Positions 1 through 64,000 of a stretch of DNA of 64,000 nucleotides are shown one piece after another (the first letter of the stretch is position 1; every line of letters begins with the position of its first letter). The position numbers and the translations under genes were made by a program. The stretch is taken from contig CP136064.1 of the NCBI GenBank assembly GCA_032622095.1, positions 7,433,512 through 7,497,511 of the forward strand. Reading direction: 5' to 3'. This DNA comes from Siphonodentalium dalli (lineage: Eukaryota > Mollusca > Scaphopoda > Gadilida > Siphonodentaliidae). A model generated the notes under the pieces. The model made no database searches. It was not told where the DNA came from and was given only the letters and a program-made list of their open reading frames with translations.

Positions 1-987
1 CTGCGGGCTGACGCCAGGTGGTTCGTGGCTGCGGGCTGACGCCAGGTGGTTCGTGGCTGCGGGCTGACGCCAGGTTGTTCGTGGCTGCGGGATGACGCCA
101 TGTGGTTCGTGGCTGCGGGATGACGCCAGGTGGTTCGTGGCTGCGGGATGACGCCAGGTGGTTCGTGGCTGCGGGATGACGCCATGTGGTTCGTGGCTGC
201 GGGATGACGCCAGGTGGTTCGTGGCTGCGGGATGACGCCAGGTGGTTCGGGGCTGCGGGATGACGCCAGGTGGTTCGGGGCTGCGGGCTGACGCCAGGTG
301 GTTCGTGGCTGCGGGATGACGCCAGGTGGTTCGTGGCTGCGGGATGACGCCAGGTGGTTCGGGGCTGCGGGATGACGCCAGGTGGTTCGGGGCTGCGGGC
401 TGACGCCAGGTGGTTCGTGGCTGCGGGCTGACGCCAGGTGGTTCGTGGCTGCGGGCTGACGCCAGGTGGTTCGTGGCTGCGGGCTGACGCCAGGTGGTTC
501 GTGGCTGCGGGCTGACGCCAGGTGGTTCGTGGCTGCGGGATGACGCCAGGTGGTTCGTGGCTGCGGGATGACGCCAGGTGGTTCGGGGCTGCGGGATGAC
601 GCCAGGTGGTTCGGGGCTGCGGGCTGACGCCAGGTGGTTCGTGGCTGCGGGCTGACGCCAGGTGGTTCGTGGCTGCGGGCTGACGCCAGGTGGTTCGTGG
701 CTGCGGGCTGACGCCAGGTGGTTCGTGGCTGCGGGCTGACGCCAGGTGGTTCGTGGCTGCGGGCTGACGCCAGGTGGTTCGTGGCTGCGGGCTGACGCCA
801 GGTGGTTCGTGGCTGCGGGCTGACGCCAGGTGGTTCGGGGCTGCGGGCTGACGCCAGGTGGTTCGTGGCTGCGGGCTGACGCCAGGTGGTTCGTGGCTGC
901 GGGCTGACGCCAGGTGGTTCGTGGCTGCGGGCTGACGCCAGGTGGTTCGTGGCTGCGGGCTGACGCCAGGTGGTTCGGGGCTGCGGG
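1..987. repeat. 28-bp GC-rich minisatellite
   Basis: About 35 head-to-tail copies of a 28-bp unit, reading ctgcgggctgacgccagg at its start and tggttcgtgg at its end. The array runs off the left window edge, so its full length is unknown. Units differ at a few fixed positions (gggCtg or gggAtg, ccaGgtg or ccaTgtg, tcgTgg or tcgGgg). Blocks of the same variants recur, which points to local amplification of multi-unit blocks. It is far richer in GC than the neighbouring DNA. No open frame runs through it and no gene is implied. Confidence 0.97.
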
Positions 988-1749
988 AGGTGAGAGAGAC
1001 TCTCGTGGAAATTCACGCATGACATTGTTAACTGGACATTTTAGAATGTTTATATTTCTGCAGAATGAGTTTTGATGACATGATTGAGATTTTCGAAATG
1101 GCACAACGTGAGGAGGAAAACCATATCAGTAAAATTATAAGTGATAGACCCTACCCATTAGAAGAATCAGTGACGTAGCTAGGGGGTTTCCTTTGTTGGG
1201 GAATCCAACCTTGATAATAATAACTGCACCTCCCCTTCAACCAGTCCTAAAACGTGCTATCGTAATTTCATTTACACCCTGTGGACCTGACTGCGCTATA
1301 TATAAATTAATTGATATATTTCTTGTTTTGGTTCCCATATTATTGTCTGTAATTCGGCAAACGTAACGAATAACCCACGTTCGATGATGTTTTTGACTAG
1401 ATAGTTCACATCCCATAATTAAAAACTCACTTGCCAAATTTTTTGCCAAATGAAAATATTTTTTGCCATTGGCAAATTTGGCAAGCGGAAGCGCGAACCC
1501 TGCCTGTGGTCACCAGTCAGAGGGATCAACATAATCTACTGGGCTCTGTCCAATAAGAATTTTGTTTTAGATCTGAAAATTGCAATAAATCCTAATATAT
1601 TGTAGTCTAGCTCCACTTAAATTCACACGTCCACGGGGAGGGAAGATCAAGATGCAATAAACCGACCACTGTTCGGCTCGATGTGAGAACATTTTGAAAT
1701 CGGAACATGAAAAGCGCAAAATCCTAGCATCTATACTGGCCTCGAGCTT

Positions 1750-2120
1750 AATTTCCAAGCATTGGAAATTTCCAATCTAACACCCGCTAGTACGGTCGAA
1801 CAATTTCGAATAACTAGCAGTTTTTGACTGGCCACGGTGGAGGAACCAGGACACAAGCTTGCCAAATGTTGGAAATTTCCAACCTGACACCGACTTAAGG
1901 TCGAAAAATTTCCAACTGATGGCCTTCTCAGTCAAAAGTTTTGTCCAAAAGTAGGAGAATATGCAAATGTTGGTTTAAAAACAACAAATTCCTACTAATA
2001 AATTGTTGGCAAATCAAACTACAAGAACTAATTTCAACATATTGTTGGTGTGAAATTTCCAACTAATGTTGTGTCAGGTTATGAAATTTACAACTGTTGA
2101 ACATTTGACCAAAGTTGGAT
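1750..2120. repeat. Interspersed repeat, copy 1 (second copy near 53.8 kb)
   Basis: AT-rich sequence containing several variants of ttggaaatttccaacctgacac and of gaaatttccaactaatgttgtgtca. Similar phrases in the same order recur at about 53790-54010, so this is a dispersed family. Short self-complementary runs (ggaaatttcc) recur. I see no coding capacity and no clear termini; the family is unknown to me. Confidence 0.6.
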
Positions 2121-4000
2121 GCTCAAAACGTAAAGCGTTCGTCGGTTGTGTACTTCCCACCCTTCCTTTACCTCTGTTACTCATGATTGAAATTAACCAA
2201 ACGTGTACTGCTTGTCTGCTGTTTTATTACGTAACCGGTGGTCAATCTCTGGTTGACCCACATCACCTTAATTGTATAACATACACCGTGTCTTCCTATC
2301 GACGTCCACCGAGAGCTTGGCATTGAGCGTATCCTCGTATAAACTACCTGTACTATATATATATAAGATCAGCTGGTGAATACGACTCCTGACGTTTCAG
2401 ATCACAGTCGAATATATTCCACATTCCTATCTTATTCTGGGTCTCAAAATCCATCATTTGGAGGATTTCCAACCATAAGGGGTGTCAAATTGTTTTTCCC
2501 CAACAGATGGCAGTCGGAAAATCGTGATTCAAGGGACGTGATGGAGGTGTATACAATTTTCTAGACTTGGGATGTTGGGTATAGGGGATTCACTGGTTCA
2601 GATGTAATGTTAGGACTGGTATCCTTTAAATGAGATCAATTCATTCGAAGTTGGTCCATGTGAAATTGTATAACAGTTCGTCGGCGATAGATCACATCCC
2701 ATTCTCATGTCTTGTATAACAGTTCGTATGCGATAGAATCGCATCCCATGTCTTGTATAACAGTTCGTCGGCGATAGAATCACATCCCATGTCTTGCATA
2801 ATAATAGTTTCGATATCTGATTCCGGGGTTGATGTCATATGAGTATCATTTTTATAGACCATCCTTTGCATCAACAACCGTCGAAGATGCACAGGGGAGA
2901 CGATAGAGGCATGTCTTATATCCACACACAGAGGGTTAACTGATTCGTGCATCTGTATTTTGTTAGTTTCTTACTGGTGAACCTGGGGGAACAGTGGTTT
3001 TCATGTGAAATTAACCCTCTGTGATTTTATCAAACAGTAACACTGAGTCTTGGCCATTTATAAGTATGGTATGCTTGCCCAAATATTGAGCTCTGATAGT
3101 AATAGAATATAGTCTCGCAGTGGTCATTAGTACTTGTGGTATATTTTAAAGGGAGGCTCTACCTTAATCCAGCCATTGTATGAGCCATCTCCTACATTAT
3201 TGAACATAAATTATGAAACAGATGAATGAATTTAAGTTAGGGATTTACATGTGCAAAATACTCTAATAGATATTATTGGCAAACAATCTTAGTTATGTTG
3301 TCATGTTTAACATTTGAACCCTGGCTTCGCATACAACTGCAAAAGTAGAAATATGCACTTCTAACTTCGTGTAGCATTTCAAGGTAGGTCCAATTTCAAT
3401 ATTGCTCGATGAGCAATTTTATATATTAATTGAAGAAATGTGGAGTATATATATTTAAACGCAGAGTAAATAGCTAATATATGTTTATGTTTCACGTGTA
3501 ATTGGAATTGTATGGATATTGACAATTTAAACAACTTTGACGTGGATACATTTCATATTTGTACAAATTATATAGATCTGATTGAAATTAGATAAATATA
3601 TTAAATGTTGCTGCCTTAACCACTGATAAAGCTTGTGAGTGCACCCTTAAGAGTGCTACCAGCTATTGTGCACCCTTCTAATCAGTGAATCATTGCGGAC
3701 ATTGTATTGCTGGATCCTCGATTTCACTGGCGGAGCCATTCTCAAATTCTTAAAAAATGGTTTCGAGATACCACATGTGTAGCGTCCAAATAGCATTATA
3801 TATCTCATTCATGCCATTTAGTTGAGCGAGTCTATCAGCCCTCACACAAGGTCAACAAATATTGCCAAAACAATTTCAATCTTTATTTCAAAGGCAACAA
3901 GACTTTAAGCGATAACACTTACATTTTGGTATTTTTCGCTGTAATGTATTATTGAAATGATGTGTGTGACTGAACCAGAGTTATAAACTGAGAGACCGTT
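2121..4000. other. Gene-free AT-rich stretch with a short tandem repeat
   Basis: No convincing coding region. At about 2664-2800 there are three imperfect copies of a 42-47-bp unit beginning ttgtataacagttcgtcgg. The rest is AT-rich with no recognisable motif family. The short open frames here lack conserved motifs and look like chance. Confidence 0.5.
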
Positions 4001-4009
4001 CGACTGTTT

Positions 4010-4400
4010 ATGTAGTATATGAGCGGTTAGACTTTTTGCAGGATGTATGTATTCCTGGTGTATCTGTGTGGATGTCTCATTGTAACTTTTATGACCGCTT
4101 TCGATATTTAGGTGTGAAAAATTGCTTGTCCACTCTTGAAGATTTTATGGCGGGAACACAATGTATAATATAACAGCTAACATTACTGATGGATCATGTC
4201 TCAGTTGGAATGTAGCCTAAAGGAATTGTATTGCGAAGTTTCGGGGTGTATTTAATCCCAATAGTAGATTTTTGGTCCGCACTTAGAGGCTTTCTAGTGT
4301 GGTGAATGCGAAACCTTCGGCGATAAGCCGCGTAATTGTTTTAATAAATTGAAGGATTATTTGTTTTAACGGAATTCTGAGGTGGTCCATTCTTGAAATC
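4010..4400 (+). repeat. Interspersed repeat, copy 1 (inverted copy at 61.7-61.9 kb)
   Basis: Several phrases, including the one around gattttatggcgggaacaca, the one around ctagtgtggtgaatgcgaaa and the one around gttttaacggaattctgagg, recur in reverse complement and in the matching order at about 61681-61940. This marks a diverged dispersed element of at least 250-390 bp. No coding sequence is visible in either copy. The right end of this copy is near 4395, where the match to the partner stops. Confidence 0.65.
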
Positions 4401-6100
4401 CAACATATTTTATATTGTATATATGCCTAATACTAATATCTTGAGGGCGTTACTATTTCTGACTACGGTTTTCTTGTTCACTATGGCTGTACTAAACTTG
4501 ATCATACATTAAATGCATTAAACACTCTTTGTGTGAGCTCAGCGTTCGTTTATATACCGATACAGCACATAGAGAGTGTACGATAAGCAAAACACGCAAC
4601 AACGTGGCGACTTTTTTTGTTGGGAGAGTGATTCACGGTGACCCATTTAACACCGAAATCTTGTGGCGATGATTAGTGAGCGCTATGTTGCAAACAACAA
4701 GGTGTCAGTTTTAATTAACCAAAGTTCATTAGTGGGGTCTTCCCATTGTTGAGTATTTTGCTTATCGCAAACTATTTGCGAACTGTAACCAGGTTCTGTA
4801 ACAGAATTTGGCTTTGTTTTCTTAAAGGATTGCTATTGTGGTGAAACAACAAAACACTCTCTGAAAGCCACCCCTATTGTGATCACAATGATCCAAGTCA
4901 CATTACAATCGCGTAATAAATAAGCCGAGAACTAAATAAATAATACCCCCACCGGTTGTCGGCTATCTCCTTCGCAATTCCTCATATGATGTCAAATGAG
5001 TAAACTAATTAATAACACGGAATCGGAGTCGGAGTTAATTGTGTCTTCCTATATGACGTCATATGAGTGGCGATGGAAAATGCGGAATCACATCAGCGCG
5101 TGAGTGTAATGGAATTACTGCGGGTATGCCAATAGCATTGTGTACACGTGGTGAATTGTCATTGCACGGTGAGTTATCTTCACAAATTTGTGATTTGTCA
5201 TAAGTGCTGTTTGGAAAGTTATTGTTTTGACTTATATATAAAGCATGTATATCGCAAGTTCGTGTACATGTATTTACGTGTATTGGTGTAATCAGTAAAC
5301 AATCACGATGACAACTGTTCTAAGTCGAGTCCCCATGCTCCTTTACCATGACGCAATAAAGAGCGTTCACCGTTAAGCCTATTCCGATATAGTGCGAATA
5401 AAGAGCGCTTGTATCTGTGATTACATATTAAACCGGATTGTTATCTCTCCTTCAAAAAGTTTTATATATAATTGGATGTTTAAACGAACCACGGCGAACG
5501 TTTATATATGTTATAATCCTATTGTTATGTGTAATTGACACAAAGAGGTCGATTTATGACCTGGATATTCAATAGACCGCGTCGCTAGAGTGCTAATTTT
5601 ATAGGCCACTAACCATGCATATATATATAGACGCAGCGAATTTTCATCAGTGACAGTCGGCAAGATTGTTTTTTTTGGGGGGGGGAAGCAATATTCCGAA
5701 ATATATATAAACCCCCTATTGCCCTAATATATACATGATTCATAACTATGAAAATTAACTTTTCTTATCATATTACTAATGAATGGCTTGATTATAATTG
5801 ATTAAATCCGACAGCAATAAACCGAATTATTTTTGTTTTACCGCGTTACGATAAATTAAAACGAAACGCTCTTTATTGACACACGACTAAGGGCATCTGG
5901 AAATTGGATTGTTTACGAGATGATAATTGTCTAATAACTGTGCAAGTCTTCGCATATATATGCAATCTTTATATGAATATATAATATAACTTGGACTATT
6001 CCGGTAACGAAAAAATATATATAAACACGAGCACGTGTTTATATAGATAACTGCGCGCAAAACCGAATAATATACGTAATATACGGGCATGGCTTTATAA
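4401..6100. other. Gene-free stretch with recurring aataaagagcgtt motif
   Basis: No gene recognised. The phrase aataaagagcg[tc]t occurs near 5353 and 5397, and in reverse near 5866. The same phrase recurs in the repeats near 40.6 kb and 52.9 kb. A G-run lies near 5681. Remaining sequence is AT-rich without other recognisable structure. Confidence 0.5.
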
Positions 6101-6515
6101 TATAGTCAGGTGGCTCAGCAACAATTTTCAGGATTAACGTTACCGGCCGGACAAAAGTACAAAATTTGGCATGGAGTTTCTTTTCGGCCTATCTATTGAT
6201 TTTATCCGTGGAACCCACTTGATCCGTTCCGATTTTCCAAGATGGCGGCCAAAATCCAAGATGGCCGCCAGAAAAAAAGGAAATGTCATATATTTGGCTG
6301 TAAAAATCGGAAATGAACAAATGAGGTGTCAATTCAGGTGTTTCCGGGGTCACTGAAACAGATGCTGGTCATGGCATGTTGCTCGTGGTTACCCATTTCC
6401 AAGATGGCGGCCAAATTAACAGAAAATACACATGTTGTCACTGTTAAGTACATACTGGTAGTATTTAGGAATTCTATCTACAATGTTTCAATACAATGTA
6501 TCTCTACCAGACAGT

Positions 6516-8279
6516 TCACAATCGATGTATCCTATTTGGATGAACATGTGCACCGACAAAGAGATGTGCGAGGCAGATTTGCCTTGCTGCATTTGCAGAC
6601 TGTATAGGCCCTTTGCAGCCACATTTCACGAATTCTCTGCACGCTTTAGACGCCTCTGGAATGGTAGACCAGACAGGTTCCCATGAGATCCCAACTTTCA
6701 CCCACGCATAGTCGGTTGGACAAGGATTAGTTTGTTGAGATAACATGCATGTTGTCCAGATGCCAGCCTGGTATACTGCCCTCCTAGTGTGCTGGAGTAG
6801 TGCATTCTGAGTAGGTGGTATCTTGTCAACAGCTTGCCTTTTCTGGCTGAACAGCTCCATCCGGGCACTGTTAACATTCATGGCGTTACTTGTTTTGTCA
6901 TAAACTACGACAATTAGTCTCTCGATTCTTTGAAATGATTCAGAATGTAAGTCAAGATTATCAAACGGATGTGCGCAAGATGAACAAAGGCATCAGTAAC
7001 TTCCTCATAAGCATTCCATGCCTGCCAGAACGATTTCTTCCCTTTCCCTCTAAACGCTGATGTTGTATCACATCCTGACAAGGAGTGGAAAACGGGCAGG
7101 GAACATGATTTCTGTTCACCAAGATGGGCACAAATGGCGTTGATGCTGTAATGAGTGTAGTTCTTTCCAGTTCCAAATGCTACCCAGAGATCAAGATCAG
7201 CATTTATCTGAGATAGGTCATGAAACACACCGATAAGAACAACGACGACGTCTGTGTCCACAGTTCGCACCTGGATGGATTTTGCTCCATTCTCCAAAGC
7301 GTGCTTCACGTGAACCACAATCCTAGTGTCTGCTTCTTCCTGATTGCAGCTGGACATTTCGATCTGCGTTCCAACACATGTAACATGCTCTTCAGCTATA
7401 TACCGAACACTCAGGAGGGATGCTGCAATCCGCAACTTTTGACGACAGGAATTCAAAGAGTTCCTTCTTGTTGATTTGATCACGGAGGAAGTCACTCCAG
7501 TTGCCCGGCAGCTTGGTGCCACCTGATACTTTCCTACGCACACCTTTGCCTCGTTTCTTCCTGGTTCCCTCCTTCAGGCTATCTGGCCGGTGTTCGTCCC
7601 ACACAACATCCACTCGCTTTGTGTCACGCAGCTGACGTTCCAGGTGGGGTATAAACACATTGTCAGCATATTCCTGGAATGTTGAGACATTAGTTACAGA
7701 CAATGCATGTACTGTCACCGCACCATCCAGAACTTTGCAGTCATATAATACAGGTGCCTATGTCTGGTTTGGTTCCTCGATACATTGTAACAGATGACAT
7801 TTGGTACCAGACAGATTAAGCTTTCCAAACTCAGACAGGTATGGAGGATACGACTAAACTTCGTGTGCAAAGAATTCACTGATGTCACAATCTCTATTTT
7901 GTAAAGAGATGTATAACTGGCCGAAGAGTGCCGCATTGTTCTCAAGCACCTTTACTTTCTTGCAATCCTTCGTTCTGACTTTGAGCTTTGTTGAGAACAG
8001 GGGTAGTGAATTCTTTGAGATCGTATCATGTATGGAGTGACTCCGATCCAAGAGCACAGTATTCACATACTCTTGATACTTCTTTGTGCCTGTGTCTTCC
8101 AGTGTACGGGTTGTATTCACTACCGCCTCATTCGCGCAGTTACGACTATCAAGAGTTACCAACTCTGGGAAGTCATCCAGGAAGGGATTTCCCATCTGGC
8201 GTGTTGTGTTAGATAGGCTATCAACCTGTCGCTGGAAGGTTTTCTGTGCTGCAAGTCCCTGTTCATGGTGTTCGAAGTT
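6516..8279 (-). pseudogene. FEN1/XPG-like (PIN-fold) transposon protein, 5'-truncated
   Basis: The minus strand encodes, in several frames, a protein type that recurs in invertebrate repeats. Reading 5' to 3': a TRQMGNPFLDDFPELVTLD segment (near 8200), a TFQEYADNVFIPHLERQL segment (near 7670), DVVWDEHRPDSLKEGTRKKRG (about 7550-7615), NQEEADTR (about 7325-7348), DTDVVVVL (about 7235-7260) and LSGCDTTSAF (about 7053-7080). These match in order the flap-nuclease signatures VFDG..P..K, EAEA, D.D and GCDY, which hold the metal-binding acids. This assignment is my inference from motif order. The region is broken by frame changes between about 7390 and 7950. Its 5' end is lost at the junction with the right arm near 8280, so no complete start can be given. 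Confidence 0.7.
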
Positions 8280-8789
8280 AGCATCAACGCCATTTGTGCC
8301 CATCTTGGTGAACAGAAATCATGTTCCCTGCCCGTTTTCCACTCCTTGTCAGGATGTGATACTACATCAGCGTTTAGAGGGAAAGGGAAGAAATCGTTAT
8401 GGCAGGCATGGAATGCTTATGAGGAAGTTACTGATGCCTTTGTTCATCTTGCCGCACATCCGTTTGAGCATCTTGACTTACATTCTGAATCATTTCAAAG
8501 AATCGAGAGACTAATTGTCGTAGTTTATGACAAAACAAGTAACGCCATGAATGTTAACAGTGCCCGGATGGAGCTGTTCAGCCAGAAAAGGCAAGCTGTT
8601 GACAAGATACCACCTACTCAGAATGCACTACTCCAGCACACTAGGAGGGCAGTATACCAGGCTGGCATCTGGACAACATGCATGGTATCTCAACAAACTA
8701 ATCCTTGTCCAACCGACTATGCTTGGGTGAAAGTTGGGATCTCATGGGAACCTGTCTGGTCTACCATTCCAGAGGCGTCTAAAGCGTGA
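8280..8789 (+). pseudogene. Inverted copy of the 3' part of the FEN1-like transposon gene
   Basis: In the right arm the plus strand repeats the C-terminal half of the protein found on the minus strand at 6516-7147. It contains SLPVFHSLSGCDTTSAF, the WQAWNAYEEVTDAFVHL segment and the MNVNSARMELFSQKRQ segment, ending at PEASKA. The upstream FEN1-like motifs (VVWDEH, EEAD, DTDV) are absent from this copy because the arm begins after them. It reads as one open frame of about 170 codons, but it lacks most of the putative active site and is best seen as a by-product of the inverted duplication. Confidence 0.75.
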
Positions 8790-9315
8790 AGAGAATTCGT
8801 GAAATGTGGCTGCAAAAGGGCCTATACAGTCTGCAAATGCAGCAAGGCAAATCTGCCTCGCACATCTCTTTGTCGGTGCACATGTTCATCCAAATAGGAT
8901 ACATCGATTGTGAACTGTCTGGTAGAGATACATTGTATTGAAACATTGTATATAGAATTCCTAAATACTACCAGTATGTACTTAACAGTGACAACATGTG
9001 TATTTTCTGTTAATTTGGCCGCCATCTTGGAAATTGTTGATCTGAGCAACATGCCATGACCAGCATCTGTTTCAGTGACCCATGAAACACCTGAATTGAC
9101 ACCTCATTTGTTCATTTCCGAATTTTACAGACAAATATATGACATTTCATTTTTTTCTGGCGGCCATCTTGGATTTTGGCCGCCATCTTGGAAAATCGGA
9201 ATCGATCAAGTGGGTTCCACGGATAAAATCAATAGATAGGTCGAAAAGAAACTCCATGCCAAATTTGGTACTTTTGTCCGGCCGGTAACGTTAAATTTGC
9301 TAAGCCACCTGACTA

Positions 9316-10300
9316 ATAACAACACATCGCGATACATATAATAATAACAACACGATAAAGACGTTTAATTACGAGAACGGCGATGTATTCGGCGAAGTTT
9401 TGTATTTGCAGTGTTCTTCCATAACGCGACAAACTTCAAAGGCCGCGATCTTTATTTTATTAGGGGGTTCGGGGGATGAGCCCAGGGAGGATTTGGAAGG
9501 GACGTAGCCCCTCCCCTACAACCCACTTATGAAATGATGAAAGGGATCATGAAATGGTATGAACATTTAACATGAAATGATGTAAAAAAAAAAAAAAAAA
9601 GGATCTGGGCGTAAATTTTGTTTATTTCTTCTTCTTAGCCTTCTTCTTCTTCCTTTCGGTGGATGTTGTTGGTGTTGTTGTTGTTATTGGCTGAGAAATC
9701 TCCACTCCATGCTGTCTAAGAATTTCGTCGACCTCATTCTGCCGTTGTTGTCGCTGTTCATTCTGCCGTTGTTGTCGCTGTTCTTCAATGAGGCGGCGCT
9801 CGAATTCATGCAAACTTTATATACCACCGTTGCGTCTAGATCTATGCGTTGTCAATGAGTTACCACGTGATCGATCATGTGCTATGCTTCTGTTTACATG
9901 TGACAATCAAGTGATCGGGCCGGTGATCACGTGACTTCGTCTACAACACAAAATCTTCGGCTAACTTCGGAATTTTTTGTAATCGTTATAAAAATAACGT
10001 TTGGCGGCCGAATATTAAATTATATGCGCCCAATGGACATTTTATATATATATTATCGGTATATTGAAAGAAAATACTATTTTTTTATTCAGGACCGCAT
10101 TCCTTTAACACAGCGTACGACCTTGACAATTACATACGATATTTATGAGGTACAAAGAAAGGTCTGAGTAAACCACAAATTGTACTATAATAGTACGATC
10201 GGGCTAAAAGCCTAAACCAGACTGTTCAGTCTTCCTGGCGCAGTGCTGACTGCTGTAAGAGAGGGAACTTCTTGACTGTTGAAATTCTGTTTGTTTGAAT
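9316..10300. other. Gene-poor stretch with an A-run and a glutamine-rich small ORF
   Basis: Contains an A-run of about 18 at 9583, preceded by repeated gaaatgatg phrases, possibly the tail of an old retroposed sequence. A minus-strand frame at 9622-9813 encodes 63 residues with a doubled EQRQQRQN unit and a lysine-rich end; the underlying DNA is a duplicated 24-mer. No homologue is recognised and I do not call it a gene. The rest is AT-rich. Confidence 0.4.
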
Positions 10301-10324
10301 ATTTGTATGTTTGTGTTGAATATT

Positions 10325-10930
10325 CTCAGTGTGCATGCGATTTATCGTAAAGATGTTTGAGATTTATCGGAAAGGTTTGCGAGGTATCGCAAAGATGTTT
10401 GTGATTTATCGCAAAGTTGTTTCGCGATTTATCGCAAAAGTTTGCTCCCCGTATCCCATATGCATGTCGGCTGTGAAAAACCGACCAGGTTATCATAGGT
10501 CGGTAGTTGGTTCACCCAGACCTGTTTAAGATGTCTGATTTATAATGTTTACTTTAATTACACACAAATTAAGATATTTAGCCGATTATTTCTGAAATTC
10601 ATATAAATTTTACCTCACGTGCAGGGAACATGTCAGGGAAATCCTGACCCAGACCTGTTTAAGATGTCTGATTTATAATGTTTACACGGAAGTCCATTAG
10701 AGCCAACGCATAAACATATATCTGCGATAAATCAGAAAACCTTTGCGATCAATCTCAAACATGAAAATATATTCGCGATTTATCACTCAGTTGTTTTGAA
10801 ATTTATCTCAAAGTAGTTTGCGATTCGCTAAGTTTGGCGATTTATCGCAAAGCAGTGCGCGATTTATCGGGCTATTGTAGATCGATTGGTGGTTCACCCA
10901 GACCTCTTTAAGATTTTTGATTTATAATGT
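10325..10930. repeat. Cluster of gatttatcgcaaag repeats in both orientations
   Basis: At 10330-10440 there are about five imperfect copies of a ~22-bp unit (gcgatttatcgcaaagttgttt). Further copies, some inverted, lie at 10715-10880. A separate ~45-bp phrase beginning cacccagacctgtttaag occurs three times (near 10512, 10648 and 10893), each time followed by gatttataatgtttac. Short open frames here simply translate the repeat. Confidence 0.75.
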
Positions 10931-11199
10931 TTACTTTTAAGAAATTTGACCGATTCGTTCAGACATTCAGAAAATTTTACTCCACGTGCTGGGAACAGGT
11001 CAGGGAAATGTCTATTAAACCTCGAATTAAGTACAAAACACGAGCGAGGTTCTATACTAATAACAGTAATATAATGCGGATTGTTTCATGTTACACTGTG
11101 CGAGGCAGTCCAAGTAAACTGATAAGAAGATATCGAAGAACCTCGATCGCGGTTTTGCACTTAATTCGATGTTTCGATGATTCAAGAGTATCTAAATTT

Positions 11200-11420
11200 T
11201 AAATAGTCCAGAGTACCTAGGCAGGTACTCCAGAGTACTCCAGAGTACCTAAATTGTTGGTACACTAAAGTACCAATAAAGTACCTGGATAGGTACTCCA
11301 GATTACCTAAACTGGAGTACGTAAATGTTTAGGAACTCTGCAATGGAGTACCTAAAATGTAGATCTCCCCATGGGACAAGTGTAGTATGTAGGTAGGTAC
11401 TCAGAGTACCTATTGTATTA
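11200..11420. repeat. Cluster of gagtacct-type short repeats
   Basis: At least a dozen copies of gagtacct, aggtactc or ccagagtac, in both orientations and with irregular spacing, occur in about 220 bp. The sequence can form many small hairpins. There is no coding content. Confidence 0.7.
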
Positions 11421-11486
11421 AGAGGGTATAGTTTGAGACATAATGGCTTACAACCTTTCCGCTATATAATTTCACCACTTATTGAA

Positions 11487-11869
11487 GCTGAATAGGTCAC
11501 TCTCACCGGTTTTCTGTGATAAAGTTACTCAGGTTCCTAATTTTGTGATAAAGTTACCCAGGTTGATGAGAATTGTGATAAAGTTACCCAGGTTAAGCAA
11601 ATCTCACAATATCAACTTGATTTAAAAGTGACAGAGGGAAATATTGTTCAGTTTTGGCAAGTAATAGCCCTTATCAAGCATAAATTAAGACATATTAGTA
11701 CTGTAGTTCGTCATTTTGATCACAAAAATCAATAATCTGTTGATAAACATGAACTATTATTAACCTGGGTAACTTTATCACATTCTTCTCCAACCTGGGT
11801 AACTTTATCACAATTTCAGGAACCTGGGTAACTTTATCACAGATAACCGGTGAGAGTGACCTATTCAGC
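11487..11869. mobile_element. MITE with tandem-repeat inverted ends and 9-bp target duplication
   Basis: 383-bp non-coding element. The ends are gctgaataggtcactctcac and its complement, followed inward by ccggt and then three copies of gtgataaagttacccaggtt (left) mirrored by three copies of aacctgggtaactttatcac (right). The flanks are cttattgaa (11478-11486) and cttactgaa (11870-11878), a 9-bp target duplication with one mismatch. That length fits a Mutator-like (MULE) origin; hAT (8 bp) is less likely. No protein is encoded, so it would depend on a partner element. Confidence 0.88.
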
Positions 11870-12042
11870 CTTACTGAAGGTGGTACACAAATGTATGGAT
11901 GACATGAGAAAGGGGAAGATGTCTGCTAGATATAATAATGACCAAAGTCCCAGATAAATTGCTCCTCATTCTCATGACATTACTTTTGACTTGTCATTCC
12001 GGAGGGCTAGGTGTGATTTTCACTGACCCTGTGTCATATGTG

Positions 12043-12405
12043 TCACCTGGACAAGCACCCACTTACCTATAATGGTTACCTATAAAACACCTGGTCAGAC
12101 ACACACGTAACTATCATGGTTAACCTATAAAACACCTGGTCACACACTCACGTACCTATCATGGTTAACCTATAAAACACCTGGCCAGACATCCACTTAC
12201 CTATCATGGTTAACATATAAAACACCTGGTCAGACACCCACGTACCTATCGTGGTTAACCTATAAAACACCTGGTCAGACACCCACATACCTATAATGGT
12301 TACATATTAAACACCTTAACAGACACCGACGTACATATCATGGCTAGCCTATAAAACACCTGGTCAGACACCCACTTACATATCATGGTTAACCTATAAA
12401 ACAAT
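12043..12405. repeat. 45-bp minisatellite with TATAAA in every unit
   Basis: Eight or so copies of a 45-bp unit: cctataaaacacctggtcag, then acacccacgtacctatcatggttaa. Each copy carries cctataaaac, which resembles a TATA box. The array stops about 12 bases before the ATG of a small transmembrane ORF. Whether the TATA-like units act as promoters cannot be told from sequence. Confidence 0.92.
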
Positions 12406-12416
12406 TTTCAGACATC

Positions 12417-12755
12417 ATGTCGCAGAAAACTCTGTTTTGGAAGATCTTGACAATCTTGGCTGTCATGGTGCTGGTGCTGGTGCTTCTGGTGGTGATCAAG
12501 CAACCAATTTTACAGCGTATGCCCTTGTCGGTATGTGGTACTCAGGATGCGACAAGAGATTCCTTGTCCTTATCGGGATGTGGGAAACAGGATGCGATGA
12601 GAGATTCCCTGTCTAGGCTGGCGAACACCATCCAACACAACGCTGCCAAACTTCGATGCGAACTGGGAAAAGTAACAAAAAAGGTAATTAAATGTACTCA
12701 ATCCGATTCGACGGTCCCCATATTATCAGATTCCAACAACAACAACATTTTTTGA
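12417..12755 (+). CDS. Putative small signal-anchor membrane protein or first exon
   Basis: 112-codon open frame starting MSQKTLFWKIL, followed by an uninterrupted hydrophobic run at about residues 11-27 (TILAVMVLVLVLLVVI). It would be a type II signal-anchor protein with most of its length in the lumen or outside. Residues 38-67 contain a loose internal duplication (CGTQDATRDSLS and CGKQDAMRDSLS). A good splice donor (aaag|gtaatt) follows in frame at 12683/12684, so this may be only a first exon of 89 codons. It sits directly behind the TATA-bearing array. No homologue is recognised. The hydrophobic segment and intact frame favour a real gene, but chance cannot be excluded. Confidence 0.4.
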   Translation: MSQKTLFWKILTILAVMVLVLVLLVVIKQPILQRMPLSVCGTQDATRDSLSLSGCGKQDAMRDSLSRLANTIQHNAAKLRCELGKVTKKVIKCTQSDSTVPILSDSNNNNIF

Positions 12756-13227
12756 AATGCCGCTTCAGTTATCAGAATCGATTAATTGCCCCTAAATACT
12801 GCTAACCCCAGTCAACTATAATAGTATACAATTGCCCAAAACCTGTTATTTATCAACGTTTTGTTTAACGAAATTTTGCCGGTTGTCAAATATCTGACAC
12901 AAAAAAGCCACTGAATTTTAGAGTTATCTATCTTCATCCACTATCTGGTCAGATAAGTTCTTCTCGTCGACAGTTTACTGCAGTTTACTGGGCCACCTAA
13001 AATTAAAATAATAGATTTCAAACATGGATATCTGATCACTCCTAGCGTTGATGGGTGGGTTCCTCGACTCGAATCAAATATGTTTTACCCCCGAAGCCAA
13101 AGTAATAGTAATTTAGGGGTGCTTAATCGGATTGAGTACCTTTAACGGAAACACAGAGGAACACTATACTGTAACATTTGGAAACGTTCATATACACTCG
13201 ACGCACTTCGGTATAGCAAGCTACAAT

Positions 13228-13420
13228 ATGTCATAAACTGTGTACTAAAATCAGGGTTCACGCTGTCGTCATAAACTGTGTACTAAAATCAGGGTACACG
13301 CTGTTGTCATAAACTGTGTATTAAAATCAGGGTTCACGCTGTCGTCATAAACTGTGTACTAAAATCAGGGTTCACGCTGTCGTCATAAACTGTGTACTAA
13401 AATCAGGGTTCACGCTGTCG
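13228..13420. repeat. 38-bp tandem repeat, about five copies
   Basis: Unit gtcataaactgtgtactaaa followed by atcagggttcacgctgtc. The array is followed by gtagtccaaattgcttataa. One unit plus the same ~90 bp of downstream sequence recurs at about 13735-13870, so the end of the array was duplicated about 360 bp away. Confidence 0.9.
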
Positions 13421-13734
13421 TAGTCCAAATTGCTTATAAACAGCATAATTATGTTCCACAGCAATGTTCATACTGGGCAAATAAATCTTTTGGCCAATAT
13501 TCGGAATTTTTTGGCCCCTCGAGTTCTATCCTTCCGCGACAGCACGAGTGCCGTGTCGACAAACCCATTTACACATCGTGTCGTTCTGTGTTTATTACAT
13601 GCACGCTTCGCGTCCTAGAATCCGTGCAATACAAATACAGGATTAGAAGGTTTATTTAGGCTCATATAGGGCGTGTTTGTCATGTGTGATTATTCTTTTA
13701 TTTAAATAGTTCGAGTTTCATGGTTGAGGTTCAC

Positions 13735-13870
13735 GCTGTCGTCATAAACTGTGTACTAAAATCAGGGTTCACGCTGTCGTAGTCCAAATTGCTTATAAAC
13801 AGCATTATTATATTCCACAGCAATGTTCATACTGGGCAAATAAATATTTTGGCCAATATTCGGATTTTTT
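13735..13870. repeat. Direct duplicate of the end of the 13.2-kb tandem array
   Basis: Contains one 38-bp unit and then the phrase gtagtccaaattgcttataa and about 90 bp that match 13418-13508 with few differences. This is a direct, non-adjacent duplication. No gene is involved. Confidence 0.85.
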
Positions 13871-14261
13871 TTCGGCCAAATTATAACTTTTGGCCAAATT
13901 AAATCCTCATTTTCAGGCCTCACAATTAATGAATATTTTTTTTGTTTAACATCTCACAATCTATATAATTATATCTATACCTTCAAATATCGAGTCTGGA
14001 CTTTTGTAATCCAACCATTGTTTCTTGCCAGTATACCACCACTACCCACCATCTAGCATTAAACCTTATGACTGACGAAAGATTCATTAGTGTTAATCCT
14101 CATGACTGTTTTATTACATTGTTTGGTAAGGATAATGTGTGATATGACAGCGTGGAAAAACATATGTAGTTCCACTTGTAGCGATGCCTACAGGTGGAAC
14201 TACTCAACGTTTACTTCTCCTGTCATTAGCTTTGGTAAATATGCATGTTAAATGTAAGTTT

Positions 14262-14720
14262 CGGTTCATACTCTGGCACCAAGCCTGAGTTTAGTGTACC
14301 TGTCATTTGCAGAATGAGGTCCACAGAGGGTGAATTTATTGACGCTGTCCTGCATAACGGGCTAGCATCAGTAAATCCACCCTCTGGGGACCTTATTCTG
14401 CATGGCCCCATCTGCAATGAACGTCCCAAATGGTAAAAATTGTGATGTACACTCACTGGGAACCTCGATTATGCAATGTGTCAATTTGGGGGTATATTGA
14501 AACTACATGTAAACTAGAAAAGAAATAGAATCTATGTGAAGAAGTTTCTATATAAAATTGATAATAAAGAAACTTTCCAAAGATGAGATCTAAGCATAAC
14601 GAGGTCCCCAGAGGGTGAATTTAATGAAGCTAGCCCGCTATGCGGGATAGCGTCACTAAATTCACCCTCTGGTGACCTCATTTTGCAAATGACAGGCACA
14701 CTAAACTCAGGCCTGTCTGG
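14262..14720. repeat. Two inverted copies of a ~90-bp hairpin MITE and flanks
   Basis: At 14312-14398 and again, reversed, at 14600-14684 lies a palindrome of the type gaggtccccagagggtgaat ... attcaccctctggggacctc with a short loop near gcataacgggctagc. Its flank (cctgagtttagtgtgcctgtcatttgca) is also shared in inverted orientation. The open frames across this stretch are translations of the hairpin and not genes. Confidence 0.8.
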
Positions 14721-14955
14721 CACTATATGGTTTTCTATGAGAAAATACCCGCTAAAATGCCGTGCAAACATAGCAGTGTATGAACAAAAAAGGTTTTGGT
14801 TCTCGGGCAATGTTTTTTTTAAATCAGTGAGGATGGGAGGCTTTTATTATACTTTCACGGTTTTATCATTGAAATATATTGTTATTCAATTTTGTTTATG
14901 TTTTTCCGATATTATTAATTATTATACTTCCATGGTTTTACCATCCATACTTTTT
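14692..14955 (+). repeat. ~265-bp direct repeat, copy 1
   Basis: Starts tgacaggcacactaaactca and ends at ttaccatccatactttt. About 95 percent identical by eye to 18214-18476. Upstream of this copy sits a hairpin MITE that the second copy lacks, so the second copy resembles the state before that insertion. Confidence 0.9.
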
Positions 14956-15189
14956 ATGTGTAACCAATTTCTGGTAAGTGGTAAGTGAACACCAAACCAG
15001 GCACACCAGAATGACAAAAACGAGCCAAAGTGATGCATCGGCAGGTTGACCAAGGCCTCTTAGAAAGTCAAATAAGGAGAAGAGCAAAAAACGACTTTAA
15101 ACTTATTTGTCACAAGAATCGTTCACGCAATACTGCTGGACGGATAATACACTGGTTGTGTTGCAATGTCTCCTCTGTACATACTATGC

Positions 15190-15480
15190 TTGGCAATATT
15201 TTAAGTTCCCGTCCCGATGACTCAGTTAGTAAGGCACATGGCACTCCCACAGCGAAGACCTCGATGACCCAGCCAGCAAGGCACATGACCCTCCCGCGGA
15301 TTAGACCCCGTTTCCTCAGTCAGTAAGGTGCATGGTATTCTCATGGAAGGGACCCGGATGATTCAATGAGTAAGTCGCATACAAACTTATGGAGGGGACC
15401 CCGGCGCCCCAGCCAGCAAAGCGCATGATATTACCACAGAGGCGAACCCGGTGCTTCAAACAGCAATGCGCACGACCACA
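15190..15480. repeat. Imperfect ~50-bp repeats with cagtaaggcacatg core
   Basis: Five or six diverged copies of a phrase like agccagcaaggcacatgacc, separated by C- and G-rich segments ending in gaccccg. The period is about 50 bp. The ctcagttagtaaggcac phrase faintly resembles a tRNA A-box, but no tRNA fold or B-box is visible, so a SINE origin is only a guess. Confidence 0.5.
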
Positions 15481-15789
15481 AACCTTAATTCCTTAACTGG
15501 TCCCCCAACACAAATCAGTTTGTAGTGTATCTATGACACAAGGGTTGTCAGCCACCATTGTAATGTAATCATATATATATATATTTATCATATTAAATAA
15601 CATATAATCGTTCTGTAATTAATATGCACGGAACAGATTATTAGTATATGCAGTGGGGTTGTATATAGTCCACAGCAAACCCGAAAATTACCACTAGGAT
15701 GTGATACTAACACAAAATAATAAATCGTCAATATATTATATTAATAAAGGTAGTAAAGTCTATAAATAGTAATAAAAACATATATAGCC

Positions 15790-15965
15790 AGTGGGTTTGT
15801 AAAATTAATAACAGGTAGTCAAGTTTCTAAAATTCGTAACAGGTAGACAAGTTTATAAAATTTATAGTTTAATAAGGGATAGAAATGTCCAGTTTATAGA
15901 TAGTAGTAACAGGTAGTCAAGTTTCTAAAATTAGTAATAGGTAGTCAGGTTTGTTCTATAGTGCC
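15790..15965. repeat. Short imperfect repeats of aacaggtagtcaagttt
   Basis: Four diverged copies of aacaggtagtcaagtttctaaaatt in an AT-rich background, with ~35-50-bp spacing. Non-coding. Confidence 0.6.
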
Positions 15966-16357
15966 CATATTCAGAATGAGCAATGGTGATGTCACGGTGT
16001 CCTGGGCTCACACACAACATTTCTCGCGGAAATCGTAGGCAAACACATGGACGGATGGACAGACTAAATGGCAGTATATGGAGTTGGAGTTTGCAATATG
16101 TATAACACAAAGCGCTATTTAGTTATATGCATAATTTGGGGCAACTATAGTTGAAGGTTATCGTTTCTCGTTGGACGAGTAGTTACTCATAAATATCGTT
16201 AAAGGTTATCATTGCCCATATGATGAATATTGTTAGTAAATTCATAGATATATGGATAGAGTTAAATGGTTTCCATATATGATTATATGTATACATACAG
16301 AAAAGGTTATATCGCTGTCAGATATAAATGGCACACCATTTCTGTTGGTATGTTTAT

Positions 16358-17239
16358 GTAGGGGAGACCCGGGCAAAGCGGATCGCCCGGCCAAAGCCGA
16401 TCACCTTTATTATTTCAATACTATCAAATTATTCCTTGTCTATTCGTATTTTAGAAAAAAGTCATTTCGTGTTGGGTTAGTTTTTATACATTTCCACAGA
16501 GAACAAGGTATAGTAAAATTTTGTTGCCCAGTAGAAAATTTTCGTCGAAATTTTACGATTTTACTAAATTTATAATTATTGTGCGTTTGCGCATATCTAT
16601 TGCGCAGGTCGATGATCACATACCCATCTACCCGAATAAATGTTGTCGGTGTCTTAGGCAATACAGGTGTGGAATAAGACAATATGTCAATTTGCTAAAT
16701 TCGATAGGACACCCGCGTAATGCCCCGAACTGTAAAAAGATGTGCTGTGGGCAAAGCGGATCGGGCAAAGCGGATCATTCATAATATGACTAACTTCCGG
16801 TACACATGCGTAGATTAAGTGAAATTGGACAATTTTATTAAGATGGGTCGACAAAACTCGTGCCTTGTCGGAGCATGTCCATAATTGAAAAATTTGAACG
16901 TTTGAAAAAGCGCGATTTTGATTATTTGCAATAAATATGTATAATTGTCATAATAGAACTGAAAAGTATACGATTAGTTGAGTAGCATTGCATTTTCAGA
17001 AGGATTCGTTTGCTGATCCGCTTTGCCCGATGTGGTGATCCGATTTGCCCGACGGCCGGGCAAAGCGGATCAAAATTAAAAATCACCATAGCAACCAAAC
17101 CAATAGATGCATCTGAATGCATCCTACGTCAAATGTTATGCCATCATGGTTAGAAACTGACAGTGCTAATATTTCTGATTGCCGGTTGCATTGTGTACAA
17201 GAAAACCTTACGTGATCCGCTTTGCCCGGGTCTCCCCTA
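16358..17239. mobile_element. MITE with gggcaaagcggatc termini and 9-bp target duplication
   Basis: The ends are taggggagacccgggcaaag and the complement ctttgcccgggtctccccta. The flanks are tatgtttat at 16349-16357 and 17240-17248, a perfect 9-bp duplication (one base at the left edge is ambiguous). The core word gggcaaagcggatc or its reverse recurs inside, near 16386 (variant), 16748, 16762, 17011, 17038 and 17059. There are no conserved protein motifs; open frames of about 80-107 codons inside are not recognised. A MULE-type origin fits the duplication length. Confidence 0.88.
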
Positions 17240-18213
17240 TATGTTTATTGTTATGCAGTGTTTGACTATCGGTGTATCCTGATGGTTTTGGAGGAAAAAT
17301 AATTAACCCATTTTGGAAAATGTTTACTAAGACCATGTCGAAAAGATAGCATTTATAAAGTTAGGATCGAAAAAACTAACCCAGCAAGGAGTCGTCAAGG
17401 AGCGTTACTCTGGTTTAACAGACATCAAATACAGCCTGTTGTGTGATATGTTTCCTCCCTTAACGCTCGACCTAATTGGTCACCAGAGAATGGGCCGTAT
17501 AGACCAAATTACCGATCTATACCTCCAGCTGGAAAAATGTGGCCAAATTTCCCTCTCCATCAAGATACATGACGTCAAATTAGATAAAAAAAAACCCGCG
17601 CGCACGAGAGTCTCTCTTACAGATAATCACGAGTCCGTTGTTTAGATTTTACACGATATATTAACACGAGATTCGTGCTGTGAACTAGGTGCGTTCACGT
17701 GGTTGTAGGGAAATCATACGATGTGGGAGTTGTGTTTATATTTTATTAAAAAAATCAATTTCATGCGATAATGTATGCTATAACTGAAAAACTATGTTAC
17801 CATTTTATAAGAATATAGGTCAGAGTCCTTTTATGTGGTCTCTTCCGTTATGTATGATTGTCCATATATGCCTGATTATGGAACACACTTCATATGTTAT
17901 GGTACTGAATACAAAAGTGCAGTCTACCCCAAGATGGCTGTCGCTGGTCTGAAGTATCAGACGTTACGGAAACACGTAACAACAACGCGCTCCGGTATGA
18001 CGTACTTACCAATGGCGTCACAATTAAGTGCGTGCAGAAATTGTTTAAACAGATATGTATCAGATGCGTTTTATTTAAAAAAAACTAAGTTGTCATTTCA
18101 GAAAACAAATTCTTATTATATAACCAACTGTACTGTTGGGATGTGGATATTATATAATAATTCCAAGATTGATTATGGTGAATGATTCCGAGATGCGGCC
18201 ATTCCCTTAAGTT

Positions 18214-18476
18214 GACAGGCACACTAAACTCAGGCTTGTCTGGCACCATATGGTTTTCTATGAGAAAATACCCGCTAAAATACCGTGCAAAAATAGCAGT
18301 GTATGAACAAAAAAAGTTTTAGTTCTCGGGCAATGTTTTTTTTAAATCAGTGAGGATGGGAGGCTTTTATTATACTTTCACGGTTTTATCATTGAAGTAT
18401 ATTGTTATTCAATTTTGTTTATGTTTTTCTGATATTATTAATTATTATACTTTCATGGTTTTACCATCCATACTTT
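18214..18476 (+). repeat. ~265-bp direct repeat, copy 2
   Basis: Matches 14692-14955 in the same orientation, from tgacaggcacactaaactca to accatccatactttt. Long T- and A-runs are kept in both copies. No coding sequence. The two copies lie 3.5 kb apart and bracket the 16.4-kb MITE. Confidence 0.9.
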
Positions 18477-18479
18477 TTG

Positions 18480-20940
18480 TGACCCTTATTCCGCAGAAAT
18501 ATTGAACGATTGCGCCTTGATTTTGGTAGATATATACACCATATTAAGTTACAACTGACTGAATTATATAGCCTTTAGGTTTTTGTCCTAAATTGTCTTG
18601 CAGAGTTATGCCCCGTTACAATTTCCTTGTAGAGAGAGTTAATTCCCAGATATTCTCCGATTCCAAGCCTAGCAGCTGGATTTGGTTAACTATAGAATGG
18701 GCACGAATCGAGGGAATTTTCACCAAGGTCAGATCACAATTGGTTCACCTGAGGAGGTGAGCAAAATTTGTCAATGTTTTTTCTCGTCGCCGATTCGAAC
18801 AATTTTCAGTCATGTATCTTTATGACCTACTGTTGATTATCCTGGAAGTATTTTGTACATCGTTGAGAAATGTAAAAGTTATAGCCCATCAAAAAATGTA
18901 TTCATAGATCTATTGTGGAGAAAGTGCTTGTGCGCAGAAATTATCCGAAAGAAGCAAAGCAGTTGGATTTGGTTTATGTGAGTGTGTTAAACATAGACAT
19001 AGGACGATGCTATAAATTTTTTACCAACATCCACTCACATGTGTCCATGTTATGAAGGGGGTCACAATTTGTCACTGTTTTCGGTTTCGTCGATTCGAAC
19101 CAAAATGATTGTGAAGTATCAATGTGGTGTACTAATCATCTTTATGAATGAATATTTTTTAATCGATTGACAGATGATTGTATCAAGCGGTGATAGCAAA
19201 ACCTTTATTGGCAAACATAACTGACTGAGTTGTACACTGAAGTTCTTTAACGTGTTCCTTTCGAGAAGACCATATTAATTTGTTCGTTGAATGTTGGCGC
19301 GAAATTGATGATCTCAGCTTGAAAGATAGATTGATCGCGGTCGGACTGAATTCTGGCGTGGATTGGATGCTTGGATGGACAGATTGATTTGTTTCCGCTA
19401 CATATATAAAACGAGTCCCGTCAATGTGTAAGTCTAATTCGCATCTACCCGACTACTACCACTGACTACTCTCAGTAGAACTTTAGCCACCAGGTGCTGC
19501 TAGTAAAATATTCTTGAATTGTGTTTATCTTCAACATGTCATATAAGACTCATTTGCGGCATAATGTTTTTATTTGCTTACATTATCAGTCATAACTATA
19601 TTTACTGTGTAGGGCACTACATGTCTCTCATTCTGTATTACATTGTATATATTATATGTCGCATGTGTGTGGTTGTTCTGGATCAAGATGTTGCTATCAT
19701 GCTTACCAGTTTCTACATTGGTTACTACTTAATTATAGGTATATCCGTTTGCGTGTGAATGCTAGTTTTCGCATACTCGTTACTGCATGGCAGTTTTCCG
19801 GCCATTTTCGTGCGAGTATCTCTGTAGTAAGTGTCACATGTGTGTGGTTTGTGTATTTTGATTTTGAATACTCTTGTTATAAAGCTTTTTGTGTACTACT
19901 TGTTTATTCGTATATGGATATTTGCTGTGGCTAGCATTTACTTGCCAAGTCTGTCCGTTTGTGTGTGAGCTGTTGATATTTCATATGTCACATCTGAAAG
20001 GCTACTGTGTGTATATTTGAAGCCATTTTAATAAAACTGCTTTGCAAGATTGACGGCTCTTTATAATTCCCAAACAAAACAATGATATTACAGTCCTTTC
20101 ATTCTTTTCGATTTTAATGTGATAGTAACGGACACGTAATGGAGCAAACACAGATGAGGATTCGATATTATAATAATTATATGATGACAATTAGGTGTAG
20201 TACAACTAATAACTTACATTCTACTATTACTATACCACTCGAAGATACACCGACCTACATGTTGTACTATCATCAAATTAAAATACCAAATTTGATAGGG
20301 GCTAAAATACTAGCATATATAGTTATCATTGGTAGGTTACGGTGGTTACCCGGCTATTCGGCAAACCTCATCATTATCCATAACCGCGCATAAGAGATCA
20401 AATGTCGAGGAATCCAGTATGGTTCCCGGCGTCGCCCTGTTTGAGAAGTATTCAAACCTTTTCAAACCTTTTATGTGGTTTGCTATCGGTTAAATGCATA
20501 CAGGGATATGGCTAGGGTGTCTTTATTTGTGGCTCACCACCTTGGAAAGTAGTAAAATGTTCGATTTCTGGTATATTCAATACTAAATATATATGTTGGA
20601 ACATCGAACTATCATAACAATTTCAACCTACTATACATGCTTTACGATTTCGAACTGTTGCTGTGTTATGCATGGAATTTCCAAATGGTGAATATTTTTA
20701 CCAAAATTGGATGGGCAGATTCCTCTGAACACCACGTCACCACGCGCACGACCCTGCCACCACGTCTCTCGTTAAGGAAACTCACACACTTCAATGCTCA
20801 AACTAAACCTAGTAATTTCCCATGTTTGTCATGTTCTGGTGACTAAAATCGGTCGCCGAATGCAGGAAATACTATATAATTATATAGTCTCGGTATTCTG
20901 AAAAGACTTATCAAAGTTTTATACATTAAATAAGCTGGAA
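18480..20940. other. Gene-free stretch, one weak promoter-like site
   Basis: I recognise no gene. A TATA-like word in acatatataaaacgagtc near 19403 is followed about 40-90 bases later by pyrimidine-rich sequence, which could be a core promoter, but no convincing exon follows. Open frames of 60-90 codons here lack motifs. Confidence 0.35.
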
Positions 20941-20949
20941 CGTCATTCT

Positions 20950-21085
20950 TATATATGACCCGCCATATCAAATCAAGTCGGAAGTCGGGATTTTTTTACC
21001 CTGTGCCAATGCATTCTCTTATATATGCGAGTCGACCAAAAAAATCCCGACTTCCAACTGGATTTGATATGGCGGGTCACATATA
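20950..21085. repeat. Foldback element (hairpin MITE) with ~48-bp arms
   Basis: The left arm (20950-20997), containing gacccgccatatcaaatc and gaagtcgggattttttt, pairs with the right arm (21038-21085), containing aaaaaaatcccgacttcc and gatttgatatggcgggtc. The 40-base loop contains ccctgtgccaatgcattctc and atatgcgagtcgacc, words that recur in a different hairpin at 63870-63944. Confidence 0.88.
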
Positions 21086-21231
21086 TGGATTATAAGTATA
21101 GCGGCTTACCTAGTCAGAGTGATAGCCAATTGGTTTATCACGATTGATTCCTCTCACCAATAAAGAAGTATTTATTTATTTACAACTGCGCGTACTTCAG
21201 ACGTTATTATATTTTTAATCGAGCAGACGAC

Positions 21232-21471
21232 ATGGCCCACTGGCCATAGTGCCCATGTCTGGGGGGATACTGGGCCATAGTGCCCATGTCTGGGGGGTAC
21301 TGGGCCATAGTGCCCATGTCTGGGGGGTACTGGGCCATAGTGCCCATGTCTGGGGGGTACTGGGCCATAGTGCCCATGTCTGGGAGGTACTGGGCCATAG
21401 TTTCCCCCTGAGGATAGATGTTCCTGTCATTGATGTGACATTTCTGATCGAAAAAATGAAAATGGACTTAG
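21232..21471. repeat. Left inverted terminal repeat of the Polinton, 30-bp tandem units
   Basis: Five to six copies of a 30-bp unit (tgggccatagtgcccatgtc then tggggggtac), followed by gaggatagatgttcctgtca and a further ~45 bp. The reverse complement lies at 37493-37776. The open frames translated as PPDMGTMAQY repeats come from this array and are not genes. Confidence 0.93.
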
Positions 21472-21851
21472 ACATTTTTTCATTACTAATTTAAAGTTTG
21501 TATAATTCTGACCAGAGATGACACATCGACACGAACAGAATCAATTGGTGGGGATCCTACAGTGAAAACGATTTTGTTGAAATTTATCATTTATTTTTCA
21601 AAAACAAGAACAAGAACAATGAACAATAATATATTATTATACATCAATAATATTAACAAAGAACAATAATTTATGTACAAAACAAGGTCTCAGATTTGAA
21701 GAAACTTAATTGAACATCCTACAACATCCTACGCTGAATCAATAACAAAAGAGTCTATTTTGTGGAGTTGTTGACACATTCGTTGTTATCTGGTCGTCTT
21801 CTTCTTTGCGTTGTATGTATATCAGCCGTCGATGTCCTGGTAAAGTTTAAT

Positions 21852-22319
21852 TCAACAGCAAATTTGCTTTCTGTATAATCGACCATAGTGCTTTCCAAAC
21901 CATCGAACTATTGTTCTGTCATTCTTGAAGAAATCCCGAGAATTGAATAATCTTTTCATCCTCTTTCCTTTCATCATGTGGTGGAGTGCGAATATACAAT
22001 ATAATCCACACACATTTGTCACACGATGTTGATATCGTGTTGTATTCATAGTCCATGCTGATGAGTTCCTTTTTATGAATGGTAACATATATCGTCTCGG
22101 TGGTGGTAGTCCAAATGAGTCGAAGTATACAGCTGATCTTCCATTGAATAACATCAATTTCCAGTGTTCTCCTGGCTGATCCGATGAGTGCGTGTTCACA
22201 ATATATGCTTGAATATGCTGTGGTTTATTCTCTGGTAACAGATCTCTAGCACAAACATGTGTGTTAAGTTTACACAACCAGGAATTGTCCAGAATATATT
22301 GAAGTTCAGCTGTCTGCAT
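21852..22319 (-). CDS. PRO: Polinton adenain-type cysteine protease (PRO)
   Basis: Ulp1/adenovirus-protease family, which in Polintons is thought to process capsid and core proteins during particle maturation. The catalytic pattern is visible: His52 in GEHWKLML, Asp67 in YFDSFG, Gln97 in RYQHRV and Cys104 in NVCGLYC, in the order typical of adenain. 155 codons as read from the first ATG. It is the last gene of the minus-strand capsid block, next to the left inverted end. Family identity is well supported by the motif set; activity is not implied. Confidence 0.88.
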   Translation of the reverse strand: MQTAELQYILDNSWLCKLNTHVCARDLLPENKPQHIQAYIVNTHSSDQPGEHWKLMLFNGRSAVYFDSFGLPPPRRYMLPFIKRNSSAWTMNTTRYQHRVTNVCGLYCIFALHHMMKGKRMKRLFNSRDFFKNDRTIVRWFGKHYGRLYRKQICC

Positions 22320-22765
22320 CGTTGTAATTCTCTTTGACTCGCTGTGACCACATCAGAGTCCACTCTGCGTCGAATTTTTTTGCGGTTGAGCTCCAAACTG
22401 TTTCTCAGATGATCCCACATGACGTATGCTTCGAACTTCTCCTTGCAGTGTGGGTTTAACTCCATCAGCTTCGGGAACCATCTTTCCATAACATTGTATA
22501 TGTCAAGTTTAATCAGCGCTAAGTCGATAAACTGGTTTGTCCAATCATCAGTTGTAGAGTACAAACACAGAACATGTTCACGTTGACTAGGATGTTCTAT
22601 TTTACATCCTTCACAGTTTGCTGACACTTCCTTGCGAATAAGTTCTTGTAGTTCTTCAATCATAGCGTAGTTGAGTGTGTCCAAGATCAGGTTCCATCTC
22701 GGAGCAAAGTTTTGTGAACATTGGTATTCTTCATAGTAGTTCCATAGCTGTGATGTGAACTCCAT
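22196..22765 (-). CDS. Conserved Polinton protein upstream of the protease, unknown function
   Basis: 189 codons, starting MEFTSQLWNYY directly after the capsid gene (one base gap). Contains a Cys pair and His (CEGCKIEHPSQREHVLC, about residues 51-67) that could bind zinc, and a helical, acidic and aromatic middle. Position between major capsid protein and protease suggests a structural or maturation role, or that it forms one unit with the protease domain, with which its 3' end overlaps. No established function known to me. Confidence 0.65.
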   Translation of the reverse strand: MEFTSQLWNYYEEYQCSQNFAPRWNLILDTLNYAMIEELQELIRKEVSANCEGCKIEHPSQREHVLCLYSTTDDWTNQFIDLALIKLDIYNVMERWFPKLMELNPHCKEKFEAYVMWDHLRNSLELNRKKIRRRVDSDVVTASQRELQRCRQLNFNIFWTIPGCVNLTHMFVLEICYQRINHSIFKHIL

Positions 22766-22766
22766 C

Positions 22767-24071
22767 CTAATAGTCAGTAAGCACTTCTCTCAAAGCTGTG
22801 ATCTCTATTTCACTGTCAAATTCAGCATACACCAAAACGTTGACGGCTGTAGTGAGAGCTGTCAAGAACTGAAGCTCCAAACGCAGGTTCCCTGTCTTTA
22901 TAGGATGTAGATGTCCCTCGTCGCTTCCTTGGTCCGGTGTCAAGTCGAAACCCCACAAACAATAACCATTCATATATTCTTTTAAATTAATGCCAATTGA
23001 TTTGTTAACACCAAACATTCCTAAAGATTGATACAAAGATAAATATGATCTGAGACATTGTTTTGTTGCGAAGTTTGGTTCAAATGGACGGTTATGTATT
23101 GTATGACCGTCTTGACTAACTTCCAATTTATTCAAACTGAAATGTTTGAAGTGGAATGGATTGGTACCCAAATCTCCATTCATATCTTTATTTTCGACCA
23201 ACGCAATAAAAAGTCTCTTTGGTAATTGTCCTTGAAATAAGTGGTCTTCAATTTTTGATCTAAGTCCAGTACTAATTGTGAAAGTTTTTATTTCTACTCG
23301 TCTGTTAGGTATTTTCATTTTTGACTGGACAATTTCTTGATTTAATTTATTTGAGACCGCTGGAAAGAGACTAACTGTTCTGACATGGAACACTGCTGAT
23401 TCGAAAACAATTTGTCCATCCTCGGCGCCAATGAGGCAAAATTTTGATGGTGATCTGTTTAATCTGATACGAATTTCAATTCCATTTGGTAAATATTTTT
23501 CTTGAAGAAACAGATCAGTGTGTAAGCGTCCACATAGTTCAACAATTTTACTACCACCGATCAAACTTTCTCTAGAAGTTAATCCAGCATTGCCACCACC
23601 TTTGGTATTCTCTTCAAATTGTTCTGCTGTATCGCCATACCACATTTCTAAATTTGCTAATTGATTATCTTTATATTCTGGAGAGTATCCCAACAGATTT
23701 TCGAAATATGCTCGGTATGGGTAAGTGTCAGAATTCGAAGTTATCAATTTGTTGTTCAAGTAAACATCGATACTGCTGAACATGCTATGAAAGAAATTGT
23801 TAACAGGTGCTAATTCCGTACCAGCTACCAAATTAGTTCCATCTTTTTTTGTAATTTTGAATTTCACATAAAGATAAGATTGATTAATATCTGTCCACTT
23901 TTCGGTTTGAGATGGTATGACAAACTCTATCCGAGCAGAATTATTCAGCGGTGCAATCGGATGATTTTCGATCCACTGCGATTCTGACATTGTAGCCACC
24001 GTTGGTGGAACATGTGTTATATCAAGTTCCGATTTATTGCATTCGCATGATCCATTTACCATTTGTGCCAT
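22767..24071 (-). CDS. MCP: Polinton major capsid protein (MCP)
   Basis: 434 codons. Resembles the invertebrate proteins often annotated as F54H12.2-like, which are Polinton/adintovirus double-jelly-roll capsid proteins. Recognisable parts: the N-terminal MSESQWIENHPIAPLNN segment (about 28-44), IEFVIPSQTEKWTDINQSYL, a YPYRAYFENLLGYS segment, and the C-terminal NVLVYAEFDSEIEI. The frame is open throughout and of usual length. A diverged copy of the N-terminal half is present at 54.8-55.6 kb. It would form the hexameric shell unit. Gene order protease - MCP - core protein - minor capsid is typical. Confidence 0.93.
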   Translation of the reverse strand: MAQMVNGSCECNKSELDITHVPPTVATMSESQWIENHPIAPLNNSARIEFVIPSQTEKWTDINQSYLYVKFKITKKDGTNLVAGTELAPVNNFFHSMFSSIDVYLNNKLITSNSDTYPYRAYFENLLGYSPEYKDNQLANLEMWYGDTAEQFEENTKGGGNAGLTSRESLIGGSKIVELCGRLHTDLFLQEKYLPNGIEIRIRLNRSPSKFCLIGAEDGQIVFESAVFHVRTVSLFPAVSNKLNQEIVQSKMKIPNRRVEIKTFTISTGLRSKIEDHLFQGQLPKRLFIALVENKDMNGDLGTNPFHFKHFSLNKLEVSQDGHTIHNRPFEPNFATKQCLRSYLSLYQSLGMFGVNKSIGINLKEYMNGYCLWGFDLTPDQGSDEGHLHPIKTGNLRLELQFLTALTTAVNVLVYAEFDSEIEITALREVLTDY

Positions 24072-24073
24072 GA

Positions 24074-24448
24074 TTAATCAAAAATATCAAGAGCTCGACT
24101 GCTAGGATGTTTTTTCGGCTGACTTTTTCGGCGTTTGACAGCTGAATGATTCATTTTTGAATTCGCTACACTTTTTCTAGGTTTTTGTCTCGAGTTCAAA
24201 ATTTGATTTTTAGCTTGCGTGCCAAAAGATTTTAAAGCTTTTTTACCTTCAGACATCAACGCTTCTTTCGGACTTTTACCTTGATTAATAATTTCATCTG
24301 CAACACCAAAAGTGTGTTTTTTCGCAAGTTGTAAAGCTGTCCGACCAATCGGTTTTAGAAATGGTACAGCAGATCTCATAACTGATTTGAAAATTGAACC
24401 AATACCGTTACCATATTGCCGTGGTACACCTCTATACACGGGGAACAT
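24074..24448 (-). CDS. Basic pX/pVI-like core protein
   Basis: 124 codons, two bases before the capsid gene. The N-terminus FPVYRGVPRQYGNGIGSIFKS, then a hydrophobic/amphipathic stretch (AVPFLKPIGRTALQLAKK), then a strongly basic tail (KPRKSV, KRRKSQPKKH). This layout (short basic protein with glycine-rich leader next to the MCP) matches the adenovirus-like core or pX proteins described in adintoviruses. It probably binds DNA or the inner capsid face. The older element has the same gene at 55.6-55.9 kb. Confidence 0.8.
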   Translation of the reverse strand: MFPVYRGVPRQYGNGIGSIFKSVMRSAVPFLKPIGRTALQLAKKHTFGVADEIINQGKSPKEALMSEGKKALKSFGTQAKNQILNSRQKPRKSVANSKMNHSAVKRRKSQPKKHPSSRALDIFD

Positions 24449-24453
24449 TGTTT

Positions 24454-25305
24454 TTAGAACTCCTCTCGTTTTCTGAAATGCAGCTTCGCCAAAGACTTAC
24501 CACCAATAAACTGAATTGATTTTCCTGTGTCGCCACTTATATTTACACTAATTTTGTCAAAGTATGACTTTGAAACTGGAACATAATGTAAATTTAACAA
24601 TTCATGTTTTACATGTAATCCGTCGATATCTCTTTTAATTCTGAAAGAAACAACTCGTAAAATTTGTACTTCAACATTTCCAACAATTGTGAAATCGGCA
24701 ATATCAGAATAAACAAACATTTGATTATGACCAACAAACAAATCTACACCAAACGGAAATCTATTATTTGAATAAAAATCTTCAGAAGCGTTTTCAGTTT
24801 TGTAACCCAACTTGTGCAAAAGACATTGTGGTAATTCAATTCCTAGTTTTGGGATACTTACACTCTTGCGAATAATTTTCACACGTTTTGTAACTTTTGA
24901 GTACTTGATGTGAAATTCGTATTCGTTTTGCATTGCTTCTCCAAGTGTTTCATCAATTACATCTTGCATTGTATCAAGTAAATCTGCCGCAGAGGTATAC
25001 GAACCTTCTCGTATCTGTATTTCAATTGCACGAACGCCATCAGGTCTCGTAAATATCTTTTCTTCAAAACGATTTTGAAGAACAGACAGTATTATTGCAT
25101 CAGTTGTAATCAAATTGAATTTACACGAATCCCCTGTAACATTGTATGTTTCTGAAGGTGTTATCAGTTCGACTAATGCAACTTCCCATTTTTCTTTATC
25201 AATTTGAATTGGTTTTGGTAATTGTACAGTAAAACAACATTGAGAATTGTTTGGATACATTACCATTGAACTGTCGCTCGGAATTGTAATGTAGAAAGAA
25301 TTCAT
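24454..25305 (-). CDS. mCP: Polinton minor capsid (penton-like) protein
   Basis: 283 codons beginning MNSFYITIPSDSSMVMYPNN. The FTVQLPKPIQIDKEKWEVAL and VELITPSETYN segments, and FPFGVDLFVGHNQMFVYSDI in the middle, are typical of Polinton minor capsid proteins, which form the single-jelly-roll pentameric vertices. The C-terminus (GKSIQFIGGKSLAKLHFRK) is also conserved in the second copy. The start overlaps the end of the upstream membrane-protein gene by four bases (ATGA), suggesting tight packing in one transcription unit. Length is usual and the frame is open. Confidence 0.9.
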   Translation of the reverse strand: MNSFYITIPSDSSMVMYPNNSQCCFTVQLPKPIQIDKEKWEVALVELITPSETYNVTGDSCKFNLITTDAIILSVLQNRFEEKIFTRPDGVRAIEIQIREGSYTSAADLLDTMQDVIDETLGEAMQNEYEFHIKYSKVTKRVKIIRKSVSIPKLGIELPQCLLHKLGYKTENASEDFYSNNRFPFGVDLFVGHNQMFVYSDIADFTIVGNVEVQILRVVSFRIKRDIDGLHVKHELLNLHYVPVSKSYFDKISVNISGDTGKSIQFIGGKSLAKLHFRKREEF

Positions 25306-25565
25306 ACTTTCAAAATTTCTGCCGACTGATTTTTCAAATATTTCAAACGCGGTGTTGGTAAAATGTATCCCAAAGAACTACTGAGTAAAATTAACCACAG
25401 TTCGTTATTTTCACTTTGTAAACTTAAATGAACAATTGCTGTAGCGATTATACCAACAATTATAATAATTTGTGTAAAATATGTAACTTGATTTTTTGCA
25501 ATTTTTTCTCCACAGATTTGAAATTGTGATGGAGCATCCAGACCAACTGAACCATTTTGAGACAT
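25302..25565 (-). CDS. Small two-segment membrane protein of Polintons
   Basis: 87 codons from MSQNGSVGLD; I chose this internal start because the longer frame upstream overlaps the integrase 3' end. Two hydrophobic stretches: about residues 31-49 (TQIIIIVGIIATAIVHLSL) and 56-71 (LWLILLSSSLGYILPT), followed by a basic tail. Small proteins with an LWLILLSS..GYILP segment recur between integrase and minor capsid in Polintons, and a diverged counterpart exists here at 56.8-57.0 kb. Role unknown; a membrane-linked virion or exit function is only a guess. Confidence 0.75.
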   Translation of the reverse strand: MSQNGSVGLDAPSQFQICGEKIAKNQVTYFTQIIIIVGIIATAIVHLSLQSENNELWLILLSSSLGYILPTPRLKYLKNQSAEILKV

Positions 25566-25575
25566 GATAACAGTT

Positions 25576-26670
25576 TTATACCAAATTTGTGGCAGGAATC
25601 CAACTGTCAAATTTTTTAGGATAACCAGCCCAATGAACTTTAATTTCTCTAACTGATTTACCAGCAACTTTTCTTGAACGTTTACCAACAACTGATTCAA
25701 TTTCGTAAACTTTATTATCTTTTATATGTTGAATTTCTTTACCATAAAATGATCCTGCGATGTTTTCACCATCTAAATCTACTAATTTGTAAGTTAATGG
25801 TGTACTTTTACAAACTCTACTAATTTTGAAAATTTCTTTTGTCCAATTTGGAAGATATCCTTTATCAAAAGTTCTCTTTGTTTTATTTATTCTAACAAAA
25901 TCTCCAACTTTCAAGATCTTATATTTTTTCGTTTTTAACTTTCCATAAAGATTTCTGGAAACTTCAATTTCATTTTCTCGAGTTACTAAAACTGGTGCCA
26001 TCTTAATACTTCTATGAAAACTTTTGTTGTAAGAATTCACAAAATCGTGCAAAACATCATTGTATTTCAAAGTTTGATTATGTGTAAAATATTTCCACAT
26101 CTTTGTTTTCAATGTCCGTTGAAAACGTTCAACTATACTTGCTTTTGTCTCTGGATTCTCTGTTGTGAAAAAATGAATTTTCTTAGATTTCAAAAATTGT
26201 AAAAATAATTTATTTTTGAATTCTGAACCTTTGTCAGATTGAAATGAAACAGGTTTTCGTTTTGATGATTTGAGAATTTTCTGAAATGTTTTAACTAAAG
26301 TTTTACCAGTTTTGTCTTTAATTTTTTCAACCCATGCAAATTTTGAGAACACATCAATAACACAAAGTAAATATCTGTAATTGTCATTGTGCTTTTGCAA
26401 AGTTTGCAAATCTGCCAAATCAGCTTGCCACTGAATATCAATTCCTGCAACAATAGTTTTACGTCTGCGAAATTTCCGAACAATTGGTTTGTGCAAAGTG
26501 TATGTTTTTTGCCATTGTAACCATTTTTTAACATCTGAAAGTTTAATTTTGTTATTTGTTTCTTTCGCATTTAAAAAAAGTTGATTTGCTCCACTGAAAC
26601 CACCAACTTCTTTTGGATTGTAGTAAATTTCAGTTAGAAGTTTGTCAAATTTTATGTAAGTGGGGACCAT
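25576..26670 (-). CDS. INT: Polinton integrase with C-terminal chromodomain (INT)
   Basis: 364 codons. Retroviral-type RNase-H fold core with Asp84 (WQADLADLQ), Asp146 (FQSDKGSEF) and Glu181 (KASIVERFQ): the last two are 35 apart, the DD35E spacing. An SH3-like region (KVGDFVRINKTKRTF, about 255-270) follows. The C-terminus (YEIESVVG ... IKVHWAGYPKKFDSWIPATNLV) is a chromodomain, as in many Polinton and chromovirus integrases, likely guiding insertion to modified histones. The frame is open and full length. It sits between the membrane protein and the conserved small-protein block. Confidence 0.93.
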   Translation of the reverse strand: MVPTYIKFDKLLTEIYYNPKEVGGFSGANQLFLNAKETNNKIKLSDVKKWLQWQKTYTLHKPIVRKFRRRKTIVAGIDIQWQADLADLQTLQKHNDNYRYLLCVIDVFSKFAWVEKIKDKTGKTLVKTFQKILKSSKRKPVSFQSDKGSEFKNKLFLQFLKSKKIHFFTTENPETKASIVERFQRTLKTKMWKYFTHNQTLKYNDVLHDFVNSYNKSFHRSIKMAPVLVTRENEIEVSRNLYGKLKTKKYKILKVGDFVRINKTKRTFDKGYLPNWTKEIFKISRVCKSTPLTYKLVDLDGENIAGSFYGKEIQHIKDNKVYEIESVVGKRSRKVAGKSVREIKVHWAGYPKKFDSWIPATNLV

Positions 26671-26671
26671 C

Positions 26672-27374
26672 CTTTCAAAATAGATTTTCTGGTTTTAGGA
26701 AAACTTTGAGGTGTGAAAATATCAACTGAACGTTTTCTTGACTTGCCACTGCTAGGAGTTGCATGAGGTGTATGAAACTCATCACCAGTGTGACCTTCTT
26801 TTAAATGTCTTTGTATCCACAACCATCGATTCCTGTTACCTACATAATCTTGCGGTACATTAAGTTCCCCAATCCGCGTAGGAATGTTTCATAACCAACT
26901 GGGTCAAAACCTTTTCGGTGACGAACAACATCGTTTATCAAATCAATTATATTTGATCCAGTAACTGTTTCTGTTCCATAAATTAATTGTCCACGATCAT
27001 CCCATCTAAGTTTAGGATTAGTTGACAACAATGTTAAAATTTGTTGTGCTCTACCACGAAGTTTAGATGGCACACTTTCCAATATATGTTCACTCATTTT
27101 CCCAAAGTTTTCAGATAACTTTTGTTCAGGTAAACTGAATTTTGAATTTAAAGATTTTTGTGAAGTTTTCAATTTGTACAAATTTTCTCCAAATAACTGT
27201 GACTTTTCTGATTCAGAAATATTTTTTATCATAAACTGATTTCAATTCTTTGTAAGAATCTGAAACATTTGAAATTTCAGGATCCGGATGTAATTGAGGT
27301 TTATTCATTTCTGACATTTTCCATTGTTTGAAATCTTCCAACATTCTGAATGGTACAATAACCATTTTCTTCAT
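26672..27374 (-). pseudogene. Conserved Polinton protein (RKGFDPVGYETFL family)
   Basis: Region carrying a protein found next to the integrase in many Polintons. Visible motifs: SEKSQLFGENLYKLKTSQKS, an LLSTNPKLRWDDRGQLIYG segment and IIDLINDVVRHRKGFDPVG. The counterpart in the older element at 58245-58874 reads in one frame of 209 codons. Function is not established. The gene looks broken in this copy. Confidence 0.72.
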
Positions 27375-27387
27375 ATTTATTTGAGAT

Positions 27388-27762
27388 TTAGTTTTTCAAA
27401 ATATTGTTAACAACTGCACCTAATGTTTTGCTAATCAATGGAGCAAGAAATAATGATGGTAAAAAGCCACCTTTTTGATTCAAAATTTTCTTCTTTTGTT
27501 GCAAAGGTTTGTTCTTGTCTGCAAGATATCTGATATGTTTACGCTTCGAATGTAACTTACGGTTCTGAGCTTCATTCAGTTTTACATTACCTTTTAACAG
27601 ATTTTGACAACATTCTGAAATACAATCCATCACTTGTTTCGGAGCATTGTTGATCATTTTCTTTTTATATGCAGATGGAACTTTACTCATTGCAACAATC
27701 AACTCACCATATGTTTTTATCAGCGGTGCTTTCCTGCTCTTAGTTTTTGAAGGCATCTTCAC
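27388..27762 (-). CDS. Basic protein with QKGGFLPSL tail, core-like
   Basis: 124 codons, start MKMPSKTK. The first 95 residues are strongly basic (HSKRKHIRYLADKNKPLQQKKKIL), and then NQKGGFLPSLFLAPLISKTLGAVVNNIL gives a hydrophobic C-terminus. Small proteins with a KK.ILVQKGGFL segment followed by a hydrophobic tail recur in Polintons and adintoviruses. They are probably virion core or membrane-active proteins; the function is inferred only. A neighbouring gene (27813-28400) has a related LQRGGSGFLGG segment. Confidence 0.72.
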   Translation of the reverse strand: MKMPSKTKSRKAPLIKTYGELIVAMSKVPSAYKKKMINNAPKQVMDCISECCQNLLKGNVKLNEAQNRKLHSKRKHIRYLADKNKPLQQKKKILNQKGGFLPSLFLAPLISKTLGAVVNNILKN

Positions 27763-27812
27763 AGTCTAAGTAGTTGTCTCAAAATGAGCAGAAAAATTAT
27801 ATGTTTCATCTT

Positions 27813-28400
27813 TTATCTTTTCTGATTGAACCATTCTAAAGCTTCGAATGCAGATTTCGATGCATCAGACAACGGCATAAATTTTGAAAATTCAAGATCA
27901 ATAACTGGGTTTTTTTGTAATGGTTGATGTTGAGGGTTCTGCTGAGAAGGTATAGGTGTAAATTTAGAATGTTGATTTTGTTGAGTTTGCATCGGTGTAA
28001 ACTTTGAATGATTTAGAGAAAGCTTTGTTTTACGTTTAGATTCCTTTTGACTACCCCTTTGTTGTGTTTGCATCAGTGTAATCTTTGAATGTTTTGGAGA
28101 AACCTTTGATTTACTTTTAGATTGTCTACCAGTTTGTTCAAATGAATTTTTCAAAAGACTTATAATTAAAACTCCTCCAAGGAACCCACTACCACCTCGT
28201 TGTAAAATTAATTTGCGTTTTGTTTCCATATCAGTTGATCGATCAGAGATTTTTTTAAGAACATTTTTATTTCTCTGAAAAAACTTTTTTGTCTGTGATG
28301 GTAATTTCCAATCATTTTCAAGAAATAATTCAGCTGCAAAAGTGAAGAAATTTATAATTTGTGACAGTTCATCATGACTAAACATCTCGGTGGACGACAT
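27813..28400 (-). CDS. Second QRGGSGFLGG core-like protein, Ser/Gln-rich
   Basis: 195 codons from MSSTEMFSHDE; I prefer this internal Met because the longer frame runs into the ATPase gene. N-terminal helical part (DELSQIINFFTFAAELFLEN, then LPSQTKKFFQRNKNVLKKI), then LILQRGGSGFLGGVLIISLLKNS, then a low-complexity Ser/Lys/Gln tail with repeated HSKFTP[MI]Q[TS]QQ units. The older element has the N-terminal part at 59.5-59.8 kb. Its position between ATPase and the other glycine-hydrophobic protein suggests a virion component. Confidence 0.68.
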   Translation of the reverse strand: MSSTEMFSHDELSQIINFFTFAAELFLENDWKLPSQTKKFFQRNKNVLKKISDRSTDMETKRKLILQRGGSGFLGGVLIISLLKNSFEQTGRQSKSKSKVSPKHSKITLMQTQQRGSQKESKRKTKLSLNHSKFTPMQTQQNQHSKFTPIPSQQNPQHQPLQKNPVIDLEFSKFMPLSDASKSAFEALEWFNQKR

Positions 28401-28434
28401 GGTTCTAACATGAGAAAAGTAACAACAACTGAAT

Positions 28435-28833
28435 TTATACTTTTGAATAAATGACAGGACCTCGGTCATTAGCTGTCAACCATTTATGGAAAATATCAGT
28501 TCTAATTCGCAAATAATTTTCTGTTCTAGGATGAAAATCTACTAAAATATATCCATGATTTATTGAAGTTGCATCTTCGTATGCTTGTTTCAAATGATTG
28601 ATTTCCTCATCATCGTCTGGAATACCATCGATAAACTCCACGTTATCAATTTCTTTTATACGATTGTATGTGTCTTGCCATTCTTTGTAACACCAAACTA
28701 TTTTCTTTGGTGGTGTTTGGAATAAATCGTGTTTAAATTCAATAACTTTTTTAACAAATTCTGTTTTACCTGATCCACTAGGTCCGCTGATAAAGAAATT
28801 ACACGGATGTTGGAAAAGTAAAGATTCTTCCAT
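28435..28833 (-). CDS. ATP: Polinton FtsK/HerA-type packaging ATPase (ATP)
   Basis: A33-like/FtsK-HerA ATPase that drives genome packaging. The Walker A motif GPSGSGKTEFV lies near the N-terminus (residues 17-27), preceded by the usual MEESLLFQHPCNFFISG. Then come KKIVWCYKEWQDTY and EFIDGIPDDDEEI, and the C-terminal GYILVDFHPRTENYLRIRTDIF, all typical of Polinton ATPases and shared with the older copy at 59.8-60.4 kb. At 132 residues it is smaller than the ~200-230 residues usual in the family. Confidence 0.88.
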   Translation of the reverse strand: MEESLLFQHPCNFFISGPSGSGKTEFVKKVIEFKHDLFQTPPKKIVWCYKEWQDTYNRIKEIDNVEFIDGIPDDDEEINHLKQAYEDATSINHGYILVDFHPRTENYLRIRTDIFHKWLTANDRGPVIYSKV

Positions 28834-28866
28834 GTTGTCACTTTGATGCCTAATCAGAGAGTGAAC

Positions 28867-29562
28867 TTAACGACGTGTGAATTTAGTTTTTAAACAGAAA
28901 TCTCCATAGCTGTAAATATTTCCAAACATTTCAATAATCCAAGTATTATAGTCTTCTATTCTTCTGTTTGTTCTGTAAACAAAAAAATCATTTCCTATAA
29001 TGTTTTTAAGTTTTGCATATGTTGACATTTTTTTTGTTAACAAATACCCATAGATCCTAGGAACTGGTTTAAAGGTTCCCCTAGCAAGAGGATAATTATC
29101 TTCATACTTTGTATAATGAATATAGTCATGTTCATCAAAAGTTTCTAAATCTAAATGGTGTTCATCACCACCAAATATCCAAAAATCAGATATTCTTTCA
29201 ATGAGAAAAAATGTTTTGAATTTAATAAATGATTTAATATATTTTTGAGAGAAATGAGAAAATATACTTGTCTCAAGATAGTCCAATCTCTGTAAACATT
29301 CGTCGACATCACAGCATCGTAGTATTGCTTTCTTTTCTCTTTCAAACCAGACTTCTTGTAATTCCTTCTTTATCTCTGGAATAAGTGTTGACTGTGCCAC
29401 CAAATATCCATAAATCTTCTCAGCAATTTCTGGAGGTACTACTCCTGTCAACATCTTGACATGAAATGACTCAACATCTCCATCCGTATGGATATGTGTG
29501 AATACCATTGACGAGTTTTCGTTTTGTGTACACCGATCTGAAAGTTTTGGTTTGACACTCAC
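28867..29562 (-). CDS. Conserved Polinton protein downstream of the polymerase, unknown
   Basis: 231 codons as read; the first ~30 overlap the end of the polymerase region, so the true start is probably the Met of MVFTHIHTDGD. Contains HVKMLTGVVPPEIAEKIYGYLV, EIKKELQEVWFEREKKAIL and IERISDFWIFG. Similar segments (IKRQLKETFFSRESKIIV) are seen in the older element at 60.8-61.0 kb, so the gene is conserved in this lineage. Helical and mixed-charge; no catalytic motif seen. Confidence 0.6.
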   Translation of the reverse strand: MSVKPKLSDRCTQNENSSMVFTHIHTDGDVESFHVKMLTGVVPPEIAEKIYGYLVAQSTLIPEIKKELQEVWFEREKKAILRCCDVDECLQRLDYLETSIFSHFSQKYIKSFIKFKTFFLIERISDFWIFGGDEHHLDLETFDEHDYIHYTKYEDNYPLARGTFKPVPRIYGYLLTKKMSTYAKLKNIIGNDFFVYRTNRRIEDYNTWIIEMFGNIYSYGDFCLKTKFTRR

Positions 29563-32500
29563 TAATCAGTTGATGGTACTTTTGTCTTTTAATTCTGGAA
29601 GGATACTCAACAACAGTTTTGAAATTTTCACGATCATTAACACATTGTACCATTGTTTCAAAATTAACTTTTTGACTTGCGCTGTAATCAAGAGTGATAC
29701 CTTTTACCTTACATTTGGTGTATCTTCTCCCATCTTTGATGTATTCATATCCGTAGTTCTTTGGCCCAAGTCCAACAAATTTGACAATCTTTGCATCTGG
29801 ATGTTCGTCGCTCCATTTCCCCAATCTTCCTTCGATAGTTTTGATGTTCTTCTTTGATGGATCACTGACATACATACAGCTGTCTGTATCAAAATACAGC
29901 ACTCTATCTCCAAGTTTTTTAAAAACTTTATACAATTGTAATCTTGCATACGCTGTAACAAAAGAAGCAACAACAACATTTGCTGAATGATGAGGTTCAA
30001 TATTATCTAAAATATCAACATAATTTACCAGAATGAATTTGTCACCATCAAGAAGTGTAACATTTTGAACAATTATATTGTTACTAGTGAGCAATTCAAA
30101 ATAACGTGATGGCTTATCCACATACTCTGTTTTTGACATAAGATTTCTTTGTGCATTCTTACCCCATATACAATTAATCATAATTTTAGATATTTGGCGT
30201 TTTCCTGGATTCTTCTCGATGTTCTCCAATTTTATACCCTCAGCTGCATAATAATCCTGTACAAACTTTTGCTTCTGTTCTTCTGTCTCAACACCAAATG
30301 GATAACCACTACATTCCTGTTTGATCTTTAGATGTTTGTCGATATAGGATTTGTATATTTCATCTGTCCAATCTGTCCAATGCCAAATTTGGTACACATC
30401 AAGTATTTTGTAGCCAACATCCATTGCTTTGAATAATTCTGGCATGGTCCACACTCCGGTTATAGCTCGTTCTTCTTCTGAATGGTTACATGTCTCGTTC
30501 TCATTGATGGCCCAAGTGTTGCACAAAGTAAAAACCATTTTGTTGTTACAATGAATCGGTAGAACTGGAATATACAATTTCGATGGTGGTAAAATTGTAC
30601 ATTTAACAAGCCCCGCATAGTCTCTAATGTGTTCTTGATCGATCTGCTCTTGGCTCAAAATTTCTGGATGTCCAACAGGGTAGAATTTATGTTTGTTGCA
30701 ATATGGATACAACGAACACACATCGATGAACTTGATTTCTTTTGAGGAATCTTGATCAATTTCCTCGTACAATTTGATGGCATTTGTACGTCCACCAAAC
30801 AATGCTTCTCTTGGCAAAATGGGGTCTCGATGTTTGTAGAAAGATTCCATTTTTTGTTTGAATTTCACATCCGATTTCATTCTTTCGTCGATCTGATGTC
30901 CCCAAATTGATTCAACTCTGTAACCAAGACTTTCCAGTTCATCTTTCTTCTGTTGAGTTCTTGTATATAATGCTTCCATGGTGAGCATCGTATAGGGATT
31001 CTTGTATTGTCTGTTGTTGTAACATTTTGGACATCCATGAAACAGACATCCATTCATCTCAAAAACTGTTCTTGTGGCTTCCTCATATCCATCGACGTAG
31101 TGTCCACCAATCTTGATTTCTCCTCCATTCAAAGCATGCTTAATTGTTATCATACGTGACAATGATAGATGTTGAAGCTAACGTATCGCTTTCATGGAAT
31201 AGTTTTTAGCACATGGGTATCCACCATCTGGAATGATTCCAATTGTTTTCTCTGGCATTGAATTCTTCCTCCATGCCAAATTGCAAACTTGCGTCAATGT
31301 TATTGACTCAATGAACGGGTCAATCTGTTCTGTTTCCAATATGTATTTCCTGAAATTTCCACATCCACGGCGAAAAATATCCACGTCTGATTTGCAGTAC
31401 TTCTCCATCTCTTCTTGGAAGTTGAATATCACGTAATTTTCTATTTTCTCATTGTACCATTCAAAGAATTTCTCTCGATTTTCCACGCTCATCATGTCTG
31501 GTTTGTAGTAATCAGAAGCCAAGTAAGGTCCAATGTAATTTTGAAACTTTGGTGAATTCGCCCAATGTGGAAAGTGTCCTTTCGTCATCTCATTCAGCTG
31601 AAAAGTTTGTGAAAACTTTTAAAGCGGCATCATCAGAAAACTCAGAGAATCAATAACTTTCACGCTGTTGCATTTTAAACTGAGAATTTTGTTTCCATTC
31701 ATGATCAGTTCTGGTTTATGAATTCCACTTTGTATGAGTGCTTGAAGTAGAAACTGTCCATCGTATCCCTGAGCATTATGTGCTATTGCAACACATCCTT
31801 TGTGATCTTGGTGGAATAACCAGTTTGTGAAGTCTGTTAAAACGTTGTCACCCTTGAATACAAATTCTCTGGAATCCGGTCCGCATGTTTCACATTTTTC
31901 TTCGATTGGTTTGCACATGCAATCTCCACAAGCGGTATGTGCAACACAGAAGTTTGGAATATGAACACCTATGTCTTGTCTGCATTCAAAGTCAAAGAAT
32001 ACATATGGAATCTTTGCAGGTTTCTTTTCCGGTGATTCATATTTTGGAATGTAGCACCTGTGATCTGCTTCAACGATTTCTTTGCAATGTTTGCATTTCT
32101 TCAACCCCGCACATATATGTCTGCTTGATTTATTGGTGAGAATTTCTTCATCACAATTGTTGCATAGTTGAACCAAATCACATATTTTTCTTTTCTGTTT
32201 TCCTTCCGTCTTCAAATGGTTGTCGAAACAAGATTTACTTCTGAATGATCGTCGACACGTTCTACACTTCACCCAATTTGTGAAATTACACTGTGTCAAT
32301 GACCAGCATGCACAAACAAATCTGCATCGATGATCGCCACGACTTTTGAATCCAATGTCACAGAATTCGCAGTAGTAGCTGGTGCCTAGAAATCCTTTGA
32401 TTGATGTTATGGTGTCGAAGTGATTGTTGTTGTAGTAGATGTGTACACATTTGCTCTCCGAACACATTTCTGCAGGTTCAAATAGAAATCCAGCGCCAGC

Positions 32501-33436
32501 AAATTCATTGTGAATTTTCACAACATATTCTGGTTACAATATTTCTTGAATCTTGTGGAACTCATTGATACTGCAAACTGTATCGTGCGGAATGCCAGCA
32601 CGGTTGAGTAGATTTTTTGCGGCATCTGTTTGTGCTGTGTATATTGATTGTCTTATTCTTTTCCATTTCTTTGACCAGCACGCAGATCCATCACTATCTG
32701 CCTTACACATTCCGACGACAATAGATCTTGCCATACACATAACATCATCAGCATTTTCAATCCGGACAATACTTCTTTTTACATTTGTCAGCTTTTTCTT
32801 GTCTGCAAATGGTCCATAATGTAGTGAGTGTCGTGTACCACCTTCCGGAATATCTGTAACGAAGATTTCGAAATTGAGTGCACCGTCATGAATTGTAAAG
32901 TCTGCATTTGATTGAACTACATTTTGAATATTATCCATGAGTGTCCCACCATTCAATTCACTGGCTTTTGTGAATGGAATGAAAATGCTCATATCAAGTC
33001 CTGGATGATTTATCGTAACTCTGATTCTTGTCTTCTCATTTGCTGAACATTTCTGTTTCAATTCTTCTGTCAACTTCTCATATATCTCTGGAATGTTCTC
33101 GATTGGATCTGTAAATTTCTCGAATTTCACACCAAATTGTCGTGCTGCTGATTTAAATTTTCTGGAAAATTTCTCCGAGTTCAGCTCCAATTTGAAATAT
33201 TTTGTTGGATTGAACACAACACGCTCTCTAGCCAGACTTCTCTTTCTCTTCCCACCAATTTCTCTATTCTGTCTTCGACTGCGTCCAATCTGCCCATCAC
33301 TAGAACTTTCTTCACTTTCTGCCCCATCAGTTTCCATATCACTCTCTTCAATAACTGCAGGCCTTGGTCTTTTTCTAACAATATCTTCTTCGCTGGTGGC
33401 GTCGTCTGAAACAGGTCTTTTAATTCTCTTAAACAT
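29471..33436 (-). pseudogene. PolB: Polinton protein-primed family B DNA polymerase (PolB)
   Basis: One polymerase gene region, present in several open pieces. In order: a nuclear-localisation-like N-terminus (KRIKRP, VRKRPRP), a long N-terminal domain with VVFNPTKYFKLELNSEKFS, a Cys/His-rich zinc-binding part, exonuclease motifs PYVFFDFECRQD (Exo I) and AIAHNAQGYDGQFLLQ (Exo II), polymerase motif A DVCSLYPYCNKHKFYPVGHP, motif B KIMINCIWGKNAQR and motif C YFDTDSCMY. These are diagnostic of protein-primed PolB, which replicates Polinton DNA from its ends. The gene diverges from the CCHC gene at a shared palindromic promoter. It looks broken about three times. Confidence 0.92.
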
Positions 33437-33488
33437 TTTTGTCTTCAGTTTTGTCAGCAAAAAATATTGCGACTGACTTCTTCGGAGT

Positions 33489-33580
33489 TGAAGTGTAAAG
33501 TGTAGAATTACACCTGCTTTTATAGCATTCGATGCATTCGATGCTATAAAAGCAGGTGTAATTCTACACTTTACACTTCA
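33489..33580. promoter_or_regulatory. Palindromic bidirectional promoter with mirrored TATA boxes
   Basis: Arms gaagtgtaaagtgtagaatt + acacctgcttttatagc and their exact complement flank a short centre made of attcgatgc repeats. Each arm carries gctataaaagc, a textbook TATA box, pointing outward. The plus-strand TATA (about 33543-33553) lies ~40 bases before the CCHC gene ATG; the minus-strand one serves PolB. Beyond the arms the mirror symmetry continues into the first ~33 codons of both genes, interrupted on the PolB side by an extra ~50 bases before the ATG. Confidence 0.88.
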
Positions 33581-33583
33581 AAA

Positions 33584-34183
33584 ATGTTTAAGAGAATTAA
33601 AAGACCTGTTTCAGACGACGCCACCAGCGAAGAAGATATTGTTAGAAAAAGACCAAGGCCTGCAGTTATTGAAGAGAGCGATATTGAGCTACATAAAGAA
33701 GATTCAAAAAAATCTACACAACCACAGACTAGAAAAATTCAAGATAATCTTGTCGAATTGAGACAGATCTCTACCGATTTGTTTAAACTTTGTAACAAAA
33801 TGCAATGGCACGAGAAACAAGAGAAAAACAGAGCTGATAAAAATTGGAAACCGCCATATGGTTACTGTTACAAATGCGGCCAAGACACCCATTGGTCCTT
33901 CCATTGTAAAGTAGATTTCGGCGACAAAAAAAATGTGAAAACTATACAAAAGTCTACAAGCAGTAACAATACAAGAACAAATGCAGATATCAAAACTGAA
34001 GAGATGTCTACAACATCAGATTTTTCCAAACAAGACCGACCTGTTGATCCTACGAATGATTCACAGAACAAATCTGAAGATAAACATCCAGAAATTGAAA
34101 ATTACAAGAAAACTTCCCAGAAAAAGAAGCTGAGACCATTCTACATTCCAAAAACAGATAAACGAATCCACACAAACAATTGA
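33584..34183 (+). CDS. CCHC zinc-knuckle protein sharing the PolB N-terminus
   Basis: 199 codons. Residues 1-33 (MFKRIKRPVSDDATSEEDIV and on) are identical to the start of the polymerase on the other strand. After that the sequences part. A coiled region (QDNLVELRQISTDLFKLCNK) is followed by a perfect CX2CX4HX4C zinc knuckle at Cys95, Cys98, His103, Cys108 (CYKCGQDTHWSFHC), then a polar tail rich in Lys, Ser and Thr. Zinc knuckles of this kind bind single-stranded nucleic acid. The shared N-terminus looks like a nuclear-localisation module. A poly(A) signal aataaa lies at 34199, 16 bases past the stop. Such a gene is not part of the standard Polinton set known to me. Confidence 0.82.
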   Translation: MFKRIKRPVSDDATSEEDIVRKRPRPAVIEESDIELHKEDSKKSTQPQTRKIQDNLVELRQISTDLFKLCNKMQWHEKQEKNRADKNWKPPYGYCYKCGQDTHWSFHCKVDFGDKKNVKTIQKSTSSNNTRTNADIKTEEMSTTSDFSKQDRPVDPTNDSQNKSEDKHPEIENYKKTSQKKKLRPFYIPKTDKRIHTNN

Positions 34184-34271
34184 AAATTTTGTTGTGTGAA
34201 TAAATTATGAATTGAACAATCGTGTTTTGTTTTTTCAGCTATGAAAGAGTAACCTTTTGGGAAATGTGGGT

Positions 34272-34287
34272 GGCCCTGAAAAGGGCC
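34272..34287 (-). terminator. Histone-type 3' stem-loop after the 114-residue gene
   Basis: On the minus strand it reads ggccct-tttc-agggcc: a six-base-pair stem with a four-base TTTC loop, preceded by aaaac and followed by accca. This is the metazoan replication-dependent histone mRNA stem-loop pattern including its flanks. It lies about 20 bases after the stop codon of the gene it follows, as in short histone 3' ends. Confidence 0.85.
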
Positions 34288-34307
34288 GTTTTCTCTTTTT
34301 CCAGGAT

Positions 34308-34652
34308 TCATAAGAATTCTGACAAATCAGGATATATCCCGTTGGGATTAATTGTCACAGACCAAATAGGATTTGATCTGTGCGCCGCACCAGCCTGAGC
34401 AAAACTGTCAATCGCTGCATTGCACAGATCTTTCTTCTTGATCTGTGACAAGATCTCCACGAGATCAAGATTGCTTGATTCTTGAACTTTAGGCAATGGT
34501 CGTCGGCGAGCCAAAAAATCTCCTATCATCTGCTTCTGAACCCTACTTTGTTCAGGAGAATCCTGCCATTTCCTATATCTTCTTATTTCCGTCTCCTCTG
34601 ACGAATCTCTCTTCCTCCACAACTTCTTGAGAAATTTCTTTAAAGACGGCAT
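34308..34652 (-). CDS. Small basic protein of accessory module A, unknown
   Basis: 114 codons, MPSLKKFLKKLWRKRDSSEE: the first 16 residues would form a basic amphipathic helix (LKKFLKKLWRK). Continues with QKQMIGDFLARRRPLPKV, a LDLVEILSQIKKKDL segment and ends IYPDLSEFL. No family recognised. It diverges from the gene at 35266 across a ~0.6-kb intergenic region that is nearly identical to the one in module B, and ends ~20 bases before a histone-type stem-loop. The amphipathic basic N-terminus could bind membrane or nucleic acid. Confidence 0.62.
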   Translation of the reverse strand: MPSLKKFLKKLWRKRDSSEETEIRRYRKWQDSPEQSRVQKQMIGDFLARRRPLPKVQESSNLDLVEILSQIKKKDLCNAAIDSFAQAGAAHRSNPIWSVTINPNGIYPDLSEFL

Positions 34653-34663
34653 AATGAATGAAG

Positions 34664-35195
34664 TTCACTGAAAAAGTGAAAATATTTGTATACATTTGAC
34701 ACGGGCGACAATGAAATCACATGTCGCATTGGCGTTAAAATTGACAAATATTTCCTGACGTTGTGTTTTTTCAGAGACGGATCAACATGCATATTTTTCT
34801 TGATCATTATTGCATAGCGATCAAACAAATGTTTTTAATTTCGTTAGATCATTATCTATTATTTGGTACACATGATTGATATATTTATTACCTCGTTAGG
34901 AAAATATGGAATGTTTTTCTAGTTTTTGTTTTTGGAATTGTACATATTTTATACATAAAAACTGAACACAAGAAACATACTGAACATTTTTCTTGATCAT
35001 TGCATTTGATAACTTTACTTGGTCATCGTTTATGAACGAAGATGATTTCATATGTTAAAACATCTTAATTAATTGTATATACTATCATGAATTTAATCTA
35101 TAACATATCGAAATGGTGAAACTAACAGATAATGCACTGAAAAGAAACACAACGTCAGGAAACATTTGTCATTTTTAACGTCAAAGTATTATGTG
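34664..35195. promoter_or_regulatory. Divergent promoter region of module A (direct repeat copy 1)
   Basis: About 530 bp, nearly identical base for base to 36326-36846. Inside, the word cctgacgttgtgttttttca near the left edge is mirrored near the right edge (tgaaaagaaacacaacgtcagg), so the region is roughly symmetric, as expected of a two-way promoter. Repeated tttttcttgatcatt words also occur. It separates two outward-pointing genes. Confidence 0.82.
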
Positions 35196-35265
35196 CTTTC
35201 TCTACCGCCCGCGCAATCGTGATACAAGTTCAAGACGGATCTTCAGACTTATTCTACATTCAAAG

Positions 35266-35484
35266 ATGACTGCAATACCCGAACCCTTGATGGCGATACT
35301 GAGAGGAACTATGGGGATAACACCGCAGATAATGTGGGGCAGGTACGCAAGAGAAGTGACCGACCGTTCAAAGCTGATCATGCAAAAAAGAACAGCAACC
35401 ATACCAACAGAGTCTAGCTGTCCTATTTTATCTGAGGCGGGGCAACAAAAGCAAAATTCTCACTCTGAGAAAATTGGGGAGTGA
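35266..35484 (+). CDS. Small protein of accessory module A, plus strand, unknown
   Basis: 72 codons from MTAIPEPLMAIL. I chose this ATG because the shared promoter copy continues up to the words attcaaagATGACTGC in both modules. The rest (MWGRYAREVTDRSKLIMQ, then a Ser/Gln-rich tail) has no recognised family. Two histone-type stem-loops follow within 65 bases of the stop. Whether it is a complete protein is uncertain. Confidence 0.5.
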   Translation: MTAIPEPLMAILRGTMGITPQIMWGRYAREVTDRSKLIMQKRTATIPTESSCPILSEAGQQKQNSHSEKIGE

Positions 35485-35504
35485 ATTTTGATGTCGTACA
35501 AAAC

Positions 35505-35547
35505 GGCCCTTTTCAGGGCCAAAACAAAAACGGTTCTTTTCAGGACC
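35505..35547 (+). terminator. Two tandem histone-type 3' stem-loops
   Basis: First: ggccct-tttc-agggcc at 35505-35520, preceded by aaaac and followed by aaaac. Second: ggttct-tttc-aggacc at 35532-35547, with one G-T pair in the stem, preceded by aaaac and followed by aacca. Both have the six-pair stem and TTTC loop of histone mRNAs and lie in the sense orientation of the gene ending at 35484. Confidence 0.82.
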
Positions 35548-35757
35548 AACCAATTTTTTCAAAAAGAAAAACTTTTAGCATTGCTTAAGAACTAATAATG
35601 TTCATTGTACCCTATGTTTCGTTTTGAAAAAATCACGCCACGAATAATTTAAAACAAAATATACTTGCAAATATTTGTTGTTGAATAAATTATGAAATGA
35701 ACAATCGTGTTTTGTTTTTTTCAGCTATGAAAGAGTAACCTTTTGGGAAATGTGTGT

Positions 35758-35773
35758 GGCCCTGAAAAGGGCC
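35758..35773 (-). terminator. Histone-type 3' stem-loop after the 162-residue gene
   Basis: On the minus strand ggccct-tttc-agggcc, with aaaac before and acacaca after. It sits 22 bases past the stop codon at 35796. The ~100 bp around it duplicate 34187-34293. Confidence 0.85.
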
Positions 35774-35795
35774 GTTTTAAATTTATCATCTGACT

Positions 35796-36284
35796 TTAAC
35801 ACCGTTTTGTGTTTTTCTTATATCTTGACATATCTTTCCCATGAGAACCGAGAGCTTTTGCGAATTCATCACAATTCTCTGTATCTCTAGATTCTTTACA
35901 AGGAAGATGAAATCTGACTTTTGTCTCAGTAGAAGCCTTCATGACACTCTTAGGTTGTTTTTCTTTCGTCGCCGATGATTTTGCTTTTTTGATCTGTTTC
36001 TGCTCTTTCGATCTCTCAACATCATGAACCCTGATTGGGATATCTATCTGTTCTGCAACGAAACGAAGATTCACTTTCACTTCTTGATGCGTTACTTGCG
36101 TTTTCACGTCAATATCCCTGCGAAGACATCTCAGTTCATCTAAAATCGCTTTTAAAATGAGTGTAGCACCACCTATAGTCATTGTCGTATTAGCTTGGAC
36201 TGTTGACTGTGGCGCAGCATATGTATTCTGTGCAACAGGACTACTGAATATCTCACTCTGAAGAAATTCTGTTAACGGATCCAT
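35796..36284 (-). CDS. Protein of accessory module B with basic tail, unknown
   Basis: 162 codons from MDPLTEFLQSEIFSSPVAQN (a further in-frame Met lies 11 codons upstream). Residues 40-90 look helical (GGATLILKAILDELRCLRRD and VNLRFVAEQIDIPIRV), possibly a coiled coil. After that comes a lysine-rich stretch (KEQKQIKKAKSSATKEKQPK) like a nuclear-localisation or linker-histone tail, ending KDMSRYKKNTKRC. No family recognised. It diverges from the OTU/vertnin-like gene across the same promoter sequence as module A but shares no protein similarity with the module A gene. Confidence 0.62.
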   Translation of the reverse strand: MDPLTEFLQSEIFSSPVAQNTYAAPQSTVQANTTMTIGGATLILKAILDELRCLRRDIDVKTQVTHQEVKVNLRFVAEQIDIPIRVHDVERSKEQKQIKKAKSSATKEKQPKSVMKASTETKVRFHLPCKESRDTENCDEFAKALGSHGKDMSRYKKNTKRC

Positions 36285-36325
36285 CTCTTGATAGCAATGC
36301 AATGTAAGGTTGATCAAATTCGAAA

Positions 36326-36846
36326 ATATTTGTATACATTTGACACGGGCGACAATGAAATTACATGTCGCATTGGCGTTAAAATTGACAAATATTTCCT
36401 GACGTTGTGTTTTTTCAGAGACGGATCACCATGCATATTTTTCTTGATCATTATTGCATAGCGATCAAACAAATGTTTTTAATTTCGTTAGATCATTATC
36501 TATTATTTGGTACACATGATTGATATATTTATTACCTCGTTAGGCAAATATGGAATGTTTTTCTAGTTTTTGTTTTTGGAATTGTACATATTTTATACAT
36601 AAAAACTGAACACAAGAAACATACTGAACATTTTTCTTGATCATTGCATTTGATAACTTTACTTGGTCATCGTTTATGAACGAAGATGAATTCATATGTT
36701 AAAACATCTTAATTAATTGTATATACTATCATGAATTTAATCTATAACATATCGAAATGGTGAAACTAACAGATAATGCACTGAAAAGAAACACAACGTC
36801 AGGAAACATTTGTCATTTTTAACGTCAAAGTGTTATGTGCTTTCTC
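36326..36846. promoter_or_regulatory. Divergent promoter region of module B (direct repeat copy 2)
   Basis: Direct copy of 34664-35195 with only a few base differences. Contains the same mirrored cctgacgttgtgttttttca words and tttttcttgatcatt words. The identity continues through the leader as far as the ATG at 36912, with more differences. Its genes differ from those of module A. Confidence 0.82.
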
Positions 36847-36911
36847 TACCGCCCGCACAATCGTGATATATGTTCAAGCACGACAGCGAACAATTTATTC
36901 TGCATTCAAAG

Positions 36912-37376
36912 ATGACTGCTGTAAACATAACCGATCTTGACGAGATAATGGCCCGTGGGGTATACTGTAAAGCAGTGTACGGCGAAGAAATATCTCTATT
37001 TTGGAAGGCACTCAGCATTGGGGTTTACGGGACGACCGATGGATGGATGGTTCTGAGAGATGCGGCCGTTGACCTGTACTACACAGAGAGGGACGAACTT
37101 GGTGCGTCGGCACAAGACTTACGACACTCACCACTTTTGGCCGAATCAAGATTGATGGTTGAATTAGCGGCGACTGTTATACAGCGACCTATCGTCATGT
37201 TTGATGCTACCAAAGGCGGCTACAAATCAACACCAAGATTCAAGTCATCAATACCTCTAGTGTGGATCCCCCACGTTTGCCACGAGCATTATTGTGAATG
37301 CGAAATATGGATGAGGAGAGGAGACAAATCAATTGATGTTTTGGCGAACAAAGAAGTTCAATGTGGCGGATTCTAA
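36912..37376 (+). CDS. OTU/vertnin-like domain protein of accessory module B
   Basis: 154 codons from MTAVNITDLDE; the start is set by the ATG shared with module A. The middle (SLFWKALSIGVYGTTDGWMVLRDAAVDLYY, residues 28-57) fits the LF.ALS...YG....H..LR...V pattern of OTU and vertnin-type domains. The later part (LMVELAATVIQRPIVMFDAT, and IPLVWIP...HEHYCECEIW) fits their C-terminal strands and His region. OTU proteins remove ubiquitin; vertnin-type relatives may be non-catalytic. The assignment is by motif pattern only and I make no claim about activity. A histone-type stem-loop follows 19 bases after the stop. Confidence 0.55.
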   Translation: MTAVNITDLDEIMARGVYCKAVYGEEISLFWKALSIGVYGTTDGWMVLRDAAVDLYYTERDELGASAQDLRHSPLLAESRLMVELAATVIQRPIVMFDATKGGYKSTPRFKSSIPLVWIPHVCHEHYCECEIWMRRGDKSIDVLANKEVQCGGF

Positions 37377-37395
37377 ACTATAACAAAAATAAAAC

Positions 37396-37411
37396 GGCCC
37401 TTGTCAGGGCC
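37396..37411 (+). terminator. Histone-type 3' stem-loop after the OTU/vertnin-like gene
   Basis: ggccct-tgtc-agggcc, six-pair stem and four-base loop, preceded by aaaac and followed by accaac, close to the histone accca flank. It lies 19 bases past the stop codon, in sense orientation. Confidence 0.82.
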
Positions 37412-37492
37412 ACCAACTGATCGAAAAGATACTCTTGATAGCTAATTGATATTTTCCAAAGTGAGATTTTCCTTTTGAAAAAAATAATTCTA

Positions 37493-37776
37493 AGTCTATT
37501 TTCATTTTTTCGATCAGAAATGTCACATCAATGACAGGAACATCTATCCTCAGGGGGAAACTATGGCCCAGTACCCCCCCCCAGACATGGGCACTATGGC
37601 CCAGTACCCCCCAGACATGGGCACTATGGCCCAGTACCCCCCAGACATGGGCACTATGGCCCAGTACCCCCCAGACATGGGCACTATGGCCCAGTACCCC
37701 CCCAGACATGGGCACTATGGCCCAGTATCCCCCAGACATGGGCACTATGGGGGGTACTGGGCCATAGTGCCCCCCA
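37493..37776. repeat. Right inverted terminal repeat of the Polinton
   Basis: Reverse complement of 21232-21471: the inner phrase (tgacaggaacatctatcctc) followed by about six copies of the 30-bp unit seen as gggcactatggcccagtacc plus a C-run. The outermost part contains a small inverted segment (ggcactatggggggtactgg) not seen at the left end. Copy number differs between the two ends. Confidence 0.92.
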
Positions 37777-40280
37777 TTACTACTCACAGATCGTTAAGCA
37801 ACATACGGGTATTCTCTGAAGTCTGAGGAATGTACTGAAGAAAAGAAACAGTCAATTGATAAACAGCAAAGAGTGGATATTTGATCTAGTACATAAACGT
37901 AGTTGTAACGTATGTACATCGTATGTGCAATTGTCTGCAGCACATACCAACTGCATAATAAGGTTGATCTATTTGTCCCATGGTCTGTATTATTGATATA
38001 AAAAGGTCCAATATGAACATTACACCTTATAACGGATTTGTGTCTGTGATAACACCATTTATACATAGCGTGTTTTAATTGCAAATAAAAAAAACACACA
38101 ATTATGCAAATTAGCAAACACCACAGTTCGCGGTTGTTATGAAACAGTGGGGTTTCGAAATTATTAGAGAGCTGTCAGAGAATCTCTGCGCGTTGAGTTC
38201 TTCGTAGTTATGTGTTTACTGGTAACAACTGAGCGGTCAATAACTGAGACAATGTTACCCTCGAGGGTAATATGGTGATTTACGGCCGCCATGTGACGCA
38301 CTCTCAGCCAATCAGAAGAGAGGAAAATGGGATGAAGGATAACAATATTTTTTATATCGAGCAGACGACATGCATATGGTTGGAATTCCCAATTATTTGT
38401 TTATTTGTTTTTAAATATATGAACATGAACATCATAACACTAGTTCGTAAAAATAAAAGACGACAATTGGGTTTTACAAACAAAAAGATGTATAAATCAA
38501 TCAAGTTAGAACAGGCAAATATGGACATAGATGTCGCCTCGAGAGGGAATTTATGAGACATGAATTTTTGGTTAGCGTAAACTTAGCTTTCGGAATCCGT
38601 ATGTTGGATTTGTCAGATATGCGGACTTTTTTCTCACCGCGTTGTTTTCTTGAGCCACCAGATGAAAAAATCGGTCATTTCTTAAACAAAGCCGGCTGAC
38701 TTGACACAGTATACTCACATCTTTTAAGAAATTATTCGTCCAAATTTGATACATGAGAATGGGTGATGATCAAAGTAATGTAATGCATGTAAGGATTGAA
38801 TCTCAGAATGACAGTCATGGCGCCATGTATAACGTCAAATATCTATTAAGTTGGAAGAATATGACGATTCACGCAAAACTACCAATTATCTACGTTTTAT
38901 AGATATCATTTATCGGTTTTGGTCGCATTATATTTTTCTCAAAGACAGAAAAAGCAAACCTCCACCAAAAAGGCGCCATGCTGTGATATAAGCCACACAG
39001 AACGCACGATTGCGTGTCAAGAAGGGTGCAATTAACGCATCGGCCGTTGACAGACTGTTAAAAAATTGTTTAATATATAAGGTTTTATTTATAGACTCCA
39101 ATATTAATGTAAAAATTGACATAATGTTCCTACTGATTCCTGAATTTTCATCAATTTTAGATTTTTTCCCCAAAACAAATAATCTAAAATGCATTTTGTC
39201 ATCTTCCGGAAGCCAAACAAGAGAAGAACGTAGTGAGGGTGGAGGTAGTTGTTGTATAGGGCAATTTCGTTCCGTCTTGGATTAAAAAGAAGGCATATTT
39301 AACTCCGAAGATGGTTGCCAATATGGTGGCCAGTATATGTTAGCTATTTTTTTCTCAAAAATTAATCGAAAGCACACCGTCTTCGACGTATTATCGGAAG
39401 GCACAATAAACGGAATTTAGCGTCGTGGAGATATTTGGTACGTACGATAATTTAATGTTGTTTTTTGGTTACAAAATGGCTTACTAGCCCAAATATAACT
39501 GCCAATATAGAGCTCGGTATATGGGTGGAAATGGTTAATTATATTATGTTTTACTTAAACGCCACCATCGCCGCCATAAAATGTCTCACACAACCCAATG
39601 TATTATTATATTCATTGAATCGTGTTATTCTGGGACATAACGATGAGCAATTATATTTAAAATGGCTACCAGAATGGTGCCCCGGCATGGTCGAAATTCG
39701 ATTTTCAAGCTAGATGTGAGTTGATTGACATCAAAATGTGCCACTCCAATCAAGACATGGTTATTGCGATGAGAAATGATAATTTGTTCACACTCACTGA
39801 AGCAAGCATATTTGAAGCAATTTTACTCATACTCAGTCAATGAGTCAATTAATCTGATATATACATTGTTGTCGAATTGGTGCCCATAGCTTCGACCAAC
39901 ATACGGAGCACGTAATAATAATAACGTGAGATTAGTTAATTATTCCAGACACTAAACCATCATCGCCGCTTTCATTGACTAACATGACTGGTGTTGAATA
40001 ATGCACATACGATGAGATAAAGAGAAGATAGCACTCGCCGTATACAATAAGTTCCGTTCGCTCAGATTTCTCATCTTTCGAAAGATTTTCTGACCAGTGG
40101 TAAACGTTAGAATAGTTATGTCCAGAATGAGAATCACCCTTGTGTGTGTAACAAATTAAACAAGTTCGTCAAGAAGCACCGTTTCATTTGGGGGAAAAAC
40201 GTGATAACCTCCAGAAATATCAAATGTTGGTTCTAACTTGGCGGAGAATTAAACTTTGTTTATCGTTTAATACATTCTGT
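37777..40280. other. Gene-free stretch right of the Polinton
   Basis: No gene recognised. Contains a 17-bp exact direct repeat (atcgagcagacgacatg, 38356-38372) of the sequence at the Polinton left edge (21218-21234), and the left partner of an inverted repeat pair (38512-38755). Open frames of 60-107 codons have no motifs. Confidence 0.45.
38512..38755 (+). repeat. Diverged inverted repeat, left partner (right partner 42650-42862)
   Basis: The words caaatatggacatag, gagggaatttatgagac, cagatatgcggactttttt and gatgaaaaaatcggtcattt recur in reverse complement and in the opposite order at 42650-42862. The pair is 4.1 kb apart. It could be the inverted ends of an old element or two opposed copies of a dispersed repeat. 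Confidence 0.6.
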
Positions 40281-40299
40281 AACATTTGGACGTGTCATA

Positions 40300-40890
40300 T
40301 ACAGACCAGGAGACCTGCTACTGTTGTTGCAAATGCCATTGTTGTTTAAAATGTAAACACATACCATTAAAGGCACGGGCGGCGTTCGTTGCAGTAATAT
40401 TTATATTTGTTCAAATCGCCATCAACAGATCACCAAATTATATACAGTTCCGCTCATATGCCAAACATAATCAACGCGTAAATAGTATATTGTCGTCAAG
40501 ACGTACGATGGTGTACGTAAACAAGAGACTGTTCGTGTTACATAAGTTGTGCTACTGTTTACATAACACAGCGCAATTATATTGGTTAATCACAAACAAA
40601 TGATATAAACGCTCTTTATTATTTCCATATCAGGAAAACAGTAACAAATAATGCTCTTTATGTTTATCATGTCCGGATCTAAACAAAAGTCAGGAAACGT
40701 AACGTTTTTTGCTTTTGTTTACATAAGGGGGGGTTGACAATAACATACTCTTTATGCCATATTTCTCATTGGCATAAGAACAAAGTCTGTCAATATCTTA
40801 CTATTTCTTCTGTTTATGGCGGTTTTTGACGGAGGTGAATATTTTAACAGCATACCCACCGCCAACGCCGCCCGTATATTTAATGTATCA
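40300..40890 (-). repeat. Interspersed repeat with aacgctctttatt motifs (partner at 52.67-53.19 kb)
   Basis: Most of this stretch matches 52670-53190 in reverse complement, with many differences. Shared words: taaaggcacg[gt]gcg, tatacagttccg, taaacgctctttatt, atttccatatcagg, ggcggtttttgacgg and atacccaccgccaa. Small Cys-rich open frames here (e.g. at 40286) are translations of the repeat. No transposase is seen. Confidence 0.72.
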
Positions 40891-40899
40891 TCGGACTCT

Positions 40900-42640
40900 G
40901 TGCAATATTCTTCTTATCCGACAGGGCACACGTTCGGAACACATATAAGCCATCGTCCCAAAGTCCGGATTGCACAGCCATATATGAATGCACCCCATAC
41001 ACGCTGTTCAGTAAAACAACTGCGGCTGTCGTGTCTAACTGATTTCCCACAGTCCATTCGCAGTTGTTATGGAAGAGTTATCCATATATAAGATTCTGGT
41101 TTGTACATAAGTTGTTACTGTGTGTCATTGGTGAGATGCAACGACACATCACATCAATACCCATGATCCCCCGCTTTTCTTAGTCACATTTAACGTTACC
41201 CCAACATAATATCAGTATATGTACAACACAATCCACTCACGTCTCGCTCCGTGGAGTAACTATTGATACATCTGAATTGTATTGGTTGGTTGGATTTATA
41301 ATGCTGAAATCGTGCACGGCCATAATCAAATGTATGTTTTCAGACACCCGACCTACTGGCATCAGCAGGTACCTACACACATTAGTATTGGTCTTATCTA
41401 GAAAGTTGTTATACGCTTACTGGTATAAACCTGTGTATGGCAATTCAATTCGTTTAATCTTGTCGACCCATAATACACAGGTATTAAGTTAACATATAAT
41501 ACATTTATGTACATGGCTTACATAATACATATTAAAATGATATACATTATAATATATGCACAGTATTTACAATATAAATAATATACCTGTTTGCCATAGG
41601 TGATTTCCGTTGACGCTATATACTATGGTGTCATATGATTGATCAACCCAAAGTGCATAGACGCACTCAATTATATTACCAGCGATGTAATATAATTAAG
41701 AGTGTGTATCCACTCTGGTTTAGTCACTTGCGCACGTTATTTCATGTATACAAATAATTGCAATTATCGTTATTTTCACTTTTGTGTCAGTATGAGCTAA
41801 AACTTACATGGGGATATCAATAGTTATCAGTTCAACAAATATTTTATTTTCTAAGTATACAACCTTTCCGAAGTAATCATACACTTACCTACCCATATAA
41901 AACAGTAAGAATGATATTGTGTAATGCGACTGCAAACAAAATATATTTGTAATAGTGGCCCAAGAAAACATATAACAGATGTCCTTCTGATTAACATGAC
42001 AGTTCGGTAAGTAAAATGTCAGAGAGAGACAATCACTGGATGTAGGACGTATCTCCTGGTGCATTTTATGTTGCTCTAGCATAGGACAACTGCCGTATTG
42101 GGATACCGCGTCTCGGAAGAAATTGTTCGGCCATTGCGATGTCACATAGGGTGACGTGACACTCCAGTACCATACATAGTAACATACAATCGATAAATAT
42201 AGAACAATAGTTTGACTTATCATCATTTTAGCTGACATACCGCACCGATGGGATCTTTGTTCTTGGAACGGCCACTTAGAGCATTGGCTTGCTATGTAAC
42301 TTATCTAATGCTCGTAAAAGTAAAAACCTCCAGCCAATAGCAACCCACAAACTACAAAAGAAAAAACAATCAGGTTTCTATCTCCATGTGTGCGAAGTTG
42401 TTTCGTGGCACATAATCCGGTAGATGTCAGTATGCAAACAGTCTTTTGTGGGATGATGAATCTGAACGAACCTGTATGACTTGATGGCTTACTAATGAAC
42501 TGCATATTTCATGTTTTTGATATGTTGATACAAATAGTCCTTGAAAGTACCAAAATATGCCTAAATACTGAGTTAGATTTAATATAACCTACACGTTTCC
42601 TTTATTCATTTCTCAAGGGCAGTCACAAACTCACAACATC
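40900..42640. other. Gene-free AT-rich stretch
   Basis: Nothing recognised. Open frames of 66-117 codons occur on both strands without conserved motifs. A direct AT-rich run (cataatacatattaaaatg) lies near 41520. Confidence 0.4.
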
Positions 42641-42649
42641 TACTGGTGT

Positions 42650-42862
42650 GAATATACTCTGTCAAGAATGTCGGCTTTCTTTTATAAATGACAGATTTTT
42701 TCATCGGGTGTCTCAAGAAATGCACGCTGTGAAAAAAAAAGTCCGACTATCTGACAAATGCAATATACTGCTTCCGAAACATCAGTATTTACGCTGTCCA
42801 AAACATATATAGGTCTCATGAATTCCCTCTCGACGCGACACCCGCTATGTCCATATTTGCCA
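42650..42862 (-). repeat. Diverged inverted repeat, right partner of 38512-38755
   Basis: Contains gacagattttttcatcggg, gtccgactatctgacaaatg, tctcatgaattccctctcg and ctatgtccatatttgcc, the reverse complements of words in the left partner, in reverse order. No coding content. Confidence 0.6.
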
Positions 42863-43264
42863 AGACTACGTGTATTAGACTAAGATTTTGAGGACAAATG
42901 GTTATCATATACACATGATGATACAGATGTGTTAACGAAATGTCCAGGTTCACCTCTGTTCACTGTGCTATACTGGCTATTTATTCTGTTTAAAAGAAAT
43001 GTTGCTTTTTGCTACCTGTATATATCAGCTATAAATGCCCGACACGGAGCGAGATTTTAAGTTGTTTGTGTTAGGCTTTTGATTCTGTTCTAAAAAAAAC
43101 ATGAAGAAATCCTCTGTATAGGGCTGCTCAGGAAGATTTACCCTGTTAGTTGCCAGTATTGAGATCAGGAAAAGTCACGTGCTACTGATTGTGTTTTCTT
43201 TGAACACAGAATATTTTTTTTACGCCAAAATCTCCTTAGAACGAATTATGGGGATGACTTTATA

Positions 43265-44525
43265 AAAAAATTGTATATCGGCGACTAAAACAATGTCAGT
43301 GCCAATGTCAGTGCCACTCCTCTCTCCATCCCTGACTCAAACAGTACAAATGTGGACTCTTTAATCACACTATTTGCTTCTTCATATCATTGGAGAAGAA
43401 GTGTATGAATTTGGTAGAAATGGGCACTCAATATATGTTTTATCAGTTTTGGTGACCCCGTATCCCTGTCTCAAGCGGCGCCAATTGTGACACAATTAGA
43501 CTCAATATGAATATGACTATGTAGAAAATTGGTGAAAATCGGCGACTTAACAAATTTGTATCAAATTTTAAAAAGTGGCACACATCTCTCATCAAAATGA
43601 CACCAATTGGCGTTTTTACATTACATGATTAGATTACACGAATCATGGAGAAGAATGTGTGACAATTTTGTGAAAATGGGCGCTAAAAATAGTATGTATA
43701 TGTATGGTGGTAATCGGCACCAAAACGAATTCATATCAAATTTAGTGCCCCCATCTCTCACGCAAACCGCACCAATTTGGCATATTTAAACCAACGATTA
43801 CATTCCTCGTTCTGTGCCCCCTCCCTTCCATGCACCCCTGACTCGACCGGTCCCACTTTTGACATCTTTAAACCACAGAATTAGACTCCTGATATCATGG
43901 AGTTGAGTATGTATAAGTTTGGTCGTAATCGAAGACCAAACAAATTATTATCAAATTTGTCGCTCCCCCCCCCCCCCCCCCCCCAACCTTTCACCAAACG
44001 GCATCAATTTGGTGTCTTTTATCACACGATTAGATTCCTTGTGTCACGGAGAAGAATGTGTATCAATTTGGTGGAAATCGGCGCTAGAAATATTTTTTAT
44101 CATCAATTGTGTTACTCCTCTCCCATTCAGTGCACCCCTCACGCGATTGATACACTTTTAACATTTTTAAGCCATATAGTTCGACTCCTGATATTATGGA
44201 GATGATTATGTATAAGTTTGGTGGTAATCGGCGATTAAACCAATTCTTATCAAATTTAGTCAGCCCCATCCCTATCGGTAGATTCCTTGTATCATGGAGA
44301 AGAATGTGCATATATCAATTTGGTAGAAATCGGCGCTAAAAATATTGTCATCAATTGTGGTGCTCCTCTACCCTTCCGAGCACCCCTGACTCGAACGGCG
44401 CTACTGTTGACATCTTCAAACCACAACATTAGATCCATCATATCATGGAGATGATTATGTATAAGTTTGCGGGATCGGCGAAAAAAATATTCGGGGCCCC
44501 TCCCTCTGTTCTGTCATTGACAACA
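43265..44525 (+). repeat. Diverged long-period repeat array (gagaagaatgtg / aatcggcgctaaaaat)
   Basis: At least six decayed copies of a phrase like atcatggagaagaatgtgta ... caatttggtagaaatcggcg ... cacccctgactcgaacggc ... atctttaaaccacagaatta. Copies begin near 43390, 43610, 43895, 44050, 44200, 44295 and 44450, in the same orientation. A related copy in the reverse direction lies at about 63390-63690. C-runs (43965-43983) are present. Non-coding. Confidence 0.7.
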
Positions 44526-46425
44526 ATAACGTCACTTTAGAAAATTCTAAACCGCACCATTATCTTCCTCGTAAAATTTACCCCTGTTAGACACTGTTGG
44601 TGTCATCTAGATGGTCCCCGTAAACTTCCATAGAAAACAGACATATATTCGCAAACATAGATAATAATATAGATAATTTAGTTATTAATTAATTATCAGT
44701 GACCTGTAAAGACAGCTGGTGTCAAAAGCGCATATCCCATGACACTTCCCTGGTCAAATTACCCATGTGTACACATTTTCAGTTATGATAGCCCACCGTG
44801 TGGTCTACAATAGCCAGAAAGACAAACAAACAAACAAAATTGAATTTTATTAGTATAGATTGGTTGCTCTCCAATAACGAAATTTCGGGTGTTGAAACAA
44901 ATGATATGTAATCAAAACTGTTACATTGATTTGTCAACAAACATCGCTAATTGCGAAATATGTTTAGCCTATACATGATTTTCAGAATACTTTTCAAATA
45001 GTTGACCTTTTCCATTGTTTACCGCCAAGTTTTGATTAAACTGTGGTACATTTTTGGACAAATTGAACTTTGATATGTAATGCCACTGTAACAATTTTGT
45101 TAAGATAGCAGTGGTTTTGATATACGAATTGGAGAGTTATAAATAATGAAAATAAGAACAAAGTCCATATAATTTTACATGTACTCGTTGATGATAGTTG
45201 TTTTACAGACTTGAATAACATGTTCGTTATTTCGCATGAAACCACTTCGCATGCATTGCATCCCGTTAATTTAGGCTAACATATTGAATTTTACTTGAAC
45301 ATACGAACAAATGTATATTTTATGTCCTTAGGAATGCTACTAAAAATAAACGATCCAATTACCAAGCTCATTATACAGCACTCCCATCCTCTAACGAATA
45401 AGTAACACCATCTGCAACGAATTCGCATATCAAGGTTAACATACTGGGAAGATAAATCGACACCGGAACCAAGTATTCTTCTAACACATGCGTGGTGCGA
45501 AACATTCACAGTACGACTCGAGGGCCACAACTTGGCGTGATATTTGATCAGCATACGACCTGACAATCGCACGTCTCTTGATTCCGCCAGGTCACTATTG
45601 TGTGAAACTCGCAATAGTACATGGTGGATAACGAACGTATTTAGATGTGTTGACAGCAAAGACAATAAACCACTGAGCGCTAGATGTTTAGTTGATCGTT
45701 TGACCGATTTTTAATTATAGTAAGCTGTATGGGGGTGAATTTAGAGGAACACATCGGCCATTGTTCTCTGAGTAGGATCAATCCGAAATTTACGCTCTCC
45801 GGAGACAATAATCAGTGGTAAAATAATTTATCAAATGCTATGGATATATATGGTAACGAGGGGAGCTTGTGGTATTGATTGAAAGAGGAATCCTTCGCCG
45901 ACACAACCGTGGCTATATCGATAGCATTACTCGGATAAATGTGTTAAATGTGTCCGATTCCCGAGCGATGGTAAAACTGGAAATAACTACAGTTCCCCTT
46001 GTCCTTATTATACTACCATTAACGTGAAACAGGCGCGTATATAGAAGCGGCGTATATGGGCAGCGCAAGTGGGGGCGGCCAGCGGAGCGCGTTACATGCC
46101 CCTGTGTTTAAACACATATTACAGATTTGTTCAAGTTCGTGAAACTGATCAGTTAGTACTCAGGCGTTATGCCAATCTGGATAATGTAGCATTCTACTGA
46201 CATCCTCGAACATTTCAAGAAATCGACCATACTACTCAATAGAAAACATCGTCAAAACTATGCTCAATTTTAAATAGTTACATCTGGATGCGTGACGCAA
46301 AACTTGGCAAAAAACAAACACAAATGATTTCGCCATACAGAGTCAGTGCATTTAATTAATATATCAGAATGGCGGTGTGTTTTTGAAAATTTGGATTAAT
46401 ATTCGTAAAAAGAACAACTTTGAAC
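44526..46425. other. Gene-free stretch upstream of the methyltransferase gene
   Basis: No gene recognised. A minus-strand frame at 45291-45665 (124 codons) has no motif and no hydrophobic or repeat signature, so I leave it out. The region just before 46430 probably holds the promoter of the methyltransferase gene, but no clear TATA or initiator was seen. Confidence 0.4.
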
Positions 46426-46429
46426 AAGA

Positions 46430-47210
46430 TTGGATCACCCTACCGGAGTGTTTCACATCACTTTAATCACCATTGTTACAATATGTTGTTATGTATATTT
46501 TGCATATTTTGAAGTTATGCACATTCTGCCTGTGGTGAGGGGAGACTCTTGTAAATTTCAGGACAGTGTCCCCAATTCCCCGGTCCTCCGGTATATGTAT
46601 TTCATTATACAGAATAAATGTTTAAATCAAAACTGTTATTCCATTACAGCAAGGGTATGTGACGTCAGACACAGGAGCATATTGCTCAGCGAGCATGCAG
46701 GGACATTACACTGATGTGAAACTCATCAAGGCACTGATTGACCTCTTTGAAGGAGCGAGCGTTGGGAGTTTCGGAGATGGGATGGGTGTCTACAAGAGAG
46801 AAATTCTCAAATCGGATAGGGTATCTGTATATGACGCCTATGACGGGAATCCTTATTGTGAGGATTTCACAAATGGGAGTGTGAAGTTCATGGATCTGAC
46901 CATTCCACAATACGGGATCCCGACATACGACTGGATAATATCACTGGAAGTAGCTGAACACATTCCGAAGCAATACGAAAGCGCCTTCATCGATAATGTT
47001 GTTAGGCATGCGAAGAAGGGGATTGTGATAAGTTGGTCAGTGCTAGGACAGGGTGGATACGCACACGTCAACAATCGTCCGATTAAGTATGTAATGAATC
47101 TCATGAAATCCAATGGATTCAGGTTAGAGCCAAATATGACCAAGACTATAAAAGAGTCAACGAGTGTTGGTTACTTGACGAGAAACACGCATGTGTTTGT
47201 TCGGGCCTGA
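46430..47210 (+). CDS. Membrane-anchored SAM-dependent methyltransferase-like host gene, two exons
   Basis: Proposed exon 1 is 46430-46534 (MDHPTGVFHITLITIVTICC and on, 35 codons), exon 2 is 46650-47210, with a 115-base intron starting gtgagg and ending attccattacag; the phase is 0 on both sides. Exon 1 gives a signal anchor at about residues 9-28. Exon 2 begins QGYVTSDTGAYCSASMQGHY and holds a nucleotide-binding loop GSFGDGMGVYKREIL (SAM motif I), an acidic VYDAYDGNPYCEDF region, DLTIPQYGIPTYDWIISLEV plus AEHIPKQYE, and HVNNRPIKYVMNLMKSNGF. These fit a class I methyltransferase family of invertebrate membrane proteins. Total about 221 residues. The substrate is unknown. The start and intron are inferred; exon 2 is strongly supported. 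Confidence 0.8.
46535..46649 (+). other. Predicted intron of the methyltransferase gene
   Basis: Starts gtgaggggagac (strong donor after tgtg) and ends tgttattccattacag (pyrimidine-rich acceptor). Removing it keeps the frame and joins the signal-anchor exon to QGYVTSD. A second possible donor at 46591 would shift the frame, so I prefer this one. Confidence 0.7.
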
Positions 47211-47214
47211 TATT

Positions 47215-49410
47215 ACAATTAATAGGAATTTAATTTAAATATATATATATATATATTTATTATCTTCCATGTATGTCATGAATATTCACATATAGAGTGA
47301 ATTTATAACCGAGTACACGAATTAGTGGACGTATACAATGATAGAATTGTGCCGAATTCTAGATCCATTTTATCACATAATCACATTGTTGCATGGAAGA
47401 ACGATCTCGAAACGGATGGTGTTAAACAAATTATTATTGATTTCCTTATCACAGCCAAATAGGAAGTAAAGACGAAATATAGTTACATTTAAATGTGTTA
47501 TAGCACCCCCAGGTTTCTTTTCACTAGTAATAACTCTTAGACAACATAATATTTATTTCATACAAGTAAAATGTATATGAGCAGTCACGACGATCTTTAT
47601 GGGTGATAAAGAATATCTTTATCTTTGGGGAACGTGGAAATTCATCCAAGTTGATTTCGTAAAGCCCCTGACAGGGCTGGGGCGATTACATACCAATGTA
47701 ATCGATTACGATTACAATTACTTTAGTAAATGTAATCGATTACTTTTTGATTACATCTGATTACAATTGTTGGTTTCCAACCATTTTGTTCGCATAGGAA
47801 TTTAAAACTGAGCGAAACATAGTACGACTCCTGAATTTATACCAAACCGCGTGGGAAAATAAGAGGGTTGTTTGTTCCTGAGTTACATATACATGTATTA
47901 CGGAAGATTTGGTGTGATTACATTCATATTCGGACAACCAATCTCAATACCATTTAAAGCATATAAAGCGATAAATAATTGTATAATCTTCTACGTTTCA
48001 ATGCTCCTTACCCACAACCCTGCATGGAGTGGCCCCGTGGTCATATAACAGTCTTGAGTTATTTATTTGAACCCAACTATTTAAAATACAAGCAAGCATT
48101 TATGTTTTCGGAAGTCAGCAGCCAACTCGGTTTTTGTTTTACTGTTGAGCTCAATTCAATGATCCACATCTTTGCTTAAATGTCACAATAATTACTTGGA
48201 TCATATACATCCATCTTCACAACAAAATTATAACGCAGTATTAACCGACTCGATGTAAATGTCCGTCACGATGGTCTTTACTACACACTCATATCTTTAA
48301 GAGCGATTAAGAACGGACAATGTCATCAAATACAGGACCTTTTCTAAAATAATTTTGTCAGTTTTGAATTCTCGCAGCATGGTGCGCGAATTCAAAGTGC
48401 GCGAATTTAAAACTGAGCGAAAAATAGTACTACGCGAATTTAAATACGAGTAAGGTAGTATGATGGCTGAATTTAAAGCTGCTACACATGCTCTGTTACT
48501 ATATCCACTACATCCTTGTTTATTGTATATTCAGAAATTAATGGCCATTTAAATTGTATTAACAAAAGAACAAAATAAAGACGATAATCCGGAATAACTA
48601 AATCAACACACCCGAAAATCTAAACACCTCAAAAAAAGAAAGTCCCCCCTAATATATATATATATAGAGCGTATTTTTGTTCTGGGAACCTGTGGTAAAG
48701 TGTGCTAATCACTCTGCTGTGAGGTGAGATATGGCTGAGTGAGCACAAATTGAATGGAAGAGGGGCACTTTTCAAAAGTTGCAAAAACACAGGTAGAGTG
48801 ATCGCAGACATTCAGCTGTGCCTTATTCCCCACTTCTCGCACAAGCTTGAAACATCCTTATATGTTGGTACCTCAATGACCTACATGATGGGAAACATGG
48901 CTTACTGAAAAATGGCTTCAAAGAGACTGATTTCAATAACTCTGTGTTGCTCATAGCGTGAAACTTCAATGTGTCATTCAGGGTGGCTCACTCAACACGG
49001 AAAGTTTGCATGCGTCGGGTACCGGAGGGGGGCGATTTCTTGGTCACTGAGAGAATACTAAATATTTACCGAAATATCCATCTCCATCTGCTATTGTATG
49101 ATCCAAAATCATATGTGAAAAACAACAGTGATATACATGTGAACTATATTTGAGATTTCTGTGAAAATGTATTCGGGATGGATGCAAAAATTGAAAATCA
49201 AAGAGCAAACCATATCAGGAATTGACACCGGCTCCAGAAAAAATATATATGGCCGAGACACCTGAGGACACTCTTCAGACATTCGGCGAGGTCGCGTCAG
49301 TTATATCCGAGTCTTATTCCGCTCTGAATGCGGACACAAACTCTGAATTTAACGAGAACGCACTTCATTAATCGCGAAGCGTCATTGATTCACCGAGACT
49401 GCCTATGGCA
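47215..49410. other. Gene-free stretch with hAT-like end and repeated gaatttaaaactgagcg
   Basis: At 47667-47770 the sequence gacagggctggggcgattac followed by gtaatcgattac words resembles the end of a hAT-type MITE; the other end was not found. The phrase gaatttaaaactgagcgaaa followed by atagtac occurs at about 47800 and again at about 48406, with ttcgcgcacc-like words nearby. A coding-like stretch (AETPEDTLQTFGEVASVI) reads on the plus strand near 49250-49360 but is short and unrecognised. Confidence 0.4.
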
Positions 49411-50154
49411 CAAAGAAGGCACAGGTCCCCTGGTGCGACAACACCATCATGTCTTTTTTAGTATCCACCTTAATACCTTAATACAAGGTTTGTATCTATC
49501 GGACCTGTATTGAGCATAGACTCACTTGCAATCAAAATTCATCAAAATCCCCTGTGCTTGAGATAATGCCACATAACAATTTCTTTAGACCATATTCGCA
49601 CCTTTGATTTGATGTATCTGCCGCATCGATATGTTGAAGATCACCTAAGATATATATGAATATGTTACACATTTTAGAACCGGACAAACCCTTGAACAGA
49701 TTCCCATCAAATAAAGCATAGCTAGCACTGCAGAATTCCAATTGTCACAATGATTCACCATGTGTTGTCCTGTCTGTGTGACCTCAGTAGAGTAAATTCT
49801 GCAGTGATACCAGGGGGGGGGGTCGGAAATTTTTTCCAGAAACGTATGCTACTTTTTTGCCGATGACCACTTTTTGGACCCACCCACCCCGGACCCCAAT
49901 TTTTTTCTCCATTTCATAGAGTTTTTTCCAGCCATGTTTTGACACCCACCCCCTTGTGGAACGCAAAACACAAACATACAGAGAAAACCAGGACCAAACC
50001 TCCTACATTGAGATTCAGTGAATCTAGTAATGAACAGCAGGACTGGTCTCTAGCAGTATATTCTTGACTGCGGTGGATTTATATCGTTTTTGTTAAATAT
50101 CATATTTCCACAGCTCTGCAGTCAATTTATTTTAAAGCTTAGTATATGAATAGA

Positions 50155-50290
50155 GCATGGCTTGGAGTTGACTACGCGAATGTAGTGGCCAGTGGGAAGG
50201 GTGTAGTTCATGAGCCGAAGGCTAGTGAACTATAGCATTCCCACTGGCCACTACACTCGCGTAGTCAACGACAAGATATGCTCTAATCAT
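50155..50290. repeat. Foldback element inside the 49.4-kb element
   Basis: Arms containing agttgactacgcgaatgtag + tggccagtggga pair with tcccactggccactaca + ctcgcgtagtcaac. The outer words agagcatg and atgctcta also pair. The loop is about 40 bases (gtgtagttcatgagccgaag and on) and contains a smaller hairpin. Typical of a small hairpin MITE. Confidence 0.85.
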
Positions 50291-50619
50291 TATATTATAT
50301 CGAACATTTATAGACAAACTGACGTTCTAATATTTATATACCATCGAACATTTTAGTGCTAAACTGAAGTCATTGTATTGTGTCCAGGTTGCATTCAATT
50401 TCCTTCTCGTCACAAAACCTATTAAGCAGCTTTATTGCTATTGTGAATAGCAGCTATGCCTGAGTGGGTAACCGGTCACTGACACAGCGGACACGGTTAA
50501 TCATAATTAATAGTCACTGTTTTAGTGCCAAAATGTGTGTGGCAGTCCTTTTTAGAGACCTTTTTAGTTTTTGTGTTTTGTTACTTTGTTATGGAAATTT
50601 ATAAAAAATATTATGTTAT

Positions 50620-50735
50620 ACACTAGGTAGGTGATATTGCTCTACACCAGATAGGTGATTTTGTTTTTACACCAGATAGGTGATATTGTTTTACACCAGA
50701 TATGTGATTGTATTATATCAGATAGGTTAAATTAT
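50620..50735. repeat. Short tandem repeat of acaccagataggtgatattg
   Basis: Four to five imperfect copies, 24-29 bp each, in an AT-rich setting. Non-coding. Confidence 0.75.
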
Positions 50736-51407
50736 TATATGCTACGTGCCACCCAGACTCATTAGACATTACTAAAACATGTTTATCGCACATATAGCAA
50801 TACACTAGAGCACACAGGAGCACCAATGGGAAATCAAAGAAAGTTAATGTTACGATTGATTCCAATTGATTCAGATTGGTCAGGATTGGTTAGGAATTTT
50901 ATAACGTTCACAGTTTATCTTGCATGAATTCAGGAATCTTGTATGAGTTCAGAAAAGGCATTATTTCTATTGGACTGTTCAAGTGTAGCATGTGAAAGTA
51001 AAGCATATAACAAAAAATAAACCTACACTTTTAGTAGAAATCTGTATTAACTCATTCATGACTACATGAGATTGTGATATATTACAACTTTCTATCCCTT
51101 TTGTCACATAGGAGATAATTGTGTTATCCACTCACAAGTCTAGGTATGTTACATGTTTTTTTCTTTATGCATCAGTGTATACATCAGTGTATACATCAGT
51201 GTTTAATGTCCAAAGTGTGCACCTATTCATTTATATATTTGGTGTTCTTCAACATATCAATGCGGGAGATACATCAAATTAAAGGTGCGAATATTATCTA
51301 AAGAACTGGGGTTGTGGAATTATCTCAAGCACAGGGGATTTTGAGGAATTTTGATCGCAAGCGAGTCTATGCTCAATATTGGTCCGATAGATACAAACCT
51401 TGTATTA

Positions 51408-51621
51408 AGGTATTAAGGTGGACACTCATGGTGGGGTTGTCGCACCAGGGGACCTGTGTTAAGGTATTCAGGTGGACACTCATGGTGGGGTTGTCGCACC
51501 AGGGGACCTGTGTTAAGGTATTAAGGTGGACACTCATGGTGGGGTTGTCGCACCAGGGGACCTGTGTTAAGGTATTAAGGTGGACACTCATGGTGGGGTT
51601 GTCGCACCAGGGGACCTGTGC
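51408..51621. repeat. 54-bp tandem repeat, four copies, forming the right end of the 49.4-kb element
   Basis: Unit aaggtattaaggtggacact followed by catggtggggttgtcgcacc and aggggacctgtgtt. The last copy ends at the target duplication. The 147-codon open frame across it is a translation of the repeat. Confidence 0.93.
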
Positions 51622-51627
51622 AAGAAG

Positions 51628-52454
51628 GTATGAGTTTGAGGACAAAATAAATAGTTACATCACATTTGCGCCTGTATACTGTGGCAGAACCTATACGTTG
51701 GAGATAAAGGTCTTCCCGGACTTCACGGTGTGTACTTTTTTGTTTCGAAGTCGATGACGAAAACTCATGGAACCATAGATATGTTGATTTCTTTAATCGA
51801 ACATAGCTCCGCTAGTACTAGATCGATAGCCGGTGCTGATAACTCAGGTCTTCTTTCTCTGGGATCAGTAAGTCATCACAAGACTTTGGCGATATCTATC
51901 GGATATGTTCGAACCTTGAAAGATTCAATCATAATGCACACACACATGCTACGCATATAATTAAGTGCTCCAAGAAATTATTTCGCTGACATTTCCTCTA
52001 AATTGAAGCATTCAGTTAAAACAGAATCAATTCTGGCTGATACGGGTGCCAAATATTTTGACAGTTTGCAGAAACCCTTTACTAATTTGTCTGACAATAT
52101 GGGTGATAAACTGCAGACTATAGGACACCAAATATCTGACACGTTGAACTCTTCATCTGGTTCCAATTTTCCGAAATACCAAAATTATCCATCCAGAGAT
52201 ACTCCTACAAAAAAAACGTGTCACGCCATACGAAACGCGTAGCGCTTAACAGCGATTGCATCAGCGTGACATCGGCTGTTGTTTCAGGTGACATTCAACA
52301 AGCCTCTTATCGAATAACTGATGCCCGAGATCACCAACGTTTTTATCAAAGTCTAAGACACGGCAGATATCAGCAGTCTTCAAACCATCAAAACAGTTCT
52401 AGTGGTAACACTAATTATGACATTCACTATCACAGAAATCCAAAGCCAATTGTA
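51628..52454 (+). other. Coding-like sequence of unknown origin between two insertions
   Basis: The plus strand contains stretches with protein-like composition: YEFEDKINSYITFAPVYCG near 51630, and TESILADTGAKYFDSLQKPF then NLSDNMGDKLQTIGHQISDT near 52020-52150, and a Gln/His/Ser-rich part up to 52454. They are in more than one frame and none is a complete gene. I recognise no family. Both ends are cut by inserted elements (49419-51621 on the left, 52455-54841 on the right). It may be a decayed gene of an older element or of the host. Confidence 0.4.
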
Positions 52455-52669
52455 CCCAGAGGCGTTATTTCGCTAAAATCCTGATTCAGAATCTGGATTC
52501 AGATTACAGATTGGTCCCCGTACGACTTGGTTCGGCAAAAGAACAGACCAGAAATGGGCAGAATCGGTAAACGAACAGACCGTAATCTCAATTTCGTGGT
52601 AATCCGATTCTGGATTCGGATTCCGATTACGGACTCAAATGTTCGTAATGTAAACAAACCGAGATTTCG

Positions 52670-53190
52670 CCACCTTGGAGTTTAAAGATACGGTTGGCCT
52701 TGGCGGTGGGTATCCTGTGAAAATATCTCCACCCGTCAAAAACCGCCACAAACAGAAAGAACATCAAAATGTAGATAGACTTTGTCCGTATACAAATAAG
52801 AAATATCGCATAAACAGTATGTTATGGTCATTTGTTTGACCATTGTTATGTAAACACAAGCATAGAAAGTAACTTTTCTGGTGTTTGTTTATATTATGAT
52901 GGTAAACATAAAGAGCGTTCTTTGTTGATGAATACCTGATATGGAACTAATAAAGAGCGTTTATGCCATTTGTGTGTGATTAGCCAGTAGCGTTGTGCTG
53001 TCTTCTGTAACACAATCAAGCTCTTGCTTAGGTAAAATATAGTAGGTCTTTATAATAACATGCTGTTTACGCGATGGTCATGGTATATATGAACGGAACT
53101 GTATGCGTTTTAATGTTTTTCTGTTTACGGTGTTTGGAACAAATATGAATATTTTCGACAATTAAGGCCGCACGTGCCTTTAAAAACACA
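52670..53190 (+). repeat. Interspersed repeat copy (partner at 40.3-40.9 kb)
   Basis: Reverse-complement match of 40300-40890. Carries cataaagagcgttc and aataaagagcgtttatgcc, the recurring motif. Sequence divergence is substantial, so both copies are old. Confidence 0.7.
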
Positions 53191-53789
53191 ATAAAACATA
53201 AGAATCCGTCTCTTGTGTACAAATTATTGCAGAATATAAACGATCTATACCAAAGAATTTTAAATGCGGAGACAAATTTGTTTTATTGAATGTAAACTGG
53301 GAGAATATTACTGAAATTAGCCAAATAATAACGCTATTGATAGTAACGCTGGGGGAGCACTTCGGTTGATGGCGAAGCAAAATTAAATCATTGTTGATTG
53401 TCACTTTCATATGTCCATTTCATAATTCCATCCATATAATACCGCCCGAACGCATGTCGATTTCGAATTCGGCGGATACGTCACCATTGACCGAATTCAT
53501 ATGAACCTGCATGGATATGTCTTCTGCTGTGTTCGTTATTATAATGTTTCTTCTTATTCAAGAAATAGTAGGATTATATGATATCGATGGATTATCAGAC
53601 ACACGTATGTACTATATCATCTAGTCTTATAGCAATTTCATGTTTAAAATGTTTTGTTTCGTTAAATGCAGTCGTTTTGCACAATAGTATATGTATACTA
53701 TTGTATAGACAACAGACATATGTTCTAGGGACGTGGTTAGATGTTTCCTCAAATTTCAGGCCAACTGCACCCCCCCCCCCCCCATTGAG

Positions 53790-54010
53790 AACCAAACATC
53801 AATCTCACAGGTTCGCAGAATTCCATTTGCTCCCCTTGGAAATATCCAACCTGACAAACACCAAGATTGGAAAATTACCAACTTTTACTGGTTGAAAAAA
53901 ATCAAACAATGAGAACAATGCCAACCTATATATCGTGTCAAATTAATGTCCAACTAATGTTGTGTCATGCATGAAATTTCCGACTGCTGGAATGTACCAA
54001 AATTTAGTTT
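53790..54010. repeat. Interspersed repeat, copy 2 (partner at 1.75-2.1 kb)
   Basis: Contains ggaaatatccaacctgacaa, caagattggaaaattaccaa, gtccaactaatgttgtgtca and gaaatttccgactgctgga, in the same order as the variants near 1870-2100. Lies next to a C-run at 53769. Non-coding. Confidence 0.6.
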
Positions 54011-54841
54011 AGATATATTTATTTCAAATATATGTCAAATTTAGATAACACATGATATATAACACATACATTTGTTTATACATACAAAGGAATTGGGGGA
54101 CAAGTGCTGACTCACTTAAGGGTACCCCCTCTCCCGTATGTTATTACACTGAAAAAATAAATAATTAGTAATGGCAAAGCAACATGACTACCAAAACAAG
54201 TTGAACATATATACAGATCACTGGACACCCCCTCTCCCGAGTTAGTCATAAGTTTGTATATGTATTTATTTAAAATCGGGTTTGTTTGTTGCGTTTTCTG
54301 GCTTGTACGTATCATTATTTGGAACAGTTAGTCAAAATAATCCTGATTTTCCTCACGTATGAATGACTGCACAGCTAAGCAAATTGTACCAAAGTTCGGG
54401 GTGGGGGTCGATACACCCACCCAACCCTGTCGTCACGTCCCTGTTCAACTGACAAGTTTCGTGTGTTCTTCACAACATCTTCGGAATTTGATTCAGGAGG
54501 CCTAGAGCTGTCACGTTTAGATATGCTTGCCCTCATCAATAAACACACTTTAACTTGAACAAAAAATATGCGATTAAGTCGGATTAGCAGCAAATTATGT
54601 GCCGTGTATATACACATAGAAGAAAAGCATGACTTTCACAACAAACATGAACTTTATAAATATAAGATACAAATCATACTTGTGTCAAATACATGAGCCA
54701 TGTTTGACGCTGGGAGAACATTAAACATAGTTTCGGAGACCACGTGGATTTCAAAATCTGACCTAGAATCGGGAATTAGACCCGCCCCCGTAATCGGCTT
54801 CGGATTCTCAATCCGATTTTTAGCGAAATAACGACTCTGAG

Positions 54842-55578
54842 TATTTTCATATTTTTCTGTATTATTGTTTGGTTCAAGTTATTTGCTACTGCTGGCATCA
54901 GCGTAATTGTACGAACATTGAAAACTGCCGTTTCAAATACTATTTTTCCGTCTTCCTGAGCAATTAAAGAGAATTTTTGATTCGCTCTATTGAGACGAAT
55001 TCTTATCTCAATTCCATTTGGTAAGTATTTCTCTTGTAGAAATATATCTGTGTGTAAACGACCACACAATTCTACCGTTTTACTACCTGCTATGATTGCT
55101 TGGCGAGATTTCAATCCATCATTACGACCAGCTTTAGTGTTTTCGGTGAACTGTGTAGCGGTGTCTTTTGATTTCCTTTACATTCACCAGAATAAGCCTA
55201 GAGATTTTCCATGTAGGCTCGATAAGGATAGGTATCTCCGTTCGCCGTTATAAGTTTGTTATTTAGGTAAATATCGATACCACTGAACATGATATGGAAA
55301 AAGTTGTTAATAGGCGCAATTTCATCAGTACCATCAACCAAGTTTGTTCCATCTGCTTTTGTGATTTTGAATTTCAGGTACAAATATGATTGATTCACAT
55401 CTGTCCATTGTTCAGTTTGAGGCGGAATTACAAATTCTATCGGTGCGGAATTATTCAAAGAGCTAATCGGGTGATGTTCTGTCCATTGTGATTCCAACAT
55501 CGTTGTCGTTGTTGGTGGAACATCAGAAGCATCTAACTCGGACTTGCTGCATTCGCATGATCCATTTTGCATCATCAT
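54842..55578 (-). pseudogene. MCP: Old Polinton: major capsid protein, N-terminal part
   Basis: MLESQWTEHHPISSLNN, IEFVIPPQTEQWTDVNQSYL, a YPYRAYMENL segment and ELCGRLHTDIFLQEKYLPNG match the capsid protein of the younger element. Only about the first half is present before the TA-flanked insertion. Fossil. Confidence 0.88.
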
Positions 55579-55625
55579 GATTAATCAAATATATCGAGAG
55601 ATCGTTTTGATTTCTTTACGGTGTT

Positions 55626-55943
55626 TTAATGGACTCGTTTGCGAGAAGAATGTTTTTTCAAAGACCGCAATGATCTATTTATGCGTTTTGGTGTTGATAT
55701 TTTCTTTATTGTTTCCCTTCCAAAAGATTTCAATGCTTCTTTACCTTGTTTCAAAAATACTTCTTTCGGACTTTTACCACCATGAATGATATCTTCGACT
55801 GCGGCAAGTCCATGCTTGAATACTTGTTGTTTTGCAATCTGACCAATAGGTTTTAGAAACGGTACTACTATTGCAGATTTGAATAGTGAACCAATTCCAT
55901 TTCCATACTGTCTAGGTACGCCTCTATACACGGGGATCATCAT
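55626..55943 (-). pseudogene. Old Polinton: pX-like core protein
   Basis: 105 codons; IPVYRGVPRQYGNGIGSLFKS and VVPFLKPIGQIAKQQVFKHG match the younger copy, followed by a basic tail (RINRSLRSLKKHSSRKRVH). The same short glycine-rich leader and amphipathic segment are kept, so the gene is recognisable and reads in one frame. Confidence 0.78.
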
Positions 55944-56785
55944 AAATACAAATTACTGCAACGTCGGAAATGCAACTTTACCATAGACTTTCCACCAACA
56001 AACTGAATTGGTTTGCCTGTATCACCAGTTATATACACATTTATGGTATCAAAGTTAGACTTTGATACTGGTACATAATGTAAGTTTTTGAATTCATGCT
56101 TAATATGTTGACCATCACGTATTCTTTTACTCTCGAATGCTGTCACTCGTAATATCGGTGCCTCAACATCACTAACAATTGTATAATCAGCAATGTCAGA
56201 ATAATCAAACAATTGATTATGCTCCGCATTTAAATCAACTCCATATGGAAATGTTATCGAAGGAGTAGCAAATGTGACAGTGTTTGATTTTGTTCTGTAA
56301 TCAAGTTTATCCAAAAGAGCTCTGGGGAGTACAAGACCTACTTTGGTATAACTATTGGTTGAAATTTTAACTCGTCGTTGTGCTTTGGAACATCCGAATT
56401 CGAATTTCAGTTCTGGACTCATTCTGCTTACTGTACTATCAATTACACCTTGAATAGTATCTGTCAAATGTGCTGCACCAGAATATGCTTCTTCTGGTAT
56501 TTTTAATTATATACCATTTTCTGGTTTTGAAATTACTACATCACTTATTGGTATCTTGTGCAGGTATTGTAAAATTCTTGGAACAGAAGTTTTTATTTTT
56601 ATTATGCAGGCATCTCCAATAATATATGTTTCTGATGGTGCAATTAGTTCAACCATTGCAACTTCCCAAAGTTCTTTATCAATATGTATGTTTTTTGTAA
56701 GTTCACTGTGAAACAACATTGTGAGTTGGCTGGGTAAAGTGACATTGAACCATCACTAATGAGAGTTATGTAGAATGATTTCATT
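55940..56785 (-). pseudogene. mCP: Old Polinton: minor capsid protein
   Basis: Contains DKELWEVAMVELIAPSETY, ITFPYGVDLNAEHNQLFDYS and GKPIQFVGGKSMVKLHFRR, all aligned with the younger minor capsid protein. Present over its whole length but broken. It overlaps the pX-like gene by a few bases, as compact Polinton operons do. Confidence 0.82.
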
Positions 56786-56786
56786 T

Positions 56787-57040
56787 TTTCTCAGTATTTT
56801 TCAATAATTTCAGTCCAGGTTTTGGTAGAATATAACCTAGAGAGCTACTTAGAAGAATAAGCCACAATTCTTTATTTGCGCTCTGGATACTAATGTGTAC
56901 AATAGATGCAATCATTATGATATCAATAATAAGTATCTACGTGAAGTAGGTGACTTGGTTCTTAGCAACATTTTCAACACAGAACTGAAATTGTGAGGGT
57001 TCATTGAGATTAATTGAATCTGAATGATTTTGCGACATGA
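56787..57040 (-). pseudogene. Old Polinton: small membrane protein
   Basis: Starts MSQNHSDSINLNEPSQFQFC, matching the MSQNGS...APSQFQIC start of the younger copy, and ends with an LWLILLSSSLGYILPKPGLK segment. It keeps the position between integrase and minor capsid gene. Fossil. Confidence 0.7.
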
Positions 57041-57054
57041 TAAATTCTGTTTTA

Positions 57055-58140
57055 TACTAAATTTGAAGCTGGGATCCAACTGTCAAACTTTTTTGGGTAT
57101 CCAAGCCAATGAACTTTAATTTCTTTTACTGTATTACCACTCACTCTCCTAGTTCTTCTATCGATAACTGATTCTATTTCATACACCTTACTGTCTTTTA
57201 TATGCTGGATTTCATGTTTGTAGAATGATCCGTCAATCTCTTAACCATCAATATCAGAAACTTCGTATGTGATTGGATTACTTTTACAAATTTTATCAAC
57301 TGAAAATTTCACGAGTCCAGTTTGGTAAATAACCCTTTTCAAATGTTCTTTTGGTTTTGTTGATACGAACCAAGTCACCCACTTTCAGTGAAGTTTTTCC
57401 TTTTTTATTTCCAGTTCCATATAGATTTTTGGAAATTTCAGCTTCAGTTTTCAAAGTAACTTCTGACGGTTTCGATTTTATGCTACGGTGATAACTATTG
57501 TTGTAAGAATCAAATAGGGGATGTAAAATATCAATATATCTTGAAGTTTTATTGTATGTGAAATACTTCCACATACGAGTTTTTAAAGTTCTTTGAAATA
57601 ACTCAACAATACTTGCTTTAGTCTCTGGATTCTCAGTTGTGAAGAAATGAATGCTTTCTGATTGCAGAAATTTCATAAACTTTTCATTTTTGAATTCAGA
57701 ACCTTTATCAGCTTGAAACGATTTTTGTTTACGTTTTGAAGATTTCAAAATTTTCCTGAATAATTCGATCAAAGTTTGTCCAGATTTATCGTGGATTGGC
57801 ATTACCCACCCAAATTTTGAAAAAAACGTCTATCACACACAACAGATATCTGTAATTATCATTATGTTTTTTTCAAATTCTGAAGATCAGCTAACTCTGC
57901 CTGCCATTGAATATCAATTCCAGCTACAACAGTCTTTCTACATTGGAATTTTCGAATTATTGGTTTGTGTAAAGTATATGTCGACTGGCCTTGCAACCAT
58001 TTCTTCACATCTATGAGTTTTATTTTTTTATTTTGCCTTTTCGCTTCATCAAAAAGCTTCTTTACACTGCCATAACTTCCAACTTTCTTTGGATTATATA
58101 AAATTTTAGATAACTATTCATCTAGTATTGGTCCCATTGT
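57055..58140 (-). pseudogene. INT: Old Polinton: integrase with chromodomain
   Basis: FQADKGSEFKNEKFMKFLQS, TKASIVELFQRTLKTRMWKY, KVGDLVRINKTKRTFEKGYL and, at the end, chromodomain-like KEIKVHWLGYPKKFDSWIPA match the younger integrase. Whole in outline but broken. Confidence 0.82.
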
Positions 58141-58244
58141 GTTTTTTCTGTTTTAATACCCATTGGTGTCAACCTATCTGCTATTTTAGTTTTTGAATGT
58201 CTTGCTTTTATACCTTTCATTGGTGTGAATCGATGAGAATCAAA

Positions 58245-58874
58245 TCATTTTGGTTTTATGCTTTGTACTGGAGTTTCACAATCATCATCTGAATCATCTT
58301 TCAAATGTTTTTTAATCCAAAGCCAACGGTTTCTGTTCCCTACAAAATCTTGAGGTACATTAAGTTCGCTCAATCCTTGTGAAAAGGTTTCCCAACCTGT
58401 TAGTTCGAAACCTTTTCTTTGTCGTACAATATCATTGAGGAGATCAACAATATTTAATCCTCTAATAGCTTTTTCACCATATGCTAATTGTCCGTGTTCA
58501 TCAAACTTCATTTTCAGATGTTTTGAAATCAGTTGTAAAAGTTGTTCAGCTTTTTTTCTCATCTTTAACGGAATACTTTCTAGCACATCCCTATGATGAT
58601 TAAATGGTTGTTCTGTTTTCGGGGTTGAAATAGCTCTAAATGATTTTTGAGAAGTTTTCAATTTGTGCAAAGTTGTACCATATAATTGAACCTTCTCGGA
58701 TTCTGACAAATTTTGATCAGAAACTGAATTCAATTCTCTGCTTAGTTTTGAAACATTTGTTTCAGGATTAGTTGGTAATTCTCCATTTTTGTAATGCCAT
58801 CCAACATTTTGAAAGGAACAGCGACCATTTTCTTCATGTTTAACCGCGAAGTATTCCAGCGACTGCTTTACCAA
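58245..58874 (-). pseudogene. Old Polinton: conserved RKGF protein
   Basis: 209 codons, open in this copy. Segments KLKTSQKSFRAIS, QLAYGEKAIRGLNIVDLLND, VRQRKGFELTGWETFSQGL and LNVPQDFVGNRNRWLWIKKH define the family. Of the two copies in this window it gives the better view of the protein: a helical, basic protein with a conserved C-terminal half, function unknown. Confidence 0.75.
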
Positions 58875-59195
58875 GCAATGGTGCTAGCATAAGAAGTGGT
58901 AAAAATCCTCCTTTTTGGTTTAAAATTTGTTTTTTTCGTTTCAAAGATGTTTATATGCTTGCAAGTTATCTGAGGTGTCTACACCTCGGATGTAGTTTGA
59001 GCTTCTGAGCTTCTGTTAGTTTTACATTGCCTTTTTAAATATTTTTACATCATTCTGACATGCAATCAATCACTTTCTTTGGTGCATCTTTTATCATTTT
59101 TTTCTCGAAAATGAGTTGGTGTCTGATTCATAGCCATTACAAAAATACCATATTTTTAATCAGTGGAGTTTTTTTTCGCCATCTTTACTCTTCAA
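58855..59195 (-). pseudogene. Old Polinton: basic QKGGF core-like protein
   Basis: Minus strand reads segments such as LNQKGGFLPLLMLAPLLGK, matching the tail of the younger 124-residue protein at 27388-27762, plus the MIKDAPKKVIDCMSE-type start region. Heavily decayed. Confidence 0.62.
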
Positions 59196-59259
59196 CAGTT
59201 GAATGTCAAATGACTAAATTACTTTTTATTTTTACGTTTATTAAAATTACGATCAAATG

Positions 59260-59786
59260 CCATCAAAGCTAATTTTGATGGGTTTGAAAGATTCATCATT
59301 TTTGAGTATCGTTGAAGCAACGGATAATGTTCTGCTTCTTGAACTGATGGAATTGGTTGTGGACCATTATCGTTGAGTGGTTGAAATCTAGCAAATGTAG
59401 AATTTAATCCAGTAGAATTTACTCTAGCTGGAGTAGCTCGCTGCGCAATTGTAGAATTTACTCTAACTGGACTAGCTCACTGTGCAATTGTAGTATTTAC
59501 TCTAGTAGCATTTACTCTACTTGATCTAACTCGTGCAATTGATTTATTTTCTTTTTGTCTGAGAAGACTTCTGATCAAAACTCCACCGAGAAATCCACCT
59601 CCACCAGTTTTTTTTAAGTATTTTCTTTTTTGAATTGATATGAGTTGTACTGTCAGCTATTTTCTTCAGCTCTTTTTTATGTTTTTGCAGGAATGTTCGT
59701 GTCTGCTTTGGAAGCTTTAAGTGATCATCAATTATTAATTTAGCTATAGCCGAAAATACACTCAAGACTGCTTCATGCGACTCCAT
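59260..59786 (-). pseudogene. Old Polinton: second core-like protein
   Basis: Starts MESHEAVLSVFSAIAKLIID, then LPKQTRTFLQKHKKELKKIA and a GGGGFLGGVLI-type segment, then a low-complexity Ser/Thr/Arg-rich part with repeated ARVNST-type units. Corresponds to 27813-28400 in the younger element. Decayed. Confidence 0.65.
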
Positions 59787-59823
59787 GATTGGAAATGAAA
59801 AATATTATGTTGATACACTTATC

Positions 59824-60445
59824 TTATACCGATGAATATATTACCGCACCTCGGTCGTCATTTGTGAGCCAGCGATGGAAAATATCAGTTCTAAGTCTCA
59901 ACGATTTATCCGTTTTTGGGTGAAAATCGAGTAGTAAATAACCATGATTGGTTGAAGTTGCATCATCATATGCTTGCATTAAATGAGGTATTTGCATTTG
60001 AGAGGAAAGAATTTTTATTTGACTTTTATCACGCACACTTTGAAATAGTACCATGTAATGTGCATTCAAACTCAAAGTTCTACTCGCTTTAGATTTCTGA
60101 AACATGTTTTGAGTTATGTAAATAACAGATGTATTTCTGTGATGTCCTTTTCTTGTAAACCACAACATAATTTTGTCTTCATCTTTATCACCTTACATGT
60201 CATCAAAAACGATGAGGTGCGTAAGTCTGTGTCATCGACAAGTTCATTGTCATCATCCGGTATTCCATTTATAAATTGAATATTGTGAAATTCTTGCATC
60301 TGACTATAGATATTTTGCCATTCTTTGTAACACAAAACGACTTTGTATGGAACAGGTTTGAACAAGTCATCTTTATATTCGATTAATTCTTAACAAATTC
60401 TGTTTTACCACAACCACTTGGTCCCGATATGAAAATGTCCATCTT
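59824..60445 (-). pseudogene. ATP: Old Polinton: packaging ATPase
   Basis: Contains the GPSGCGKTEFV-type Walker A region near 60400-60440, KVVLCYKEWQNIYSQMQEF, a DDxxH..-type middle with FTRKGHHRNTSVIYITQNMF, and GYLLLDFHPKTDKSLRLRTD. The SVIYITQNMF segment is typical of Polinton ATPases. Broken. Confidence 0.8.
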
Positions 60446-60489
60446 TACCCTGAGACAGATCATGTAAGACTAATTAGGATTGTTCGGAA

Positions 60490-61080
60490 CCAACCTTTTT
60501 AATTTTTAATGAAGAATCACCATAACTCCAGATTATTCAAAATGTCCAAATGAGTTCATTATCTAAGTCTGAAATAGGTTTAGTGGTTTTTACAATATAA
60601 TCCAAAGACACTTTTTTTTCAAATAACTTTTCAGCAGTGAAAATTGCACATGGTTCTCGGAGAATAATGTATCCATATATTCTCGTCACCTCTTCGAATT
60701 TCAAAGTTTTTTCATTGAGAATCCTGTCTTGATATTCAGCAAAGCGAATAAAATTATTTTCAACTAATTCACAAATTTCGTATATTTTGTTTTTAGGAAC
60801 ACCATAAAATATCCAATAATCTGAAACAGTTGATCCAATATATCCATTAAGAAATCAGTTTCAAATTCTGATCTCTCAATCAAACATCTCAATCGACTCT
60901 GCCCCTCAGATAAATGTCCATTCAGCAATGTCTGCACTATAATTTTACTTTCTCTCGAAAAGAAAGTTTCTTTAAGTTGTCGTTTGATTTCTTGATCCAT
61001 TTTTGACGTTTCGATCAAGTTATTATAAATTTCAAAAGCATCTCTGCTGGTAACACATCAATTCCATCCATAAGAAATTG
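60490..61080 (-). pseudogene. Old Polinton: polymerase-linked conserved protein
   Basis: Segments EIKRQLKETFFSRESKIIVQ and a DYWIFYGVPKNKIYEI-type stretch parallel the 231-residue protein at 28867-29562. Its position directly after the polymerase is the same in both elements, so it belongs to the core set of this lineage. Function unknown. Confidence 0.62.
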
Positions 61081-61088
61081 TGTTGTAT

Positions 61089-61670
61089 TCACCAACAACA
61101 AGTCGTTTGGTGTACACAGATCGGAATGTTTTTTGTTTGCTCTTCACTAATTACTTCTCTGTTCTTTGTGCGTTTAATTATGCATGGATAGTTTATGACA
61201 CGTTGAAAGTTTGACCGGTCATTAACACATTCAACCATTGAATGAAAATTTACTTGCTGTTTAGTTTTATAATCCAGAGTGATACCCTTGACCTTACATA
61301 CATATTTTATGATACCATCTTTCACGTACTGATATCCATAATATTTCGGTCCTAACCCTACAAATTTTATGATTTTAGCATCCGGATGCTCATCAGTCCA
61401 TTTACCAAGGTAGCTGTCTTCAGTTTTGATATTTTCTTTTTCTGGATCGAATATATACATACAGCTATCGGTGTCGAAATACAACATCATATCTTGTAGT
61501 TTTTCTAAAACTCTATACAACTCCAAGCGTGCATATGACGTGACAAATAATGCAACAACAACATTGGCAGATGGATGTGGTTCTATAATATCGGTTTTAT
61601 TTTCATAGTTGAATACTATGAATTTATCATGTTCAAAAGTTCAACTGCTTTGACGGTGATATTTTTATAA
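61089..61670 (-). pseudogene. PolB: Old Polinton: DNA polymerase B, C-terminal part
   Basis: YFDTDSCMYIFDPEKENIK (motif C), LGKWTDEHPDAKIIKFVGLG and KVKGITLDYKTKQQVNFHSM match the younger polymerase closely. Upstream polymerase parts are not found; the segment gives way to an unrelated repeat near 61680. Fossil. Confidence 0.88.
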
Positions 61671-61680
61671 TATAAAATAT

Positions 61681-61940
61681 ATTGGTTACATGAATGCACC
61701 GCCTCAGAATTCCGTTAAAACAACTAATCCTTCAAATTATTACAAAAAACTACGGCTTATTACTGCATGTTTCTCATTCACCACACCAGAAAGCTTCTAA
61801 TGCGGATAAAGAATCTGAGGCATTGTGTTCCCGCCATAAAATCTTCAAGAGTGCATGGCCCAGCCATTGTTCATACATAAACACCGACCGCAAATAACGC
61901 GGTCATAATAGTTACATACTGCAACTATAAGACATCCAGC
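61681..61940 (-). repeat. Interspersed repeat, copy 2 (partner at 4.0-4.4 kb)
   Basis: Reverse-complement match to 4010-4400: words cctcagaattccgttaaaac, ctcattcaccacaccagaaa and gtgttcccgccataaaatct. It abuts the broken right edge of the old Polinton. Non-coding. Confidence 0.65.
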
Positions 61941-62526
61941 GAATACACACCCCACGAAAACCCGAAATGTGTTGTCCTGCGAGATATCCCATCGCTATAG
62001 CTCAATTTGACACGGCCAGATTAGCCTTACTACAATATCCTAAAACAATAAAGCTTCTCAAATCATCGGCATAGTTAATAGAACTTTCACGAACTTGGAC
62101 ATCGACACTTTCTAATCGCTCTACATAAGCATGGCCAGACCTATCATCGAATGCTGTAACTCTGCATGGAGCCCACATCACAAATATCAAAGCATTGTGT
62201 TAGAGAAATACAAAGACAAGCAACGAAACTAGTTCGTCAAATCAAAACTCTATGCTACCGAGACCGAATGGTAAGACTCAATCTGATGTCTTTAAAATAT
62301 CGAAGATGTAGAAGAGATCTAATCGAGGTATATAATCTGTTGAATTTGTCATTACAATATCAATGCATGTGACCTATTAGAAAGACATTCATCAGGAAGA
62401 ACAAGAGGACATAATAAAAAGCTACAGATGCCCATTCTTAACAAGGCCATTGGAAAATATTTCTTCACACAGAGGGTGATAAATAGCTGGAACTCTCTGC
62501 CAGACTTCGCTGTTGAAGCTCCAACA

Positions 62527-63290
62527 TAGTGTTCGGTCCGAATATTCGAATATTCGAATATTCGCTTGTAAAAATAAATATTCGAATATTCGAATAATTA
62601 TTTGACTATTCGAATATTCGAGAATAATTTCCGTGTAATTGTTTCCTGGTTTGTTATTAGCTGAGGGTCTGTTAAAAGTATAGTCTATTTTCAACTGACC
62701 ATAAACGAATTAATAGGACGTAACTGTGACGTTCTGATTTGATTGGCGTCATGAAGTCGAAATAATTTTATTGGCTAGGTGTAAACCAGACCGTGCTTCC
62801 ATGTGGTCATAGGAAGCGGGCCTATAAGGCACCGTTTTGTTTTGTTTGCGCGTTGTCACTTTACCCCGAAGTCGCCAAATTAGCTAAGTTCTATCTCGGT
62901 ATACCGGCCACCAGTGTATCGTCTGAATGCGCGTTCTCTACCGCAGGGCTGATCTCTACTGAAAAACGCAACCGGTTGAAGCCGCAGACTGTCCGAATGT
63001 TACACTTCTTGAACAAGAACCTTTTAGCCATGCATGGAACATTGACTACTTGAACTTCATAAACAGATAAACTCTTGCTATTAAGCCAAAAGACTTTTTT
63101 TTTCTCTCTCTTTTTTGGGTATAGCATGTGCATGGATAAATATGCTATTTCATTAAATAATAAATTGGTTCCAAAATATGTTATCTATATAATTTTATAA
63201 TTTATCTAAATATTCGAATACTATTCGAATATTCGCTCGTTATTCGAACCGAATATTCGAATACCGAAATCCGTCGAATACCGAACACTA
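62527..63290 (+). mobile_element. Internally deleted hAT element with perfect 8-bp target duplication
   Basis: Ends: tagtgttcggtccgaatatt at the left and the complement-like ccgaacacta at the right, with aatattcgaatattcg repeats next to both. Flanks are ctccaaca at 62519-62526 and 63291-63298, an exact 8-bp duplication, the hAT hallmark. Only the 3' end of the transposase remains. The target is the LINE fragment, so this insertion is the younger event. Confidence 0.95.
62793..63053 (+). pseudogene. hAT transposase remnant, C-terminal dimerisation domain
   Basis: 86 codons in frame. The segment LYPEVAKLAKFYLGIPATSV followed by SSECAFSTAGLI and RNRLKPQTVRMLHFLNKNL is the conserved hAT C-terminal dimerisation region as in ZBED1-like transposases. 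The catalytic DDE core and BED zinc finger are missing, so the product could not act as a transposase. Confidence 0.92.
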
Positions 63291-63389
63291 CTCCAACACT
63301 CGATCAATTCAAAATATACATTGACTCATTCTTCTAGTGTATAAAATTCGAGTTCGACGACAAGAATTAGTTAGTAATCCTCGTGTCAG

Positions 63390-63690
63390 GAGTCTAATGT
63401 ATACGCGGCTTAAATGTGTCAAAAGTGGTGCCGTTCAAAGTCATGAATGGAGAGGGGAGGGGCACCAAAGTTGATACAAATATGTTTAGCATTAATTTCC
63501 GTTCTTCACCAATGATACGAGGAATCAAACCATGTGGGTTAACGACGCCACCGTTTGGGTGAGGGATGGGGAGAGGAGGGCACTAACATGGGGAGAGGAG
63601 GGCACTAACATTGATAAGAATGTTTTAGTCACCGATATCCACCAAAAGTTATATAGTGTAATTCTCCATAATTCGTTCTAATGAGATTTT
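63390..63690 (-). repeat. Copy of the 43-44.5 kb repeat family, reversed
   Basis: Words ggagtctaatgtatacgcgg, caaaagtggtgccgttc, gaggggcaccaaagttgata and ttccgttcttcaccaatgat are diverged reverse complements of the array phrases at 43.3-44.5 kb. A 20-base phrase (gggagaggagggcactaaca) is duplicated in tandem near 63570-63610. Non-coding. Confidence 0.6.
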
Positions 63691-63869
63691 GGCGTTCAAA
63701 TTTCACAACCTCGATAAATGGTGACCGAATTAAATCACTTGAACAATGATATCTTCTCAACTGTCATATATATATGGGGACGGGAATCAGGGCATTCATA
63801 TAGTGAGCCATTAAAACATATACAGTATATTTATCATTCTACTTATTAACCCTTTACCCAACAGAACGG

Positions 63870-63944
63870 CCCTGTGCCAATGCATTCTCTTACATATGCG
63901 AGTCGACCATAGGTCGCCTCGCATATATAAGAGAATGCATTGGC
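63870..63944. repeat. Hairpin element sharing its arm with the 20.95-kb foldback loop
   Basis: Arms gccaatgcattctcttacat + atgcgagtcgacc and ggtcgcctcgcatatataag + agaatgcattggc pair over about 33 bases around a three-base centre. The left arm, with the preceding ccctgt, is nearly identical to the loop of the foldback at 20950-21085. Confidence 0.85.
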
Positions 63945-64000
63945 TTAACACATATTAATTGTTAACAAATGTAAGAAAACATTATAAAAACAATTTAGGC

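Follow-up and report, generated by a model that had tools for sequence, protein, structure and literature searches.

Why should the genes of a virus-like mobile element end in the 3' signal of animal histone mRNAs? The question is raised by a Polinton in a 64-kb window of the Siphonodentalium dalli genome (the window being the whole stretch of DNA that was analysed), in which four accessory genes, A114, B72, C162 and D154, are followed by stem-loops of the histone type (Table 1). Because these four element genes end in the animal histone-mRNA signal, their expression alongside host DNA replication is suggested. With a probability of roughly three in four, judged from sequence, the four genes form one regulon: they share a bidirectional promoter core, and their 3' ends are of the host histone kind, a stem-loop followed by a purine element, on which host SLBP and U7 would act to yield non-polyadenylated, replication-coupled mRNAs.

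Table 1. Positions of the Polinton, its accessory genes and their regulatory features in the 64-kb window.
Feature	Position	Strand	Remarks
Polinton	~21.23-37.77 kb		
Left terminal inverted repeat	21232..21480	.	30-bp repeat array and unique part
Right terminal inverted repeat	37481..37770	.	
Stem-loop of A114	34272..34287	-	RF00032 40.8 bits (34248-34292); purine element 13 nt on
Accessory gene A114	34308..34652	-	114 aa
Bidirectional promoter region, A114/B72 pair	34678..35265	.	First 300 nt 99% identical to second copy
Accessory gene B72	35266..35484	+	72 aa, fast changing
First stem-loop of B72	35505..35520	+	RF00032 21.4 bits (35500-35526), below gathering; without its own purine element at the usual distance
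Second stem-loop of B72	35532..35547	+	RF00032 31.0 bits (35527-35573), below gathering; purine element 13 nt on
Stem-loop of C162	35758..35773	-	RF00032 40.1 bits (35734-35778); purine element 13 nt on
Accessory gene C162	35796..36284	-	162 aa
Second bidirectional promoter region, C162/D154 pair	36322..36911	.	
Accessory gene D154	36912..37376	+	154 aa
Stem-loop of D154	37396..37411	+	RF00032 32.8 bits (37391-37436), below gathering; purine element 12 nt on

The long terminal inverted repeats that serve as a criterion for Polintons/Mavericks are present, with 99% identity between the arms at 21242-21387 and 37577-37722 and 95% between those at 21382-21480 and 37481-37579. Pfam searches revealed a viral-type DNA polymerase B (PolB; PF03175, 87.6 bits), the gene of which is broken into several ORFs in the window copy, a retroviral-type integrase with a chromodomain (PF00665, 47.6 bits), and an adenain-type protease candidate, whose 20.2 bits with PF00770 lie below the cut-off of 21.3. 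The double jelly-roll capsid and the packaging ATPase were assigned by size and gene order; the putative capsid protein (434 aa) has no Pfam match, and the P-loop matches of the putative ATPase in Pfam are all sub-threshold. No relative of the capsid protein was found in IMG/VR, where the stem-loop pattern in a tight form was not found and in a loose form had six matches, none with an RF00032 match or histone-like flanks. None of the four accessory genes has a histone match in Pfam, and searches with the D154 and A114 proteins yielded no homologue; A114 has genome matches at 150 of 150 scored places. D154 looks OTU-like by eye; its predicted structure (mean pLDDT 41.9) is too poor for use.

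All five stem-loops lie on the sense strand of their genes, at the coordinates and on the strands reported by the first-pass annotation. That annotation placed them 19-22 nt after a stop codon, with a tandem second one at about 48 nt; the measured distances are 20 nt for A114, 20 and 47 nt for B72, 22 nt for C162 and 19 nt for D154. Each has a six-pair stem and a four-base loop as in host histone genes, an A-rich 5' flank and often a 3' flank of ACC(C)A; the window D154 differs in one loop base, its TGTC being unique to this copy and TTTC being found in all 16 other stem-loop-bearing D154 copies compared. The RF00032 covariance model, which had been proposed as a check, matched all five at E < 1, two of them above the gathering score of 34 and three below it, and found nothing else in the whole 64 kb up to E=10. 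Five such stem-loops were observed, as against a mean of 0.03 and a maximum of 1 in 200 dinucleotide shuffles, and shuffles gave none when AAAAC was required 5' of the stem. All four genes of the module carry the signal; of the 17 other element ORFs examined, none shows a stem-loop of this kind in the 120 nt past its stop.

In both sequence and spacing the signals agree with those of the host histone genes, and they are found again in many element copies and in a divergent family. Host H4, H2A and H2B genes have the same 16-nt stem-loop as the Polinton, so that the suggested comparison with histone genes of the same genome revealed an identical stem-loop, a similar purine element and equal spacing. 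The purine core lies 13 nt from the stem in 20 of 20 host histone rows (some loci overlapping), 37/42 A114-class, 47/47 B72-second and 47/50 C162 rows; among the 20 D154 rows, 19 have it at 12 nt. This purine element downstream of the stem is a putative U7 site. Stop and stem are ~29-36 nt apart in those host histone genes that were read, against 19-22 nt (47 nt for the second B72 stem-loop) in the Polinton. An SLBP domain was found in the host (E 3.1e-13). The U7 snRNA model (RF00066) had no match among 65 scored of 541557 candidates, which is no proof of absence. Two Sm-site patterns gave 39 and 253 matches (68 and 297 in reversed controls); neither the 20 of 39 places read for the first nor the 17 read among the matches listed for the second held a convincing U7. 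A recurring U7 candidate was dropped, and no U7 claim is made, because it is a dispersed repeat, with similarity spanning several hundred bases.

Related elements, named as a further check, retain the stem-loops. At distinct loci the stem-loop was kept in 39/46 copies of A114, 38/38 of B72, 34/37 of C162 and 17/20 of D154, and was lost in some copies. Much of the flanking non-coding DNA of family 1 is conserved to the same degree, and conservation among family-1 copies was therefore rejected as proof of selection. In the divergent family 2, the stem-loop is kept after the A114-, C162- and D154-like genes, the D154 relative having 35% identity; in family 3, the downstream element is weak.

Elements of this kind also take up histone genes, 3' ends included. 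Element L121 contains a host H4 gene including its stem-loop, and the gene is present in some element copies only. Comparison with the C5 H4 (pN 0.043, pS 0.745) had given the appearance of strong purifying selection; this reading was dropped because the true source is the host H4 array on C9, against which the element H4 shows no constraint (pN 0.038, pS 0.041). The unconstrained H4, together with family-1 conservation that is not specific to the stem-loop, would suit the view that the 3' ends came with histone gene fragments and are now carried without function. This view is quite unlikely, however: the stem-loop occurs at one place and on one strand after four different genes, family 2 retains it even though identity in the 30 nt past it is only 0.23-0.53, and the second B72 stem differs from the first by paired changes.

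The promoter core is common to A114, B72, C162 and D154 and occurs nowhere else in the window. A family-1 core in families 2 and 3 was considered and rejected, since the best matches (20/33 in L119 and L116, 19 in L123) are no better than those in shuffles (mean 19.2, maximum 22). At the 3' ends, AATAAA occurs 200 nt past the stop of B72 and 12 nt past that of D154, i.e. ahead of its stem-loop, and in family 2 AWTAAA lies 82 nt into the stretch after the A114-like gene and 188 nt into that after the D154-like gene. Polyadenylated histone transcripts have also been reported (PMC3661734). These observations fit dual or conditional ends, with the stem-loop used in S phase or oocytes only and polyadenylation otherwise. 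We consider this unlikely, as the 300 nt past the stops of A114 and C162 are free of AWTAAA, and the hexamers of B72 and D154 may be due to chance in AT-rich DNA.

Under the regulon reading, host SLBP and U7 snRNP would cleave the accessory transcripts past the stem-loop, leaving mRNAs with a stem-loop 3' end and no poly(A) tail. The accessory proteins might then be limited to S phase, or to SLBP-rich germ line or early embryos, which might coincide with the time when element DNA can be copied; the remaining element genes might use ordinary poly(A) signals. Beyond the window, it seems moderately probable from the sequences compared that several virus-like element families of one animal genome run a whole accessory regulon through the host histone mRNA pathway, with non-histone mRNAs that have an SLBP-bound stem-loop end and no poly(A), their timing following either host DNA replication or the germ line and embryos, where SLBP is rich.

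The exact stem-loop pattern has 1911 matches in the whole genome and none in the reversed control, and when 16 stretches from the listed places were read, 13 proved to be in element-like DNA; the elements' copies of the signal may by now outnumber those of the histone genes. Such numbers might also be expected of a decoy, by which many element stem-loops titrate host SLBP and upset histone supply. This is highly improbable, given that the stem-loops stand at a fixed distance after coding genes and have a downstream element, as for mRNA production, and that mean pN/pS is below 1 in the coding parts. If the regulon reading is true, the parasite offers a natural non-histone test of the stem-loop's own effect on timing and translation, and shows a way for a DNA element to couple genes to host S phase or early embryos; its accessory genes would be missed by poly(A)-selected RNA data.

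To our knowledge, no Polinton with a histone-type 3' end regulon is known, and a term search of a paper library found no paper linking Polintons/Mavericks to a histone-type 3' end signal. Virophages are relatives of Polintons, and this kinship invites comparison with viral systems. In Mimiviridae, polyadenylation is reported to take place at terminal hairpins (PMC4402537), the palindromes being the target of a viral enzyme that adds the poly(A). The Polinton stem-loops might likewise be viral-type hairpins for cleavage and polyadenylation or for termination, unconnected with histone mRNA. This is extremely improbable because an arbitrary hairpin has no need of a histone-like loop, flanks and downstream element, which here are identical or almost identical to those of host histone genes. 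The two systems are alike in that hairpins set viral 3' ends; the mimiviral one relies on a viral enzyme and palindromes, whereas the Polinton sequence is the host's histone signal. The element resembles known Polintons/Mavericks in its PolB, chromodomain integrase, candidate adenain-like protease and terminal inverted repeats. Viral histones are a further parallel, L121 being a DNA element with a histone gene (H4), but that gene is confined to some copies, and none of the window's genes with stem-loops codes for a histone. The closest likeness is to the 3' end of replication-dependent histone mRNAs (RF00032; SLBP, U7 snRNP, histone downstream element), with which the Polinton shares the stem-loop, the A-rich 5' flank, the ACC(C)A 3' flank, the purine spacing and the closeness to the stop, whereas in the Polinton, a mobile element, the four genes that these signals follow are not histone genes.

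One Polinton lies within the 64-kb window (C4:7433512-7497511) of the host genome (2.23 Gb in nine contigs), which histone clusters and an SLBP point to as that of an animal. Each end of the element is an array of a 30-bp repeat, the two arrays being inverted relative to each other. It codes for a viral-type PolB and an rve integrase with a chromodomain (Pfam); its adenain match falls below the Pfam threshold. The PolB region of this copy (28867-32467) is broken up into a number of ORFs that overlap or adjoin and differ in frame, and the CCHC gene and a divergent gene (32534-33436) have their first ~33 residues in common because of a 109-nt inverted repeat (33333-33441/33579-33687, 98%). At the right end are four small accessory genes arranged as two divergent pairs, none with a Pfam match over the curated cut-off. 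A114, C162 and D154 gave no useful match to PDB sequences, and protein homologue searches found no homologue of A114 or D154. The outline of D154 resembles that of OTU proteases, with Ser at the place of the catalytic Cys; this likeness comes without a family match and with a poor predicted model.

Terminal arrays and accessory genes of the Polinton (window positions)
Feature	Position	Strand	Paired with
Left inverted 30-bp-repeat array	about 21232-21480		
A114	34308-34652	-	B72
B72	35266-35484	+	A114
C162	35796-36284	-	D154
D154	36912-37376	+	C162
Right inverted 30-bp-repeat array	about 37481-37770		

The first-pass annotation had described five histone-mRNA-type stem-loops, and direct checking of the sequence bore out all of their coordinates and strands. 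As it had stated, they lie in the sense strand 19-22 nt past a stop codon (the second B72 one at 47 nt, against its figure of about 48), and all four accessory genes end in one, B72 in a tandem pair. It had also said that the PolB, CCHC, capsid and protease genes lack the structure; 17 other ORFs of the element have none in the 120 nt past the stop (0/17), and the CCHC gene has AATAAA 16 nt past its stop and no stem-loop within 120 nt. With the Rfam histone stem-loop model (RF00032, Infernal), the check that had been proposed, two of the five score over the gathering score of 34 (A114, 40.8 bits; C162, 40.1 bits) and three below it (D154, 32.8; B72 pair, 31.0 and 21.4). No further match was found in the window up to E=10, and whereas the real sequence has five, 200 dinucleotide-shuffled versions averaged 0.03 stem-loops and never had more than one. 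Each accessory gene is preceded by one copy of the promoter core CACAACGTCAGGAAAYATTTGTCAWTTTTAACG, and the window has no other copy at three or fewer mismatches; thus, promoter and 3' end are both common to the four genes. Read from sequence, they would be one regulon.

A genome search with the A114 protein gave at least 150 matches (150/150 scored, from 446 candidates). Among these copies of the element (family 1), the expected retention in related elements was seen in most distinct loci read: a stem-loop with five or more pairs is present after A114 in 39/46, after B72 in 38/38, after C162 in 34/37 and after D154 in 17/20, and point changes or deletions account for the missing ones. A paired substitution distinguishes the two B72 stems (GGCCCT/AGGGCC and GGTCCT/AGGACC), the second being GGTTCT/AGGACC in the window copy. 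In ten copies compared with the window, the B72 stem-loop is 92-100% identical, the non-coding stretch past its downstream element 88-100%, and the intergenic DNA upstream 91-98% (eight copies) or 0.52 (two copies); only the coding part is clearly less conserved, falling to 0.63. Since the flanks are equally conserved, stem-loop conservation within family 1 is not special. Mean pN/pS is 0.47 for A114, 0.51 for D154, 0.65 for C162 and 0.74 for B72 (33, 19, 14 and 29 unique intact copies, respectively).

The exact sequence ACGGNNCTTTTCAGNNCCAMC occurs at 1911 places in the genome (949 + 962), histone genes and elements taken together; its reversed control occurs at none. The 100 places listed, all on contig C1 up to 126 Mb, form 55 clusters. 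Two or three stem-loops occur together in 27 clusters, and in 24 of those they are spaced as in the element modules (about 1.2-2.1 kb). Sixteen stretches, mostly picked from isolated places among those listed, were read. Seven contain family-1 sequence (L114, L115, L117, L118, L121, L125, L126), two belong to a divergent family 2 (L119, L123) and four to a family 3 (L116, L129 and, from flanks only, L120 and L127); L122, L124 and L128 were placed in none. L128:1203-1282 (G000:C1:114.627 Mb) carries three tandem histone-type stem-loops 32 nt apart, with a similar set about 9.7 kb on; no ORF of at least 60 aa lies upstream in the stretch read, and about 40 nt downstream begins a 359-aa ORF with STPR repeats (PF21107) that by eye looks Helitron-like. 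L122 (G000:C1:64.26-64.34 Mb) has seven stem-loops among the places listed, six at about 5.6-kb intervals; the one read lies 25 nt past a 69-aa ORF without a Pfam match.

In family 2 (L119 and its neighbour L130), the gene order is C162-like, D154-like, A114-like, CCHC and an N-terminal gene. By phmmer against a set of only five proteins, which makes the E-values flattering, D154 matches its relative at 58.4 bits (35% identity), A114 at 20.3, CCHC at 31.3 and the neighbouring gene at 94.9; the C162-like gene was assigned by eye via its final residues. All three accessory-like genes end in a stem-loop. Ungapped identity to the window for A114, D154 and C162 is 1.00, 0.94 and 1.00 over the 16-nt stem-loop, 0.59, 0.31 and 0.48 over the 29 nt past it, and 0.53, 0.23 and 0.23 over the following 30 nt; the single D154 difference is a loop change of the window copy. 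This survival amid a largely diverged 3' flank is the strongest evidence suggesting function. As in the window, the intergenic region is a large palindrome between divergent genes, but its sequence is another; at L119:589-829 it is near-perfect, with ACGTCA motifs and TTTTCCCGAA, which may be E2F-like sites. The D154-like gene is paired with the A114-like one (L130 end, L119:131-146), unlike the window pairing, so stem-loop genes have switched from one promoter to another. The family-3 stem-loop lies 13 nt past the stop of a 145-aa gene whose product (15.2 bits and 21% to D154; 20.5 bits to the family-2 D154-like protein) may at best be a distant D154 relative. A nearby tandem-repeat array resembles the end arrays of the window element, and family 3 is likely a Polinton.

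In L121:795-1261 (G000:C1:61.128 Mb), the element promoter and 5' leader are followed directly by a histone H4 gene that keeps a stem-loop of its own. This gene comes from a third array of host histone genes (C9:143.8-144.3 Mb, one unit read), to which it is 94.6% identical from about 65 bp ahead of the ATG to beyond the stem-loop; the two sequences join around TTATTCTG. At least eight other dispersed places match nearly all 481 bases of the L121 stretch at 95-100% (40 scored of 691 candidates). With nine non-synonymous and three synonymous differences from the source (pN 0.038, pS 0.041), this H4 shows no sign of constraint. The case demonstrates that histone genes, 3' ends included, can be acquired by such elements, and the element's signal could plausibly have arisen in this way; the stem-loop after A114, C162 and D154 is older, as it is common to family 2.

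An SLBP domain was found in the host genome, divided between two segments close to each other (PF15247, E 3.1e-13 and 3.9e-4); searches for U7 snRNA with RF00066 (65 of 541557 candidates scored) and two Sm-site patterns found none. Host SLBP and the U7 snRNP would process the accessory-gene transcripts at the stem-loop, the resulting mRNAs would end without poly(A), and the genes would be expressed with host DNA replication. We give use of this host histone mRNA pathway a probability of about three in four. Timing to S phase is less certain, because oocytes and early embryos are also rich in histone mRNA. The idea that the signal lets the genes evade a virus-type shut-off is weak, since in an influenza study PA-X still down-regulated a histone stem-loop reporter (PMC4744033). 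An exact-term literature search, mostly outside subscription papers, gave no paper joining Polinton with histone stem-loop or histone mRNA, or Maverick with stem-loop binding protein; the parts are already known, and the combination of Polinton genes with a histone-type 3' end appears new.

The likeness to host histone genes is close. Among 75 RF00032 matches scored of 409530 genome candidates, the five best belong to further copies of the element (L001-L005), not to histone genes; elements hold 12 in all, with four in L065-L068, two within L057 and one beside an A114 copy (C9:99.78 Mb). The remaining 63 lie in clusters on C5 and C8, from which those read (L006-L008, L045, L046, L069) are histone genes. 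The histone consensus recognized in the first pass was confirmed, as the 16 nt ending host H4, H2A and H2B are identical in A114 and C162, and AAAAAGAAAAACTTTTAGCATTGCT of B72 closely resembles AAAAAGATAAACTATTAGAATTGCT of host H2B. Host histone genes have a purine core 13 nt past the stem in all 20 stem-loops read (some loci overlap). With rows classed by downstream sequence and overlapping loci kept, the core is likewise at 13 nt in 37/42 A114 rows, 47/47 second B72 stem-loops and 47/50 C162 rows, and at 12 nt in 19/20 D154 rows. In mammals, such a core pairs with the 5' end of U7 snRNA, and cleavage occurs at a fixed distance from it (PMC7026596).
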